Assembly: GCA_001770955.1 (NCBI GenBank) | Contig: MESL01000029.1 | Span: 62,694-126,693 of the forward strand | Length of the DNA: 64,000 nt | Direction: 5' to 3' | Source: Burkholderiales bacterium RIFCSPLOWO2_12_FULL_65_40 | Lineage (GTDB): Bacteria > Pseudomonadota > Gammaproteobacteria > Burkholderiales > Burkholderiaceae_C | Part shown: piece after piece, positions 1-64,000 of the stretch | How the letters are laid out: each line of letters starts with the position of its first letter | Position numbering within the stretch: the stretch's first letter is position 1 | Notes under the pieces: generated by a model | What the model saw: the letters and a program-made list of their open reading frames with translations, nothing else | What the model was told of the DNA's origin: nothing | Database searches by the model: none | Program-made: the position numbers and the translations under genes

Positions 1-1
1 C

Positions 2-856
2 AGCGCGGGCGCCGTCAATTCGCCGCAGTTGCTGCAGCTCTCGGGCGTTGGCCCGGCGCAACTGCTGCGCCAGCACGGCATCGACGTGGTGCACGACCTG
101 CCCGGCGTGGGCGCCAATCTGCAGGACCACCTGCAGATCCGCTCGGTCTACAAGGTCAAGGGCGTCAAGACGCTCAACACGCTCGCCAGCTCGCTCGTCG
201 GCAAGGCCAGGATCGGCCTGGAGTACGCCATCAACCGCAGCGGCCCGATGAGCATGGCCCCGTCGCAGCTCGGCGCGTTCACGCGCAGCAGCGCCGACCA
301 GCCCTGGCCGAACATCGAATACCACGTGCAGCCGCTCTCGCTCGATGCCTTCGGCGAGCCGCTGCATGGCTTTCCCGCATTCACCGCCAGCGTTTGCAAT
401 CTCAACCCGACGAGCCGGGGCACGGTGCAGATCAAGAGCTGCAACTTCCAGGACGCCCCCGCCATCGCCCCCAATTACCTCAGTACGCCCGAGGACCGCC
501 AGGTGGCGGCCGACAGCCTGCGCGTGACGCGCCGCATCGTGGCCCAGCCAGCGCTGGCGCGCTACCAACCCGAGGAATACAAGCCGGGCGTGCAGTTCCA
601 GACCGACGAGGAACTCACCCGCCTGGCTGGGGACATCGCCACCACCATTTTCCACCCCGTGGGCACCACCCGGATGGGCCGTACCGACGACCCCATGACC
701 GTGCTCGACGCGCGCCTGCGCGTGTGCGGCATTGCCGGACTGCGCGTGGTGGACGCGGGGGCCATGCCCCTCATCACCAGTGGCAACACCAACTCCCCCA
801 CGCTGATGATGGCCGAGAAAGCAGCAGCCTGGATCGCGGAAGACAACGCCCGCTGA
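2..856 (+). CDS. GMC-family oxidoreductase, C-terminal part (5' end outside window)
   Basis: Flavoprotein alcohol/choline dehydrogenase-type enzyme that oxidises an alcohol using FAD. The reading frame is open from base 2, so the N-terminal FAD-binding Rossmann part lies outside the window; about 284 residues are visible. The start of the visible part (SAGAVNSPQLLQLSGVGP) is the conserved GMC signature 2. Near the C-terminus FHPVGTTRMG carries the catalytic-histidine region and SGNTNSPT the second active-site region, followed by a typical MMAEKAAAWI ending. The family assignment is firm; the substrate cannot be told from this part. A tandem terminator lies about 140 bases downstream, so this is probably the last gene of its transcript. 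Confidence 0.9.
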   Translation, partial: SAGAVNSPQLLQLSGVGPAQLLRQHGIDVVHDLPGVGANLQDHLQIRSVYKVKGVKTLNTLASSLVGKARIGLEYAINRSGPMSMAPSQLGAFTRSSADQPWPNIEYHVQPLSLDAFGEPLHGFPAFTASVCNLNPTSRGTVQIKSCNFQDAPAIAPNYLSTPEDRQVAADSLRVTRRIVAQPALARYQPEEYKPGVQFQTDEELTRLAGDIATTIFHPVGTTRMGRTDDPMTVLDARLRVCGIAGLRVVDAGAMPLITSGNTNSPTLMMAEKAAAWIAEDNAR

Positions 857-993
857 GCAGCGGCCGAAAGGGCGGGAAATCCCCTATCCCACTCCAGGGC
901 TTGCGCCGTTACAGTACGACCACTCGAAAGCGCACCCCGGTGCGCCGAACGGGGGGCCGAGGAGACAACCTACAGCCACAACCACATTCCCAA

Positions 994-1046
994 ACACCCG
1001 ATGAGGTGTCATTTTTTTAAGCGCCGACTCTGTCGGCGTTTTTTTT
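994..1046 (+). terminator. Tandem intrinsic terminators
   Basis: Two hairpin-plus-T-run structures follow each other. The first is ACACC/GGTGT (994-998 with 1005-1009) followed by a run of seven T. The second is CGCCGAC-TCT-GTCGGCG (1022-1038), a perfect 7-bp stem followed by eight T (1039-1046). They end the GMC oxidoreductase transcript and isolate it from the TSUP gene. The preceding 140 bases (857-993) contain no convincing ORF and could be a long 3' UTR or a small RNA using this terminator. Confidence 0.8.
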
Positions 1047-1139
1047 CGTCTGGCCTTTTCCCCCGCACGCTTGGCGGCACACAGGGCATCGGGTCGTATG
1101 TAAGCAAATCATTCGCACACGGGGTGCGACAATCCCGGC

Positions 1140-1898
1140 ATGGAATGGATACTGGTTTCTCTGGCCTCCCTGTTCGCCGGTTTCGTAGATGCGATCGTGG
1201 GCGGCGGCGGCCTGATTCTGCTGCCGGCGCTGTTTGCCACCTTCCCCGGCGCCCCCCCGGCCACCTTGCTGGGCACGAACAAAAGCGCATCGGTGTGGGG
1301 CACGTCCATGGCCACATGGCAATACAGCCGCCGCGTGCAGATCCGGTGGCAGTCCATGTTGCCGGCGTCGCTGGCCGGATTTGCGGGGGCTTTCGCGGGG
1401 GCCTGGGCCGTCACCATCCTGTCGCCCGATTTCCTGCGCCGCCTGCTGCCGCTGGTACTGCTGGTGGTGCTCGTCTACACACTGGCCAAGAAGGATCTCG
1501 GACGCCACCATGTGCCCCGGCTGGCCGCACGGGCCGAAGGACTGGTCGCCAGCCTGATCGGCCTGACCGTGGGCTTCTATGACGGCTTCTTCGGCCCGGG
1601 CACGGGCAGCTTCTTTGTCTTCCTGTTCGTGCGCCTGCTGGGCTACGACTTTCTCAATGCCTCGGCGTCGGCCAAGCTGCTCAACGTCTCCACGAACATC
1701 GCAGCCATCATCCTGTTCACCGCCAAGGGCCATGTCTGGTGGCATCTCACCATCCCCCTGGCCGTGGCCAACGTGGTCGGCAGCCTGCTGGGCACGCACA
1801 TGGCCCTCAAACACGGCGCCCATTTCGTGCGCTGGATTTTCATCTTCGTGGTCAGCGCACTGATCCTCAAGACCGGTTACGACGCCTTCCTGCGCTGA
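1140..1898 (+). CDS. TSUP-family (TauE/SafE, DUF81) membrane permease
   Basis: Predicted inner-membrane transporter of 252 residues. It starts with a hydrophobic segment and carries the TSUP repeat signature twice: a Gly-rich VDAIVGGGGLILLPAL near residues 16-31 and FYDGFFGPGTGSFFVF near 145-160, separated by several membrane helices. Members move sulfur-containing anions or other small organic anions, but the substrate cannot be assigned from sequence. The gene stands alone between the tandem terminators and the leader of the amino-acid ABC operon. The ATG at 1140 begins directly with a membrane helix (MEWILVSLASLF), as expected for the family. Confidence 0.88.
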   Translation: MEWILVSLASLFAGFVDAIVGGGGLILLPALFATFPGAPPATLLGTNKSASVWGTSMATWQYSRRVQIRWQSMLPASLAGFAGAFAGAWAVTILSPDFLRRLLPLVLLVVLVYTLAKKDLGRHHVPRLAARAEGLVASLIGLTVGFYDGFFGPGTGSFFVFLFVRLLGYDFLNASASAKLLNVSTNIAAIILFTAKGHVWWHLTIPLAVANVVGSLLGTHMALKHGAHFVRWIFIFVVSALILKTGYDAFLR

Positions 1899-1942
1899 CC
1901 ATAGGGGTTCTCCGCAATAGGCATAAGCAAATAGCCCCCGCC

Positions 1943-2041
1943 TATAATTGCGTCAGTTTGATGACATGTCTGCTTGGTAACCCCATGCGGGCGTGCCGAT
2001 TTTCTGGTTCCGGCTGCGCTACCCGCAGGCCGGATTTTTTT
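1943..2041 (+). promoter_or_regulatory. Candidate leader RNA or small RNA: promoter -10 plus terminator-like hairpin ahead of the ABC operon
   Basis: A consensus TATAAT -10 hexamer lies at 1943-1948, without a recognisable -35. About 60 bases further, CCGGCTGCG (2010-2018) and CGCAGGCCGG (2024-2033) form a strong stem with one bulged G, followed directly by ATTTTTTT (2034-2041). A transcript from this -10 would end some 30 bases before the ATG of the binding-protein gene. This is the architecture of an attenuator or terminated riboswitch, or of a free small RNA of about 85-90 nt. No known riboswitch class was recognised. Confidence 0.5.
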
Positions 2042-2071
2042 GTACCTGAACCACCCCTGACAGGACACGCA

Positions 2072-2833
2072 ATGAAGTTGCTCAAGGTTGTTGCCTCCGC
2101 CGTGGCGCTGTGCGCCGTGTTTGCCGCCCAGGCCCGCACGTTCGACGAAATCAAGAAAGACGGCAAGATCCTCATTGCCACCGAAGGGCAGTTTGCCCCC
2201 TTCAACTTCTTCAACGGCACCACCCTGACCGGCTTCGAGGTCGAACTGGCTGAACTCGTGGCCAAGAAGATGGGCGTGACCATCCAGTGGAAGACCCTGG
2301 GCTTCGACGCCCTGCTCACCGGCCTGCGCCAGGACCGCTGGGACCTCGTGATCGCCTCTCACGGCATCACCGAGGAGCGCGCCAAGGCCGTCACCTTCAC
2401 GCAGCCACACTACTGCTCGGGCGGCATGATCATCGCGATGGACCCCGCCATCCGCACCGCCAAGGACTTGGCGGGCAAGGTGGTGGCGGTGCAGACCGGC
2501 ACCAGCTACCTGGAAAACGTGCAGAAGGTCTCCGCCATCAAGGAAATGAAGAATTTCCCCACCGACGTGGATGCGCGCAGCGCCCTCAACTCGCGCCGCG
2601 TCGATGCCTGGGTGACCGACCGCTTTGTCGCCAAGGCCGTGGTGGACAAGAACCCCAACGCAGGTTTCAAGCTGGGTGAAATGCTCTTCATCGAACGCAT
2701 CGCCGCCGCCGTCTCCAAGGGCAACCAGTCGCTTGCACAGGGCTGGTCCAAGGCCCTGGCCGACACCATGGCCGACGGCAGCTATACGCAGCTTTCCAAG
2801 AAATACTTCAACGAAGACGTGCGCTGCAACTGA
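2072..2833 (+). CDS. Polar amino-acid ABC transporter, periplasmic binding protein
   Basis: Family 3 solute-binding protein of 253 residues. A signal peptide (MKLLKVVASAVALCAVFAAQA) precedes a mature domain beginning RTFDEIKKDGKILIATEG, followed by the FAPFNFF and GFEVELAELVAKKMG segments typical of binding proteins for glutamine, histidine or arginine. It should capture an amino acid or similar polar solute for the permease and ATPase encoded next. The ATG at 2072 was chosen because a CAGGA ribosome site precedes it and it starts the signal peptide; a longer open frame upstream lacks these. The exact ligand is unknown. Confidence 0.92.
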   Translation: MKLLKVVASAVALCAVFAAQARTFDEIKKDGKILIATEGQFAPFNFFNGTTLTGFEVELAELVAKKMGVTIQWKTLGFDALLTGLRQDRWDLVIASHGITEERAKAVTFTQPHYCSGGMIIAMDPAIRTAKDLAGKVVAVQTGTSYLENVQKVSAIKEMKNFPTDVDARSALNSRRVDAWVTDRFVAKAVVDKNPNAGFKLGEMLFIERIAAAVSKGNQSLAQGWSKALADTMADGSYTQLSKKYFNEDVRCN

Positions 2834-2865
2834 GCGCGGGCCTGCGCCCCGCCGGACGGATTTTC

Positions 2866-3648
2866 ATGCTTATCGCCCTTTGGCCGCACCACTGGAGCCG
2901 CCAGCAGCGCAGCAATGCCACGCTGGTCAGCGCTCTGGTCCTGATGGTGCTCGCCCTGGCCCTGCTGGGTCAGGTGCTGTCGTTCCTGCCCGAGCCGATT
3001 GGCCCGAATGCGCAGGCTTTCTCTGCCGGTGCCCGCACCACGCTGTGGCTCACCCTGGTCAGCGGCAGCGTCGGGCTGGCGCTGGGCACGGGCGCCGCCC
3101 TGGCGCGCACGGCGCGCTGGACAGCCCTTCGCTGGGTGGCAGGCTTCTACATCTGGGTCATTCGCGGTACGCCGCTGCTGGTGCAGATCCTGTTTGTCTA
3201 TTTCGCCCTGCCAGTGCTCGTGCCCGGGCTCAACCTGCCGGACTTTGCCGCCGCCGTGGTGGCGCTGTCGCTGAACGTCGGGGCCTACAACGCCGAAGCC
3301 ATCCGTGCCGGCCTGCTGGCCGTGCCGCGCGGGCAGACCGAGGCGGCACGCGCCCTGGGCCTGGGGCGTTTCCATGTTTTTTTTGATGTGGTTTTCCCGC
3401 AGGCCTTCAAGATTTCGCTCCCCCCGCTGGTGAGCAACTTCGTGGCCTTGCTCAAGGACTCCTCGCTGGCTTATGCCATTGGTGTGGTGGAGCTGACCAA
3501 CGTGGGCAACCGCATCCAGTCGGCCACCTTTCAGCCGATTGCCACCCTCACCACCGTGGCCGTCACCTACCTGCTGCTGACCACGCTGGTCACGCAGATT
3601 TCCAACGCCATCGAGTACCGCTTCGATGTGGAGGGACGCAGCCGATGA
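2866..3648 (+). CDS. Polar amino-acid ABC transporter, permease
   Basis: HisM/GlnP-type inner-membrane permease of 260 residues. It shows the N-terminal family mark [19 protein letters not shown], the helix [18 protein letters not shown], and the EAA loop [24 protein letters not shown] that docks on the ATPase. It lies 32 bases after the binding-protein gene and overlaps the ATPase gene by four bases (ATGA at 3645-3648), so the three are co-translated. Only one permease gene is present, so the channel is presumably a homodimer. Confidence 0.92.
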
Positions 3649-4388
3649 GCCAGCCCACCCCCTACATCGTGGCAGACCGTGTCTGCAAGTCGTTCGGTAC
3701 GCACCAGGTGCTGCGCGATGTCTCGACCCATTTCAACACCGGCGAGGTGACGGTGATCATCGGCGCCTCGGGTTCGGGCAAGAGCACCCTGCTGCGCGCC
3801 ATCAACCGTCTCGAGCCCCACGACAGCGGCACCATCACCGTCGGCGGTGTTCCGGTGACGGACGACCCGCACACCCTGCAGCAGCAGCGCTGCGAAGTGG
3901 GCATGGTCTTCCAGCAGTTCAACCTGTTCGGACACCTGAGCGTGCTCGACAACATCACGCTGGCACCCCGGCGCATTCGCCGCACGCCCCGTGCGCAGGC
4001 CAACGAGCAGGCCATGGTGCTGCTGCGCCGTGTGGGCCTGCACGAACATGCCCACAAATACCCCTGGCAGCTTTCAGGGGGCCAGCAGCAGCGCGTGGCC
4101 ATTGCCCGGGCTCTCGCGATGGCGCCGCAGGTGATGCTGTTCGACGAGCCCACCTCGGCCCTCGACCCTGAAATGGTGCAGGAAGTGCTCGATGTGATGC
4201 GCGAACTGGCGCGCGGCGGCATGACCATGATCGTGGTCACGCACGAAATGGGCTTTGCCCGCGAGGTGGCCGACCGCGTGCTGTTCTTCGACCAGGGCCG
4301 CATTGCCCACGATGCCCCACCGGCCGCTTTCTTCAACGACCCGGGCAATGACCGCATCCGGGCCTTCATTGGCCGCATGGGCGACTGA
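3645..4388 (+). CDS. Polar amino-acid ABC transporter, ATP-binding protein
   Basis: GlnQ/HisP-type ATPase of 247 residues that powers the permease from the cytoplasmic side. Walker A is GASGSGKST, the Q-loop lies in [14 protein letters not shown], the ABC signature is [15 protein letters not shown], Walker B is [14 protein letters not shown] and the H-loop is VVTHEMGFA. The length is normal for the family. It is the last gene of the operon proper; the porin gene follows after 52 bases on the same strand and may be co-expressed as the outer-membrane entry route. Confidence 0.95.
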
Positions 4389-4440
4389 GATCCAGAGCCC
4401 ACTGCCTTCGCAACACCCCCAAAAACCCAACGGAGTGACC

Positions 4441-5727
4441 ATGAAACTGACCCCTGCATTCGTGACCCTGCTGGCCGCCGGCCTGTGCAGCCTGCCCCCG
4501 GGCGCCCTGGCCCAGTCTGCCAAGGATTTTGAAGAGCTGCGCAACGAGCTCAAAGCCCTGCGCGCCGAGCTGAACCAGCTCAAGACGCAGCAGGCCCAGG
4601 CGCCTGCCGCCTCGGCATCGGCCTGGAACGACCGCATCGACGCCGTCGAACTCAAGCAGAAAGACGCTGTGGTGCTGGGCGACATTCCGGGGAGCTTTCG
4701 CCTACCCGGTAGCGAAACCTCGATCCGCGTGTACGGCCACGCCGAGGCCAACCTGATCAAGGACTTCAAGGGCACGGCGCCCGGCGACAATTTCTCCAAC
4801 CTGATGGAGCAGCCCCTGGGCAGCAGCGACCATGGCAAGACCGTGCTGACGGGCCAGACTTCGCGCTTCGGCTTCGAGACCTCCACCCCGCTCGCCAACG
4901 GCGCGTTCAACACCAAGATCGAAGCCGACTTCTACGGCTACTGCGGCGCCGAGTGCAACCGCAATCGCCTGCGCCTGCGCCACGCCTACGGCGAGTACGC
5001 AGGCTGGCTGATCGGCCAGACCTGGTCCACCTTCATGGACATCGACAACCTGCCCGAGACCGTGGACTTCAACGGCCCACCGGGCGCGACCTTCCGCCGC
5101 CCCGTGCAGGTGCGCTACACCTACAACAACCCCAGCCTGGCAAAGTTCCAGTTCGCGCTGGAAGACCCCTCCGACGGTGCGCACTCGCCCAACCTCGTCG
5201 CCCGCATCGACAAGGCCTACGACTGGGGCAGCATGAGCGCACGCGTCCTGTCGCACGAGCAGCGCATGGGCGGCGTGAGCAAGCGCGGCATGGGCTTCGG
5301 CCTGTCGGGCGCCTACAAGATCACCGGCACCACCACCCTGATGGCGCAATACACCCTGATGGATGGCGATAACGACGGCGCCTACCTTGTGGGCGCCAAC
5401 TACCCCGTGGTGGATGGCACCCGCCTGCGCCTGGACCGCGCCCAGGGCGTGGTGCTGGGCCTGGGCAACGTGTTTAGCGAGAAGCTGCGCGGCACCCTGT
5501 CCATGGCCTGGGTGCGCTCGCGCAATGCACTTGGTGACGACTACGTGAATGCCTACGGTGCCAACGGCAACCTGAAGCTGTTCCAGTGGCATGCAGGCCT
5601 GTACTACTCGCCCATCAAGAACGTCGAACTCGGCGGCGAACTGCTGGGCGGCCGCCGCATCACCTTTGGCGGCGACAAGGGCAACATGACACGCCTGAAC
5701 CTGCAAGCACGCTACCTCTTCAACTGA
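4441..5727 (+). CDS. DcaP-like outer-membrane porin
   Basis: Trimeric outer-membrane channel of 428 residues. A signal peptide (MKLTPAFVTLLAAGL...ALAQ) is followed by a short coiled coil (ELRNELKALRAELNQLK) near residues 35-55. Then come the family's entry strand SFRLPGSETSIRVYGHAEANL and the conserved YAGWLIGQTWSTFMDIDNLPETVDFNGPPG region. The last strand ends RYLFN, an aromatic beta-barrel end. DcaP porins pass dicarboxylates and other anionic solutes. The ATG at 4441 was chosen for the signal peptide; the open frame extends upstream into the ATPase gene without meaning. A strong terminator follows. Confidence 0.87.
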   Translation: MKLTPAFVTLLAAGLCSLPPGALAQSAKDFEELRNELKALRAELNQLKTQQAQAPAASASAWNDRIDAVELKQKDAVVLGDIPGSFRLPGSETSIRVYGHAEANLIKDFKGTAPGDNFSNLMEQPLGSSDHGKTVLTGQTSRFGFETSTPLANGAFNTKIEADFYGYCGAECNRNRLRLRHAYGEYAGWLIGQTWSTFMDIDNLPETVDFNGPPGATFRRPVQVRYTYNNPSLAKFQFALEDPSDGAHSPNLVARIDKAYDWGSMSARVLSHEQRMGGVSKRGMGFGLSGAYKITGTTTLMAQYTLMDGDNDGAYLVGANYPVVDGTRLRLDRAQGVVLGLGNVFSEKLRGTLSMAWVRSRNALGDDYVNAYGANGNLKLFQWHAGLYYSPIKNVELGGELLGGRRITFGGDKGNMTRLNLQARYLFN

Positions 5728-5751
5728 CCCCAACATCCGGGTCTTCCACCA

Positions 5752-5781
5752 AAGCTGACCGGGCAACCGGTCAGCTTTTTT
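5752..5781 (+). terminator. Intrinsic terminator of the porin gene, abutting the next start codon
   Basis: AAGCTGACCGG (5752-5762), GCAA tetraloop, CCGGTCAGCTT (5767-5777): a perfect 11-bp stem whose T-run is TTTTTT (5776-5781). One base later is the ATG of the DMT transporter (5783), so the hairpin fills the space where its ribosome-binding site would be. Confidence 0.92.
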
Positions 5782-5782
5782 C

Positions 5783-6673
5783 ATGCGCTCTGAACGTTTC
5801 GGCCTGTGGGCCCTGCTGATTGTCACCATGGTCTGGGGCACCACGTTTCCCGCCATGAAGCTGCTGTCCGCGCAGCTCGATGCCCTGCAGATCATCTGGC
5901 TGCGCTTTGCCATCGCCCTGCTGGTGCTCGGCCCCCTGTGGTGGGGCATGCGCCGCAATGAGCGACTGTGGGGCTGTGCGCTGGGGCTGCTGCTGTTCCT
6001 GGCGTTCTGGCTGCAGATCGAGGGGCTGGCGCGCACCAGCAGCAACCGCAACGCATTCGTGACCGGGCTCAACGTCCTCGTGGTGCCCATCATCGCCATG
6101 CTGGTGCTCGGGCGGCGCTATGGCTGGCGATTGTGGGCTGCCTGCGCCATGGCCTGCGCCGGCATGGTGCTGATGTTCCACGAAAACGAACCTTGGAACC
6201 TGGGCGATACGCTCACCCTGGCCAGCACCTTCTTCTATGCCATCTACATCCTGGCACTGGAGGAATGTTCACGCAGCAACCGCGATTTTCCGTTGCGGGC
6301 CACCCGCATGGCAGCCGCCCAGGCCACCATGATGTGCCTGGCCTCCACGCTGCTGCTGCTGTCGCGCGAGGAAGGCCTGTCGTGGATGCAGGCCCTGGGC
6401 TCGCTCGGCACTCCTGCCTGGGTGGCGCTGCTCTACCTGGGACTGGTGGCCAGTGTGGTGGTGGTCACCCTGCAAGCCTGGGGCCAGCAACGTGTGGATG
6501 CCATGCGCAGCGCCATCGTCTTCGGGCTGGAGCCGGTGTTCGCAGCGTTCACGGCCTGGTTTCTGCTCGGGGAAAGCCTGGGCTGGGCCGGCCTGGCGGG
6601 CGCCAGTCTGGTGGTGGCAGCGCTGGTTTTCAGCCAGATGGACCCACCAGCCCGCACCGGCATCCCCGACTGA
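5783..6673 (+). CDS. DMT-superfamily EamA transporter
   Basis: Ten-helix inner-membrane metabolite exporter of 296 residues with two EamA repeats. The first repeat opens with GLWALLIVTMVWGTTFPAMK, showing the WG motif inside helix 1. The second repeat ends around FGLEPVFAAFTAWFLLGESL, the usual EP-containing end motif. The substrate is unknown. The start at 5783 is needed for a complete first helix; the frame is closed by a TGA at 5756 and no other start lies between. The ATG follows one base after the porin terminator, with no ribosome-binding site. The stop codon shares the palindrome TGATCA (6671-6676) with the convergent mrdA stop. Confidence 0.9.
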   Translation: MRSERFGLWALLIVTMVWGTTFPAMKLLSAQLDALQIIWLRFAIALLVLGPLWWGMRRNERLWGCALGLLLFLAFWLQIEGLARTSSNRNAFVTGLNVLVVPIIAMLVLGRRYGWRLWAACAMACAGMVLMFHENEPWNLGDTLTLASTFFYAIYILALEECSRSNRDFPLRATRMAAAQATMMCLASTLLLLSREEGLSWMQALGSLGTPAWVALLYLGLVASVVVVTLQAWGQQRVDAMRSAIVFGLEPVFAAFTAWFLLGESLGWAGLAGASLVVAALVFSQMDPPARTGIPD

Positions 6674-8620
6674 TCAGGGCGCCGCGGACAGCGGCACTTC
6701 GTCCACCGGACGCGGTTTGCCGATGGGTGCGGCGGCCTGGCCCTTGCGTACGGCTGCGATGTCTTCCTCGCTGGGATACTCACCCAGCAGCCAATAGTCA
6801 AAAGCACGCCGCACAATGGGCGCCGCATGGGCGGCACCGAACCCGGCGTTCTCGACAATGGCCGCAATGGCAATGCGCGGCTCCTCGGCGGGCGCGAAGG
6901 CGATATAGAGGGCATGGTCGCGCTGACGCTCCTCCATCTTGGCCGCGTTGTACTTCTCCTTCTGCCCGATCGTCACCGCCTGCGCCGTGCCCGTCTTGCC
7001 GCCGGAGAGGTAACGCGCCCCGGCAAAGACACGCGTCGAGGTACCGCTCTGGGTCACAGCCACCATGGCGCGCTTGATCACTTCGACATTGGAGGGTTTG
7101 TAGCCCAGATTCACGGACGGGGCCTGCTCGATCGAACGGGGTTCCCGCGTCACGGCATCCATCGTGGCCATCCCCAGGTGGGGCCGGTGCTGCACGCCTC
7201 CGTTGACCAGGGTGGCGGTGGCCAGCGCCAGCTGCAGCATGGTGAAGTTGTTGTAGCCTTGGCCGATTCCCAGCGAGATGGTTTCTCCGGCGTACCATTT
7301 TTTCTGCTCGGGGCGGCGGTAGGCATCGCGCTTCCAGGCCTGGCTGGGCAAGACCCCGCGCACTTCGCCATTCAGATCGATTCCGGTGATCTGACCAAAG
7401 CCCAGCGGCTTCATGAAGTCGTGCATGGCATCCACGCCCATGTCGTTGGCCAGCTGGTAGTAGTACACATTGCTCGACTGCACGATGCTGCGGTGCATGT
7501 CGACCGCACCCAGGCCATGGTCGCCATGGCTTCGGAAGGTATGCCCCCCAAAGGTCCAGGAGCCGTTGTCCATGGTGACGGCCCCCGGCGTGCGCTTGCC
7601 GGTTTCCAGGGCCGCCATGCCCATGAACGGCTTGTATGTGGAGCCGGGCGGATAGGTCCCGCGCAGGGCGCGGTTGAGCAGGGGCTTGTCCAGCGAATTG
7701 TTGAGCGCGTTCCAGTTCTCGACGTCAATGCCTTCGACGAACAGGTTTGGGTCGAACGTGGGCTTGCTGACCAGCGCCAGTATTTCGCCGTTGCGCGGAT
7801 CGATGGCCACCAGTGCACCGCGGCGCTCGCCGTACAGATCCTCGATGAGTTTTTGCAGCTTGATGTCGAGCGACAGCGTCACCGTCTGCCCCGGGGTGGC
7901 GGGAAAACTGTCGAGCCTGCGCACGGCGCGACCCCCGGCCGAGGTCTCCATCTGCTCCACCCCGGTGGTGCCGTGCAACTGCGTCTCGAAACTCTGCTCT
8001 ATTCCCAGTTTGCCGATGTATTCGGTGCCCCGGTAATTGGCTTCGTCTTCCGAATCCTGGATGCGCGCTTTTTCCGTCTGGTTGATGCGGCCGATGTAGC
8101 CGATGGCATGGCTGCCCACTTCTCCCAGCGGGTAGTTGCGGAACAACCGCGCCTTCACATCCACTCCGGGGAAACGGTAGCGCTGTGCCGCAAAGCGCGC
8201 CACCTCCTCATCGGTCAGGCGGGTGCGGATGGGCAGGGATTCGAACCCACGGGATTCATCCATCAGGCGCCGGAAACGGCGCTTGTCACGCAGGTGGATA
8301 TCGATCACCTGGCCCAGCGCCTCGATGGTCTCGTCCAGGTCTGCCACCCTGGAAGGGGTGATCTCGAGCGTGTAGGCGGCATAGTTGGTGGCCAGAACCA
8401 CGCCATTGCGATCGAGGATGAGCCCCCGATTGGGCACGATGGGCACCACGGCGGTACGGTTGCTTTCCGCCTGCTCCGCCAGGTCTTCATGCCGCACGAC
8501 CTGCAGAAACACCAGCCGTGCGAGAACCAGGCAGAAAGCCGCAAAAACCACCGCAGCCACCACCAGGATCCGCAGACGAAAGCGCTGCGCATCGAGTTCG
8601 ACATTGCGCAATTCAGTCAT
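6674..8620 (-). CDS. mrdA: Penicillin-binding protein 2, elongation transpeptidase
   Basis: Class B PBP of 648 residues that cross-links peptidoglycan during lateral growth, partnered with RodA and the MreBCD complex. One N-terminal membrane helix (residues about 18-40) is followed by the dimerisation/pedestal domain and the transpeptidase domain. All three active-site motifs are intact: S327-T-Y-K330, S382-S-N and K542-T-G. The C-terminus has a 30-residue Pro/Ala-rich tail. It is the last gene of mreB-mreC-mreD-mrdA; rodA, often next, is not here. The stop codon abuts the convergent DMT gene. Confidence 0.96.
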   Translation of the reverse strand: MTELRNVELDAQRFRLRILVVAAVVFAAFCLVLARLVFLQVVRHEDLAEQAESNRTAVVPIVPNRGLILDRNGVVLATNYAAYTLEITPSRVADLDETIEALGQVIDIHLRDKRRFRRLMDESRGFESLPIRTRLTDEEVARFAAQRYRFPGVDVKARLFRNYPLGEVGSHAIGYIGRINQTEKARIQDSEDEANYRGTEYIGKLGIEQSFETQLHGTTGVEQMETSAGGRAVRRLDSFPATPGQTVTLSLDIKLQKLIEDLYGERRGALVAIDPRNGEILALVSKPTFDPNLFVEGIDVENWNALNNSLDKPLLNRALRGTYPPGSTYKPFMGMAALETGKRTPGAVTMDNGSWTFGGHTFRSHGDHGLGAVDMHRSIVQSSNVYYYQLANDMGVDAMHDFMKPLGFGQITGIDLNGEVRGVLPSQAWKRDAYRRPEQKKWYAGETISLGIGQGYNNFTMLQLALATATLVNGGVQHRPHLGMATMDAVTREPRSIEQAPSVNLGYKPSNVEVIKRAMVAVTQSGTSTRVFAGARYLSGGKTGTAQAVTIGQKEKYNAAKMEERQRDHALYIAFAPAEEPRIAIAAIVENAGFGAAHAAPIVRRAFDYWLLGEYPSEEDIAAVRKGQAAAPIGKPRPVDEVPLSAAP

Positions 8621-8648
8621 GACAACCCAACGGCATCAACGAGGGTCG

Positions 8649-8674
8649 CCTGCGGGGCGGCGCTGCCCCGCAGG
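8649..8674 (-). repeat. Perfect inverted repeat between mreD and mrdA
   Basis: CCTGCGGGGC (8649-8658) and GCCCCGCAGG (8665-8674) form a 10-bp GC stem with a six-base loop in the 79-base mreD-mrdA gap. No T-run follows on either strand, so it is not a normal terminator. A processing or mRNA-stability element that sets the mreBCD to mrdA ratio is possible. Confidence 0.6.
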
Positions 8675-8699
8675 GGTGCCAGAGATCCTTCGAGGCGAG

Positions 8700-9218
8700 T
8701 CATTGCGGACGATTTTCGTTGTGGTCCAGCGAGCGGCGCTGCGGTGCGAGCAGCACCCAGCTGGCCAAAGGCCAGAGCAGCGTTTCGAACAGCGGGGACA
8801 GCAGCATCGAAAACCCCGGCCAAGCCCCGCCCGCACCCATACCGACCAACAGATGCACCGCATGGGCGGCAAAGAACAGCCCGATCATCTGCAGCGATTG
8901 CTCCAGGGGCCGAAACCACAGGACACGCCGGTGGATGCGCTCGGTGCCATACAGCAACGCCACGTAGGCCAGCGCATGCTGTCCCAGCAAGGCTGATTGC
9001 TGCACATCCATGCACAGCCCCAGCAGAAAGGCGATTCCCATCCCCACCCGCAGTGGCTGGTGCACCCCCCAGAAAGCCAGCAGCACGATGAGCGCGTCCG
9101 GCATCCAGGGTGCGCGCCCCAAGGGCAGCATATTGAACGCCAATGCAGCCACCAGGCTGGCACCAATGAAGACGGGGTTGACCGGCAGCAACAGCTGCTG
9201 CCCACGCGGCATGATCAT
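8700..9218 (-). CDS. mreD: Rod shape-determining protein MreD
   Basis: Inner-membrane protein of 172 residues, almost entirely hydrophobic with about five helices, in the invariant position between mreC and mrdA. The segments GIAFLLGLCMDVQQSALLGQHALAY and the final helix before WVLLAPQRR match the MreD family pattern of a mid-protein acidic residue in a membrane segment (G-L-x-x-D). It joins MreC and MreB in the elongasome. The start ATG at 9218 gives MIMPRGQQLLLPVNP; an ATG two codons further in is equally possible. Confidence 0.9.
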   Translation of the reverse strand: MIMPRGQQLLLPVNPVFIGASLVAALAFNMLPLGRAPWMPDALIVLLAFWGVHQPLRVGMGIAFLLGLCMDVQQSALLGQHALAYVALLYGTERIHRRVLWFRPLEQSLQMIGLFFAAHAVHLLVGMGAGGAWPGFSMLLSPLFETLLWPLASWVLLAPQRRSLDHNENRPQ

Positions 9219-9270
9219 GGCGACCCTTCCTCGGTACGGCAGGCGCAGGCCGGTCTCTTCTGGCAGATCT

Positions 9271-10194
9271 TCATTTGCGGCCTTTTTTACGGACCGCCGT
9301 TTCGGGCTGGTCGGGCTCGGGGCGTTGTGGCAGCTGGCCGGTCAGAGGCTGCAGCAGCAACACATGGCGCGCCCCCTGGATCGCGGCCGCAGGTTCGCAA
9401 TAGATCCGCGCGAAAGCCGAATCGGCCCGCCGCTCGACCCGCACCACACGGGCCACCGGCAGACCGGGCGGGTACACCCCATCCAGGCCGCTGGTCGTGA
9501 GCTGATCGCCTTCCTGGACATCGGCGTTGGCGGACACGAAGCGCAGCTCGATACCGCCGCCGTGGCTCGCGACCGGGTCGCCATATGCCACGCCCCGGGC
9601 ACTGGTGCGGTTGTTGAGAACCGGGATGGCCTGCTCACGGTCGGTCAGCAGCGTGACCTCGCTTACAAACGGATAAACCCGCGTCACCTGGCCCAGAATA
9701 CCGGCTCCGTCGAGCACGGGCGAGCCCGGCAGCACGCCTGTATCCTGACCCCGATCCACCATGACCCGCCGCGAGTACGGGTCGGCCGTATCGTAAAGAA
9801 TCTGTGCCGCCTGGGCCGGCACTTGCAAGCGCTCGCGCAGGTCGAGCAATCGCCGCAGGCGGTCATTCTCCTGCCCCAGCTGATCCGCCTGGTGGGCGCG
9901 CTGCGCCAGCAGGGTCAACTGCTTGCGCGCGGCATCGGACTGCGCCTGTGCGCTATCCAGGGACTGAAAATACCGGGTGGCGTGATCCACCATGGCCACG
10001 GGCTGGAGCATGAGCCACTGGGCGGGATACAGCACGGTGGCCACGACCTTGCGCAGCGGTTCTGCCACCCGGAAGCGCGCATCTGCCACCATCAAAAACA
10101 GCGCCAAGGCGCTGTACAGGACAAGTTGGGAAAGGGCCGAGGGCCCCTGCCGGAAGAAGGAGGGGGCTCTGCGGTCCAGGGTTCCAAGCGGCAT
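9271..10194 (-). CDS. mreC: Rod shape-determining protein MreC
   Basis: Bitopic inner-membrane protein of 307 residues that links cytoplasmic MreB to periplasmic PBP2. One membrane helix lies near residues 22-40. It is followed by a coiled coil (about 75-115, QSDAARKQLTLLAQRAHQAD) and two beta domains containing RRVMVDRGQDTGVLPGSPV and the conserved GDQLTTSGLDGVYPPGLPVA. The last 25 residues are Pro/Lys-rich (ending RKKGRK). Length and gene order are normal. Confidence 0.95.
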   Translation of the reverse strand: MPLGTLDRRAPSFFRQGPSALSQLVLYSALALFLMVADARFRVAEPLRKVVATVLYPAQWLMLQPVAMVDHATRYFQSLDSAQAQSDAARKQLTLLAQRAHQADQLGQENDRLRRLLDLRERLQVPAQAAQILYDTADPYSRRVMVDRGQDTGVLPGSPVLDGAGILGQVTRVYPFVSEVTLLTDREQAIPVLNNRTSARGVAYGDPVASHGGGIELRFVSANADVQEGDQLTTSGLDGVYPPGLPVARVVRVERRADSAFARIYCEPAAAIQGARHVLLLQPLTGQLPQRPEPDQPETAVRKKGRK

Positions 10195-10318
10195 GGTGTG
10201 TCCCGGTCAGGCGTGGCTCATGGGGTGGTTCTCCACCATGGCAGCATACCGCGAGAAAACACGTTGATTCATGCCCATGTTGGCGTGCGGGGCCCGCATG
10301 TGGCTAGGCCCTCGTGCA

Positions 10319-11362
<1,044 letters not shown>

Positions 11363-11566
11363 TCAAAAATCCTCTCGGGCACGACAAGCGCTTCGGCCTG
11401 CCATCGCCGGTTTTGTGGGGTCTAAACTGGCTTTTTGCGTGCAACATCCGGCCCATTGCGGTCTTTTGCAGCAAAGGCGGGATAATAACGCATCCCCTGT
11501 GAATAACTCCTGCCGCAATTCCCGCTTGCGAAGCTTTACATCCGGTTTCCGATCCATTTTCCCCCT

Positions 11567-11866
11567 ATGGCACTGACATCCCAGGACATTGGCCGCATCG
11601 CCCATCTGGCTCGGCTTGAACTCAGCCCCAACGAAAGTGAGCGCATGCTCACACAGTTGAATGGTTTTTTCGACATCGTGGAGAAAATGCGCGCTGTGGA
11701 TACCCAGGGCATCGAACCCCTGGCGCACCCGGTCGCCACCATCCAGGACATCGCCCTGCGCCTGCGCGACGACGTGGCCAGCGAGCCCGACCAGCGCGAA
11801 GCCAACCAGAAGAGCGCACCGGCCGTCGAACGCGGCCTGTTCCTGGTTCCCAAAGTGATCGAGTGA
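11567..11866 (+). CDS. gatC: Asp-tRNA(Asn)/Glu-tRNA(Gln) amidotransferase subunit C
   Basis: Small scaffold subunit of 99 residues that wraps between GatA and GatB in the transamidosome. The N-terminal [16 protein letters not shown] and the central [13 protein letters not shown] are conserved GatC marks. It is followed after seven bases by gatA. No clear Shine-Dalgarno lies before the ATG at 11567, but the family N-terminus starts here. It is divergent from mreB. Confidence 0.95.
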
Positions 11867-11873
11867 GCCCCGC

Positions 11874-13361
11874 ATGACCCACCCCGCATTGCATGACCTG
11901 GGCGTGGCCCAGCTCGCCACCGAACTGCGCGAACGCCGCGTTTCCGCCGTCGAGGCCGCCCAGCATTTTCTGGCCCGCGCCCACACCCACCAGCACCTGG
12001 GCGCCTATGTGGCCCTGAACGAGGAAGCCACCCTGGCCCAGGCCCGCGCCGCCGATGCCCGCATCGCCGCCGGTACCGCAGGCGCGCTGGAAGGCGTACC
12101 GCTGGCTCACAAAGACATCTTCGTCACCCGCGACTTTCCCACCACGGCCGGCTCGAAGATGCTGGCCGGCTACCAGTCGCCGTTCGACGCCACCGTGGTC
12201 GCGCGCCTGGCCCAGGCGGGTGCCGTGACGCTGGGCAAGCTCAACTGCGACGAGTTCGCCATGGGTTCGGCCAACGAGAACTCGGCCGTCGCCCCGGTGG
12301 GCTTCGAGGCCCCAGCACCCGTGCGCAACCCCTGGGCCACCGACCGCATTCCCGGCGGTTCGTCGGGCGGCAGCGCCGTGGCCGTGGCCGCGCGCCTGGC
12401 GCCCGCCGTCACCGGCACCGACACGGGTGGCTCGATCCGCCAGCCTGCATCCTTCTGCGGCATCACCGGCATCAAGCCGACCTATGGGCGCGCCAGCCGC
12501 TACGGCATGGTTGCGTTTGCCTCCAGTCTCGATCAGGCCGGCCCCATGGCCCGCTCGGCCGAAGACTGCGCACTGCTGCTCTCCGCCATGTGCGGCCCCG
12601 ACCCCGACCGCGATTCGACTTCGCTCGACTTGCCTGCCGAAGACTTCAGCCGTTCACTCAATGACTCTCTGGACGGCCTGCGCATCGGCATCCCGGCCGA
12701 ATTCTTCGGCGACGGCCTGGCGCCCGACGTGCGCGCTGCGGTCGATGGCGCGCTGAAAGAGTACGAAAAGCTCGGCGCCACGCTGGTGCCCATCAGCCTG
12801 CCGCGCACCGAGCTGTCGATTCCCGTCTACTACATCATCGCGCCGGCCGAGGCCTCGTCCAACCTCTCGCGCTTCGATGGCGTGAAGTTCGGCCACCGCG
12901 CCAAGGACTACACCGATCTGCTGAGCATGTACAAGCAGACGCGCGCCGAGGGCTTTGGCGACGAGGTCAAGCGCCGCATCATGATCGGCGCCTACGTGCT
13001 GAGCCACGGCTACTACGACGCCTACTACCTGCAGGCGCAGAAGATCCGCCGCATGATCGCCGACGACTTCCAGAACGCCTTCAAGAACTGCGACCTGATC
13101 GCCGGCCCCGTGGCGCCCACCGTGGCCTGGAAGCTCGGCGAGCATGGCAGCGACCCGCTGGCCGACTACCTGGCCGACATCTTCACGCTGCCCGCATCGC
13201 TGGCCGGCCTGCCCGGCATGAGCGTGCCTGCGGGCTTTGGCGAAGGCGGCATGCCGGTGGGCCTGCAGCTCATCGGCAACTATTTTCAAGAGGCGCGCCT
13301 GCTCAATGCAGCGCACCGCCTGCAGCAGGCCACGGACTTCCACCTGCGCAGCCCGCTCTGA
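11874..13361 (+). CDS. gatA: Asp-tRNA(Asn)/Glu-tRNA(Gln) amidotransferase subunit A
   Basis: Amidase-signature glutaminase of 495 residues that releases ammonia from glutamine for transfer to mischarged Glu-tRNA(Gln) or Asp-tRNA(Asn). The Ser-cisSer-Lys triad is visible: K80 in PLAHKDIF, S163 in the [13 protein letters not shown] motif and nucleophile S187 in [13 protein letters not shown]. Length is normal. It sits between gatC and gatB; the gap to gatB is 113 bases and carries a dispersed repeat copy. Confidence 0.97.
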
Positions 13362-13365
13362 ATAC

Positions 13366-13395
13366 CATAGCTGCTTACGCTTGATCAGTAAGCAT
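13366..13395 (-). repeat. Dispersed ~55-bp repeat family 1, partial copy A
   Basis: CATAGCTGCTTACGCTTGATCAGTAAGCA in the gatA-gatB gap is the reverse complement of the core of the family found at 19360, 27847, 37335, 43543, 49530 and 56165 (AGCGC-loop-AAGCGC core flanked by AGCTAT). The copy is degenerate. A second fragment resembling the family core (AACGCTGGCAGCT) lies at about 13430-13443, just before the gatB ribosome site. Confidence 0.55.
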
Positions 13396-13474
13396 TTCAG
13401 CATAAAAACATGCTGAAACCTATATAAATCAAACGCTGGCAGCTCCCCTTTTTGATAGCCAAGGACAGCTCCCC

Positions 13475-14923
13475 ATGTCTGCGAAACTGATCCACGGTTA
13501 CGAAGTCGTCATTGGCTTCGAGACCCACACCCAGCTGGCCACGAAGAGCAAGATCTTCAGCCGCGCCAGCACCGCCTTCGGCGCCGAGCCCAACACCCAG
13601 GCCTGCGCCGTGGACCTGGCCCTGCCCGGCACCCTGCCCGTGATGAACCGCGAGGCGGTGGCCTGTGCCATCAAGCTGGGGCTCGCCCTGGGCTCGCACA
13701 TCGCGCCCAGGAGCATCTTCGCGCGCAAGAACTACTTCTACCCGGACCTGCCCAAGGGCTACCAGATCAGCCAGTTCGAGATTCCCGTGGTGCAGGGGGG
13801 CGAGGTGTCGTTCTACCTGGGCGACGAGCCCAAGACGGTGCGCCTGGTGCGCGCCCACCTGGAGGAAGACGCGGGCAAGTCGCTGCACGAAGAATTCCAC
13901 GGCATGAGCGGCATCGACCTGAACCGCGCCGGCACGCCGCTGCTGGAGATCGTGACCGAGCCCGACATGCGCTCCAGCGAAGAGGCGGTGGCCTACGCGC
14001 GCGAGCTGCACAAGATCGTCACCTGGATCGGCATCTGCGACGGCAACATGCAGGAAGGCAGTTTCCGCTGCGATGCCAACGTCTCGGTGCGCAAGCCGGG
14101 CCAGCCGCTGGGCACGCGCCGCGAGATCAAGAACCTCAACAGCTTCAAGTTCATGCAGCAGGCGATCGACTACGAGATCCGCTGGCAGATCGAGGAGATC
14201 GAGGACGGCCGCGCCATCGAGCAGGCCACGGTGCTGTTCAACCCCGACACGGGCGAGACGCGCGCCATGCGCACCAAGGAAGACGCGGCCGACTACCGCT
14301 ACTTCCCCGACCCCGACCTGCCGCCGCTGGTGATCGCACCCGAGTGGGTGGAGGCCACGCGCGCGCAGATGCCCGAGCTGCCCCGCGCCATGGCGGCACG
14401 CTTCGTGCAGGACTACGGCCTGCCCGAGTACGACGCCACCACGCTCACGCAGAGCAAGGCCATGGCGACCTACTTTGAAGCCGCGGCCCAGGCCAGCGGT
14501 CAGGCCAAGCTGGCGAGCAACTGGATCATGGGTGAAACCTCGCGGCGCCTGAACGCGGGCGAATCCGGCATCGAGCAGGCACCGGTGGCTGCCGCACAAC
14601 TGGCAGAGCTGCTCAAGCGCATTGCCGACGGCACCATCTCCAACAACGCAGCCCGACAGGTGTTCGACGCGCTATGGACTGGCGAGGCCACCGATGTGGA
14701 CGCCGTCATCGAAGCCAAGGGCCTCAAGCAGATGAATGACAGCGGGGCGCTGGAGAAGATCGTCGATGAGGTGATTGCCGCCAACCCCGACAACGTGGCG
14801 CAATACAAGGCCGGCAAGGACAAGGCCTTCAACGCGCTGGTGGGCCAGGTCATGAAGGCCAGCAAGGGCAAGGCCAACCCGCAACAGGCTACCGACCTGC
14901 TGCGTGCACGCCTGAGCGCCTGA
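13475..14923 (+). CDS. gatB: Asp-tRNA(Asn)/Glu-tRNA(Gln) amidotransferase subunit B
   Basis: Kinase-like subunit of 482 residues that binds and phosphorylates the mischarged aminoacyl-tRNA. The N-terminal [20 protein letters not shown], the central [19 protein letters not shown] and [14 protein letters not shown] are family signatures. The C-terminal helical and YqeY-like tail domain (about 360-482) is present. An AAGGA ribosome site lies about ten bases before ATG 13475. The N-terminus has THTQL where many relatives have VHVQL or VHAQL; this is minor. Confidence 0.97.
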
Positions 14924-15019
14924 GCGCCTGTACCCTGCAGTGTGGACCTCGCCGCGCGGTGCGCGGCAAGGCCCGGCACATTTCAGTTATCCATTCTGCG
15001 AACGCTGCACCCGCGACGC

Positions 15020-15147
15020 ATGAAACTGGCGCGCCCCAGGCCAGGGCCGCCGCGCAAGGGCCGCCCCGCCGCGCTGGCGGCGTCCCCCTGCCCGCAGCGC
15101 GCAGCGATGCGAGAGCGGGGGGAAGGCGCGAAGCGACTCAGGGGGGG
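15020..15147 (-). repeat. Dispersed GC-rich repeat family 2, copy 1
   Basis: Read on the minus strand this begins CCCCCCCTGAGTCGCTTCGC and runs through a C-rich block, a palindromic ATCGC/GCGAT-type core and a CGGCGGGGCGG block to GCGCGCCAGTTTCA. The same succession of blocks recurs at 35415 and 54571 on the plus strand. It fills most of the 236 bases between gatB and the DUF4124-like gene and contains no credible ORF. It lies immediately 3' of both convergent genes. Confidence 0.7.
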
Positions 15148-15159
15148 TGTTGTTTCACT

Positions 15160-15852
15160 TCAGCGCGCGCTGGAAGCGCCCGAACCCACCGGCGCTGACA
15201 TCACGGAAGTGCCCCGCTGGCTGGCCCAGAGCTGCTGAAGCTGGGCCAGCTCCGCATCAAACCGCTGGTGCACGCGGCGCTTTTCCTGGTCCTGACCGGC
15301 GATGAAGCGTTTTTGCTCCAGCACGTCCTCGTCGTTCTCCGCCAGCTGGCGTCGCAGCGTCATGGGCGCCTTGGAGGGGTCCTTGCGGTAGAACTCCATC
15401 TCCTGGTCGAGCGTCTTGCGCCGGGCCTGCAGCTCGGCAATGCGTTTGGTGGCAATGGTCGTCACCTCGTCCACCTGCGCCAGGCTGGTGGCACGCTCGG
15501 CATCGTGGGCGGCCTGATCGGGGTAACGGGCCAGCAGCACCCGCTCGCGCCGGCGCTCCTCGGCAATGCGGTTGCGCTCTTCCAGCTCCTTGCGGCGCTG
15601 TACCTCCAGGGCTTCGCGCTCCTGCTGCGTGAGGGTGGGGCCGATGACGCGGCGCAGGGTTCCGGACGGCCCCAGCTCGCGCTGCTCCCGGTCGATGCAT
15701 TCGGGGATGGGACGGTCGGACGTGAGCTTGCGCCCCTGCTTGTCCACACAGGTGTAGATGCTCAGGGCACCCGGACTGGTTTGCGCGGCCACGGCGGCGC
15801 ACAGGCCTGCCAGCAAGCCGCCCACTCCGTATTTCCACACCCGGTTTTTCAA
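15160..15852 (-). CDS. DUF4124-like periplasmic coiled-coil protein
   Basis: Exported protein of 230 residues and unknown function. A signal peptide (KNRVWKYGVGGLLAGLCAAVAAQ) is followed by a short Cys-containing domain (LSIYTCVDKQGRKLTSDRPIPEC, residues about 30-52), as in DUF4124 proteins. The rest is a long charged helical region rich in Arg/Glu (about 75-215) that should form a coiled coil. I chose the TTG at 15852 because an AGGA site lies seven bases upstream and the signal peptide starts there. An in-frame ATG at 15876 would add eight charged residues and overlap the pyrE end. Confidence 0.75.
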   Translation of the reverse strand: MKNRVWKYGVGGLLAGLCAAVAAQTSPGALSIYTCVDKQGRKLTSDRPIPECIDREQRELGPSGTLRRVIGPTLTQQEREALEVQRRKELEERNRIAEERRRERVLLARYPDQAAHDAERATSLAQVDEVTTIATKRIAELQARRKTLDQEMEFYRKDPSKAPMTLRRQLAENDEDVLEQKRFIAGQDQEKRRVHQRFDAELAQLQQLWASQRGTSVMSAPVGSGASSAR

Positions 15853-15856
15853 TGGA

Positions 15857-16555
15857 TCATCCTTCCTCGACACCATAACGCTGGCGGTACGCCAGCACGC
15901 GGTCACGGTGAATCTCCATGTCGGAGCCACCGCTGCTGGAAAGATACAGCAATAAGTCTGCCAGCGTGGCGATCGCGCACACCTGCAGCCCCAACTGGCG
16001 GCGCACATACTGGACGGCACTGTGCTCGACGTCCTGGCCATTCTCGGTGGCTTTTTCCTGGCGGTCCAGCGCAATCGCCACGGCGTGGGGCGTGGCGCCC
16101 GCTGCACGGATGAGTGCGATGGACTCGCGCGCGGCCGTTCCGGCGGACATGACATCGTCGATGATCAGCACCCGGCCCTGGAGCGGCGCGCCCACCAGGG
16201 TGCCCCCCTCGCCGTGGTCCTTGGCCTCCTTGCGGTTGTAGGCGAAGGGCACATTGCGGCCACGCCGGGCCAGCTCGACGGCCACCGTGGCCGCCAGCGG
16301 AATGCCCTTGTAGGCAGGGCCGAACACCATGTCGAATTCGATACCGCTGGCCAGCAGGGCTTTTGCATAGAATTCTGCAAGGCGACCCAGTTTGGCGCCA
16401 TCATCGAACAGCCCCGCATTGAAGAAATAGGGACTCAACCGACCGGCCTTGGTCTTGAATTCACCAAACCGCAACACGCCGGATTCGACGGCAAAACGCA
16501 CGAAATCCTGCGCCAGATCGTTCCCCGCCCCCGTTTGTGCGCCTTTATCCACCAT
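15857..16555 (-). CDS. pyrE: Orotate phosphoribosyltransferase
   Basis: Enzyme of pyrimidine synthesis, 232 residues, that joins orotate and PRPP to give OMP. The PRPP-binding signature is [17 protein letters not shown] near residues 130-146. The N-terminal [18 protein letters not shown] and the catalytic loop [15 protein letters not shown] are typical. The start ATG at 16555 has an AAGGA site seven bases upstream; a longer open frame extends into xthA. Its start codon overlaps the divergent xthA start (CATG at 16553-16556). It is followed directly by the DUF4124-like gene, probably co-transcribed. Confidence 0.95.
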
Positions 16556-17369
16556 GGCAAATTCCTTGTTCAGATTAACCAGTCTCAACCTCAACGGCAT
16601 CCGCTCCGCCACCAGCAAGGGCGTGGAGTCATGGATCGCCGACACCGGGCCGGATTGTATTTGCGTGCAGGAAGTGAAGGCACAGGCGGCCGATATCGAT
16701 GGACGCTTTGAACAACTGGCCGGCTTGCAGGGTCATTTTCATTTCGCCGAGAAGAAAGGGTATTCCGGCGTCGGCATCTACACCCGGCATGAGCCCAGCG
16801 AGGTGATTGCAGGGTTTGGGTCACCCGAATTCGACGCCGAGGGCCGCTTCCTCGAACTGCGCTTTGACACGCCTTCGCGCAAGCTCTCGATCATCAGTGC
16901 GTACTTCCCCAGTGGCTCGTCCAGCGAGGAGCGCCAGCTGGCCAAGTTCCGTTTTCTGGAAGTCTTCCATCCGCACCTGATGCACACCAAGGCGCAGCGC
17001 GAATTCATTCTGTGCGGCGATATCAACATCGCCCACCAGCAGATCGACCTGAAAAACTGGCGCAGCAACCAGAAGAACAGCGGATTCCTGCCCGAAGAGC
17101 GCGCCTGGATGACAAAGTTGTTGCACACAACTGACCCAGGCGGTGGCCTGATCGACGTTTACCGCCAGCTACAACCCACCGCCACCGACACTGCCTATAC
17201 CTGGTGGAGCAACCGGGGACAGGCCTACGCCAACAACGTGGGCTGGCGGCTGGACTACCATCTGGCGACCCCCGCACTGGCCTCCCTGGCACGCGCAGAG
17301 CATATTTACAAGGGCACGAAGTTCTCTGACCATGCTCCCATCACTGTGGACTACGCCTTCACGCTCTGA
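16554..17369 (+). CDS. xthA: Exodeoxyribonuclease III (AP endonuclease)
   Basis: EEP-family nuclease of 271 residues that cleaves abasic sites and 3' blocked ends in base-excision repair. Motifs in order: [12 protein letters not shown] (metal-site Asn), CVQEVKAQ (metal-binding Glu), CGDINIAH (Asp/Asn), WRLDYHLA and [11 protein letters not shown] (catalytic Asp-His). The start is uncertain: the ATG at 16554 interlocks with pyrE and has no ribosome site, while a TTG at 16566 would give [13 protein letters not shown], closer to most relatives. In either case the promoter must lie inside pyrE. Confidence 0.92.
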
Positions 17370-17392
17370 CCTTCAGCCCACGCCCACCGCCC

Positions 17393-19348
17393 ATGCCCGA
17401 ATCCCTCGACACCAACCCGGCACCGGCCCAGTGCTTTCGCCCTGAAAATAACGAGGCGCTGTGGAAACTGGTGAGTGCGCCGCACCCCGTCGTGGGCAAG
17501 GCGCACCACCTCGGCGAGGCCTTGCTGCACGCCGGAGCGATCACCCCCTCGGCCCTGGCCGACAGCCTGGCCATCCAGCAACTGGAGCGAGAGCGGGGCA
17601 AAGACCGGCCCATCGGGCAGATCCTGATCGAGCGCGGGGATCTCACCGAGGAACAATTGAGCCAGGTGATCGCCTCCTGGCTGGGGGAATACATGGTGCA
17701 TCCGGGCCTGCTGAGCCCGGATGCCACGGCCCTGGCCCTGGTGCCGCGCGCGGTGGCCGAGCGCGAATCCGTGCTGCCGCTGATGACCCACGAGGACGCC
17801 CTGGTCGTCCTGATGGCCGACCCGTATGACCGCGTGTTGCTGGACGAGCTGCGCTTTCTCACGCAGCGGCGCCTGATACCGCTGCAGGCCGCGCCCGGCA
17901 CGCTGATGCCGGCCATCGCCAATGCCTACAGCGTTCACCCGACCCAGAGCAGCAAGACCACCAAACCTTCCGGCCCGGCACCCCGGGGCACCAATGGCCT
18001 GCGCAGCCCGGCGGCAGTGCGCGCCACCTCGCAGGAACTGGCCACCAACCTGAGCAGTGCGGGGTCCGAGACGGACACCGAAGAAACCGATGTGGTGAGC
18101 GAGGCCGACAACACGCTGGTGCGGCTGATCAACACCGTCATCGACGAAGCCATTGCCCACCGCGCCTCCGACATCCACATCGAAACCGAGCCCGCGCCGC
18201 AGAACGTCCGCGTGCGGCTGCGCATCGACGGCGATCTGGTGCCCTACCTCGAACTGCCTGCGCGCTTTCGCTATGCCATGGTGGCACGCATCAAGATCAT
18301 GGCGAGCATGGACATCTCGGAGCACCGCAAACCCCAGGATGGAAAGATCGATTTCTCCCGATTTGGCGGCCCGCCGGTGGAGTTGCGCGTCGTCACCGTG
18401 CCCACCTCGCGGGGGCTGGAAGACGTGGTGCTGCGCCTGCTGGCAGGCGCCAAGCCGCTGCCGCTGGAAGACATCGGCCTGAGCACCAACAACCTCACCA
18501 CACTGCGGGACGTGGTAAAGAAGCCCTATGGCCTGATCCTGGTGGTCGGCCCCACGGGTTGCGGCAAGACCACGACCCTGCATTCGGTCATCCGCGACAT
18601 CAACACCGCGGGCCGCAAAATCTGGACGGCCGAAGACCCGATCGAAATCACCCAGAGCGGCCTGCGCCAGGTGCAGATGAACCCGCGCATCGGCTGGACC
18701 TTTGCGGCCGCCATGCGCACCTTTCTGCGCGCCGACCCCGATGTGATCATGATCGGCGAAATGCGCGACGAGGAAACCGCGCGCATCGCCATCGAGGCTT
18801 CGCTCACGGGGCACCTGGTGCTGTCCACGCTGCACACCAATTCGGCCCCCGAGAGCATTGCGCGTCTGCTCGAAATTGGCCTGGACCCGTTCAATTTTTC
18901 GGATTCTCTGCTGGCCATCCTGGCCCAGCGCCTGGTGCGGCGCCTGTGCAAGGCCTGCCGCGAGTCCTGGATCGCGGACGACGACACCTTGCTCGGGCTG
19001 GCCTCGCAATACCTGGCCAGCGGAACCCACAACTCCCCCGAGGACCGCGCCGCCCAGGTGGACCGCTGGCGCAAGAACTACGGCAACGCGTCCGGAGAAG
19101 TCACCCTGTGGCGCCCCAGGGGCTGTGACGAATGCGAGCACCACGGGTACCGTGGTCGCATGGGCATCCACGAACTGATGCTGAGCGATGACACCATCCG
19201 CCAGCACATCCGCCATCGCGCGCCCGCGTCCGACATCCGGCATGCGGCGCTCTCGGCCGGCATGCTGACCCTGCGCCAGGATGGCATCGAGAAGGTGCTG
19301 CAAGGACTGACCGACATGACCGAAGTGGTGGCCGCCACCAATTTGTGA
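17393..19348 (+). CDS. PulE/GspE/PilB-type secretion or pilus ATPase with MshEN-like N-terminus
   Basis: Hexameric ATPase of 651 residues of the type that drives pilus or pseudopilus assembly. Residues 39-62 and 73-96 are two tandem motifs of the LGxxLxxxGxxTxxxLxxxLxxQ type that define the c-di-GMP-binding MshEN domain; the leading Arg is replaced by His or Pro. A Ser/Thr/Pro linker (about 185-240) leads to the ATPase core: Walker A G386-PTGCGKTT, Asp box DVIMIGEMRDEETARIA and His box HLVLSTLHTN. The zinc-type tetracysteine is complete (C519/C522 and C578/C581). No pilus or secretion genes are adjacent. A paralogue lies at 57545-59929. Confidence 0.9.
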   Translation: MPESLDTNPAPAQCFRPENNEALWKLVSAPHPVVGKAHHLGEALLHAGAITPSALADSLAIQQLERERGKDRPIGQILIERGDLTEEQLSQVIASWLGEYMVHPGLLSPDATALALVPRAVAERESVLPLMTHEDALVVLMADPYDRVLLDELRFLTQRRLIPLQAAPGTLMPAIANAYSVHPTQSSKTTKPSGPAPRGTNGLRSPAAVRATSQELATNLSSAGSETDTEETDVVSEADNTLVRLINTVIDEAIAHRASDIHIETEPAPQNVRVRLRIDGDLVPYLELPARFRYAMVARIKIMASMDISEHRKPQDGKIDFSRFGGPPVELRVVTVPTSRGLEDVVLRLLAGAKPLPLEDIGLSTNNLTTLRDVVKKPYGLILVVGPTGCGKTTTLHSVIRDINTAGRKIWTAEDPIEITQSGLRQVQMNPRIGWTFAAAMRTFLRADPDVIMIGEMRDEETARIAIEASLTGHLVLSTLHTNSAPESIARLLEIGLDPFNFSDSLLAILAQRLVRRLCKACRESWIADDDTLLGLASQYLASGTHNSPEDRAAQVDRWRKNYGNASGEVTLWRPRGCDECEHHGYRGRMGIHELMLSDDTIRQHIRHRAPASDIRHAALSAGMLTLRQDGIEKVLQGLTDMTEVVAATNL

Positions 19349-19359
19349 CGGACTTGATG

Positions 19360-19415
19360 CCAAAATGGCCTCTGACGCTTTCTGGATAAGCGCCAAAAGC
19401 TATCAAAACAAGAGC
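19360..19415 (+). repeat. Dispersed ~55-bp repeat family 1, copy B
   Basis: CCAAAATGGCCTCTGACGCT at the left, then TTCTGGATAAGCGCC, then AAAAGCTATCAAAACAAGAGC. The inverted GACGCTT/AAGCGCC core and the AGCTATCAAAA arm align base by base with copies D and G. It occupies the 74-base gap between the convergent ATPase and receiver genes and starts 12 bases after the ATPase stop. Confidence 0.8.
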
Positions 19416-19422
19416 AAACTAC

Positions 19423-19824
19423 CTACCGGGCAAAGCCACCCCCGGGGGCCTGCGCATCCGCGATGGCCGCCAGCAGGTCGCTGATGCGCACCGGCTTGCC
19501 GAGTACGCGGGACACCCCCAAGGCCTGCAGGCGCGCCTCGTCGACGGGCTTGCCGTCGGTGGCCAGCACAACGACCCGGACATCGGGCGCCGTGGCAAAC
19601 CGGCCCCGCCGGAGATCGCTGAGCAGTTCCATCGCCTGCGCGCCCTCCTGCACGTCGAGCACCAGGCCGTCAAAGGCATCGCCCGCCAACAGCGTGCGGG
19701 CGCGGCCCACATTGCTGGCCTCATCGAAGTCCACCATGCCCAGATCGCGGGCCACCATGACGATGGTGCGGCGCAAGACAAACTGCGGCTCGATCAGCAG
19801 GACCCGGGGCAGCGGCGCGGTCAT
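19423..19824 (-). CDS. Stand-alone receiver-domain protein (CheY-like)
   Basis: Single receiver domain of 133 residues with no output domain. Strand beta-3 ends LVLDVQEG, providing the phospho-acceptor Asp, and beta-5 ends RVLGKPVRI with the conserved Lys-Pro. The usual acidic pair at the end of beta-1 is only one Glu (LLIEPQF), so metal binding and phosphorylation could be weak. It overlaps the GAF gene by four bases (ATGA at 19821-19824) and is the last gene of the MCP/CheW/GAF/receiver operon. I infer it is the output or adaptor of that pathway. Confidence 0.82.
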   Translation of the reverse strand: MTAPLPRVLLIEPQFVLRRTIVMVARDLGMVDFDEASNVGRARTLLAGDAFDGLVLDVQEGAQAMELLSDLRRGRFATAPDVRVVVLATDGKPVDEARLQALGVSRVLGKPVRISDLLAAIADAQAPGGGFAR

Positions 19825-20318
19825 TCCCCGTCCTCGCGTCCGGCCACGGTCTCGTTCGCCAGGCGGCGCAGGGCATCCAGAATCGACAGCTCCACCGGCC
19901 CCAGGGTGCGCGGCACGGTATCGATCACGCACAGCGTGCCAATGCGGTGCCCTCCGGGGGCGCTGAGCGGCGCACCTGCATAGAACCGGATATGCGGCTC
20001 GCCCGTCACCAGCGGGTTGTCGGAAAAGCGGGGGTCGCGGCTGGCGTCCTCGACGATGAAAAAATCATTCTTCATGATCGCGTGCCCGCAAAACGAGATG
20101 TCGCGAGGCGTCTCTGTGGCGTCGAGGCCGACACGCGCCTTGAACCACTGGCGTTGTCCATCGACCAGCGTCAGCAGGGCAATCGGCACATCGAGCTGCT
20201 CGGCCACAAAGCGGGCGAGGCGGTCAAAGCGCTCCTCGGGCGGTGTATCCAGCAACAACAACGCGCGCAGGGCGCTCAGCCGTTCGTCCTCGTCAGCGGG
20301 TATGGGTGCGGGGGTCAT
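19821..20318 (-). CDS. GAF-domain protein
   Basis: Cytoplasmic protein of 165 residues consisting of one GAF domain (about 25-160). Visible family marks are ERFDRLARFVAEQLDVPIALL, DISFCGHAIMKNDFFIVEDA and RFYAGAPLSAPGGHRIGTLC. This subclass often precedes histidine kinases or GGDEF domains; here it stands alone. It may bind a small molecule or serve as a dimerisation partner. It is translationally coupled to the receiver gene and lies 36 bases after the CheW gene. Confidence 0.85.
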   Translation of the reverse strand: MTPAPIPADEDERLSALRALLLLDTPPEERFDRLARFVAEQLDVPIALLTLVDGQRQWFKARVGLDATETPRDISFCGHAIMKNDFFIVEDASRDPRFSDNPLVTGEPHIRFYAGAPLSAPGGHRIGTLCVIDTVPRTLGPVELSILDALRRLANETVAGREDGE

Positions 20319-20354
20319 GGGTGAATCCTGTCGTGATAGGGCTGTTGCGTTGTG

Positions 20355-21803
20355 TCAGCCCAGCAGATAGGCCATCTGGGCCAGATCGACCACCACCAGG
20401 TTGGCGTGGTCCAGAGCGCCTTTGGCGTTGATCAGCCCGAACTCTCCCATCGCGCCCATGCGCATGCCGCTGCGCCGCACGCTGTGCGCGGGCAGCCAGT
20501 CGCACAGGCTGCGGATGGCGATGCCGATGGGCGGGGCAGTGCCCCCGGGCGCCTGGACGAGCACCGCCAGCAGCGGGTCGTTCTGCCCCCCGGTGCGGGC
20601 AATGGCGGGCAGGCTGACGAGCCGGACCGTCTGGCCACGCCAGGCCAGAACCGCCTGGCGCCCCTGTCGAAGATCTTCCCTGGCCTGTGTTGGCAGCTCC
20701 ACCACACCCACAATGCCCTCCACCGGGGTGGCATAGCGCTGATCGGCATCGAACACCAGGTAGGGCAAGGGCTCGGTGGCGTCTGACAGCTCTGCGTCAC
20801 TGCGGGCCAGCGTGGCGGCCTGCGCACTGCGGCTGATGGATGCTTCGGGCGTCAGGCCAAAGAGCTTGCCGACATCCAGCACCTGCAGCTTGCCAAGATC
20901 CGGCAGCAGAACCACGCCGGCCACCAGGGCCTCACCGGGCGTTCGGGCCACCGCCTCCAGCACCAGATCGACGAACTGCTCGCACGCCGAGACCGTCAGT
21001 CCGAGCACCAGCGGCCCCTGACCCAGCAGCACCATCCACGGCGCGGCGTTGCGATCGCTGGCCTGACGGCCTTCGCTGATATCGACCAGCGGCAGCTTGC
21101 GCCCCTGCCATTGGCCAATGGCCCAGCTGCGCTGTGCACGCCCCAGCGCCAGCTCCGTCGCAGGCACGGGCGCCACCCGCTCGACGGCGTCCACCGGCAC
21201 CGCCCAGTGCTCCACCCCGATGCGAAACACCGCGTGGCGCTGCGTGCGGCTACCCGGTGGGCTGGCGCGGGCCGATGCCACCGCGTCGGCAGCCCCCGCC
21301 GGAGCCAGCTCTGCCGCCGCGCACCAGGCCCGGCCCAGTTGCATCAGCCGTGCCACCTCCAGGATGCACAGCGTCGGCGCACCAGCGGACGCGGGAACCA
21401 CCGACTCGAACAGCTCGTTCTCATCCGGCGTGTGGTGCACCCTGCGGATGTCTGCGGCAGCCACCGCTTTCACGCCCAGCACGGCATCCACCCGGATACC
21501 CACCAGAGCGCCTGCGTGCTGCAACACCAGCAGCCGCGGCACCCCGGCGGCGGCGTCGCCCCCGGTCTCCAGCGGCACCCAGCGCTCCAGCGCGACGATG
21601 GGCACCGCCGCACCGTCCACATCGGCCACGCCCAGCAAGCCGCCGCTGCGGCGTGGCAGCGCCGTCAACCCCTGGGGCGGCAGTGGCAGGGCCTGCTGGA
21701 CCTGATCGATGGGAACGGCGATGTGGCAACGGCCCACGCGCACATGGACATGCTGCACCAGCGCCAAGCGGGAGGTGGCCGGTGGCGGGATCACGTCAGG
21801 CAT
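20355..21803 (-). CDS. Triple CheW-domain scaffold protein
   Basis: Protein of 482 residues built from three CheW/SH3-like domains (about residues 12-160, 185-320 and 345-480). Each shows the pattern of a hydrophobic strand, an AVP or ATPV turn followed by a Val/Ile-rich stretch, and a later PLVDI-like strand. CheW couples receptors to the CheA kinase, so three in tandem suggest an array scaffold or a multi-receptor adaptor. There is no CheA in the window. The start at ATG 21803 (MPDVIPPP) is preferred; a TTG at 21815 would overlap the MCP stop. Domain assignment rests on pattern and operon context; domain 3 is the most divergent. Confidence 0.78.
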   Translation of the reverse strand: MPDVIPPPATSRLALVQHVHVRVGRCHIAVPIDQVQQALPLPPQGLTALPRRSGGLLGVADVDGAAVPIVALERWVPLETGGDAAAGVPRLLVLQHAGALVGIRVDAVLGVKAVAAADIRRVHHTPDENELFESVVPASAGAPTLCILEVARLMQLGRAWCAAAELAPAGAADAVASARASPPGSRTQRHAVFRIGVEHWAVPVDAVERVAPVPATELALGRAQRSWAIGQWQGRKLPLVDISEGRQASDRNAAPWMVLLGQGPLVLGLTVSACEQFVDLVLEAVARTPGEALVAGVVLLPDLGKLQVLDVGKLFGLTPEASISRSAQAATLARSDAELSDATEPLPYLVFDADQRYATPVEGIVGVVELPTQAREDLRQGRQAVLAWRGQTVRLVSLPAIARTGGQNDPLLAVLVQAPGGTAPPIGIAIRSLCDWLPAHSVRRSGMRMGAMGEFGLINAKGALDHANLVVVDLAQMAYLLG

Positions 21804-21811
21804 CGACCGGC

Positions 21812-23542
21812 TCAACCCGCTTTGCGCGGGCTGCCACTGCCTTGCAGGTCATCAAGCAGCCGGGCCACATCCTGGGTCGAATGTTCCTGCTCCTCGGTGG
21901 CCATGCGGATCTCGCTGATGGAGCGGGTGGTTTTCTCGACCGCGCCCAGAATGCGCGAGAACGCGGCATCGACCTCCTCGGACAGGCGGCTGCCCTCGGC
22001 CACGCGTCCCACGGTCTGGTGGATCAGCTTGGCGATCTCGCGGGCGGCCAGCGACGACTTCTCCGCCAGCTTGCGGACTTCGTCCGCCACCACGGAAAAG
22101 CCCACCCCTTGCTCGCCCGCGCGCGCCGCCTCGATGGCCGCGTTGAAGGCCAGCAGATGGGTCTGGCTGGAAATTTCGCTGATCGTGTCCACGATCTCAT
22201 GGATGTCGGACGACGAGCGCTCGATGGCGATGATCGCGTCACGCGAACGGCGCACCCGCTCGGTTCCGTCCTCTGCCTCGCGCTGCGTCTGTTCGGCCAG
22301 CTCGGTGGAGCGGCCCGCGCTGCGCGCCAGCCGCTGGATCGACTCGCTCATCGCGCGCAGCACGGCGGTGATGTCATCCACCTTCTGCGCCACCGCACGC
22401 TCGCGCTGCACCTGGGCCGTGATGTCCACCGCGTATTTCACCACCTTGTAGGGTCGGCCATCGACATCGAGAATGGGGTTGTAGGTCGCCTGGATCCAGA
22501 CTTCGGCCCCGTGCTTGCCGATGCGGCGATAGCGTGCGCTCTGGAATTTCCCCTCGCCCAGATCGGCCCAGAAGTCGCGGTACGCCTGGGTCTGCACCAG
22601 GCCCGGCTCACAGAACATGCGGTGGTGCTGCCCGCGGATTTCCGCCAGGGTGTAGCCCATGGTGCGCAGGAAGTTCGGGTTGGCCACGAGCACGTTGCCC
22701 TCCATATCGAACTCGATCACCGCTTGCGAAAGGCCGATGGCATCGATCTTGCCCTTGGTTTCGGCAGCCGACACCATGTCGTTGGTGATATCGACGGCGA
22801 ACTTCACCACCTTGTAGGGCTTGCCGGTCGCGTCCAGGATGGGGTTGTACGAGGCCTGGAGCCAGATCTCCGTGCCATCTTTGGACAGGCGGCGAAAGCG
22901 TCCGGCAAAGAACTCGCCCCGGCCCAGCCGCTCCCACAGGTTCGCATACTCGCTTGAGGCCGCAAACCCAGGCTGGCAGAACATGCGATGGTGCTGCCCA
23001 AGAACCTCCTCCCGTCCATAGCCAAAGGTGTTCAGGAAATTGGCGTTGGCGTCCAGGATATGACCGGCGAGGTCGAACTCGATCACGGCCTGCACCCGGT
23101 GGATCGCCGCAATCTTGCCCTCGAACTCCGCCTGCTGCACCCGCTGGGCGGTGATGTCGGTGGCCAGCTTGACGACCCCCACCGTGCGCCCCTCCCCATC
23201 GCGCACCGGGTTGTAAGACGCCTGCAGCCAGACCTGCTGACCCGTCTTGGTGACGCGCAAGAACACATCCTCGCGCACCTGTCCGGCACGCAACCCCTCC
23301 CACAGCGCCTGGTACGACGCGCTGCTTGTGACCTCCGGGGGGCAGAACATGCGGTGGTGCTGGCCCACGACCTCGTCGGCGGAGTAACCCATCAGGTCCA
23401 GGAACAGGCGGTTCGCCCGCAGCACCCGGCCCTCCAGATCGAACTCGATCACGGCTTGCACATGCTCCAGCGCATTGAGCAGCGCCGCCGTGCGCGCGGC
23501 CTCGTGGGAGGCGGTCGGGAGCGTTTCCATTGGAGTGTTCAT
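21812..23542 (-). CDS. Soluble methyl-accepting chemotaxis protein with three PAS domains (BdlA-like)
   Basis: Cytoplasmic chemoreceptor of 576 residues without membrane helices. Three PAS domains (about 25-130, 147-252, 269-374) each carry GQHHRMFC, at residues 60, 182 and 304, a spacing of exactly 122 residues. The receptor domain (about 380-560) has the tip QTHLLAFNAAIEAARAGE followed by VGFSVVADEVRKLAEKS. The Cys and His in each PAS motif suggest heme, flavin or redox sensing as in BdlA/Aer-type proteins, but this is inferred. It is the first gene of an operon with the triple CheW, GAF and receiver genes. Confidence 0.9.
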   Translation of the reverse strand: MNTPMETLPTASHEAARTAALLNALEHVQAVIEFDLEGRVLRANRLFLDLMGYSADEVVGQHHRMFCPPEVTSSASYQALWEGLRAGQVREDVFLRVTKTGQQVWLQASYNPVRDGEGRTVGVVKLATDITAQRVQQAEFEGKIAAIHRVQAVIEFDLAGHILDANANFLNTFGYGREEVLGQHHRMFCQPGFAASSEYANLWERLGRGEFFAGRFRRLSKDGTEIWLQASYNPILDATGKPYKVVKFAVDITNDMVSAAETKGKIDAIGLSQAVIEFDMEGNVLVANPNFLRTMGYTLAEIRGQHHRMFCEPGLVQTQAYRDFWADLGEGKFQSARYRRIGKHGAEVWIQATYNPILDVDGRPYKVVKYAVDITAQVQRERAVAQKVDDITAVLRAMSESIQRLARSAGRSTELAEQTQREAEDGTERVRRSRDAIIAIERSSSDIHEIVDTISEISSQTHLLAFNAAIEAARAGEQGVGFSVVADEVRKLAEKSSLAAREIAKLIHQTVGRVAEGSRLSEEVDAAFSRILGAVEKTTRSISEIRMATEEQEHSTQDVARLLDDLQGSGSPRKAG

Positions 23543-23848
23543 GGGAAAAATGCCTGGTGTTGGGGCCCTGCGCCACGGGGTGAACGGTGTGCCAAATCCT
23601 CACGGGATCGCGGTGGCGGCCGAGGGCATGCCACCGGGCCGACTCTGCAACCAAATGAAACTTCAAGTGTCAGTATGGCTGAAATCGGCTTTTCTGGCAC
23701 GGCAGCCCCCAGCAGGCTTCCTGACCCGGGCATCGGCAAAACTACACTTCTACACTTCTACACTTCTACACTTCTACACTTGCACCCATGGTGGAACGCC
23801 GTGCACCGAAGTCTGGCGTTCTTGTTCTCTGCACCCTGCCCCTGTTCC
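23543..23848. other. Divergent intergenic region (306 bases) with an octanucleotide repeat
   Basis: This gap separates the MCP operon (minus strand) from the metallo-hydrolase gene (plus strand) and must hold both promoters. Its only clear structure is the (CTACACTT)5 array at 23742-23781. I found no convincing sigma-70 hexamers, ORF or terminator in it. Confidence 0.6.
23742..23781 (+). repeat. Octanucleotide tandem repeat (CTACACTT)x5
   Basis: Five uninterrupted identical 8-bp units, ending 67 bases before the start of the metallo-hydrolase gene. Such arrays change length by replication slippage. In a promoter or leader this would alter spacing rather than reading frame. Confidence 0.95.
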
Positions 23849-24487
23849 ATGCTCCAGTACCTCACCGTCCCCGTGACCGCCTTTCAACAAAACGCTTCCC
23901 TGGTCTGGTGCGACGCCACCCACCAGGCCGCCGTGATCGACCCGGGCGGCGATCTGGATACGCTGGTGGCCGAAGCCCGGCGCCTGGGCCTCACACTGGA
24001 GCAGATCTGGCTGACCCACGCCCACATCGACCATGCAGGCGGCACGGGCGAACTGGCGCAGCGCCTGCAGCTGCCCATCGTGGGCCCGCACCCGGGCGAC
24101 CAGTTCTGGATTGACGGCCTGGCGCAGCAAAGCGCCATGTTCGGCTTCCCGCCCGCGCTCCCCTTCACACCCACCCGCTGGCTGCACGATGGCGACCAGG
24201 TGCAGATCGGCAACGAAGTACTGCAGGTGCGCCATTGCCCCGGCCACACGCCCGGCCATGTGGTGTTCCACGCCCCGCAGATCGACCGTGCGTTTGTGGG
24301 CGACGTGCTTTTTGCCGGCAGCATTGGCCGCACCGACTTCCCCCAGGGCAACCACGAACAGCTCATCGACAGCATCACCCAGCGCCTCTGGCCCATGGGC
24401 GACCAGACGGTTTTCATCCCCGGCCATGGCCCTGAAAGCACCTTCGGGCGCGAGCGGCGCAGCAACCCCTATGTGGGTGGCACCTGA
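23849..24487 (+). CDS. Metallo-beta-lactamase-fold hydrolase (YcbL/glyoxalase II-like)
   Basis: Dinuclear metal hydrolase of 212 residues, the length of YcbL-type type II glyoxalases. The metal-binding motif THAHIDHAGG is present, followed by HCPGHTPGHVVF, FVGDVLFAGSIGRTDFP and the final FIPGHGPESTFGRE. YcbL-like enzymes hydrolyse S-D-lactoylglutathione or related thioesters; the substrate here is inferred. The ATG at 23849 starts at the normal N-terminus (MLQYLTVPVTAFQQNASLV). No Shine-Dalgarno is evident. The gene may be subject to the upstream octanucleotide repeat. Confidence 0.9.
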   Translation: MLQYLTVPVTAFQQNASLVWCDATHQAAVIDPGGDLDTLVAEARRLGLTLEQIWLTHAHIDHAGGTGELAQRLQLPIVGPHPGDQFWIDGLAQQSAMFGFPPALPFTPTRWLHDGDQVQIGNEVLQVRHCPGHTPGHVVFHAPQIDRAFVGDVLFAGSIGRTDFPQGNHEQLIDSITQRLWPMGDQTVFIPGHGPESTFGRERRSNPYVGGT

Positions 24488-24659
24488 GCGGCGCCAAGGC
24501 CGCGCGGGCGAACCGGCGCTGGCCGTTATAAGCATATGTGCAGGGCGTTGTCCACTTTGCAGGACAATACGGGGATAACCCGCATCCCTTCCGCCCTTGC
24601 GCTGCGGCATCTGCTACGTCTTGCGGGCACCCGTTTTTCAACATCCCAGCCTACACACC

Positions 24660-25433
24660 ATGAGCGCCTTTCTCGAAGAACGCGTACTGACCGTCCACCA
24701 CTGGACCGACCGGTTGTTCAGCTTCACCACCACCCGCGATCCGGCCCTGCGCTTCTCCAACGGGCACTTCACCATGATCGGCCTGAAGGTGGACGGCAAG
24801 CCGCTGCTGCGCGCCTACAGCATCGTCAGCGCCAACTACGAGGAACACCTGGAGTTCCTCTCCATCAAGGTGCCCGACGGCCCGCTGACCTCGCGCCTGC
24901 AGCACATCCAGGTGGGCGACACCATTATCGTTGGCAAGAAGCCCACGGGCACGATCCTGATCGACTACCTGCTGCCGGCCAAGCGCCTGTACATGCTTTC
25001 CACCGGCACGGGTCTGGCGCCGTTCATGAGCGTGATCCGCGACCCCGAGACTTATGAGAAGTTCGAGGAAGTGATCCTGGTGCACGGCGTGCGCGAGGTG
25101 AAAGAGCTGGCCTACCACGACTACATCACCCAGGAGCTGCCCCAGCACGAGTTCCTGGGCGAGCTGGTCAGCAAGCAGCTCAAGTACTACCCCACGGTCA
25201 CGCGCGAGCCCTTCCGCAACCAGGGCCGCATCAACCACCTGATCGAAAGCGGCAAGCTGTTCACCGACCTCGGCGTTCCTGCGCTGAACCCGCTGGAAGA
25301 CCGTGTGATGCTCTGCGGCAGCCCCGAGATGCTGGCCTCGCTCAAGACGCTGCTGGAACAGCGCGATTTCGAGGAAGGCAACACCACCAAGCCGGGCGAC
25401 TTCGTGATCGAGCGGGCCTTCGTTGAGAAGTGA
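24660..25433 (+). CDS. fpr: Ferredoxin--NADP+ reductase
   Basis: FAD enzyme of 257 residues that exchanges electrons between NADPH and ferredoxin or flavodoxin. The FAD motif is RAYSIVS (about residues 57-63), the NADP-binding motif STGTGLAPFMSVIRD (about 113-127), and VMLCGSPEML lies near the C-terminus. It ends with the aromatic tail ERAFVEK typical of the bacterial subclass I enzymes, which supports this start and length. Such enzymes commonly serve oxidative-stress defence and iron-sulfur repair. The ATG at 24660 starts MSAFLEERVLTVHHWTD. Confidence 0.94.
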   Translation: MSAFLEERVLTVHHWTDRLFSFTTTRDPALRFSNGHFTMIGLKVDGKPLLRAYSIVSANYEEHLEFLSIKVPDGPLTSRLQHIQVGDTIIVGKKPTGTILIDYLLPAKRLYMLSTGTGLAPFMSVIRDPETYEKFEEVILVHGVREVKELAYHDYITQELPQHEFLGELVSKQLKYYPTVTREPFRNQGRINHLIESGKLFTDLGVPALNPLEDRVMLCGSPEMLASLKTLLEQRDFEEGNTTKPGDFVIERAFVEK

Positions 25434-25469
25434 CCCCGGGGCGGCCGGTGCACCAGCCCGGCTCCCTGT

Positions 25470-26390
25470 TCACACCGCTGGCTCCCGGGCACTTGCCCGG
25501 GCGCTGTCCTGCTCCAGCGCCTGTGCGCAACTGGCCGAAAACAGCAGGATGGCCGACGAAAAATAGATCCACATGAGCAGAACGACCAGCGAGCCCGCCG
25601 CGCCGTAGGCCGACACCACCGCCGCCGTCGACAGGTACCAGGCCAGCAGCAGCTTGCCCAGGGTGAACAGCGTGGCGCCCACCATGGCCCCCAGCACCAG
25701 ATGGTGCAGGTGCGGCTTGGGGCCCGTGCCCATGCGCATCAGCCCGACAAACAGTGCGACCGCAAAGGCAAACGCCACCGTCTCGTTGATGATCAGAAAC
25801 AGCGGCGCCAGCGGGGCAATGGCCAAGCGTGCACCCGCCCACCCGGCCAGCAGATTGATCAGGGTGGACAGCGCCAGCGACACCATCAGCAAGAACCCCA
25901 GCGCCAGCACATAGGCCAGCCCGCGCAGACGCAGCGAGGCCATGTGCCACCAGGCGGCACGCGGCGCCCCGGGGTCTTCGCTGCGCCACAGGCGCTCCAG
26001 CGCCGACTGCAGTTCCACGAACACCCCAGTGGCACCCGACAGCAACACCCCAAACCCGATGACGGACGCCAGGCGCCCTTCCGCCGGGGCCTGGGCGCTC
26101 GACAACGCCTGGCGCACCACATCGGCCACCTGTTGCCCCATCACCGACTGCACCTGGCCCACCAGGCTGCTTTCCAGGTAGCTGCGGTCCATCCACCAGC
26201 CCAATACGCCCACCAGCAGCAGCAGCAGCGGCGCCAGGCTCAGCATGCCGTAGAAGGACATGGCGGCACTCATGCGCAAGCCGTCGGCATCCAGCCACAT
26301 CTGTGCCGCACGCCAGAAAGGCTGTACCAGCCGCCACGCGGGCATCCAGAACTGTGCAAGGCGTCGCCTGGCAGAAAGAGGTACGTTCAT
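25470..26390 (-). CDS. YihY/virulence factor BrkB-family membrane protein
   Basis: Inner-membrane protein of 306 residues with about six helices. The N-terminal SAAMSFYGMLSLAPLLLLLVG and the later GAAGSLVVLLMWIYFSSAILLFSA are the two strongest YihY/UPF0761 signatures. The molecular role of the family is not established; it was once called ribonuclease BN by error. It is convergent with fpr and divergent from the IclR gene, from which it is separated by 124 bases. Confidence 0.9.
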   Translation of the reverse strand: MNVPLSARRRLAQFWMPAWRLVQPFWRAAQMWLDADGLRMSAAMSFYGMLSLAPLLLLLVGVLGWWMDRSYLESSLVGQVQSVMGQQVADVVRQALSSAQAPAEGRLASVIGFGVLLSGATGVFVELQSALERLWRSEDPGAPRAAWWHMASLRLRGLAYVLALGFLLMVSLALSTLINLLAGWAGARLAIAPLAPLFLIINETVAFAFAVALFVGLMRMGTGPKPHLHHLVLGAMVGATLFTLGKLLLAWYLSTAAVVSAYGAAGSLVVLLMWIYFSSAILLFSASCAQALEQDSARASAREPAV

Positions 26391-26514
26391 CGCAACAGCC
26401 TAAGGCCGTACGGCCCTGCCGTCCATCCGCCATTCACGGATAGGGCGGTAGGCGCAGTCCCACGGCGGGCGCGGCAGCGGAGGCGCCCACCTGGCCCCTC
26501 GCCATAATGCGCGC

Positions 26515-27321
26515 ATGCCGCCGCCCCGCACCACCCCACGCACCGCCCCACCGCGACCGCCCGAGGACCGCCATTTCGTGACGGCACTGGCGCGCGGCCT
26601 GGACGTGCTGGCGTGCTTCCGCTCGGGCGACAAGGCCCTGGGCAACCAGGAGATCGCGCAGCGCTGCAAGCTGCCCAAGTCCACCGTCTCGCGCCTGACC
26701 TACACGCTCACGCGGCTGGGTTACCTCATCCACATCGAAGAGCTGAGCAAGTACCGCCTGGGCACGGCCACGCTCTCGCTGGGCAGCACCATGCTGGTAC
26801 GGCTCGACGTGCGCCAGATCGCGCGCCCGCTGATGCAGGATCTGGCCGACTTCGCCACCGCCGAAGTCTCGCTGGGCACGCGCGACCGATTCTCGATGAT
26901 CTACGTGGAGAACTGCCGCAGCTCGGCTCTGCTCACGCTGAGCCTGGACGTGGGCTCGCGCATCGCGCTGGCCACCTCGGCCATCGGGCGCGCCTGGCTC
27001 GCCGCCATCACCGAGGACGAGCGCCGCCCCCTGCTGGAGCAGCTGCGTGCCCGCGATGAGCATGCCTGGCCCGAGGTGCAGGCCGGCATCGACAAGGCGC
27101 TGCAGGACTACCGCAGCCTGGGCGTGGCCTGCTCGTTTGGTGACTGGCAAAGGAATGTGAACGCCATCGCCCGCGCTTTTCAGCCCGGCGGCGGCCTGCC
27201 GCCGATGGTGATCAACTGCGGCGGCCCCTCGTTCAATGTCTCGCCGGAGTTTCTGCTGGGCGAAGTGCGCCCCCGGCTGATCGAAATGGTGTCACGCATC
27301 GAGGCGGCGCTGAACCGCTGA
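26515..27321 (+). CDS. IclR-family transcriptional regulator
   Basis: Regulator of 268 residues. A winged helix-turn-helix occupies about residues 25-85 (LGNQEIAQRCKLPKSTVSRLTYTLTRLGYL). The IclR effector domain (about 100-265) shows DRFSMIYVENCRSS and GVACSFGDWQRNVNAIA. Such proteins usually sense a pathway intermediate and control neighbouring catabolic genes. I infer it controls the acyl-CoA island, because four copies of a 15-bp palindrome lie at the promoters there and no other regulator lies closer. The Pro/Arg-rich first 20 residues are unusual; a later start is possible. Confidence 0.9.
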   Translation: MPPPRTTPRTAPPRPPEDRHFVTALARGLDVLACFRSGDKALGNQEIAQRCKLPKSTVSRLTYTLTRLGYLIHIEELSKYRLGTATLSLGSTMLVRLDVRQIARPLMQDLADFATAEVSLGTRDRFSMIYVENCRSSALLTLSLDVGSRIALATSAIGRAWLAAITEDERRPLLEQLRARDEHAWPEVQAGIDKALQDYRSLGVACSFGDWQRNVNAIARAFQPGGGLPPMVINCGGPSFNVSPEFLLGEVRPRLIEMVSRIEAALNR

Positions 27322-27351
27322 CAGCCACCCTGGCACGTGCAGCGCCTGCGA

Positions 27352-27407
27352 CAATCGCCCAATCGCCCAATCGCCCAATCGCCCAATCGCCCAATCGCCC
27401 AATCGCC
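27352..27407 (+). repeat. Octanucleotide tandem repeat (CAATCGCC)x7
   Basis: Seven uninterrupted identical 8-bp units between the IclR stop and the rhodanese start. The array ends eight bases before the AGGA ribosome-binding site (27415-27418) of the rhodanese gene, so it lies in the leader or promoter, not in the coding frame. A slippage-prone simple-sequence repeat. Confidence 0.97.
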
Positions 27408-27424
27408 ACCCCGCAGGACACCCC

Positions 27425-27838
27425 ATGACACCGCTGATCCGCCGCTCTTTTCTGCGCCTGGCCCTCGCCCTGGGAGCCGCCACGGCCTTCGAGGCCAGTG
27501 CCATCCCGTCCACCGATACGGTAAGCCTGGACACCGCCCGCACAGAGGCCGAGGCGGGCCGCGCCCTGCTGGTGGACATCCGCGAACCGCAGGAACACGC
27601 CACCGGCGTCTCACGCGTGGCCAAGCTGCTGCCCATGCGCGAAATCGGCGCCCGTCTGGCCGAGATTCCCAAGGACGCCGCCCAGCCCGTGCTGCTGATC
27701 TGCAACACGCAGAACCGCTCGCGGGCCGTCTGGCAGGCGCTGCGCGAGCGCGGCTACACCAACGTGCGCTATGTCGAGGGCGGCATGTCGGAATGGGCGC
27801 GGCGCGGGCTGCCGCTGGTCAAGCCAGCAGCACGCTGA
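27425..27838 (+). CDS. Exported rhodanese-like sulfurtransferase
   Basis: Single-domain rhodanese of 137 residues. The N-terminus IRRSFLRLALALG has a twin-arginine pattern and a hydrophobic core ending ASA, indicating export to the periplasm, probably by Tat. The rhodanese domain shows LLVDIREPQEHATG, the active-site loop ICNTQNRSRAVW with catalytic Cys, and VRYVEGGMSEWARRGLP. It could transfer sulfane sulfur or simply bind thiol or anionic ligands. The start has an AGGA site six bases upstream. The adjacent octanucleotide array may modulate its expression. Confidence 0.88.
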   Translation: MTPLIRRSFLRLALALGAATAFEASAIPSTDTVSLDTARTEAEAGRALLVDIREPQEHATGVSRVAKLLPMREIGARLAEIPKDAAQPVLLICNTQNRSRAVWQALRERGYTNVRYVEGGMSEWARRGLPLVKPAAR

Positions 27839-27846
27839 GCGCCTTG

Positions 27847-27905
27847 CAAGCTATTGTTTTCATAGCTACTTGCGCCTACCAGTAAAGCGCCAGAGCCCGA
27901 TTTCA
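27847..27905 (-). repeat. Dispersed ~55-bp repeat family 1, copy C
   Basis: On the minus strand this copy ends AGCTATGAAAACAATAGC, identical over 18 bases to the end of copy G, with the core TGGCGCTTTACTGGTAGGCGC. It fills the 77-base gap between the convergent rhodanese and acyl-CoA dehydrogenase genes, 3' to both. Confidence 0.8.
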
Positions 27906-27915
27906 TTCAAACCCT

Positions 27916-29721
27916 CTAGAACCACGCGTCCTGCATCGCCAGCGTGCTGTCGTCCAGGCTGCGCAGCAGCGCGTGCTGGGGCGTGGTGCGCGGCAGCTCC
28001 CAGTGGAAGAACCAGCGGCAGGCCTGCAGCTTGCCCTGGTAGAAGTCCACGTCCTGCGGCGTAGGGGCAGCCGGCAATGCGCCGTCGGCGACCACTGCCT
28101 GGCGCAGCCAGGTCCAGGCCAGCACGGTGTGGCCGAAGGCTTCTAGGAACACGCTGGCGTTGGCCAGGGCGCGGTCGCCATCGCTGCGCAGCAGCGGCGT
28201 GAGCACGGCCAGCGTGGCCAGCACGTCGTTCCAGGCCGCCTGCAAGGCCTCGGCGTGGCCGGCCAGCGCGGGCCGCGTGCGCGCCTGCGCCACGGTGGCC
28301 TGCAGCTCGCGGCCGAACAGCGCTATGGCCGCACCCTGCTGCATCACGGCCTTGCGGCCCAGCAGGTCCAGCGCCTGGATGCCATGCGTGCCCTCGTGGA
28401 TCATGTTCAGGCGGTTGTCGCGCCAGAACTGCTCCACCGGGTACTCGCGCGTGTAGCCGTAGCCACCGTGGATCTGGATGGCCAGGCTGTTGGCCTCCAG
28501 GCACCACTGCGAGGGCCAGGATTTGACGATGGGCGTGAGCAGGTCCAGCAGCAGGCCCGCCTCGGCGCGGGCGGCCTCGCTCTCGCCGGTGCGCTGCTCG
28601 TCCACCAGGCGCGCGGCGTACAAGCCCAGCGCGAAGGCGCCCTCCACATAGGCCTTCTGCGCCAGCAGCATGCGGCGCACATCGGCGTGCGCCACCAGCG
28701 GCACGGGGGGCTGCAGCGGGTCCTTGGCGGCGGGCGGGCGGCCCTGCAGACGCTCGCGTGCGTACTGCAGCGAGGCCAGATAGCCCCGGTAGCCGTACAT
28801 CACGGCGCCCATGCCGACGCCGATGCGCGCCTCGTTCATCATGTGGAACATGCAGGCCAGGCCCTGGTGCGGCTGGCTCACGAGTTCACCCTCGCAGTCG
28901 TCCTGGTCGCCAAACGACAGCAGGGTGGACGTGGTGCCGCGCCAGCCCGCCTTGTGGATCAGGCCCGATAGCGTCACGTCGTTGCGCGGCCCCAGGCTGC
29001 CGTCGGCGTTGACGCGGAACTTGGGCACGGTGAACAGCGAGATGCCCTTGACCCCGGCCGGCGCGCCGGGGATGCGCGCCAGCACCAGGTGCACGATGTT
29101 CTCGCGCAGCTCATGGTCGCCCGCCGAAATGAAGATCTTGCTGCCCTTGATGCGGTAGGTGCCGTCGGGCTGCGGCGTGGCGCTGGTCGTCAGGTCCGAC
29201 AGGCTGGAGCCGGCCTGCGGCTCGGTCAGCGCCATGGTGCCGAAGAAACGGCCCGAAAGCAGCGCCCCCAGGTACTTGCCCTTCTGCGCCTCGCTGCCGA
29301 AGCGCTCGATCACATTGGCATTGCCCAGCGTCAGGCCCACATAGGAGGTGGTGGCGCCGTTGGCGCTCTTGAACAGCGCCGAGCAGGCCTGTGCCACCAC
29401 CACGGGCAGCTGCATGCCGCCCTGCTCGTAATCCTTGGTGGGCGCCAGCAGGCCGGCGGCGCAGTAGGCGTCGAGCGCCTCGCGCACCTCGGGAATCATG
29501 CGCACGCGGCCGTTCTCGAAGGTGGGCTCGTTCTCGTCCGAGGCACGGTTGTGCGGCGCGAACTTCTCCTGTGCAATGGCGTGCGCCGTGTCCAGCGCAG
29601 CGGCGAAGGTCTCGCGGCTGTGGTCCGCGTGGCGCGGGCGCTGCGCCAGCGCCTCGGCCTGCAGCACCTCGAACAGCTGGAAGTCGAGGTCGCGGCGGTT
29701 GATGAGCAGGGATTCGGGCAT
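27916..29721 (-). CDS. Acyl-CoA dehydrogenase, large C-terminally extended (DmdC-like) type
   Basis: FAD-dependent enzyme of 601 residues, the size of the FadE/DmdC-like class, that introduces the alpha-beta double bond in an acyl-CoA. The core includes FGTMALTEPQAGSSLSDL and EARIGVGMGAVMYGYRGYL. IHGGYGYTREYPVEQFWRDNR precedes the C-terminal extension (about 470-601). The ATG at 29721 has a GGAGG ribosome site; an earlier in-frame ATG at 29742 would fall inside the operator palindrome. It is divergent from the FadB-like gene, with two copies of the palindrome between them, and so is probably co-regulated with it. Confidence 0.92.
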   Translation of the reverse strand: MPESLLINRRDLDFQLFEVLQAEALAQRPRHADHSRETFAAALDTAHAIAQEKFAPHNRASDENEPTFENGRVRMIPEVREALDAYCAAGLLAPTKDYEQGGMQLPVVVAQACSALFKSANGATTSYVGLTLGNANVIERFGSEAQKGKYLGALLSGRFFGTMALTEPQAGSSLSDLTTSATPQPDGTYRIKGSKIFISAGDHELRENIVHLVLARIPGAPAGVKGISLFTVPKFRVNADGSLGPRNDVTLSGLIHKAGWRGTTSTLLSFGDQDDCEGELVSQPHQGLACMFHMMNEARIGVGMGAVMYGYRGYLASLQYARERLQGRPPAAKDPLQPPVPLVAHADVRRMLLAQKAYVEGAFALGLYAARLVDEQRTGESEAARAEAGLLLDLLTPIVKSWPSQWCLEANSLAIQIHGGYGYTREYPVEQFWRDNRLNMIHEGTHGIQALDLLGRKAVMQQGAAIALFGRELQATVAQARTRPALAGHAEALQAAWNDVLATLAVLTPLLRSDGDRALANASVFLEAFGHTVLAWTWLRQAVVADGALPAAPTPQDVDFYQGKLQACRWFFHWELPRTTPQHALLRSLDDSTLAMQDAWF

Positions 29722-29733
29722 GGAGCCTCCGTT

Positions 29734-29750
29734 GTTCTGCATTGCAGAAT
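29734..29750 (-). promoter_or_regulatory. Palindromic operator 1 (candidate IclR site) at the acyl-CoA dehydrogenase promoter
   Basis: GTTCTGCATTGCAGAAT: perfect arms TTCTGCA and TGCAGAA around one central base (29735-29749). Its outer edge overlaps a TAAAAT -10-like hexamer on the minus strand (29749-29754) and it ends 14 bases before the start codon, a position suited to repression. Confidence 0.72.
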
Positions 29751-29902
29751 TTTATGGCGATGGCCGCACCGCCCCGGCAGGGCCCGGGCAGGGGCGTGAA
29801 GGTGCCGCCATCGTATGCGCGGCAAGAAGGGCCGGCAACGCCACCGAGTTTCGCAGGTGACAGACAGCACGGCGGGCGGCCGATAGCATGGAACAGGCGC
29901 TG

Positions 29903-29919
29903 ATTCTGCAATGCAGAAC
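29903..29919 (+). promoter_or_regulatory. Palindromic operator 2 (candidate IclR site) at the FadB-like gene promoter
   Basis: ATTCTGCAATGCAGAAC: the same perfect TTCTGCA-N-TGCAGAA palindrome (29904-29918), 38 bases before the start of the FadB-like gene. Centre-to-centre distance to operator 1 is 169 bases, about 16 helical turns. Confidence 0.72.
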
Positions 29920-29956
29920 CATTGGCTTTTTCACTGGCCCTTTCACCCGGACCCCC

Positions 29957-32053
29957 ATGAGCACCACCCCCTCTTCCACCGCCTACGCAGTACACGGCCC
30001 CGTGGCCGTGGTCACGCTGAACAACCCGCCCGTCAACGGCCTCGGCCACGCCCTGCGGAGTAGCATCGTCACCGCGCTCGACCAGGCGCTGGCCGACCCG
30101 CAGGTGCAGGCCATCGTGCTGACCGGCAGCACACGCGCCTTCTCTGGCGGCGCCGACGTGCGCGAGTTCGGCACGCCCAAGGCCGGCCAGGAGCCCACGC
30201 TGCCCAGTGTGATACGCGCGCTCGACGCCTCCACCAAGCCCGTGGTCGCCGCCATCGCCGGCGTATGCCTGGGCGGCGGGCTGGAACTGGCCCTGGGCTG
30301 CCACTACCGCGTGGCCCAACCCGACGCCTCGCTTGGCCTGCCCGAGGTGAAGCTGGGCCTGCTGCCCGGCGCGGGCGGCACGCAGCGCCTGCCCCGCCTG
30401 ATCGGCCTCGAACCCGCGCTGAACATGATCGTCTCGGGCCAGCCCGTGCCGGCCAAGGCCTTCGCCGGCACACCGCTGGTGCACGCGCTGATCGAAGGCG
30501 ACCTGGTCGAGGGCGCGGTGGCGTTCGCCGCCCAGGTGGCGGCCCGTGGCGAACCCCTGCCGCGCGCCCGCGACCTGAAGGTGAAGCAGCCCAACGCCGA
30601 CGCCTTCCTGCAGTTCGCACGCAACACCGTGGCCGCCGCGAGCAAGCCGTTCCCGGCGCCGCTGCAGTGCGTGGAGGCCGTGGCAGCCTCGCTCAAGCCC
30701 TTCGACGAGGGCCTGCAGACCGAACGCACGCTATTCCAGGCGCTGATGCAAACGCCCGAGTCGCGCGCGCTGCGCCATGTGTTCCAGGCCGAGCGCGCGG
30801 CCGCCAAGGTGCCGGGCCTGCCCGAGGGCACGCCACTGCGCCCCATCGCCCGCGTGGGCGTGATCGGCGCCGGCACCATGGGCGGCGGCATCACCATGAA
30901 CTTCCTCAACGCCGGCATCCCCGTGGTGCTGCTGGAGATGAAGCAGGAGGCGCTGGACCGTGGCCTGGCCACGATCCGCAAGAACTACGAGAACTCCATG
31001 AAGAAGGGCAAGCTCACGCCCGAGCAGGTGGAGCAGCGCATGGGCCTGATCACGCCGACGCTGGAATACGCGGCGCTGAAGGACGCGGACCTCATCGTTG
31101 AGGCCGTGTTCGAGGAAATGGGCGTGAAGGAGGTCGTGTTCCGCCAGCTCGACGCGGTGGCCAAGCCCGGCGCCATCCTGGCGTCGAACACCTCGTACCT
31201 CGACATTGACCGCATCGCCACCTTCACGCAGCGCCCGCAGGACGTGATCGGCCTGCACTTCTTCAGCCCGGCCAACGTGATGCGCCTGCTGGAGATCGTG
31301 CGCGGCGCGCAGACCGCGCCCGACGTGCTGGCCACCAGCCTGCAGCTCGCCAAGCAGATCAAGAAGGTGGCCGTGGTCTCGGGCGTGTGCGACGGCTTCA
31401 TCGGCAACCGCATGCTGGCGCGCTACGGCGCCGCCGCCCAGGGCCTGATCAACGCCGGCGCCCTGCCCCAGCAGATCGACGGCGCGCTGCAGAAGTTTGG
31501 CCTGGCCATGGGGCCGTTCCGCATGGGCGACCTCGCGGGCCTGGACATCGGCTGGGCCACGCGCAAGCGCAAGGCCGCCGAGGCAGGCATGGAGATGAAG
31601 CCCATCGTGGCCGACAAGCTCTGCGAGGCCGGGCGCTTCGGCCAGAAGACGGGCGCGGGCTGGTACCGCTACGAGGCCGGCAACCGCACGCCCCTGCCCG
31701 ACAGCGTGACCGAGCAGCTCATCGCCGACTACCGCGCGGCCCACGGCATCACGCCGCGCAAGATCAGTGACGAGGAGATCGTCGAGCGCTGCATCTTCGC
31801 GCTGGTGAACGAGGGCGCGCGCATCCTCGAAGAAGGCATCGCCGCGCGCGCCTCGGACATCGACCTGGTTTACCTGAACGGCTACGGCTTCCCGCTGCAC
31901 CGGGGCGGCCCCATGCTCTACGCCGACACCGTGGGCCTGCCGCAGGTGGTGCGCAGCCTGCGCCGCTTCGCCGCCGAGCCGGGTGCCGACGCCTCGTGGC
32001 AGCCCGCGCCGCTGCTCGTGCGACTGGCCGCAGAAGGCCGGAGCTTCAACTAA
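29957..32053 (+). CDS. Bifunctional enoyl-CoA hydratase / 3-hydroxyacyl-CoA dehydrogenase
   Basis: FadB/FadJ-type fusion of 698 residues catalysing the second and third steps of beta-oxidation. The hydratase domain (about 1-190) contains [29 protein letters not shown] and [21 protein letters not shown]. The dehydrogenase NAD-binding domain starts at [14 protein letters not shown] (about 299-312), with [17 protein letters not shown] following, and two C-terminal dehydrogenase domains end the protein. The start at 29957 (MSTTPSST) was chosen because an upstream ATG at 29888 would place the operator palindrome inside the coding region. It is the first gene of the plus-strand catabolic operon. 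Confidence 0.95.
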
Positions 32054-32152
32054 TTCCATTTCTAAACCATCCGTGTCGTTGTTGCTTCGCCTTGCCGTGC
32101 TCAAGCACTGTCTGCGGCTTCGCGCCTAGACACGAATGATTTGGAAAAGGAA
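32054..32152. repeat. Long imperfect inverted repeat between the FadB-like and thiolase genes
   Basis: Arms of 24 bases (32054-32077 and 32129-32152; 20 of 24 positions pair) enclose 51 bases including GTTGCTTCGCCTTGCCGTGC. The left arm begins one base after the FadB-like stop. No coding sequence is visible. It resembles intergenic repeats I recall from Comamonadaceae, but there is no second copy in this window, so family status is unproven. It could form a large hairpin in the operon mRNA. Confidence 0.7.
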
Positions 32153-32178
32153 TAACACCACCACAGGACAAGCACACC

Positions 32179-33357
32179 ATGACAGAAGCAGTGATCGTCT
32201 CCACCGCCCGCACCGGCCTGGCCAAGAGCTGGAAGGGCGCCTTCAACATGACCTACGGCCCCACGCTGGGCGGCCATGCCGTGCAGCACGCCGTGGCGCG
32301 CGCGGGCATTGATCCGGCCGAGGTCGAGGACGTCATCATGGGCGGCACCTTCGGCGAGGGCACCACCGGCGGCAATGTGGCGCGCCAGATCGCGCTGCGC
32401 GCCGGCCTGCCCGTCACCACCGCGGGCATGACCATCAACCGGTTCTGCTCCTCGGGCCTGCAGACCATCGCGCTGGCCGCGCAGCGCATCATCGCGGGCG
32501 AAGGCCAGGTGTACGTGGCCGGCGGCGTGGAAAGCATCTCGTGCGTGCAGAACGAGGCCAACACCCACATGCGGCGCGACCCCTGGCTGGTCGAGCACAA
32601 GCCCGAGATCTACTGGAACATGCTGCAGACCGCCGAGCAGGTGGCCCAGCGCTACCACATCGGCAAGCAGGCGCAGGACGAGTACGGCGTGCGCAGCCAG
32701 CAGCGCGCCGCCGCCGCCCAGGCCGCCGGCCTGTTCAAGGACGAGATCGCGCCCATGACCACCACCATGGGTGTGGTGGACAAGGCCACGGGCCGCATCA
32801 CCATGAAGGAGGTGACGATCGATTCCGACGAGGGCATCCGCCCCGACACCACCCTGGAGGCCGTGCAGAAGATCCGCGCCGCCCTGCCCGGCGGCGTGGT
32901 CACCGCCGGCAACGCCAGCCAGTTCTCGGACGGCGCCTCGGCCTGCGTGCTCATGGACCGCCAGCTGGCCGAAAAGCGCGGCCTGCAGCCCCTGGGCATC
33001 TTCCGGGGTTTTGCCGTGGCCGGCTGCGAGCCCGACGAGATGGGCATCGGCCCGGTGTTCGCCGTGCCCAAGCTGCTGGCCAAGGCGGGCCTGAAGGTCG
33101 ATGACATCGGCCTGTGGGAGCTCAACGAAGCCTTCGCCGTGCAGGTGCTGTATTGCCGCGACAAGCTGGGCATCCCGGACGAGCGGCTCAACGTCAATGG
33201 CGGCGCCATCGCCGTGGGCCACCCCTATGGCGTGTCGGGTTCGCGCCTGACGGGCCACGCCCTGATCGAGGGCAAGCGCCGGGGCGTGAAGTACGTGGTG
33301 GTCACCATGTGCATTGGCGGCGGCCAGGGCGCGGCTGGTCTTTTCGAAGTGTGCTGA
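32179..33357 (+). CDS. Acetyl-CoA acyltransferase (thiolase)
   Basis: Thiolase of 392 residues that cleaves 3-ketoacyl-CoA with CoA, releasing acetyl-CoA (or propionyl-CoA). The nucleophile is C90 in [14 protein letters not shown], the active-site His lies in [14 protein letters not shown] and the second Cys in [30 protein letters not shown] is the conserved NEAF motif. Length is normal. It lies 125 bases after the FadB-like gene across the long inverted repeat, and 46 bases before the SDR gene. Confidence 0.95.
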
Positions 33358-33403
33358 AACAACGGCCCGAGCGTGGGCCATGAACAACCAAGGAGCAACA
33401 GCA

Positions 33404-34177
33404 ATGAGCGTGAAACAACTTTTCGATCTGACCGGGCAGGTCGCCCTCATCACCGGCGGATCGCGCGGCCTGGGCCTGCAGATGGCCGAAGCACTGGGCG
33501 AGATGGGCGCCAAACTCGCCATCTCGGCGCGCAAGGCCGATGAACTGGCGCAGGCCAAGGCGCACCTCGAAGGCCTGGGCTACGAAGTCGAAACCGTGGT
33601 CAACGACCTATCGAAGTTCGACCAGATTCCCGCCATGGTGGACCAGGTGCTGGCGCGCTTCGGCACCATCGACATCCTGGTGAACAACGCCGGAGCCACC
33701 TGGGGCGCCAACGCCGAGGACTACCCCGACGCCGCCTGGAACAAGGTGATGGACCTGAACGTGAACGCGCCCTTCTTCCTCTCGCGCGAGGTCGGCAAGC
33801 GCGTGATGATCCCCAAGGGCCGGGGCAATATCATCATCACCGCCTCGGTGGCCGCCATCAAGGGCACGCCGCCCGGCATGAACACCATCGCCTACAACAC
33901 CTCCAAGGCTGCCGCGCTGCATTTCGCGCGCACGCTGGCGTCCGAGTGGGGCCACTACGGCATCCGCGTCAACGCCATCTGCCCGGGCTTCTTCCCGAGC
34001 AAGCTGGCCAACGGCCTGATCGAAAAGCTCGGCCCTGCCATGGTCGAGCGCACACCGCTGCGCCGCATCGGCGGCGACGAGGACCTCAAGGGCGCCGTGG
34101 TGTTCCTGGCCTCCGACGCATCACGTCACATCACGGGCCAGGGCTTGGTGGTCGACGGCGGCGCAAGTCTTATCTGA
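33404..34177 (+). CDS. Short-chain dehydrogenase/reductase
   Basis: Classical NAD(P)-dependent SDR of 257 residues. The cofactor motif is [10 protein letters not shown] (about 17-26), with NNAGATWG, the catalytic Ser region [12 protein letters not shown] and the catalytic Y-N-T-S-K in [13 protein letters not shown]. It probably oxidises a hydroxyacyl or hydroxy intermediate of the pathway, or reduces a keto group; the sequence does not decide. The start at ATG 33404 follows an AAGGAG ribosome site. An open frame extending upstream lacks such a site and overlaps the thiolase end. Confidence 0.92.
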
Positions 34178-34193
34178 TCACCAAGGATTGCAC

Positions 34194-35414
34194 ATGGATT
34201 TCTCCTACTCCCCCAAGGTGGTCGACCTGCAAAAGCGCCTGACGGCCTTCATGGAAGAGCACATCTATCCCGCAGAAAGCGTGTACCACCACGAGGTCGC
34301 CGAGAACCGCAAGGCCGGCAACCCCTGGCAGCCCACCAAGGTGATGGAACAGCTCAAGACCCTGGCCAAGGCGGCCGGCCTGTGGAACCTGTTCCTGCCC
34401 GAGTCGAAATACGGCGCGGGCCTGACCAACCTGGAATACGCGCCGCTGTGCGAAATCATGGGCCGCTCGCATGTGGCGCCCGAGGCCTTCAACTGTTCTG
34501 CGCCCGACACCGGCAACATGGAGACCCTGGTGCGCTACGCCACCGAGGAGCAGCAGCAGCAGTGGCTGCGCCCGCTGCTCGACGGCTCCATCCGCTCGGC
34601 CTTCGCCATGACCGAGCCCGCCGTGGCCTCGTCGGATGCGACCAACATCGAGGCGCGCATCGAGCGCGACGGCGACGAGTACGTGATCAACGGCCGCAAG
34701 TGGTGGACCTCGGGCGCGCCCGACCCGCGCTGCGAGATCCTGATCTTCATGGGCAAGACCGACCCCGAACACGCCAGCCGCCACCAGCAGCAGTCGATGA
34801 TCCTGGTGCCGATGAAGACCCCGGGCGTGACCATGGAGCGCGCCCTGCCCGTGTTCGGCTACGACCACGCGCCGCACGGCCATGGCGAGGTGAGCTTTGA
34901 CAACGTGCGCGTGCCGGTGGGCAACGTGCTGCTCGGCGAGGGCCGGGGCTTCGAGATCGCCCAGGGGCGCCTGGGCCCCGGGCGCATCCACCATTGCATG
35001 CGCCTGATCGGCGTGGCCGAGCGCGCATTGGAGCTGATGTGCAAGCGCGCACTGGGCCGCGTGGCCTTCCACCGCCCGGTGGCCGACCAGGGCGTGACGC
35101 GCGAGCGCATCGCCAACGCGCGCATCCTGATCGACCAGGCGCGCTTCCTGGTGCTCAACGCCGCCTACATGATGGACACCGTGGGCAACAAGGTCGCACA
35201 GAAGGAAATCGCCATGATCAAGGTGGCCGCGCCCAGCATGGCCTGCCAGGTGATCGACTGGGCCATGCAGGTGCACGGCGGCGCGGGCGTGAGCGACGAC
35301 TTCCCGCTCGCCGCCGCCTACGCGAGCGCGCGCACGCTGCGCTTCGCCGACGGCCCCGACGAGGTGCACCGCAACCAGATCGGCAAGATGGAACTGGCCC
35401 GGTACCTGAAGTAA
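34194..35414 (+). CDS. Acyl-CoA dehydrogenase (ACAD10/11-like)
   Basis: FAD-dependent acyl-CoA dehydrogenase of 406 residues, the second in this island. Visible marks are [18 protein letters not shown] (FAD and substrate binding) and [13 protein letters not shown], then the flavin-domain segments [20 protein letters not shown] and [16 protein letters not shown] near the C-terminus. The N-terminal pattern [22 protein letters not shown] matches the ACAD10/11-type group, which acts on longer or substituted acyl chains. The ATG at 34194 has an AAGGA site; a TTG two codons earlier is less likely. It lies 16 bases after the SDR gene. Confidence 0.93.
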
Positions 35415-35520
35415 CCCCCCTGAGTCGCTTCGCGCCTTCCCCCCAGGGGGACGACGCCCGTGGCCGGGCCAAGCCCGGTCCACGGCGTCCGCTGGCATGG
35501 CCTGCTCCGCGACCTTCTAA
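35415..35520 (+). repeat. Dispersed GC-rich repeat family 2, copy 2
   Basis: CCCCCCTGAGTCGCTTCGCG followed by CCTTCCCCCCAGGGGGACGACGCC and a GGCCGGGCC-containing block. The opening block is the reverse complement of the end of copy 1 and matches copy 3. It fills the first half of the 189-base gap between acyl-CoA dehydrogenase and ligase genes; the rest of the gap shows nothing recognisable. Confidence 0.7.
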
Positions 35521-35603
35521 CCCGTGGCGCTGCGCCAGTGCCACACGCCCACGGGCGGCGATGCGCCAGGGATCACTGAAACCCCATAGCCAACGAATCA
35601 CCC

Positions 35604-37307
35604 ATGTCCGACCGCCATTTCGCCCACTGGCCGCGCACGCTGCCGCGCCACCTCACCGTGCCGGCCACGCACCTCTACCGCAACATCGAAATCTCGGCCC
35701 TGCGCTACCCGACCAAGGCCGCGCTGGTGTTCTACGACTCCGTCGTCTCCTACGCCCGCCTGCAGGACGAGACCGAGCGCCTGGCGGCCCACCTGCAGCA
35801 GGTGTGCGGCGTGCGCAAGGGCGACCGCGTGCTGCTCTACATGCAGAACAGCCCGCAGTTCGTCATCGGCTTCTACGCCATCCTGCGTGCCGACGCGGTG
35901 GTCGTGCCGGTGAACCCGATGAACCTCACCGAGGAACTGCGCCACTACGTGAGCGACGCCGGCGCGCGCACCATCCTCGCGACGCAAGACCTGTTCGCCC
36001 AGGTGCGCCCGCTGCTGCGTGAGGGCCTGGCCGCTGCGGCAGCCGACCCCACAGCGCCCGGCCTGCGCCATGCCGTGGTGGCGGCCTACAGCGACTACGC
36101 CACCGCGCCCACCGATCTGCCGGTGCCCTCCTTCGTCAGCGCGCCGCGCGAGCCCGTCACCGAGCCGGGTGCCGTGGCCTGGACGGACGCGCTGGCTGCC
36201 GGCCTGCACCCCGGCCCGATCGAGGCCGGCCCCGACGACCTGGCCGTGATGCCCTACACCTCGGGCACCACGGGCCACCCCAAGGGCTGCATGCACACGC
36301 ACCGCAGCGTGATGTACAACACCGTCGCCGGCACGCAGTGGCTGGGCACGCCGCAGGACGCGGTGTCGCTGGTGGTGCTGCCGCTGTTCCACGTCACCGG
36401 CATGCAGAACGGCATGAACGGCTCGCTCTACGTGGGCGCCACCATCGTGCTGCTGCCGCGCTGGGACCGCGACGCTGCCGCGCAGCTCATCGGGCGCTAC
36501 CGCGTCACGGGCACGCAGATGATCGTGACCATGGTGGTGGACCTGCTGTCCAACCCGCGCCTGGCCGAATACGACCTCTCCAGCATCAGCCGCCTGAGCG
36601 GCGGCGGCGCGGCCATGCCCGAGGCCGTGGCCACCCGGCTCAAGGAGCTGTGCAACCTCGACTACATCGAGGGCTATGGCATGTCCGAGACCATGGCGCC
36701 CACGCACATCAACCCGCCCGAACGGCCCATGAAGCAGTGCCTGGGCATCCCGATCTTCGACGTGGACGCGCGCGTGGTGGACCCCGCCACGCTGGCCGAG
36801 CTGCCCCCGGGCGAAGTGGGCGAGATCATCGTGCACGGCCCGCAGGTGATGCAGGGCTACTGGGGCCAGCCTCAGGCCACCGAAGCCGCCTTTGTCACCC
36901 TGGACGGAAAGCGCTTCCTGCGCACCGGCGACCTGGCCCGCACCGACGAGCATGGCTACTTCTATATGGTCGACCGGCTCAAGCGCATGATCAACGCCTC
37001 GGGCTTCAAGGTCTGGCCGGCCGAGGTGGAGGCGCTGATGTACGCCCACCCCGCCATCCAGGAGGTCTGCGTGATCGCCGCGCGCGACGAGCGCCGGGGC
37101 GAGACGGTGAAGGCCGTGGTGGTGCTGCGCGATGCCTTCAGGGGCCAGGTGAGCGAGCAGGAGATCGTCGACTGGGCACACGGCCACATGGCGGCCTACA
37201 AGAGCCCGCGGCTGGTATCGTTTGTTGACAGCCTGCCCAAGTCGGGCACGGGCAAGGTCCAATGGCGCGCATTGCAGGAGCAGGAGCCCGCACGCACCGC
37301 CGGGTGA
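35604..37307 (+). CDS. AMP-dependent acyl-CoA synthetase (ligase)
   Basis: ANL-superfamily ligase of 567 residues that activates a carboxylic acid through an acyl-adenylate to its CoA thioester, the entry step of the pathway. The P-loop-like motif is YTSGTTGHPKGCMHTHRS near residue 218, with EGYGMSETM (A5) near 355. RTGDLARTDEHGYFYMVDRLKRMI (A7-A8) carries the ribose-binding Asp, and the catalytic Lys is in PKSGTGKVQW near the C-terminus. The substrate chain length cannot be read from the sequence. Confidence 0.94.
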   Translation: MSDRHFAHWPRTLPRHLTVPATHLYRNIEISALRYPTKAALVFYDSVVSYARLQDETERLAAHLQQVCGVRKGDRVLLYMQNSPQFVIGFYAILRADAVVVPVNPMNLTEELRHYVSDAGARTILATQDLFAQVRPLLREGLAAAAADPTAPGLRHAVVAAYSDYATAPTDLPVPSFVSAPREPVTEPGAVAWTDALAAGLHPGPIEAGPDDLAVMPYTSGTTGHPKGCMHTHRSVMYNTVAGTQWLGTPQDAVSLVVLPLFHVTGMQNGMNGSLYVGATIVLLPRWDRDAAAQLIGRYRVTGTQMIVTMVVDLLSNPRLAEYDLSSISRLSGGGAAMPEAVATRLKELCNLDYIEGYGMSETMAPTHINPPERPMKQCLGIPIFDVDARVVDPATLAELPPGEVGEIIVHGPQVMQGYWGQPQATEAAFVTLDGKRFLRTGDLARTDEHGYFYMVDRLKRMINASGFKVWPAEVEALMYAHPAIQEVCVIAARDERRGETVKAVVVLRDAFRGQVSEQEIVDWAHGHMAAYKSPRLVSFVDSLPKSGTGKVQWRALQEQEPARTAG

Positions 37308-37334
37308 CAAGCCCGGCATGTTGGCGAATTTGCT

Positions 37335-37390
37335 CTTTTTTTGATAGCTTCTAGCGCTTGTCCATCAAGCGCTGGATGCCAAAAACACTT
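37335..37390 (-). repeat. Dispersed ~55-bp repeat family 1, copy D
   Basis: The best-formed core of the family: AGCGCTTG (37353-37360), TCCAT, CAAGCGCT (37366-37373), a perfect 8-bp hairpin. TTTTTTTGATAGCTTCT lies to its left and GGATGCCAAAAA to its right. The reverse complement aligns with copy B, including the shared AGCTATCAAAA arm. It ends seven bases before the start codon of the serine hydrolase. Confidence 0.85.
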
Positions 37391-37396
37391 GAACCC

Positions 37397-38548
37397 ATGA
37401 ACCCCGACGCCCTCGCCCGCCTGCGCTCCGTGCTGCAAACCCATGTGGACCAGGGCCTTCTGCCAGGTGCCGTGGCCCTGGTGCACCACCGGGGCCGGAC
37501 CGTGCTGCACGAAGCCGTGGGCCACCAGCGCCCGCCCTCCGCCGAAGCGGCAGCGCCCGCCATGGCGCCGGACACGGTGTTTCGCATCTACTCGATGACC
37601 AAGCCCATCGCCTCGCTGGTGGCGATGATGGCGATGGAAGAAGGCCGCCTGCTGCTGTCGCACCCGGTGGCCCACTACCTGCCGGCCTTTGCCGCGCAGC
37701 AGGTGTACGACCCGACCACAGGCGCCACCACCCCCGCCCCGCGCGAGGCCACCGTGCACGACCTGCTGCGCCACACCGCCGGCCTGAGCTACGCCTGGGA
37801 CCTGGGCACCGTGCCCGACGCCTACCGCGCCGCGCGCATCGGATCGCGCCGCCACAGCAACACCGAACTGGCGGCCGCACTCGGCCCGCTGCCGCTGGTG
37901 CACGCACCCGGCAGCTGCTGGGAATACAGCCGCGCCACCGATGTGCTGGGCGCCGTGCTGGAAGTGATCGAGGGCGAGCCCCTGGGCGCCATCCTGCAGC
38001 GCCGCGTGTTCGGCCCGCTGGGCATGCACGACACCGGGTTCTCGGTGCCTGCAGCACAGCAGCACCGCCTGGCCGAGCCCTTTGCACGCGACCCGCAGAC
38101 CGGCCTGAAGGTGGCGCTGATCGACGTGACCGCCCCACCCGTGTTCGAGTCGGCGGGCGGCGGGCTGGTGTCCACCGCCAGCGACTACGCACGTTTTCTG
38201 CAGCTGATGCTGGGCCGGGGCACCGCACCGGGCCCGGACGGCCCCGTGCGGCTGCTGGGCCGCGCCACGGTGGACTTCATGACGGCCGACCACCTGGGCA
38301 CCCTGCCCGTGGTGGGTGACATCTTGCCCACGGGCTATGGATTTGGCCTGGGCGTGGCGGTGCGCACCGCTACCGGCCTGGCCACGCGCCCGGGCTCGGC
38401 CGGGCACTACAGCTGGAGCGGCCTCGGGGGCACCTTCTTCTTCGTGGACCCGGCCGAAGACCTGTTTGCCATCTTGCTCACCCAGGCCCCTGGCCAGCTG
38501 CGCTATCTTTGCGAGCTGTACCCTGCCCTGGTGTACGCAGCGCTCTGA
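37397..38548 (+). CDS. Serine hydrolase of the class C beta-lactamase/esterase family
   Basis: Penicillin-binding-protein-like serine hydrolase of 383 residues without signal peptide. The nucleophile motif is S66-M-T-K69 in FRIYSMTKPIAS, the Tyr motif Y-S-R in WEYSRATDVLG, and the third motif region is HYSWSGLGGTFFF. A cytoplasmic enzyme of this type is more likely an esterase or amidase than a drug-resistance lactamase. As last gene of the operon it may release the carboxylic acid that the ligase activates. No ribosome site precedes the ATG, because repeat copy D lies directly upstream. Confidence 0.88.
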   Translation: MNPDALARLRSVLQTHVDQGLLPGAVALVHHRGRTVLHEAVGHQRPPSAEAAAPAMAPDTVFRIYSMTKPIASLVAMMAMEEGRLLLSHPVAHYLPAFAAQQVYDPTTGATTPAPREATVHDLLRHTAGLSYAWDLGTVPDAYRAARIGSRRHSNTELAAALGPLPLVHAPGSCWEYSRATDVLGAVLEVIEGEPLGAILQRRVFGPLGMHDTGFSVPAAQQHRLAEPFARDPQTGLKVALIDVTAPPVFESAGGGLVSTASDYARFLQLMLGRGTAPGPDGPVRLLGRATVDFMTADHLGTLPVVGDILPTGYGFGLGVAVRTATGLATRPGSAGHYSWSGLGGTFFFVDPAEDLFAILLTQAPGQLRYLCELYPALVYAAL

Positions 38549-38552
38549 AACA

Positions 38553-38586
38553 ACAAGGCCCGCCCTCTTGCGATGGCGGGCCTTGT
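38553..38586. terminator. Bidirectional terminator-like hairpin
   Basis: ACAAGGCCCGCC (38553-38564) and GGCGGGCCTTGT (38575-38586) form a perfect 12-bp stem with a ten-base loop. It sits in the 53-base gap between the convergent serine hydrolase and livK genes. The U-tract is short on both strands, but the position fits termination of both operons. Confidence 0.75.
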
Positions 38587-38601
38587 GATCTGGCGCCTGG
38601 C

Positions 38602-39768
38602 TTACTTGGCCAGATCGCTCAGGCGGATCTCACGCACCTTGCCGCCCTCGATCACGGCCACGCGGGTGTTGGCCGTGGAGCCGCCACGTTCGTTCACACC
38701 GTTGATGTCGTGCGGGTTGTGCGCATCGGGCAGGGCCTTGAAAGCCTTGTCCAGATTGGCGCGAATGGCCGCTGCATCGCTGGTGCTGCCGGCCATCTTC
38801 ATGGCCAACGCGGTGGCGTGCACGGCGGTGTAGTTCAGCGACACCTCCGAGCTCGGGTCGCGGCCCGGGTTGAGCTTGCGGAAGCGTTCGACGAAGGCCT
38901 TGGTGATGGGAGAGCTGTCCTCCACCACCGGCAGCACGCCAATCGATCCTTCCAGCGGGCCATAGCCGCCGGTGATCTTGCCGATCTCGTCCATCTTGGC
39001 CTGGTCGATGATGACGAAGCCGCCCTTGAAGCCCAGTTCGCGCGCCTGCTTGACCACCAGGCCCGTGGGCTCGGAGGCGCCGCCGATGAACAGCACGTCG
39101 GGCTTGGACGCCAGCACGCGGCTCACGCCGCTGTAGAAGTCGGTGGCACGGTTGTACGACATCGGGTTTTCGGCCACGACCTTGCCGCCAGCCGCTTCCC
39201 AGGCGGGCTTGAACGCCGCCGTCCAGGCCTTGGCGTAGTCATGGTCGGCATTGGCCACGGCCACGTTCTTGCCGTACTTGCCCATGGCGTGGCTCACGAA
39301 GGGCTTGATATAGGACGTGAACTCGGGCGGAATGCGCAGCGTGAGCTTGTTGCCCTTCTCGGTGATCTGCGGCACGCTGGTGTAGGACAGCAGCAGCACC
39401 TTCTGCTGCTCGTTGATGGCCTGCACGGCAAAGCTGCCACCCGAGTGCGGCACCAGCACGGCGGCAGCCTTGTGCTCCTGCACCAGGCGCTGGGTGTTGA
39501 TGGCGGTTTCGGACGGGTTGTACTTGTCGTCCAGGGCGACGACCTCCAGCTTCACTTTCTGGCCCGCCACCTCCAGCCCCGCCTCGTTGATTTCCTTGAT
39601 GGCCATCTCCATGCCGCTGAGCACGTTCTTGCCGTACAGCGCGGCGCCTCCGCTCAAGGGGCCGGAATAGCCGATCTTGACGACCTGCTGGGCCATGGCC
39701 GGGGCAACGCCCAGCAGCGTTGCGGCGAAGGTGCTGGCGCACAGGCGAAGAATGGTCTTGCGTTTCAT
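38602..39768 (-). CDS. Branched-chain amino-acid-type ABC transporter, substrate-binding protein
   Basis: Periplasmic Leu/Ile/Val-BP-type protein of 388 residues. A signal peptide (KRKTILRLCASTFAATLLGVAPAMA) is followed by VVKIGYSGPLSGGAALYGKN, the usual opening of the family, and by VPHSGGSFAVQAINEQQ. It is the last gene of livH-livM-livG-livF-livK and follows the first ATPase gene by 32 bases, with an AGGAGA ribosome site. In a neighbourhood of acyl-CoA genes such systems often import aromatic or aliphatic carboxylates rather than amino acids; this is inference. Confidence 0.92.
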   Translation of the reverse strand: MKRKTILRLCASTFAATLLGVAPAMAQQVVKIGYSGPLSGGAALYGKNVLSGMEMAIKEINEAGLEVAGQKVKLEVVALDDKYNPSETAINTQRLVQEHKAAAVLVPHSGGSFAVQAINEQQKVLLLSYTSVPQITEKGNKLTLRIPPEFTSYIKPFVSHAMGKYGKNVAVANADHDYAKAWTAAFKPAWEAAGGKVVAENPMSYNRATDFYSGVSRVLASKPDVLFIGGASEPTGLVVKQARELGFKGGFVIIDQAKMDEIGKITGGYGPLEGSIGVLPVVEDSSPITKAFVERFRKLNPGRDPSSEVSLNYTAVHATALAMKMAGSTSDAAAIRANLDKAFKALPDAHNPHDINGVNERGGSTANTRVAVIEGGKVREIRLSDLAK

Positions 39769-39800
39769 GCTGTCTCCTAGTGGTGGAAAGAAAGGGGAAA

Positions 39801-40508
39801 TCAGGCGCCGATGTAGGCGCGGCGTACGGCTTCGTTGTTCATGAGACTCTCGCGGTCGCCTTCCATGACGATGCGGCCGCTCTCGATCACGTAGGCGCGG
39901 TGGGCAATCTTCAGCGCGGCAAACGCGTTCTGCTCGGCCAGCAGCACCGTGGTGCCGGCCTGGTTGATGCGCTGGATGACCTCGAAGGTCTGCTTGATGA
40001 CCAGCGGCGCCAGGCCCAGCGAGGGCTCATCGAGCAGCAGCACCTTGGGCCGGCCCATCAGCGCGCGGCCGATGGCCACCATCTGCTGTTGGCCGCCGCT
40101 GAGCGAGCCGGCCGGGTCGTCCTTTTTCTGGTCGAGGATGGGGAACAGCGCCAGCACCTCGTCGAGGCGCTGGCGGTTGCCGGCACTGTCGCCGCGGTGC
40201 ACGTAGGCGCCGAGCATCAGGTTCTTCAACACCGACATGCCGGGGAACAGTTTGCGCCCCTCGGGGCACTGCACCACGCCGTGGGCGACGATCTGCGAGG
40301 GTTTCATGCCCACCAGGTTCTTGTCGCCATAGCGGATGGCACCGCCCGCCGCCTTGTGGATGCCGCTGATGGTCAGGAAGATGGAGCTCTTGCCCGCGCC
40401 GTTGGCGCCCAGCAGCACCACCAGCTCGCCCTGGTCGGCGTGCAGGCTCACGCCATTGAGGGCCGTGAAGCTGCCGTAGTTCAGCGATACGTTCTCAAGC
40501 GTCAGCAT
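39801..40508 (-). CDS. livF: Liv-type ABC transporter, ATP-binding protein LivF
   Basis: ATPase of 235 residues, the size of LivF. Walker A is GANGAGKSS, the signature [15 protein letters not shown], Walker [14 protein letters not shown] and the switch region [14 protein letters not shown]. It pairs with LivG on the LivHM channel. The start at ATG 40508 overlaps the end of livG by 14 bases. The characteristic LAEQN in place of a VVTHD-type H-loop distinguishes LivF from LivG. Confidence 0.94.
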
Positions 40509-41259
40509 GCTCGCTCCCCAGGTAGGCATCGATCACGGCCGGGTTCGCCTGGATCTCGGCGGGCGTGCCTTCGGCAATTTTTTCGCCATAGCTGAGCACC
40601 AGAATCTTGTCGGCCAGGCTCATGATCATGTTCATCTTGTGTTCGATCAGGCACACGGTCAGGCCGCTCTGCACCATCTTGCGGATGAGGTCGGCCAGGC
40701 CCTGGGTTTCGTCGGGGTTCACGCCGCCGGCAGGCTCGTCGAGCAGCAGCAGGCGCGGGCCGGTGGCCAGGGCCAGGGCGAACGCCACGCGCTTGCGCTC
40801 CTCCTGCGAGATGTCGCCCGCCATGCGGTTCTCCAGGTGCGAGAGGCCGACGAAGTTCAGCGCGTCGCGCGCCTTCTCGCGGCAGATGCGCTCTTCCTCG
40901 CGCAGCAGGCTGGAGCCGCGCAGCACGTCGAGCAGGCCGGATTTCGTGCGCAGGCGGTGGCCGACGATGAGGTTGTCGAGCACCGAGGCCATATCGAACA
41001 GCGCCGTGGTCTGGAAGGTGCGCGCCACGCCCAGGTGCGCCACCTGGTCGGTGCGCAGCGAGGTCACGTCCTGGCCTTCGAGCGTGATGGTGCCCGAGGT
41101 GGGGCGGTGCACGCCGCTGATGAGGTTGAAGAACGTCGTCTTGCCCGCACCGTTGGGGCCGATGATGGCGTTGATCTTGCCCGCCTCGATGGTGGTGCTG
41201 ACGTCATTGACGGCCGCCAGCCCACCGAAGCGCTTGGTCAGGTGTTCAATCTTGAGCAT
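40495..41259 (-). CDS. livG: Liv-type ABC transporter, ATP-binding protein LivG
   Basis: ATPase of 254 residues. Walker A is GPNGAGKTT, followed by [15 protein letters not shown]. The signature region is modified to [15 protein letters not shown], as in many LivG proteins, and Walker B is [15 protein letters not shown]. The H-loop is [12 protein letters not shown]. The start at ATG 41259 overlaps the livM end by 14 bases, the same overlap as between livG and livF, so the three are tightly coupled in translation. Confidence 0.94.
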
Positions 41260-42214
41260 GTTGGCCTCCCTGTGCGGCGCGGCGCGCGCGCCAGCCCAGA
41301 TAGGTGCCCACGATGCCGTGCGGGACAAAAATCACCAGCAGCACCAGGATGGGCCCGAAGACGAGGAAGCGGTATTCCTGCAGAAACTGCAGGTACTGCG
41401 TGAGCCAGGGCATGGCCAGCGCGCCCAGCAGGGGGCCGAGCAGCGTGCCCAGGCCGCCGATGAGCATGTACATGGTCATGTCGAAGGTGTGCTCCACCCC
41501 GGCCACGCCGGGGCCAATGAAGCGCACGTAACCCGCATACAGCCCACCCGACATGCCGGCATAGAACACCGACAGCATGAAGGCCAGCGTCTTGTTGCGC
41601 ATGAGGTTGATGCCCAGCGACTCGGCCAGTTCATCGCTGTTGCGAATCGCCATGAAGGTGCGGCCCAGCAGCGAGTTGACGATGCGCCGCATGGCCCACA
41701 GGCCGACCACCAGCCAGAAGAACACCAGGTAGTACAGCGCCAGCGGCGTATCGAAGCGGATCGCGCCGATGGGCTCGGGCGCCGGGATGCCCATGATGCC
41801 CACGGTGCCGTGCGTCAGGCCCTCCCACTTCTCGATCACCAGGAACATGATGTAGCCCACGCACAGCGTGAAGATCGAGAAGTAGTGGCCCTTGAGCCGC
41901 AGCGACAGGATGCCGATGAAGTAGCCCAGGAAGGCCGTGACCACGCCCGAGAGCGCAAAGGCGCCCCAGAACGACCAGCCATGGTCCACCGTGAGAATGC
42001 CCACGGTGTAGGCCCCCACGGCCATGAATCCCGCGTGCGCCAGGTTGAACTGCCCGGTGTAGCCGGTGATGAGGTTCAGCCCGATGGTGGCAATGGCGAA
42101 GATGTAGGCCGTGCCCATCACCGTGAGGTGGTAGTCGTTGCCCGTGAACAGCGGAAACAGCAGGCCCGCAGCCAGCAGCAGGGCCCAGCCCAGCTTGCCT
42201 TCGAGATATGCCAT
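41246..42214 (-). CDS. livM: Liv-type ABC transporter, permease LivM
   Basis: Inner-membrane permease of 322 residues with about nine helices. The family mark GLNLITGYTGQFNLAHAGFMAVGAY is present near residues 45-69, and AIRNSDELAESLGINLMRNK forms the cytoplasmic coupling loop. The C-terminal region GGLGTLLGPLLGAL precedes the last helix. It forms the heterodimeric channel with LivH, whose stop codon lies two bases upstream. Confidence 0.94.
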   Translation of the reverse strand: MAYLEGKLGWALLLAAGLLFPLFTGNDYHLTVMGTAYIFAIATIGLNLITGYTGQFNLAHAGFMAVGAYTVGILTVDHGWSFWGAFALSGVVTAFLGYFIGILSLRLKGHYFSIFTLCVGYIMFLVIEKWEGLTHGTVGIMGIPAPEPIGAIRFDTPLALYYLVFFWLVVGLWAMRRIVNSLLGRTFMAIRNSDELAESLGINLMRNKTLAFMLSVFYAGMSGGLYAGYVRFIGPGVAGVEHTFDMTMYMLIGGLGTLLGPLLGALAMPWLTQYLQFLQEYRFLVFGPILVLLVIFVPHGIVGTYLGWRARRAAQGGQHAQD

Positions 42215-42216
42215 GG

Positions 42217-43083
42217 TCAGCGCACTCCCTTGGTGAACAGGCCCTGCGGGCGCAGCGACAGGATGAACACCAGCAGCACGAAGGCGATGATGTCCTTGTA
42301 GTCGGTGGAGATGTAGAAGGCGCCGAAGCTCTCGGCGAAGCCGATGATCAGGCCGCCCACGATGGCGCCGGGCACGCTGCCCATGCCGCCGAGGATGATG
42401 ATGACGAAGGCCTTGGTGATCACCAGGTGCCCCATCGCCGGGTACACGAGGTTGATGGGCGCATACAGCGTGGCCGCCACGGCGGCAAGCACACCCGAGA
42501 TGGCGAAGGTGAGCATGGCCACGCGGTTGGCGTCGATGCCGACCAGCGAGGCACCGTCACGGTTCTGCGCCATGGCGATGATGGTCGAACCCATGACCGT
42601 CTTTTTCAGGAACAGGTGCAGCACCACCATGAGCGCGAACGCGGCGGCGATGATGAGCAGGCGCTGCACCGGCGCCGTGACGCCCGCCAGCTCGATGATG
42701 CCGTTGTAGGGCGTCTGCATGCGGTGGAAGTCGGCGCCCCAGACGGCTTGCGCGGCGGCCTCCAAAAACAGCAGCATGCCGATGGCGGCAATCATGGGGT
42801 GCAGGCCCGAGGCGTTGCGCAGCGGGTGGAACACCAGCCGCTCGGCCAGCACGGCAATCAAGGCCACGCACAGGGCCGCGCCACCCATGGCCAGCCAGTA
42901 GTTCCAGCCCCAGGCCGACATGAGGTGGAACGACACGAAGGCGCCGAACATGTAGAACGCGCCGTGGGCAAAGTTGGGCACGTGCAGGATGCCGTACACC
43001 AGCGTCAGCCCCAGGGCCACCAGACCGTAGATGCCGCCCAGGGTGAAGCCGTTGAGGACTTGCTGCAGAAACATCTCCATCAT
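42217..43083 (-). CDS. livH: Liv-type ABC transporter, permease LivH
   Basis: Inner-membrane permease of 288 residues. The N-terminal FLQQVLNGFTLGGIYGLVALGLTLVYGI, the coupling loop NRDGASLVGIDANRVAMLTFA and the segment VIIILGGMGSVPGAIVGG are LivH marks. The ATG at 43083 was chosen because GGAGG lies about five bases upstream; an in-frame GTG/ATG further up would add Arg-rich residues. It is the first gene of the Liv operon, preceded by a 663-base gap that holds candidate operators. Confidence 0.93.
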   Translation of the reverse strand: MMEMFLQQVLNGFTLGGIYGLVALGLTLVYGILHVPNFAHGAFYMFGAFVSFHLMSAWGWNYWLAMGGAALCVALIAVLAERLVFHPLRNASGLHPMIAAIGMLLFLEAAAQAVWGADFHRMQTPYNGIIELAGVTAPVQRLLIIAAAFALMVVLHLFLKKTVMGSTIIAMAQNRDGASLVGIDANRVAMLTFAISGVLAAVAATLYAPINLVYPAMGHLVITKAFVIIILGGMGSVPGAIVGGLIIGFAESFGAFYISTDYKDIIAFVLLVFILSLRPQGLFTKGVR

Positions 43084-43300
43084 ACGGCCCTCCGGGCTGC
43101 GGCGGGGGCCGGGCACCGGGCCCGCCTGTCATGCGGGGGCCATGCCCTGCGGGCGTTGGACCCCGTGTCCGGGAGTGTCTGCATCATCTGGCTCCTGTAA
43201 GTTGGCACTGTGGCGGGCCGCTCTGTTCCGATCCACCCCATGGGTGCGTACGGACGAAAGGGGGATTGCCAGCGCAGCTTACGGGCCGATCGATAGGCCA

Positions 43301-43328
43301 AAAGTACGAATTCCGCTATGCAGAACAA
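43301..43328 (-). promoter_or_regulatory. Candidate livH promoter containing operator 4
   Basis: On the minus strand TTGTTC (43328-43323), a 16-base spacer and TACTTT (43306-43301) resemble a sigma-70 promoter. The spacer and -35 contain TTCTGCATAGCGGAA (43325-43311), an imperfect version of the TTCTGCA-N-TGCAGAA palindrome (five of seven positions in one arm). A bound regulator here would block RNA polymerase. Confidence 0.55.
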
Positions 43329-43446
43329 TTTGAGGGTAAACACCCATGCCTGCGGGTCTGTTCCAGTCACATAGATGACTTTTGACGGCAGTTACGGATT
43401 TTTGCAATCGCCATTCGATTGTCACAGCGTGCCATGGCGTTGCACA

Positions 43447-43463
43447 GTTCTGTAATGCAGAAC
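43447..43463. promoter_or_regulatory. Palindromic operator 3 (candidate IclR site) upstream of livH
   Basis: GTTCTGTAATGCAGAAC: arms TTCTGTA and TGCAGAA around one base (43448-43462), one mismatch from the perfect palindromes at 29735 and 29904. Centre-to-centre distance to operator 4 is 137 bases, close to 13 helical turns. Confidence 0.68.
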
Positions 43464-43542
43464 AACCACGAAACCTCGCCAGTGCAGGCTTCGGCCACCC
43501 CTGACCGGGACGATGCGCTGGAGCAGCGCCCCATTCGCGGCC

Positions 43543-43600
43543 TATTTTGCTATTATTAATATAGCTGTTGACGCTTTATACATGAGCGCCATTGCCGGTT
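43543..43600 (-). repeat. Dispersed ~55-bp repeat family 1, copy E
   Basis: Reverse complement reads AAAACCGGCAATGGCGCTCATG, then TATAAAGCGTCAACAGCTATATTAATAATAGC, aligning with copies C, F and G in the GGC-core-AAGCG-AGCTAT-AATAGC succession. It lies about 150 bases upstream of the shikimate kinase start. Confidence 0.72.
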
Positions 43601-43746
43601 TTTATTCCTATTTTCGGAACCATTCGGCCGCCGCGCAGCACCCCGGCGCCACCGGCTGCGGCATGGCAGCGCCGTAAACTGGAGTCCCGGCAGGCCGATG
43701 GTGGCCTGCCCTGAATGTCACGCGTCCCGTGAACGGATGGAGGTTT

Positions 43747-44313
43747 ATGCAGATTCGCTGTGCACTGGTCGGCATGCCCGGCTCGGGAAAGTCCACCGTG
43801 GGCCGGCAGCTGGCCCACCGGCTCGGGGTGGCATTCGTGGACCTGGACCACCGGCTGGAGCAGGTCATTGGCACCACCATCCGCAGCTATTTCGAAACGG
43901 AAGGCGAGGAGCGCTTTCGCGACCTCGAAGCGCGCGTGCTGGCCGAGGTGGCGCAGCAGCCCGGCGGCCTGGTGCTGTCCACCGGCGGGGGTGCCGTGCT
44001 GCGCCCCGAAAACCGGGAGGTTTTGCGCCGCCTGGGCACCGTGCTGTACCTCCGTGCCTCGCCCGAAGAGATCTACAAACGCGTGAAGCACGACAAAACC
44101 CGTCCCTTGCTGCAGGGCGGCAACCCCCTGGAGAAGCTGCGCGAGCTCTACGCGCAGCGCGACCGCCTGTACCGCGAGACGGCGCACTATGTGATCGAAA
44201 CCGGGCGTCCCACCGTCAGTACGCTGGTCAACATGGTGATGATGCAGCTGGAGATGGCGCAAAGCGCTGCTGCGCAGCCCACCACACCGCAAGGCGGAGA
44301 ACCTGGCGGCTGA
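43747..44313 (+). CDS. aroK: Shikimate kinase
   Basis: P-loop kinase of 188 residues that phosphorylates shikimate in the chorismate pathway. Walker A is GMPGSGKST, followed by FVDLDHRLE (Asp for Mg and shikimate), SYFETEGEERFRDLE, the shikimate-binding STGGGAVLRPENR and the lid HDKTRPLLQGGNP. The C-terminal 20 residues are Ala/Gln/Pro-rich. The ATG at 43747 follows GGAGG with only three bases between; a GTG at 43729 is an alternative start. aroB, the usual neighbour in proteobacteria, is absent. The gene instead sits between a carboxylate importer and a crotonase. Confidence 0.9.
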   Translation: MQIRCALVGMPGSGKSTVGRQLAHRLGVAFVDLDHRLEQVIGTTIRSYFETEGEERFRDLEARVLAEVAQQPGGLVLSTGGGAVLRPENREVLRRLGTVLYLRASPEEIYKRVKHDKTRPLLQGGNPLEKLRELYAQRDRLYRETAHYVIETGRPTVSTLVNMVMMQLEMAQSAAAQPTTPQGGEPGG

Positions 44314-44401
44314 TGTCGTCGCAATGACAAGCGGGCCACGCTGCGCTTCCTACACTGGGCCATCGCCAATTCCGGCGACCGGACTCTCAAGGAGACTCAG
44401 C

Positions 44402-45175
44402 ATGGCATGGAATATTGAAGTGGTGAACGAATGCGCCGTGGTGCGCATGAACACGAACAAGGTCAACGTCCAGAACGAGCAGTTCTTCGGCGATCTGCAT
44501 GGCGCCTTTGACCGGCTGGAGCGCGAGTTCAGCGAGTTGCCCGTGGTGCTGACCGGCCAGGGCAATGCCTTCTCGGCCGGCATCGATTTCCAGTACAGCT
44601 TCGACATCTTCGGCAGCGGAAATCCGGACAAGATCAGGGATTGGTACCGGGCCTACCGCGAAACCAATCTGCGCATCTTCACCTACCCGCGCCCCACGGT
44701 GGCCGCGGTCAACGGCCATGCCATCGCCGGAGGCCTGATCACGGCGCTGGACTGCGACTTCCGGGTGGCAGCCCGCAAGCCCGCCAAGTTTGGCCTCAAC
44801 GAGGTGCCCATCGGCATCCCGATGCCTGCGGCCTATGTGGAAATCATCAAATACACCCTGGGCGATCAGGTCGGCGCACTGACCACCCTGCGCGGCAAGC
44901 TGTACGACTTCGACGAGGCCGAGCGCCTGGGCTTCTTCCACGAAGTAGTGGAACCCGACCAGCTCATCGCCACTGCAATCGACTACGCCCGCTGCATCAC
45001 CCCGGACTGCAACACCGCCTACGCCATGTCCAAGAAGGCCTTGCAGGACAGCGTGATGCGGCAAATCCAGGAGCGCACTGTGGCCCTGGATGCCCAGTTG
45101 CCCGTGGGCATGAGCGACGAGGGCAATCGCCGGGCGCAGGACCGGCGCCGGCAGGAAATCATGCACAAGCGCTGA
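44402..45175 (+). CDS. Enoyl-CoA hydratase/isomerase (crotonase) family protein
   Basis: Crotonase-fold protein of 257 residues. Oxyanion-hole segments are NAFSAGIDFQYSF and AVNGHAIAGGLITALDCDFRVA; NEVPIGIPMPAAYVEIIKY replaces the common catalytic-Glu region. The usual pair of acidic catalytic residues is not obvious, so the reaction may be an isomerisation, hydrolysis or decarboxylation rather than hydration. An AAGGAG ribosome site precedes ATG 44402. It lies 88 bases after the shikimate kinase gene and may be transcribed with it. Confidence 0.85.
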   Translation: MAWNIEVVNECAVVRMNTNKVNVQNEQFFGDLHGAFDRLEREFSELPVVLTGQGNAFSAGIDFQYSFDIFGSGNPDKIRDWYRAYRETNLRIFTYPRPTVAAVNGHAIAGGLITALDCDFRVAARKPAKFGLNEVPIGIPMPAAYVEIIKYTLGDQVGALTTLRGKLYDFDEAERLGFFHEVVEPDQLIATAIDYARCITPDCNTAYAMSKKALQDSVMRQIQERTVALDAQLPVGMSDEGNRRAQDRRRQEIMHKR

Positions 45176-45242
45176 GCGGGAATTCGACGGCCATGCCCCC
45201 GATGCACAGGCTGCGACCGGCTGCCGCTGCGCGAAGCCACCA

Positions 45243-45968
45243 TCAGCCCGGGTCGCTGGCCGCCTGACCTTCGCTCAGCACGTAGCTGCGCAGCCCGGGC
45301 ACATGGGCCACAAGCTGGCCTTTCTTGGGCTCGATGCTCACCAGCCTGCGCAGCTTGAACTCGCCGAGCGCCTGATTGACCCGTTGCCGCGACAGGCCGC
45401 AAATCAAGGCCAGCTCGTGCTGGGAAATGGCCAGTTCCTGCACGCCGCTGGCTTGGTCGTCGGCCACCATCAGCAGCCCCCGGGCCACACGAAACTCGGG
45501 CCGCAAAAGCCGGGAAGCGGCCAGCATGGTCACGAACGCACCCATGCGCGCATTCATGGTTTCGGTCAGGAAATGATTGAACGGAATGGAGGCGTTGCGC
45601 AGGGTCTCGAAGGTCTGGGCCGGAATCAGGCAGATGCGCGCGGCCGTCAGAGCGCGCAGATCGTAACGGCGCATTTCCTTCTTGAGCAGGGAGCCATCGC
45701 CGCCCCATTCGCCTTCACGCAGGCAATACAAGGTGGTCTCCGAGCCGTCGGCGCCCACGACGTACATCTGCAGGTAGCCCTTCAGGAGCCCGTACCAATA
45801 CAGGCTAGGCATGCCCTCGCGCGCAATGTAGTCGCCCGGTTCTGCGGTTTTCTCGCTGGCGGTATCGAGCGTGAGTGCGCGCAACTCGGGCGAAAGCCCG
45901 CGATACCAGGCCCATTGCTCCAGAAACCCGGCAATGCGGTCGGTCGCAGGGGACGGCTGGGGGTTCAT
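45243..45968 (-). CDS. Crp/Fnr-family transcriptional regulator
   Basis: Regulator of 241 residues. A cyclic-nucleotide-binding-type beta-roll occupies about 25-145 (EPGDYIAREGMPSLYWYGLLKGYLQMYV), followed by a long dimerisation helix and a C-terminal helix-turn-helix ISQHELALICGLSRQRVNQALGEFK (about 185-210). There is no Fnr-type N-terminal cysteine cluster. The start at 45968 (MNPQPSP) is preferred; a longer frame extends 16 codons upstream. It follows the HD-GYP gene on the same strand by 53 bases and may be its partner. Confidence 0.9.
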   Translation of the reverse strand: MNPQPSPATDRIAGFLEQWAWYRGLSPELRALTLDTASEKTAEPGDYIAREGMPSLYWYGLLKGYLQMYVVGADGSETTLYCLREGEWGGDGSLLKKEMRRYDLRALTAARICLIPAQTFETLRNASIPFNHFLTETMNARMGAFVTMLAASRLLRPEFRVARGLLMVADDQASGVQELAISQHELALICGLSRQRVNQALGEFKLRRLVSIEPKKGQLVAHVPGLRSYVLSEGQAASDPG

Positions 45969-46021
45969 GGGCGTGGCGAGGGCTTGGCAGTCAGCAGTGT
46001 AGGCCCCATCCCCCAACGCCG

Positions 46022-49000
46022 CTACTGCGGCAGCACGTAGCCCTTGTCACGGATCAGCCGCGCAGTGGCGTCGACCACGGCCGGGTCGTACAGCCGCCCC
46101 TGGTTCTGCAGGAGTTCCTTCAGGGCCACGTCCAGGCCCAGCGCCGGACGGTACGGGCGGTGTGCAGCCATCGATTCGAGCACATCGGCCACGGCCAGCA
46201 CCCGGGCCTCGGGCAGGATGTCGTCGCCCTGGAGGCCACGCGGGTAGCCGCTGCCGTCCATGCGCTCGTGGTGCTGACGAATGATTTCGGCCACCGGGGC
46301 ATCGAAGGGCACGTCCTTGAGGATGTCATACCCCGCCTGCGCGTGCTCCTGCACCAGCCGCATCTCGATCGAGGACAGGCGGGTGGGCTTGGTCAGAATT
46401 TCCGAGGGCACGGCGATCTTGCCGATATCGTGCACCAGGCCGACCATTTCCATGGTTTTGCAGCGCTCTGGCGACCAGCCCAGTTCCTGGGCGATCGCGG
46501 CCGCCACCAGGCCCACACGCCGCTCATGTCCTGCGGTGTAGGGGTCTCGCATTTCCACCATCGTGGACACCACCTGCAAGGTGGCCTGCAGCGATTGCTC
46601 CAGGCGCTGCACATAGCTGGCAATCTGCTCGGCAGCGCGCTTGCGCGCGGTGATGTCCTCGGCCAGCCCGATCACCGCCGACTGCCCGTCGTCCCACTGG
46701 ATGGGGCTGATGCTGAAACCCACCTCGATCAGCGAGCCGTCTTTGTGGCGCACCGTGGCTTCTGTCACCACATGGTGGCCTCCGGCCTGCACTTGCCCTC
46801 GGGCCTGCAGCACCTGTTGCCATTCCTGCGGGCTCGTGGCCATGAATTCGGTCACATCATGGCCCAGCAGTTCGTCAGCCGAGCGGCCCAGCATCTTGCA
46901 GAAACTGTCGTTGACGTAGATGAGCCGGTTGTCGCGCCGCACATACATGCTGCTGACCGAGTGCTCCACCATGGAGCGGAAGCGCTTTTCGCTTTCCCGC
47001 AGTTCGGCCTCCTGGTGACGGATATCGGTCAGGTCGGCCCAGACCATGACGATGTCATCACCCACCCGCGTCGCGACGGGCTGCGCCACGCGCAGGCGGC
47101 CGTCCTTGCTGCGCAGCGAGAACTCGGGCAGTTGCACCACGGCAGTTTGCCCGTCCTGCAGCTGCGCCAGCGTGGCGCCCCACCGTTGCTGGTGCTCGGC
47201 AATCGCCTGCGGCGTGTAGCCCATGGCGCTGTGCCACTGCGCCTGGGTGGCGATGTCTTGCAGCTCGTAGCCCAGCCATTGGCGGTGCGCCCGGTTGATG
47301 AAGCGCAAACGCTGCTGTGCCACGGCGTAGATCTGCATGGGCACTGGTGTGGCCTCAAACACCTGCTGCAGGTGTGCACTGGCTTGCAGCACGCGTTGCT
47401 GCTGCGCCTGCACCTGGGCCTGGGCGTCAAACTTGTCCAGGGCAAAGCTGATCTGCCCGGCAAAACTCTCGAGCAGGGCGCGCACCTCGCGGTCGTACCA
47501 GCCCACCTGTCCGCCATAGAACGTCAAGGCGCCGATAGGATCACCGGCACGCGCGATCGGCAACGCGGCGGACGAGCGCCAGCCATACTGCGCCGCCCGG
47601 TCGCGCCAAAGCGCGGTGCGCGGATCTGTCTGGAAGTCTTCAATCCAGACGGGGCGGTTTTCACGCACCGCCGTGCCGGTGGCACCACGCCCGCGCGGGT
47701 CGTCCGCGTGGATCGAGATTTCGATGCCCTTCAGGTAGTCGGTGCCCCGGCCATAGGCGTGCACCGGGCGGACCAGACCGGTTTGCGGGTCGGTCAATCC
47801 GATCCAGCACAGGGCCATGCCACCCGACTCCACCACCACGCGCGCAATGCGGTCCAACAGCTGGTCCTGCGTGGTGCAGTGGATGATGGCGGCATTGCAT
47901 TCGCTCATGGCCGCGTTGAGCCGGGCCAGTTGCTGTACGCGCAGTGTGTTTTTTGTCTGCTCGGCCACATCCGCCGTCGTGCCGATCATGCGCAGGGGCA
48001 GGCCCGCCGGGCTGCGCTCCACCACGGCTCCACGAACCCGCACCCAGACAAAACGGCCGTCTTTGGCCAGAAGGCGGTGGGTGCTGTCGTATTCCGGCGC
48101 CGTGCCGTCCAGGTAGGCGTTCAGCTGGGTGATCACCTGGGGCTTGTCTTCGGGATGGATCCGCTGTTCCCATTCCTGGTAACGGTTGTCGATTTCCCCG
48201 TCAACGTAGCCCAGGATCTGCTTCCAGCGCAGCGAATAGAACGATGCGTTGGTGGCTATGTCCCAGTCCCACACGCCGAGGCCCGAGCCGTCGAGCGCGA
48301 AGTTCCAGCGGAACTCGCTTTCGCGCAGGTGCTGCTCCTGGCGCCGGATGTCGGCGGCAAGCCGGGCGGCCATCTGGCTCGCCTGCAGGCTGCGGTTTTG
48401 CAGATTTCTGACCAGCCAGAACAACAAGCAGCTCAATGCCAGACCGCTCAGCAGCGAGCGCCACAGCGGGGTGTAATCAAGCCGGTCGGGGCCGGGCACC
48501 AGATGAAGGGCCAACAGCCAGGTGCGCCCGTTGAAGTGGACTTGCCGCAGCTGGGAAAACAAGCCGTCATCGTGACGCACTGCGTCAGCCCCGCTGCGGT
48601 ACAGCAGGCTGCCCTCGGCCACCTGCGTGCCGTCGTACACCGACAGCAGGATTTCCGTGCCCATCTGCCCTTGCCAGTCGCGCAGCATGCCCGCCATCAG
48701 GTCGTCCATGCGATAGGGGCTGTAGGACCAGCCCCGCAACGCGGTCTGGCGTTGTTCCTGTGTCTGCAGCGGCAAGCCCTTGCGGAAAACGGGCACATAC
48801 ATCAACACCCCCGCCTGGGGGGCCTGGTCATCTTCCTGTACCAGCCGCACCCGGCCAGTAAGGAAGGCCTGGCCCGTGTCGCGCGCAATCTCCATGGCCT
48901 GACGCCGCACAGGGTCCGAGAACATGTCGTACCCGAAGGCGCGCAGATTGCGGTCGGCAAACGGTTCGAGGTACACGATCGAGGTGTAGACCTCGCGCGG

Positions 49001-49171
49001 CCCTTGCGGGCGCACGGTGTAGTCGGCAAACCCTTCGCGGCGAATCTGCAGGATGTGGGCGTCGAACTGCTCGGGCGCGATGCGCTGCGCAAACCCGAAG
49101 CCCTGAAGACCGGGCAACAAGTGCTGCGTCTGCAACTCCTGCCAGAACAGGCGCCAGTCGCCCCGGCTCAC
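46022..49171 (-). CDS. Multi-domain PAS/GAF sensor with HD-GYP c-di-GMP phosphodiesterase domain (3' part of a frameshifted gene)
   Basis: Open frame of 1049 codons. It begins inside a CHASE sensor domain (to about residue 160), then one membrane helix (about 240-260), PAS (290-410), GAF (425-590), PAS (600-715), PAS (725-850) and HD-GYP (865-1045). The HD-GYP domain is intact, with the HDIGK and HHERMDGSGYP motifs, and should hydrolyse c-di-GMP. The first membrane helix and CHASE start lie in another frame (49168-49404), joined at GTGA 49168-49171. One extra G in the GGGG tract would restore a single protein of about 1130 residues. As read, the gene is broken or the sequence has a homopolymer error. 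Confidence 0.85.
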   Translation of the reverse strand: MSRGDWRLFWQELQTQHLLPGLQGFGFAQRIAPEQFDAHILQIRREGFADYTVRPQGPREVYTSIVYLEPFADRNLRAFGYDMFSDPVRRQAMEIARDTGQAFLTGRVRLVQEDDQAPQAGVLMYVPVFRKGLPLQTQEQRQTALRGWSYSPYRMDDLMAGMLRDWQGQMGTEILLSVYDGTQVAEGSLLYRSGADAVRHDDGLFSQLRQVHFNGRTWLLALHLVPGPDRLDYTPLWRSLLSGLALSCLLFWLVRNLQNRSLQASQMAARLAADIRRQEQHLRESEFRWNFALDGSGLGVWDWDIATNASFYSLRWKQILGYVDGEIDNRYQEWEQRIHPEDKPQVITQLNAYLDGTAPEYDSTHRLLAKDGRFVWVRVRGAVVERSPAGLPLRMIGTTADVAEQTKNTLRVQQLARLNAAMSECNAAIIHCTTQDQLLDRIARVVVESGGMALCWIGLTDPQTGLVRPVHAYGRGTDYLKGIEISIHADDPRGRGATGTAVRENRPVWIEDFQTDPRTALWRDRAAQYGWRSSAALPIARAGDPIGALTFYGGQVGWYDREVRALLESFAGQISFALDKFDAQAQVQAQQQRVLQASAHLQQVFEATPVPMQIYAVAQQRLRFINRAHRQWLGYELQDIATQAQWHSAMGYTPQAIAEHQQRWGATLAQLQDGQTAVVQLPEFSLRSKDGRLRVAQPVATRVGDDIVMVWADLTDIRHQEAELRESEKRFRSMVEHSVSSMYVRRDNRLIYVNDSFCKMLGRSADELLGHDVTEFMATSPQEWQQVLQARGQVQAGGHHVVTEATVRHKDGSLIEVGFSISPIQWDDGQSAVIGLAEDITARKRAAEQIASYVQRLEQSLQATLQVVSTMVEMRDPYTAGHERRVGLVAAAIAQELGWSPERCKTMEMVGLVHDIGKIAVPSEILTKPTRLSSIEMRLVQEHAQAGYDILKDVPFDAPVAEIIRQHHERMDGSGYPRGLQGDDILPEARVLAVADVLESMAAHRPYRPALGLDVALKELLQNQGRLYDPAVVDATARLIRDKGYVLPQ

Positions 49172-49404
49172 CCCTCGAAAGCGGACAAAAAAGCCGCGCC
49201 ACTGCGCAGCAGCATCTCTTGCGCCGCCAATCGCTCGCGTACCTTGGTGGTGATCTGGTCGCTGACGTAGGCGAACTGCCGGACCGCCGCCGTTTCAATG
49301 CCGCGCTGGACGTTGAGCCCGACCAGAGCGGTGGCGAGCAACCCCAGGAACAGGATGAACCAGGCGATGTGGCGTTGCAACCAGTTCTTGGGATCGGTGC
49401 GCAT
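49168..49404 (-). pseudogene. N-terminal fragment (membrane helix and start of CHASE domain) of the frameshifted HD-GYP gene
   Basis: Seventy-eight codons starting MRTDPKNWLQRHIAWFILFL, with one membrane helix (about 11-32) and the CHASE opening RQFAYVSDQITTKVRERLAA ending LSAFEG-stop. The CHASE domain continues without loss of residues in the next frame (VSRGDWRLFWQELQTQHLLPG). The break point is GAGGGGTGAG; a five-G tract would read EGVSRGD. The start has AAGG just upstream. Confidence 0.8.
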
Positions 49405-49529
49405 GCCTTGGGGTCCAGTGGTTGGGGAGCAAAAAAGACCCAGTGTAGAGAGGTTGGCGAAGGCCCGCCGCAATACCCGACGAATACACACAGGCGCCTG
49501 CTCCCGGCCCGGACCCGGATGCCGATTCT

Positions 49530-49589
49530 CAATAAAAAAGGCCTCTGGCACCCATGGAATAAGCGCCAGCAGCTCATCAATTTATAGCA

Positions 49590-49593
<4 letters not shown>
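49530..49593 (+). repeat. Dispersed ~55-bp repeat family 1, copy F
   Basis: AATAAAAAAGGCCTCTGGCAC, then CCATGGAATAAGCGCCAGCAGCT, then CATCAATTTATAGC. It aligns with copies B and G. Its right end reaches the metH stop codon (49590-49592). It occupies part of the 185-base gap between metH and the HD-GYP N-terminal fragment; the rest of the gap shows no ORF. Confidence 0.8.
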
Positions 49594-52325
<2,732 letters not shown>

Positions 52326-52329
52326 GCGA

Positions 52330-52362
52330 CTCACCTGTGCAAAAAACCGACAAACAGGTGAG
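52330..52362 (-). promoter_or_regulatory. Ribosome-site-sequestering hairpin ahead of metH
   Basis: On the minus strand CTCACCTG (52362-52355) is perfectly complementary to CAGGTGAG (52337-52330), which contains the metH Shine-Dalgarno four bases before the ATG. The first arm is also the conserved 3' strand of the SAH riboswitch, so the two structures exclude each other. SAH binding would free the ribosome site. Confidence 0.75.
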
Positions 52363-52428
52363 CGTCGTTGCGGTTCGGGGGCACGGTCCAAGCCTGACGG
52401 CACATGCCGCTGCAACGCTCCTTGGACG
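52355..52428 (-). ncRNA. SAH (S-adenosylhomocysteine) riboswitch
   Basis: The minus strand reads GTCCAAGGAGCGTTGCAG, a small CGGC/GCCG hairpin, CAGGCTTGGAC, a variable linker, then AACGACGCTCACCTG. These are the conserved blocks of the SAH riboswitch (AGGAGCGnUGCA ... AGGCU ... AACGnCGCUCACC), a class known upstream of ahcY, metH and metF in beta- and gammaproteobacteria. CCAAG/CTTGG and GAGCG/CGCTC give the expected pairings. The position, 30-103 bases before metH, fits the known biology: SAH accumulation switches on methyl-cycle genes. Confidence 0.88.
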
Positions 52429-52621
52429 AGCGCCTATTTTACCGGCGATTGCAGACCCTGCTCTCCCTGGGCCCACCAGCGGCGGATAGGACGACCGGGC
52501 ATTGGTGCAAAATGCGTGCAACTTTTTGATACATTCTTGCGAGGTGTGCTCACACACGCAGCCCCGCAGCCTGTCTGGCGCCCTGGCCCTGCTCCGGACT
52601 TACCCCCACACGAGAATGACC

Positions 52622-54571
52622 ATGCACGAAGACGATCGCGGCCGCACCGACACAGTGACAGTCGAGGACATGGCCGCTACCCCCACCCCGGGATTGCTGC
52701 GCCGCTTTTTGCGGCTGCTGACCTTCGTCGATTTGCCGATCAAGCAGAAGTTTCTGCTGCTGGCCATCGGCACCCTGTTCTGGTTTGGGTCGATGGCGGT
52801 CGTCACTGTGTTCGCGCTCACCGCCATCCAGTACAAGTACCACCTGGTGTCCGAGCAGATCATGCCGCACGACCTGGCGGCACGCGAGGTGCTGTCCCAC
52901 CTGCAAAACATCGACCGCGACCTGCAGTTCATCGGCCCGACCGATACGGGCGCCGATCTGCTCGCCGTCCAGTCGATGCGCGACCACGTCAAGGCGATCC
53001 GCGCCGTCAATGCGCGCCTGAGCCTGCGCCAGACGGGATCGAGCGGCACGTTCATCGAGAACGTCGTGCGCTCGCTGGCCACCACCAGTCCGGCCGATCT
53101 GCAGTACCTGCAGGGCATCATGGCGGTGACCGACCGCGTCGATCGCGCCCTGGACAGCTACATCAATGCCAAGCGCAAACTGCCGCGCGCCATCGACCCC
53201 GATGCCATCGCCGCCGCCATTGACGACGCCAAGGAACAGGTGGCCAGGGGCGTGGCGCTGGCCACGGCACATTCCAAGAGCGTGGCAGAGGAATACGGCA
53301 GCATCAACGGGCAGATCTACCAGGTCATCCGCGAATCGGTCAACGCCATCCTGGCCGTGCTGCTGATCGCCTCGACGCTGCTGTTCTTCTTCGTGCGCTG
53401 GATCATCGTGGCCTTCCAGCGCCCCATCGCGACCATCATCCAGCAGATCGACTCGCTGAGCACCGGCGACATCAATCTGGCCAAAAAGGTCGCCATCAAG
53501 TCCCAGGACGAAATCGGCACCCTCTCGAAGAAGTTCAACAGCCTGGTGGACAGCGTCTACGGCATGACGATCTACAAGAAGGTGATCGAAGAAGACGCCT
53601 CGCTGGACGAGGTGTACCACCGCCTGGGGGACGTCTTCGAGAACGACCTGGGCATTCCCGAATACACCATCTATGACGTCAACGCGCAGAAGAAGGAAAT
53701 GCGCGTAGCCCACCCGCCGCTGGTGGGAGACGCCCGCCTGCACTGCGACCTGGAGGTGCTGTCCGACTGCGGCCAGTGCCGCGCCGTCAAGACGGGGCAC
53801 AAGGTGTCATCGTTCGAGTTTCCAGGAATCTGCCGCCGCTTCGTGCCGCAAGCCGGCGTGGGGCACATCTGCATTCCCCTGATGGCCGGTGGTCACACCG
53901 GGGGCGTGGTGCAGCTGCGCTTTGCCGCCGATGCCGACGGCGCCATGCAAGACGCTGCAGCGCCGCAAAAACTGTTCAACGCCGAGACGTACATCAACCA
54001 GTCGCTCTCGGTCATCGAGGCCAAACGCCTGATGCAGACCCTGCGCGAGTCGGCCATGGTGGACCCCATGACCGGGCTGTACAACCGGCGCTTTCTGCAG
54101 GAGCACACGGCCCAGATCATCAGCGGCGTGCTGCGGCGCAAGACGCAGATCGGCCTGCTGGTGTGCGACATCGACTACTTCAAGCAGGTCAACGACACGC
54201 ACGGCCACGACGCGGGCGACCAGCTGCTGCGCGAAACCGCCATCGTGCTGAAGAGCGCGGTGCGCGAATCGGACATCGTCATCCGCTTCGGCGGCGAAGA
54301 GTTCCTGGTGCTGCTGATGGACGTGCAGTCCGGCGACGCCGTGGTGGTGGCCGAGAAGATCCGCCAGTCCATTGAAAAGCTGAAAGTGACGGTGGGCGAG
54401 AAGGTGCTGCAGAAGACCATCTCGATCGGCGTGGCCGAGTTCCCCGGCGACACCGACGGCTTCTGGCAGGCCATCAAGTACGCCGACGTGGCGCTCTACC
54501 GCGCCAAGGAAGGTGGACGCAACCAGTGCGTTCGCTTCGCACCCGACATGTGGCAACACGGAGACTTCTGA
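52622..54571 (+). CDS. Membrane diguanylate cyclase with HAMP, sensor region and GGDEF domain
   Basis: Protein of 649 residues that should make c-di-GMP. Membrane helices lie near 44-66 and 238-262, enclosing a periplasmic helical sensor. HAMP follows (about 262-320), then a GAF-like region (about 340-470) with several cysteines (CDLEVLSDCGQCRAVK, FPGICRRF), and a GGDEF domain. The active site is FGGEEFLVL, and RESD five residues upstream is an intact inhibitory I-site. The Cys cluster may bind metal or sense redox. The start at ATG 52622 is preferred over one six bases earlier. It is divergent from metH. Confidence 0.92.
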   Translation: MHEDDRGRTDTVTVEDMAATPTPGLLRRFLRLLTFVDLPIKQKFLLLAIGTLFWFGSMAVVTVFALTAIQYKYHLVSEQIMPHDLAAREVLSHLQNIDRDLQFIGPTDTGADLLAVQSMRDHVKAIRAVNARLSLRQTGSSGTFIENVVRSLATTSPADLQYLQGIMAVTDRVDRALDSYINAKRKLPRAIDPDAIAAAIDDAKEQVARGVALATAHSKSVAEEYGSINGQIYQVIRESVNAILAVLLIASTLLFFFVRWIIVAFQRPIATIIQQIDSLSTGDINLAKKVAIKSQDEIGTLSKKFNSLVDSVYGMTIYKKVIEEDASLDEVYHRLGDVFENDLGIPEYTIYDVNAQKKEMRVAHPPLVGDARLHCDLEVLSDCGQCRAVKTGHKVSSFEFPGICRRFVPQAGVGHICIPLMAGGHTGGVVQLRFAADADGAMQDAAAPQKLFNAETYINQSLSVIEAKRLMQTLRESAMVDPMTGLYNRRFLQEHTAQIISGVLRRKTQIGLLVCDIDYFKQVNDTHGHDAGDQLLRETAIVLKSAVRESDIVIRFGGEEFLVLLMDVQSGDAVVVAEKIRQSIEKLKVTVGEKVLQKTISIGVAEFPGDTDGFWQAIKYADVALYRAKEGGRNQCVRFAPDMWQHGDF

Positions 54572-54700
54572 CAACCCCCTGTGGCGCTACGCGCCTTCCC
54601 CCCGCTCTCGCATCGCTACGCGATGCGGGCAGGGGGACGCCACCAGCGCGGCGGGGCGGCCCTTGCGCGGTGGCCGCTGGTTTGGGCCGCGCCCATTGCG
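54571..54700 (+). repeat. Dispersed GC-rich repeat family 2, copy 3
   Basis: ACAACCCCCTGTGGCGCTACGC, CCTTCCCCCCGCTC, a perfect hairpin CGCATCGC-TAC-GCGATGCG (54609-54627), AGGGGGACGCC and a GCGGCGGGGCGGCCC block. The same order occurs inverted in copy 1. It starts at the diguanylate cyclase stop and fills the gap to the convergent PACE gene. Confidence 0.75.
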
Positions 54701-54728
54701 CAGGCAGCGGGCGGCACCCGGCGCAGAC

Positions 54729-55175
54729 TTACGCTGCCGAGGCAGGCAGGCCGAACACGCGGTCGAAGCCCCAGTTGAAGGCGAAGGTGTAGCAGAGGAA
54801 AAACACCACCAGGCCCAGGTCCATCACCAGGGCCTGCCACAGGCTGACGTCGAACCACCAGGCGAACAGCGGCACCAGCGTGAACACCAGCCCGCCCTCG
54901 AAGCCCACCGCATGGGCGATGCGGCGGCGCAGGCTGCGGCCGCGCACGGCCTGGCGGGCCTCCCAGCGCTCGAACAGGGTGTTGAAAATCACATTCCAGG
55001 CCACCGCGATGGCCGATGACGCCACCGCCATCACCCCCGCATGGGCGGTGCCCTGGTTCGAGAACTGCGCCAGCCCCAGCGTGGCCACGGCGATGGCGAT
55101 CAGCTCGTAGATGGAGACATAGACCACGCGGCGACGCACGCCGTGCAGGCCAGGAATAAGGGGCGGAGAATGCAT
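54729..55175 (-). CDS. PACE-family multidrug efflux transporter
   Basis: Four-helix inner-membrane protein of 148 residues made of two bacterial transmembrane pair domains. The first contains RRVVYVSIYELIAIAVATLG and FNTLFERWEARQA, the second RRIAHAVGFEGGLVF and YTFAFNWGFDRVFG, the paired R(R)xxH/E and FNxxFD/E patterns of the AceI/PACE group. Members export chlorhexidine and other biocides, with short-chain diamines as likely natural substrates. It is divergent from a LysR gene across 63 bases, the same arrangement as aceI-aceR. Confidence 0.92.
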   Translation of the reverse strand: MHSPPLIPGLHGVRRRVVYVSIYELIAIAVATLGLAQFSNQGTAHAGVMAVASSAIAVAWNVIFNTLFERWEARQAVRGRSLRRRIAHAVGFEGGLVFTLVPLFAWWFDVSLWQALVMDLGLVVFFLCYTFAFNWGFDRVFGLPASAA

Positions 55176-55238
55176 TGCGCTGAATTTAATGCCATTGAAC
55201 TGATAATTGAAGTCAGCTTATTTCAGTTTTATTGACAA

Positions 55239-56165
55239 ATGGCCTTCAGCTCCGACAGCGTGCACCTGTTCCTGGCCGTGCTCGACCACGGTTCGTTCTC
55301 GGCGGCGGCCCGGGCGCTGGGGCGCATGCCCTCGGCCGTGAGCATGGCCATGGGCCACCTGGAGGCCGAGCTGGACATGCTGCTGTTCGACCGCAGCGGG
55401 CGCGAGCCCCGGCCCACGGCAGCGGCGCGTGCGCTCGAACCGCAGGCACGGCTGCTGGCGGCGCAGTTGCAGCAGCTCAATGCCCAGGCCCTGTCCCTTA
55501 CGCAGGGTCTGGAGGAGCGGCTCACGCTGGCCATTGCCCCCGAACTGCTGGCCGCACGCTGGAGCGCGCCGCTGGCCGCGCTGGCGCACGAGTTTCCGCT
55601 GCTGCAGGTGGAGGTGCTGGCCGCGCCACAGGCCGACGCGCTGGCCCTGCTGCACGCCGGGCGCGCGCAGCTGGCGCTGGTGTTCGAGCGCCCGAGCATC
55701 GACGGCCGCGAGGGTTTTCAGGAAGTGGGCGACGAGACCCTGGTGGCCGTGATGGCGCCCTCCCACCCCGTGCTGGAGGCCGCGCGCAGCGCTGCCATGG
55801 CGCGTGGCGACCCGCCCGCTGCCGCCCGCCTGCGCGAGGAGCACCTGACCACGACCCGTCAGATCGTGGTCGCAGGGCGTGACCTGGCGCACCGCGACCC
55901 ACGCTTTGAATTTGCGCGCCACAACTGGCGCACCGACAACCACGTCGCCGCGCTTGGCCTGATCGAGGCCGGGCTGGGCTGGGGCTGGCAGCCGCGCGCG
56001 CTGGTGGCCGCGCACATCGCCGCCGGCACCCTGGTGGAGATGCCGTTCGAGAACCTCAGCAACGGCGCACGGCTGTGGGTCGATCTGGTCTGGTCGAAGG
56101 AGCGCCCGCTGGGGCTGGGCGCACGGCGCTTTGTGGCACTGATGGGCGCGGCTGCAAAAAATTAA
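55239..56165 (+). CDS. LysR-family regulator divergent from the PACE pump
   Basis: Regulator of 308 residues. The winged helix (residues 1-60) reads SVHLFLAVLDHGSFSAAARALGRMPSAVSMAMGHLE, followed by a linker helix and the periplasmic-binding-like effector domain from about residue 90. The shared 63-base, AT-rich intergenic region contains CTGA/TCAG inverted halves around 55200-55216 that could be its binding site. I infer it activates the divergent pump gene in response to a pump substrate. Confidence 0.9.
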   Translation: MAFSSDSVHLFLAVLDHGSFSAAARALGRMPSAVSMAMGHLEAELDMLLFDRSGREPRPTAAARALEPQARLLAAQLQQLNAQALSLTQGLEERLTLAIAPELLAARWSAPLAALAHEFPLLQVEVLAAPQADALALLHAGRAQLALVFERPSIDGREGFQEVGDETLVAVMAPSHPVLEAARSAAMARGDPPAAARLREEHLTTTRQIVVAGRDLAHRDPRFEFARHNWRTDNHVAALGLIEAGLGWGWQPRALVAAHIAAGTLVEMPFENLSNGARLWVDLVWSKERPLGLGARRFVALMGAAAKN

Positions 56166-56222
56166 GCCAAATCAGCCTCCAGCGCTCTATTCATAAGCGC
56201 CAGCAGCTATGAAAACAATAGC
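56165..56222 (+). repeat. Dispersed ~55-bp repeat family 1, copy G
   Basis: CAAATCAGCCTCCAGCGCTC, TATTCATAAGCGCCAGC, AGCTATGAAAACAATAGC. The last 18 bases are identical to the reverse complement of copy C. It starts at the LysR stop codon. The following stretch to 56382 holds the alcohol dehydrogenase promoter region, without recognisable hexamers. Confidence 0.82.
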
Positions 56223-56382
56223 CATCGAATGACTGCTTGTGGTCCGGCGACAGCCATGACGGCAATTCCCGCTGCACGGCGGGGCTGTCCACCGCGTTAC
56301 AGGGGGCACCGCGCCGGGCGCAGTAGCATGGGCCACCGCTGACACTTGCAGCCTGTCCCCCGCCGTTTCCAGGAGATCCCCC

Positions 56383-57540
56383 ATGCTGAATTTCGAGTTC
56401 TACAACCCCACCCGCATCGTTTTTGGAAAAGACAAGGTGGCCGAGCTGGCGCGGCTGGTGCCGCCCGATGCGCGCGTGCTGGTGCTGTATGGCGGCGCCA
56501 GCGCCCGCAAGACGGGCACGCTCGACGAGGTGAAGGCGGCCCTGGGGGCGCGCACCGTGACCGAGTTTGCCGGCATCGAACCCAACCCCACCTACGAAAC
56601 CCTGATGCGTGCCGTGGAGCAGGTGCGCGCCGAAAAGATTGATTTTCTGCTGGCCGTGGGCGGCGGTTCGGTCATCGACGGCACCAAGTTCGTGGCGGCA
56701 GCCGCCTGCTTTGACGGTGAACCCTGGGACATCCTGCTCAAGCGTGGCAGCAACGTGCAGCGCGCCCTGCCCATGGGCACCGTGCTCACGCTGCCCGCCA
56801 CCGGCTCGGAGATGAACAACGGCGGCGTGGTCACGCGCAAGGCCACGCAGGCCAAGCTGGCGTTTTCCAGCAGCCACTGCTTTCCGCAGTTCTCGGTGCT
56901 CGACCCGACCAAGACCTACACCCTGCCGCGCGAGCAGATCGCCAACGGCATCGCCGATGCCTTCGTGCACACCATGGAGCAGTACCTCACCTACCCGGTA
57001 CAGGCGCTGGCGCAAGACCGCTTTGCCGAAGGCCTGCTGCAAACCCTGATCGAGATCGCTCCCGGCGCACTGGCCGAAACGCCCGACTATGACAACCGCG
57101 CCAACCTGATGTGGACGGCCACGCTGGCGCTCAACGGCCTGATCGGTGCCGGGGTGCCGCAGGACTGGGCCACGCACATGATCGGCCACGAACTCACCGC
57201 CCTGTATGGCATCGACCATGCGCGCACACTGGCCATCGTGCTGCCCTCGCTGATGGATTCGCAGCGCGAAACCAAGCGCGAGAAACTGCTGCAATACGCC
57301 GCACGCGTATGGCACATCACCGAAGGCAGCGACGACCAGCGCATCGACGCGGCCATCGCGCGCACGCGCAGCTTTTTCGAGGGCCTGGGCATTCCCACCC
57401 GCCTGTCGGGCCACGGCCTGGGGCGCGAGGCGGTGGACGCCGTGGTGGCGCAGCTCACCGCGCACGGCATGCTCAAGCTGGGCGAGCGCCGCAGCATCAC
57501 GCCCGACGTCAGCCGCGCCATTCTCGAAGCCGCGCTGTAA
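56383..57540 (+). CDS. Iron-type (group III) alcohol dehydrogenase, YqhD/BdhA-like
   Basis: NAD(P)-dependent dehydrogenase of 385 residues. The cofactor motif is VGGGSVIDGTKFVAA (about 95-109). The metal ligands lie in NGIADAFVHTMEQYL (Asp, His) and in MIGHELTALYGIDHARTLAIVLP (two His). Similarity to YqhD suggests NADPH-dependent reduction of short aldehydes, with a detoxification role, but the physiological substrate is unknown. It is convergent with the GAF-fused ATPase gene, with four bases between stop codons. Confidence 0.92.
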   Translation: MLNFEFYNPTRIVFGKDKVAELARLVPPDARVLVLYGGASARKTGTLDEVKAALGARTVTEFAGIEPNPTYETLMRAVEQVRAEKIDFLLAVGGGSVIDGTKFVAAAACFDGEPWDILLKRGSNVQRALPMGTVLTLPATGSEMNNGGVVTRKATQAKLAFSSSHCFPQFSVLDPTKTYTLPREQIANGIADAFVHTMEQYLTYPVQALAQDRFAEGLLQTLIEIAPGALAETPDYDNRANLMWTATLALNGLIGAGVPQDWATHMIGHELTALYGIDHARTLAIVLPSLMDSQRETKREKLLQYAARVWHITEGSDDQRIDAAIARTRSFFEGLGIPTRLSGHGLGREAVDAVVAQLTAHGMLKLGERRSITPDVSRAILEAAL

Positions 57541-57544
57541 AGCG

Positions 57545-59929
<2,385 letters not shown>

Positions 59930-60152
59930 GGGATCGGGCCTTGATGCTGCGACGACAGAAATGGTGACTCCAATGTATCCCTTTCTGCTTGATCCAGGAC
60001 AGAGGGTGCGACCCGCACACGGCTCCCTCGTTGTCGTCTGCGGGGCGTTCTGCTAAGGTGCCCTTTCGCCCGTGAACGCCTCCGTGCCATGTCCGCGCGT
60101 TCACGCTTTGCGCACCCTGCTAGCCTGCGCGCCCGCCACCCGAGGAGAAGCC

Positions 60153-60608
60153 ATGTACCAACGAATTCTTGTGCCGGTCGACGGCAGCAACACCGCGCAG
60201 CGGGGGCTGGCCGAGGCCATCCGGCTGGCCCGCCTGACCGGGGGGCAGTTGCGCCTGCTGCACCGGGTGGATGCCCTGTCGATGACCTCCGCGATGGGTG
60301 CCTATGCCCCCTTCAGCAGCGATGTACTGGCACAGATGCACACCGATGGCGAAAACCTTCTGGCCCAGGCGCGTGAGCAGGCCATTGCCGAGGGCGTGGC
60401 CGCCGACACGGTGCTCGATGATGGCGTGCACAGCCGCCTGGCCGACTGGGTGGTGGAGGAAGTGCGCGCCTGGCCGGCGGACGTGGTGGTGCTGGGCACG
60501 CACGGACGGCGCGGCGTAGGTCGCATGCTGCTGGGCAGCGACGCCGAGCAGGTGCTGCGCATCTGCCCGGTACCGGTGTTGCTGGTGCGCGGCCAGGACA
60601 CCGAATAA
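60153..60608 (+). CDS. Universal stress protein (UspA family)
   Basis: Single-domain UspA protein of 151 residues. It begins MYQRILVPVDGSNTAQRGL and carries the ATP-binding loop GTHGRRGVGRMLLGSDAEQVLR followed by CPVPVLLVR, so it belongs to the nucleotide-binding subclass. A GAGGAGA ribosome site precedes the ATG at 60153. The role is general stress or energy-state response. It stands alone, divergent from the GAF-ATPase gene. Confidence 0.93.
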   Translation: MYQRILVPVDGSNTAQRGLAEAIRLARLTGGQLRLLHRVDALSMTSAMGAYAPFSSDVLAQMHTDGENLLAQAREQAIAEGVAADTVLDDGVHSRLADWVVEEVRAWPADVVVLGTHGRRGVGRMLLGSDAEQVLRICPVPVLLVRGQDTE

Positions 60609-60706
60609 GCCTGGAGCGCTCAGTCTGCGCGCGTTCCGATGGAGCTGCGGGCGGCTGAACGGCCCTCAGGGCAGTGCAGTCGCGCCTTCCATCCGAATCT
60701 GCATTC

Positions 60707-61177
60707 TCAATGGTGGTGGCCGTGGTCGCCATGCACATGGCGGTGCGCAATTTCTTCGGCCGAGGCGGCGCGCACGGCCATCACCTTGCAGGAAAACCGC
60801 AGCGCCTGGCCGGCCAGCGGGTGGTTGCCGTCGAGGTGCACCTCGGGGCCCTTGATCTTGACCACGTTGAACACCTGAGGCTGGCCGTCATTGCCCACGC
60901 CCTGCAGCTGGCCGCCCACCTTCACACCGGGCGGAAACTCGCTCTTGGGGATGGTGCGCACCAGCGACTCATCGCGCGCGCCAAAGGCGTCTTCCACGGC
61001 AAGGTCGAGCGCGGTGGTGAACCCTGCGGCCCGGCCTTCCAGCGCGGCCTCCACCTTCGGGAAGATGTTCTCATATCCGCCGTGCAGATAGGACAGATGG
61101 CCCGCGTCCAGCGGTTTGCCCTGCGGCGTGGTCACCGTGTAGCTGAGGGTGACGGCGGTGTCTTTGCTGATGTTCAT
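60707..61177 (-). CDS. SlyD-like FKBP-type peptidyl-prolyl isomerase
   Basis: Metallochaperone-type prolyl isomerase of 156 residues. The FKBP half-domains flank the inserted chaperone flap (about 70-120): YTVTTPQGKPLDAGHLSYLHGG and ALEGRAAGFTT precede it, VHLDGNHPLAGQALRFSCKV follows. The C-terminus is a His-rich tail (HRHVHGDHGHHH) suited to nickel or zinc binding, as in SlyD. It may serve nickel enzyme maturation or folding. The start at ATG 61177 (MNISKDTAV) has GGAGA seven bases upstream; an earlier TTG is less likely. Confidence 0.92.
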   Translation of the reverse strand: MNISKDTAVTLSYTVTTPQGKPLDAGHLSYLHGGYENIFPKVEAALEGRAAGFTTALDLAVEDAFGARDESLVRTIPKSEFPPGVKVGGQLQGVGNDGQPQVFNVVKIKGPEVHLDGNHPLAGQALRFSCKVMAVRAASAEEIAHRHVHGDHGHHH

Positions 61178-61235
61178 GCGGCGTTCTCCGGATGGCAAAA
61201 CCCGTCATTGTGACGCCTGCAACGCATTCCCGATC

Positions 61236-62273
61236 CTACGGGGCCGGCAGCTCATCGATGGACTGCCCGGGGTAACGCGCAAAGCGCCGCGCCTGGCTGC
61301 CATGCACGGGGTCGGCCTCCTTCCAGGGCCAGCCACCGAACTGCGTGCGGCGGTAGTCCTGCATAGCCTGCATGATTTCCTGCTGGGTATTCATCACGAA
61401 CGGGCCGTATTGCGCCACGGGCTCGCCGATGGGCTGGCCCTGCAGCAGCAGGCATTCCACCACCGTGCCGCCCGTGTTGACCAGCTCCCAGTCCTGCCCG
61501 GCCACCAGTTCGAGCGCGGCATGGCCGGCAAGTGCCTGCGGCCCCACGGCCAGGCCGTCGCCCCCAAAGTAATACAGCATGCGCCGTGTGCCCTGCCCTT
61601 GGGCGGCCGGCAGCACCCAGCGCGCGCCGGGCGCCAGATGCAGCGTCCAGATGGCCACATCGCTGCCGGGCTGCGCCGCCCAGGATTCTGGTGGCGGGCT
61701 CAGGGGTGCGGCAGCGCCGGGCAAGGCGCCGGCCACCACGGTGACGGAGGTCAGACGCCCGGCGGCATCGCGGTGCTGCAGGCGCGGAATGCGCTCGTTC
61801 CACAGCATCGTGAAGTGCGGCGCCACCATCTTGTGGCGCGCGGGCAGGTTCAGCCAGATCTGGAAGAGTTCCAGCGGGTTGGGCCCGGTGGCGTTGAGCA
61901 GCGGGAACATCTCGGAATGCTGGATGCCCCGGCCCGCCGTGACCCACTGCACATCGCCGCCGCCAAAGCGCGCGGCCGCGCCGAGCGAGTCAGCATGGTC
62001 GATGAGCCCCTTGCGCACCAACGTCACCGTCTCGAAGCCCCGGTGCGGGTGACCGGGAAAACCCGGCACCGTCTCGCCGTGGTACATGCTCCAGCCGTCC
62101 TTCCGACTGAAGTCGCTACCCATCTGGCGCCCTTCCAGCGAAACGGCGGGCGCGAAGGCGCCGTTTCCTGCGGGGTAGGCATCGTCGTGGTGGGCGCAGA
62201 ACAGGAACGGATCCAGCGTGGGCCACAGCGGGCCGAGGGGCTGGGTGTGCAGGACGGGCGAGGGGGTGGTCAT
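61236..62273 (-). CDS. Pirin-family bicupin protein
   Basis: Cupin-fold protein of 345 residues. The N-terminal cupin has the pirin metal motif region HPHRGFETVTLVRKG and GDVQWVTAGRGIQHSEM, giving the three His and one Glu ligands; FQIWLNLPARHKM follows. The C-terminal cupin ends FVMNTQQEIMQAMQDY. Pirins include quercetinases and redox-sensing co-regulators; the function here is unknown. It lies 121 bases from the end of hsdM, and a 9-bp inverted repeat lies in the gap. Confidence 0.9.
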   Translation of the reverse strand: MTTPSPVLHTQPLGPLWPTLDPFLFCAHHDDAYPAGNGAFAPAVSLEGRQMGSDFSRKDGWSMYHGETVPGFPGHPHRGFETVTLVRKGLIDHADSLGAAARFGGGDVQWVTAGRGIQHSEMFPLLNATGPNPLELFQIWLNLPARHKMVAPHFTMLWNERIPRLQHRDAAGRLTSVTVVAGALPGAAAPLSPPPESWAAQPGSDVAIWTLHLAPGARWVLPAAQGQGTRRMLYYFGGDGLAVGPQALAGHAALELVAGQDWELVNTGGTVVECLLLQGQPIGEPVAQYGPFVMNTQQEIMQAMQDYRRTQFGGWPWKEADPVHGSQARRFARYPGQSIDELPAP

Positions 62274-62292
62274 GGCAAATCTCCTTCAGGTA

Positions 62293-62349
62293 TTGGAACG
62301 CCTGAACCCGTGCAAGAAAAGCCCTCGGCGGTGCAACACTGCGTTCCAA
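62293..62349. repeat. Spaced inverted repeat upstream of the pirin gene
   Basis: TTGGAACGC (62293-62301) and GCGTTCCAA (62341-62349) are perfect 9-bp inverted arms separated by 39 bases. They lie 20-76 bases upstream of the pirin start, in the place of its promoter. They may be paired half-sites for a regulator, or a loose hairpin at the end of the hsdM transcript. Confidence 0.5.
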
Positions 62350-62394
62350 CGGTGTGCTTGAACCCGCCCCGCATCATGCGGTGCTGGCGACCAC

Positions 62395-63891
62395 CTATTC
62401 GATGGCGCCCTCGGCCATGTCGGCCGCGATCAGCCTGAACTGCTCCAGCGCCGCCTGCAGGTCTTCCACAATCTCCAGGGCAATCACACCCGGTGCGGGC
62501 AGGTTGTCGCTGTCGGCCAATGAGTCGTCCTTGAGCCAGAAGATGTCAAGGCTGGTCTTGTCCCGCGCCACCAGTTCGTCGTAGCTGTATGCGCGCCAGC
62601 GGCCATCAGGTGTTTCTGGCGACCAGGTGGCCTGGCGCTGGTGCCTGTTGCCCACCTGGTACAGCGCCACAAACTCGTCCAGGTCGGCCCGGGTGAGCGG
62701 GTTGGTCTTGAGCGTGAAATGCTTGTTGGTGCGCAGGTCGTAAATCCACAGCTGTTTCGTCCACGGCGTTTCGCTGGCGCCCTTCTTCTCGAAGAACAGC
62801 ACATTGGCCTTGACACCCTGGGCGTAAAACAAGCCTGTGGGCAGGCGCAGCAGCGTGTGCACATCGCACTCGTGCAGCAGCTTCTTGCGGATAGTTTCTC
62901 CCGCGCCGCCTTCGAACAGCACGTTGTCGGGCAGCACCACCGCCGCACGGCCGTGCGTGGTGAGCAGCGTCTTGATGTGCTGCACAAAGTTGAGCTGCTT
63001 GTTGCTGGTGGTAGCCCAGAAGTCGTCGCGCTCGATGGTGTCTTTTTCGGTGCTGGTGCGGCCGTCTTCACCCACGATGACGGTGCTGCTCTTCTTGCCA
63101 AAGGGCGGGTTGGCCAGCACCACCTCATAGCGCTCGCCGGGGTCAGCGGCCAGTGCATCGCCCACCACCACGGGCACGGATTTTTCAGAGCCAATGCCGT
63201 GCAGCATCATGTTCATCGCACACACGCGGGCCGTGGCCTGCACCAGCTCGTAACCGGTAAAGGCCGTTTCCTTCAGGTGCCTGAGCTGCTCGCGCGTCAG
63301 GCTCTTGTGGTGGCTGGTGATGTAGTTGTGCGCGGTAAACAGAAATCCGCCCGTGCCACAGGCCGGGTCACAAATGCGCTCGGCCGGCAGTGGGGCGATG
63401 CAGTCCACCATGGCCTGAATGAGTGCCCGGGGCGTGAAGTACTGGCCTGCACCGCTCTTGGTGTCTTGCGCGTTTTTCTCCAGCAAGCCCTCATACGCGT
63501 CGCCTTTCACGTCGGCACCCAGAATCGTCCAGGTCTCTGCGCCGATCAGGTCCACGATCACGCGGCGCAGCTTGGCCGGGTCTTGAAACTTGTTTTGTGC
63601 CTTGCCGAAGATCAGGCCCAGCGTGCCTTTCTCTTGCCCCAGCTTCTCCAGCGCATGGCGGTAATGGTCAAACAGCTCATCGCCGTCCTGGGCCAGCAGC
63701 GTGGGCCAAGCATAGGCTGCGGGCACGATGCTTGGCTGATTGTAGGGTGGTTGCGCGCGCTCGTCGGCCATCTTCAGGAACAGCAGGTAGGTGAGCTGCT
63801 CCACATAGTCGCCATAGCTCATGCCGTCGTCGCGCAGCACGTTGCAGTAGTTCCAGAGCTTCTGGACGAGGGAGTGGGTGGTGGTGTTCAT
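62395..63891 (-). CDS. hsdM: Type I restriction-modification methyltransferase subunit (HsdM)
   Basis: N6-adenine methyltransferase subunit of 498 residues. An N-terminal HsdM helical domain (about 1-135: SLVQKLWNYCNVLRDDGMSYGDYVEQLTYLLFLKM) precedes the catalytic domain. AdoMet-binding motif I is CDPACGTGGFLFTAHNYI (about 180) and catalytic motif IV is LANPPFG (about 268). No specificity gene hsdS or nuclease gene hsdR follows; the next gene downstream is the pirin. Partners may lie beyond base 64000, or the enzyme is orphaned. The 109 bases upstream hold no gene; a TGCAAATTGCA palindrome lies at 63918-63928. Confidence 0.93.
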   Translation of the reverse strand: MNTTTHSLVQKLWNYCNVLRDDGMSYGDYVEQLTYLLFLKMADERAQPPYNQPSIVPAAYAWPTLLAQDGDELFDHYRHALEKLGQEKGTLGLIFGKAQNKFQDPAKLRRVIVDLIGAETWTILGADVKGDAYEGLLEKNAQDTKSGAGQYFTPRALIQAMVDCIAPLPAERICDPACGTGGFLFTAHNYITSHHKSLTREQLRHLKETAFTGYELVQATARVCAMNMMLHGIGSEKSVPVVVGDALAADPGERYEVVLANPPFGKKSSTVIVGEDGRTSTEKDTIERDDFWATTSNKQLNFVQHIKTLLTTHGRAAVVLPDNVLFEGGAGETIRKKLLHECDVHTLLRLPTGLFYAQGVKANVLFFEKKGASETPWTKQLWIYDLRTNKHFTLKTNPLTRADLDEFVALYQVGNRHQRQATWSPETPDGRWRAYSYDELVARDKTSLDIFWLKDDSLADSDNLPAPGVIALEIVEDLQAALEQFRLIAADMAEGAIE

Positions 63892-64000
63892 GGGTGGACG
63901 GTGTGGCGTTTGCGATATGCAAATTGCAGATGGGGACCGGGACTCATGCGGCTAAGTTCAACGCTTTGTTTAGTCTTTGTTGAAAAAGGCGTTTAGCCAA

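Follow-up and report, generated by a model that had tools for sequence, protein, structure and literature searches.

The conserved core of the chemosensory-like operon described here is its first two genes, which encode a soluble receptor and a protein with three predicted CheW domains (the adaptor), and this pair is widespread. The receptor, the adaptor and the kinase are generally regarded as a single core unit that cannot be taken apart. Receptors with a three-domain adaptor of their own and a changed kinase-contact residue are a natural test of CheW without CheA, and the question posed by the pair is whether assemblies of CheW alone signal, act as modulators or serve only as scaffolds. An earlier note on the window (the whole stretch of 64,000 nt that was analysed) had described a four-gene operon that might report to a CheA elsewhere or act on a converging ATPase, an interpretation that is partly supported by the results below.

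The operon and its products

The four genes are coupled on the minus strand at the positions originally claimed, with 8 nt between receptor and adaptor, 36 nt between adaptor and GAF gene, and a 4-nt ATGA overlap between GAF and receiver genes (Table 1). With the alternative start codon TTG at 21815, the adaptor gene would overlap the stop codon of the receptor gene. A promoter/terminator scan gave no more signals than were found in shuffled sequence.

Table 1. Genes of the operon and the converging ATPase gene, in window coordinates.
Feature	Position	Strand	Product and basis of assignment
Soluble receptor gene	21812..23542	(-)	576 aa; three PAS_3 + MCPsignal (Pfam)
Three-CheW adaptor gene	20355..21803	(-)	482 aa from ATG; Pfam, AlphaFold, Foldseek, hhalign
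Stand-alone GAF protein, accessory	19821..20318	(-)	165 aa; Pfam GAF, 59.6 bits
Stand-alone pseudo-receiver (predicted)	19423..19824	(-)	133 aa; Pfam Response_reg, alignment
Converging MshEN/GspE-type ATPase, judged outside the system	17393..19348	(+)	Genus-genome survey

The receptor has three PAS_3 copies followed by a short MCP signalling hairpin with the tip QTHLLAFNAAIEAARAGEQGVGFSVVADEVRK. Its hydropathy maximum is 0.97, compared to 2.4–2.8 in seven membrane receptors, showing that it has no transmembrane stretch; the proposal of a soluble, cytoplasmic receptor with three PAS copies and the shape of BdlA was upheld by both Pfam and hydropathy. PMC8694187 describes the signalling domains of BdlA (PA1423) and McpS (PA1930) as shorter than those of other PAO1 receptors, and assigns FAD to their PAS domains; like them, the window receptor is soluble and combines tandem PAS domains with a signalling domain that is unusually short. 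The receptors of the pair class differ from them in carrying 2–7 PAS copies, and the likeness is one of receptor shape. We know of no dedicated three-CheW partner for either BdlA or McpS.

The CheW domains of the adaptor span approximately residues 12–163, 183–318 and 345–482, and Pfam matched CheW in three stretches. Taken alone, the third domain fell below the Pfam cut-off (21.9 bits vs 23.5; E 1.4e-4), while its profile matched E. coli CheW in hhalign with a probability of 96.5 (E 7.4e-10). In the AlphaFold model of the adaptor (pLDDT 80, pTM 0.43) the third unit is beta-rich, and a Foldseek search with the whole model returned 18 PDB matches at E ≤ 0.001, all of them CheW or CheA entries, which do not tell which domain was fitted. 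A phmmer search of the adaptor against PDB chains gave nothing at E ≤ 1, and tblastn against plasmids gave no match. Structure prediction shows no fewer than three folds, and the profile and model comparisons together confirm the claim that all three predicted domains of the adaptor belong to the CheW fold.

The residues through which CheW touches its partners are less well kept. According to PMC6954272, E. coli CheW R40 and D107 pair with Tsr residues 402 and 404, and E18 is the partner of 394. Equivalents of E18, R40 and D107 were found in 0, 1 and 13 of 69 adaptor domains, respectively. The ordinary CheW of the window genome keeps all three residues; the other four aligned CheW domains there mostly do not. 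An Arg-62-type residue is retained solely in domain 3 of the window adaptor. Among the adaptors, that of locus L050 ends at a contig edge and that of L022 is unaligned over its last third.

The receiver gene scored 31.1 bits against Response_reg (cut-off 30.2). As read from the alignment, E-P replaces the usual acidic pair in its pocket, in agreement with the degenerate acidic pocket proposed earlier, and the Asp, Thr and Lys are retained. In an alignment of six such sequences including that of the window, the motif E-x-QFVLRRT was invariant and the phospho-Asp was lost in two. PMC12632262 defines pseudo-receivers as lacking one of five conserved receiver residues, and by its E-P pair the window protein qualifies as one.

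A conserved receptor–adaptor pair

Loci were ranked by the similarity of their receptor to that of the window, ignoring the adaptor, with search patterns derived from aligned pair members. Among the best 80 named loci nearest to this receptor, 23 encoded a CheW protein of 444–542 aa located -4 to +51 nt behind the receptor, with the adaptor start codons picked by a script near the receptor stop. Clade members (see below) among these 80 had the adaptor next door in every case (23/23). Conversely, when loci were picked via the adaptor in the family Halomonadaceae, the receptor was found upstream in 20/20. Receptor and adaptor distances were strongly correlated over 54 pairs, in which one locus is counted twice (r = 0.89; 0/2000 permutations as high). 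By the taxon names in their record titles, the carrier loci span several phyla. The genome scans scored 4–6 candidates per genome, and the frequencies taken from those scans are lower bounds. The operon is kept in relatives, as five other loci have all four genes in order, and neither of the two refuting conditions set by the earlier note (fewer than three CheW folds, or four genes not kept together) was borne out. The four-gene unit of the note is nevertheless too narrow: the conserved unit is the receptor–CheW pair. All four genes occurred together in 6 of 36 loci, each of them within the window's family; these 36 loci, used for counts of nearby CheA, GAF and receiver genes, leave out those of the Halomonadaceae, whose flanks are at most about 1.5 kb.

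In a receptor tree with 125 leaves, all 56 pair-class receptors formed one exclusive clade with a support of 0.95, which was 0.97 when six signature columns were masked. Of eight further control receptor loci, seven were taken in and one (L139) was left out. The pair-class tip, which is near-invariant over phyla, has a signature (in Tsr numbering) of F for L at 380, S for A at 397, and a hydrophobic residue for R/K at 394, and provides a simple means of seeking such receptors in any genome. Position 394 was L, V or I in 50 of 54 pair-class receptors (a set that counts one locus twice, as L045 and L141), compared to R/K in 56 of 57 others, and is Val in the window. In E. coli, this position contacts the P3 and P4 domains of CheA, according to PMC6746300. 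Since 394 is mostly not R/K in the pair class, the usual kind of kinase control is doubtful. Tsr positions 402 and 404, which touch CheW according to PMC6954272, kept their residues in 53/54 and 54/54 pair-class receptors, respectively. We also considered N405K as a lost CheA contact, and rejected it, as Lys occupies this position in the receptor of T. maritima, which does contact CheA. A text search of the literature with the tip strings found no paper.

Several known systems share features with the pair. The three adaptor domains have the predicted fold of CheW and CheV, and PMC4742279 discusses CheV as an adaptor that serves particular receptors. Unlike these proteins, the adaptor has three domains in one chain and no fused receiver, its gene lies beside one receptor class, and the E. 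coli CheW residues E18, R40 and D107 are mostly absent. FrzB of Myxococcus xanthus is likewise a divergent CheW acting with a receptor, and does not bind the kinase, but it is a small protein without strands 4 and 5 in subdomain 2 (both from PMC6952110); the adaptor domain alignments, judged by eye, have no clear missing block. Four loci (L030, L032, L128 and L129) also have a multi-CheW protein beside a receptor, of 513–527 aa in the first three and with three CheW stretches in L032 and L128, but these have CheA in the same stretch and a receptor tip of the ordinary L380/A397/K394 type. A classical chemosensory system has CheA in its cluster and Arg or Lys at Tsr 394, both lacking here, and CheA in the genome, which is shared. 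Text searches for multi-CheW proteins and orphan receptors gave no description of this pair among the papers listed. Vass, Bourret and Foster, writing on CheW architectures, reportedly mention rare multi-domain CheW proteins, which may include the adaptor class.

CheA and the converging ATPase

The window contains no CheA match at E ≤ 1e-20, which bears out the reading of a chemosensory-like operon without CheA. CheA was present beside the pair in two of the 36 loci (L046 and L059) and in none of the other 34, with flanks that differ in length, so that a CheA just past the end of a short contig would be missed. The window genome encodes two CheA, and 62 of 63 carriers have one somewhere in the genome, a count over carriers alone, which is not an enrichment. 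In the Halomonadaceae, 26 of the 29 genomes searched (the receptor was checked in 20 and nine were included without this check; four weaker matches were excluded) had exactly one CheA, which must serve the pair, if any does, because there is no other. The assembly of Phytohalomonas tamaricis has no CheA. FlhA is missing from it too, as is any CheW domain other than those of the adaptor, so that a missing assembly region is as likely as loss, and it keeps 15 MCP matches, including the pair's own. Strict independence from CheA on the basis of this species alone was therefore rejected.

The earlier note had also suggested that the operon might act on the converging MshEN-type ATPase; such a regulator would bear on a type IV pilus or secretion. 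The two are neighbours, separated by 74 nt in the window, and the ATPase adjoins the operon in all three same-genus carriers. However, it lies on the opposite strand and adjoins none of five loci of other genera. Of 26 genomes of the genus, 20 have the ATPase, and only three of these have the operon while 17 do not. A metallo-beta-lactamase-superfamily gene follows the ATPase by 24–63 nt in 8 of the 20 genus loci; in the window, this gene is found on the far side of the operon. With the ATPase widespread in the genus without the operon, a functional tie was rejected; the loci without the operon already largely refute such regulation, which we regard as very improbable.

Possible roles of the pair

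We tentatively favour, with nearly balanced confidence, a dedicated receptor–adaptor cassette that modulates a CheA array encoded elsewhere. The PAS copies of the soluble receptor would sense an intracellular cue, by analogy with BdlA and McpS probably redox via FAD. The receptor hairpins would form trimers of dimers, and their tips would be bound by the pair's own three-domain adaptor, as its fold, linkage and co-inheritance suggest. Through this adaptor the receptor may join, compete with or dampen the array of the distant CheA, and internal state could thereby bias motility or surface behaviour. In the window's family, the GAF protein was probably added as a second input and the putative pseudo-receiver probably as a phosphorylation-independent protein contact. 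The linkage, the exclusive clade, the correlation of distances (r = 0.89), the kept Tsr 402/404 residues and CheA in 62/63 carriers all suggest such a role; it is made doubtful by adaptor domains that mostly lack R40 and D107, the counterparts of the retained receptor residues, and also E18, by the lost R/K at 394 and by the one carrier without CheA.

A less probable reading is that one three-headed CheW protein sits on all three tips of a trimer of receptor dimers and excludes CheA, and that the receptor then signals by direct contact, in the window with the GAF protein and putative pseudo-receiver and elsewhere with different partners. Three CheW domains would match the three sites of a trimer, which in the E. 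coli array are taken by one CheA P5 and two CheW, as stated in PMC6954272. The loss of the CheA-contact residue 394 and of its CheW partner E18 (in 69/69 adaptor domains), the 34/36 loci without adjacent CheA, the phospho-Asp that is not kept (lost in 2/6 receivers) and the precedent of FrzB, a CheW that binds its receptor without binding CheA (PMC6952110), all fit with this. However, CheA is present in 62/63 carrier genomes and within loci L046 and L059. Furthermore, the Arg-62-type residue is confined to domain 3 in the window, and the adaptors mostly lack R40 and D107, so it is not certain that all three heads bind tips in an equivalent way. It likewise seems rather unlikely that the pair, with the adaptor on all three sites of the receptor trimer, is a complete CheA-less device, a two-gene cassette spread across phyla with extra partners that differ by lineage: a GAF protein and pseudo-receiver, CheR with CheD, or no partner at all. 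We hold it highly unlikely that the operon is a decaying chemotaxis leftover without function: the third CheW domain and the receiver are divergent and the operon is patchy (3/26 genus genomes), but the frames are intact and translationally coupled, the receptor tip is near-invariant, and no clade member among the best 80 loci lacks its neighbouring adaptor.

A BdlA-like regulator of biofilm dispersal, working through c-di-GMP enzymes, is improbable. The receptor has the shape of BdlA and McpS of P. aeruginosa (PMC8694187), and in L060 an HD-GYP gene lies 22 nt after the adaptor; however, this was the only locus with such a gene, and the other downstream ORFs had no c-di-GMP gene as judged by eye (the Pfam scan of downstream ORFs covered L060 and L145). 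The next ORF after the pair was alike in 9 of 20 Halomonadaceae loci, and in L145 it encodes a CorA-type transporter.

The operon and its products

The window lies on contig C29 (MESL01000029.1) of a 3.77 Mb genome in 57 contigs, probably that of a member of the Comamonadaceae. The description of a four-gene operon in the earlier note was right: the genes, their domains and their order were confirmed by Pfam and by the coordinates. The successive genes are separated, 5' to 3', by 8 nt and 36 nt, followed by an ATGA overlap. No transmembrane stretch was found in the receptor, and its hairpin gave a gap-free alignment of 175 residues with E. coli Tsr.

Genes of the operon, in order of transcription, with Pfam assignments
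Gene	Coordinates	Strand	Order	Pfam domains
Receptor	21812-23542	minus	first	three PAS_3 + MCPsignal
Three-CheW protein	20355-21803	minus	second	CheW in three stretches
GAF protein	19821-20318	minus	third	GAF
Receiver	19423-19824	minus	fourth	Response_reg

The three CheW folds that the note had claimed for the second protein, the adaptor, were not refuted by its AlphaFold model, by the PDB matches or by a profile of the third domain. The model, from an alignment of 23 sequences, had a pLDDT of 80 and a pTM of 0.43; the predicted domains are fair and their mutual placement is uncertain. Compared with the PDB, it gave 18 matches at E ≤ 0.001, every one a CheW or CheA entry. The third domain alone scored 21.9 bits, under the Pfam cut-off of 23.5 bits, but a profile built from third domains matched E. 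coli CheW at E 7.4e-10.

Six aligned receivers, including that of the window, begin with a common E-x-QFVLRRT motif. The phospho-accepting Asp is replaced by Gly at relative locus L018 and, as aligned, by Ala at L020. By the definition in PMC12632262, the window's receiver is a pseudo-receiver. Because one face is conserved while the phosphorylation site is not, it may be a docking protein. Two Cys residues (SFC, GTLC) are retained in five aligned GAF proteins.

Five perfect copies of the octamer CTACACTT lie at 23742-23781, in the interval that separates the receptor gene from the divergent metallo-β-lactamase-superfamily gene. Outside the window, the same contig has an MCP signalling domain split across two frames (C29, 15031-15458).

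Extent of the conserved unit

The four genes are kept together in relatives, with the complete set in the same order at L018, L019, L020, L028 and L029; L021 and L022 have the receptor and CheW protein only. The extent of the unit proposed in the earlier note nevertheless had to be redrawn: the core is wider, a widespread receptor–adaptor pair with its own tip signature, whereas the GAF protein, receiver and ATPase are only local associates. Of 36 loci (35 fetched plus the window), six had GAF and receiver next to the pair, all within the window's family. The three-CheW protein occurs in at least 6/250 genomes of that family and at least 8/399 of the order, the window's own included in both, and the receptor is not the same in all of the latter. 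Within the genus it was present in 3/26 genomes; three further weak matches were of another kind.

At 20 loci of the MshEN ATPase in the genus, the operon lies between the ATPase and metallo-β-lactamase-superfamily genes in three; these two genes are separated by 24–63 nt in eight, and in nine the latter gene was not within the stretch. No operon genes were found at the other 17 ATPase loci, which marks the operon as an accessory cassette on which the ATPase does not depend. A second T2SSE/MshEN ATPase with a GAF domain in front is encoded in the window (57545-59929, minus strand), 56% identical to the operon-side ATPase over residues 215-645.

Among the best 80 named loci by receptor similarity, a CheW protein of 444-542 aa adjoins the receptor in 23 and not in the other 57. 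In those 23 the adaptor starts at -4 to +51 nt relative to the receptor stop, with start codons chosen by script near that stop. The carriers include Herbaspirillum, Duganella, Pseudomonas graminis, Phytohalomonas, Salinisphaera, Novosphingobium, Jannaschia and Limnobacter, as well as Geodermatophilus, Dactylosporangium, Virgisporangium, Paractinoplanes and a Bryobacterales bin. Pfam recognized three CheW stretches in eight of ten adaptors from these carriers, two in one and one in another; five adaptors of the window's family had three (2/5) or two (3/5). A search of Halomonadaceae with the CheW protein matched at least 33/250 genomes, four of them more weakly, and the receptor was immediately upstream of the adaptor in all 20 loci examined. 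The receptors carry between 2 and 7 PAS copies (n = 36). At L124 and L126, which come from a single genus in a different family of the order, the genes run receptor, CheR, CheD, CheW3, and no CheA was found in either stretch; these are adaptation enzymes without a local kinase, beside a receptor of the same class. We found no description of the pair in the literature searched, which was mostly without subscription papers, CheW-architecture studies among them.

Several neighbours were also observed. In Duganella qianjiadongensis (L060), an HD-GYP-like protein (DUF3391 + HD, 10045-11298) lies 22 nt past the three-CheW gene, a possible link to c-di-GMP. Similar ORFs follow the adaptor in 9/20 Halomonadaceae loci (L142-L146, L149, L151, L157 and L159), the one in L145 being a CorA-type transporter, and by eye a translation-factor-like ORF is next in L148, L152, L153 and L155.

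Receptor tip signature and clade

We aligned 125 receptors: 54 with an adjacent adaptor (one locus twice), 2 with the adaptor behind CheR-CheD, 57 from named loci without adaptor, and 5 of the other multi-CheW type. The remaining 7 were membrane receptors encoded by the window's genome and by Phytohalomonas. In Tsr numbering, adaptor-adjacent receptors have F380 (53/54, the sole exception, L160, having Leu) versus L in 57/57 without adaptor, and S397 (54/54) versus A in 56/57. At position 394, 50/54 have L, V or I, versus R or K in 56/57. H392 (49/54) and K405 (52/54) are found in none of the 57, among which E408 (54/54) is rare. The 56 pair-class receptors all fall into a single exclusive clade, which persists with the six signature columns masked (support 0.97); the signature therefore marks one inherited class rather than 50 separate changes. 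Distances among the receptors correlate with those among the adaptors (r 0.89), as expected from co-inheritance.

Contact residues and CheA

In E. coli, Tsr R394 contacts CheA P3 (D316) or P4 (E361), depending on kinase conformation (PMC6746300), and also CheW E18, while E402 and R404 contact CheW R40 and D107 (PMC6954272). The pair class retains E402 (53/54) and R404 (54/54) and not R394. K405 was rejected as a sign of lost CheA contact, because the T. maritima receptor has a Lys there through which it contacts CheA (PMC6746300).

On the adaptor side, E18 has an equivalent in 0/69 domains, a loss that goes with that of R394. The partners of the retained receptor residues, R40 and D107, are found in only 1/69 and 13/69; the agreement between the two sides is mixed. 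In the window's genome, the ordinary CheW retains all three residues; four other CheW domains there have E18 in 0/4, R40 in 0/4 and D107 in 1/4. The R62 equivalent is Arg in 16/23 adaptors for domain 1, 11/23 for domain 2 and 21/23 for domain 3; the adaptor of the window has this Arg in domain 3 only. From these R62, R40 and D107 patterns, the three heads are probably not equivalent, and the adaptor's hold on the receptor need not follow the E. coli CheW mode.

The mechanism of the pair is something we infer. In the E. coli array, a receptor trimer has three sites, taken up by one CheA P5 and two CheW (PMC6954272). Three CheW domains in one chain match these three sites, and on this match rests the reading of the pair as a kinase-free unit, an unlikely reading in our judgement. 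CheA adjoins the pair in 2/36 loci (L046 and L059), within reach of the flanks. At least one CheA was present in 62/63 carrier genomes (34/35 and 28/29, one genome common to both sets), which is a plain count and not an enrichment. Exactly one CheA was found in 26/29 Halomonadaceae genomes searched. Phytohalomonas tamaricis (L045, genome G663) is the one carrier in which CheA was not found; its assembly gave 15 MCP matches but neither FlhA nor any CheW domain besides the adaptor's three. An assembly gap and a lost motility core would account for this equally well.

A different multi-CheW protein lies beside a receptor in L030, L031, L032, L128 and L129; the L032 and L128 proteins each show three CheW stretches. 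CheA is in the same stretch in L030, L032, L128 (915, 910 and 724 aa, respectively) and L129. The receptor in L030 (642 aa) has an ordinary tip and matches MCPsignal in two stretches.
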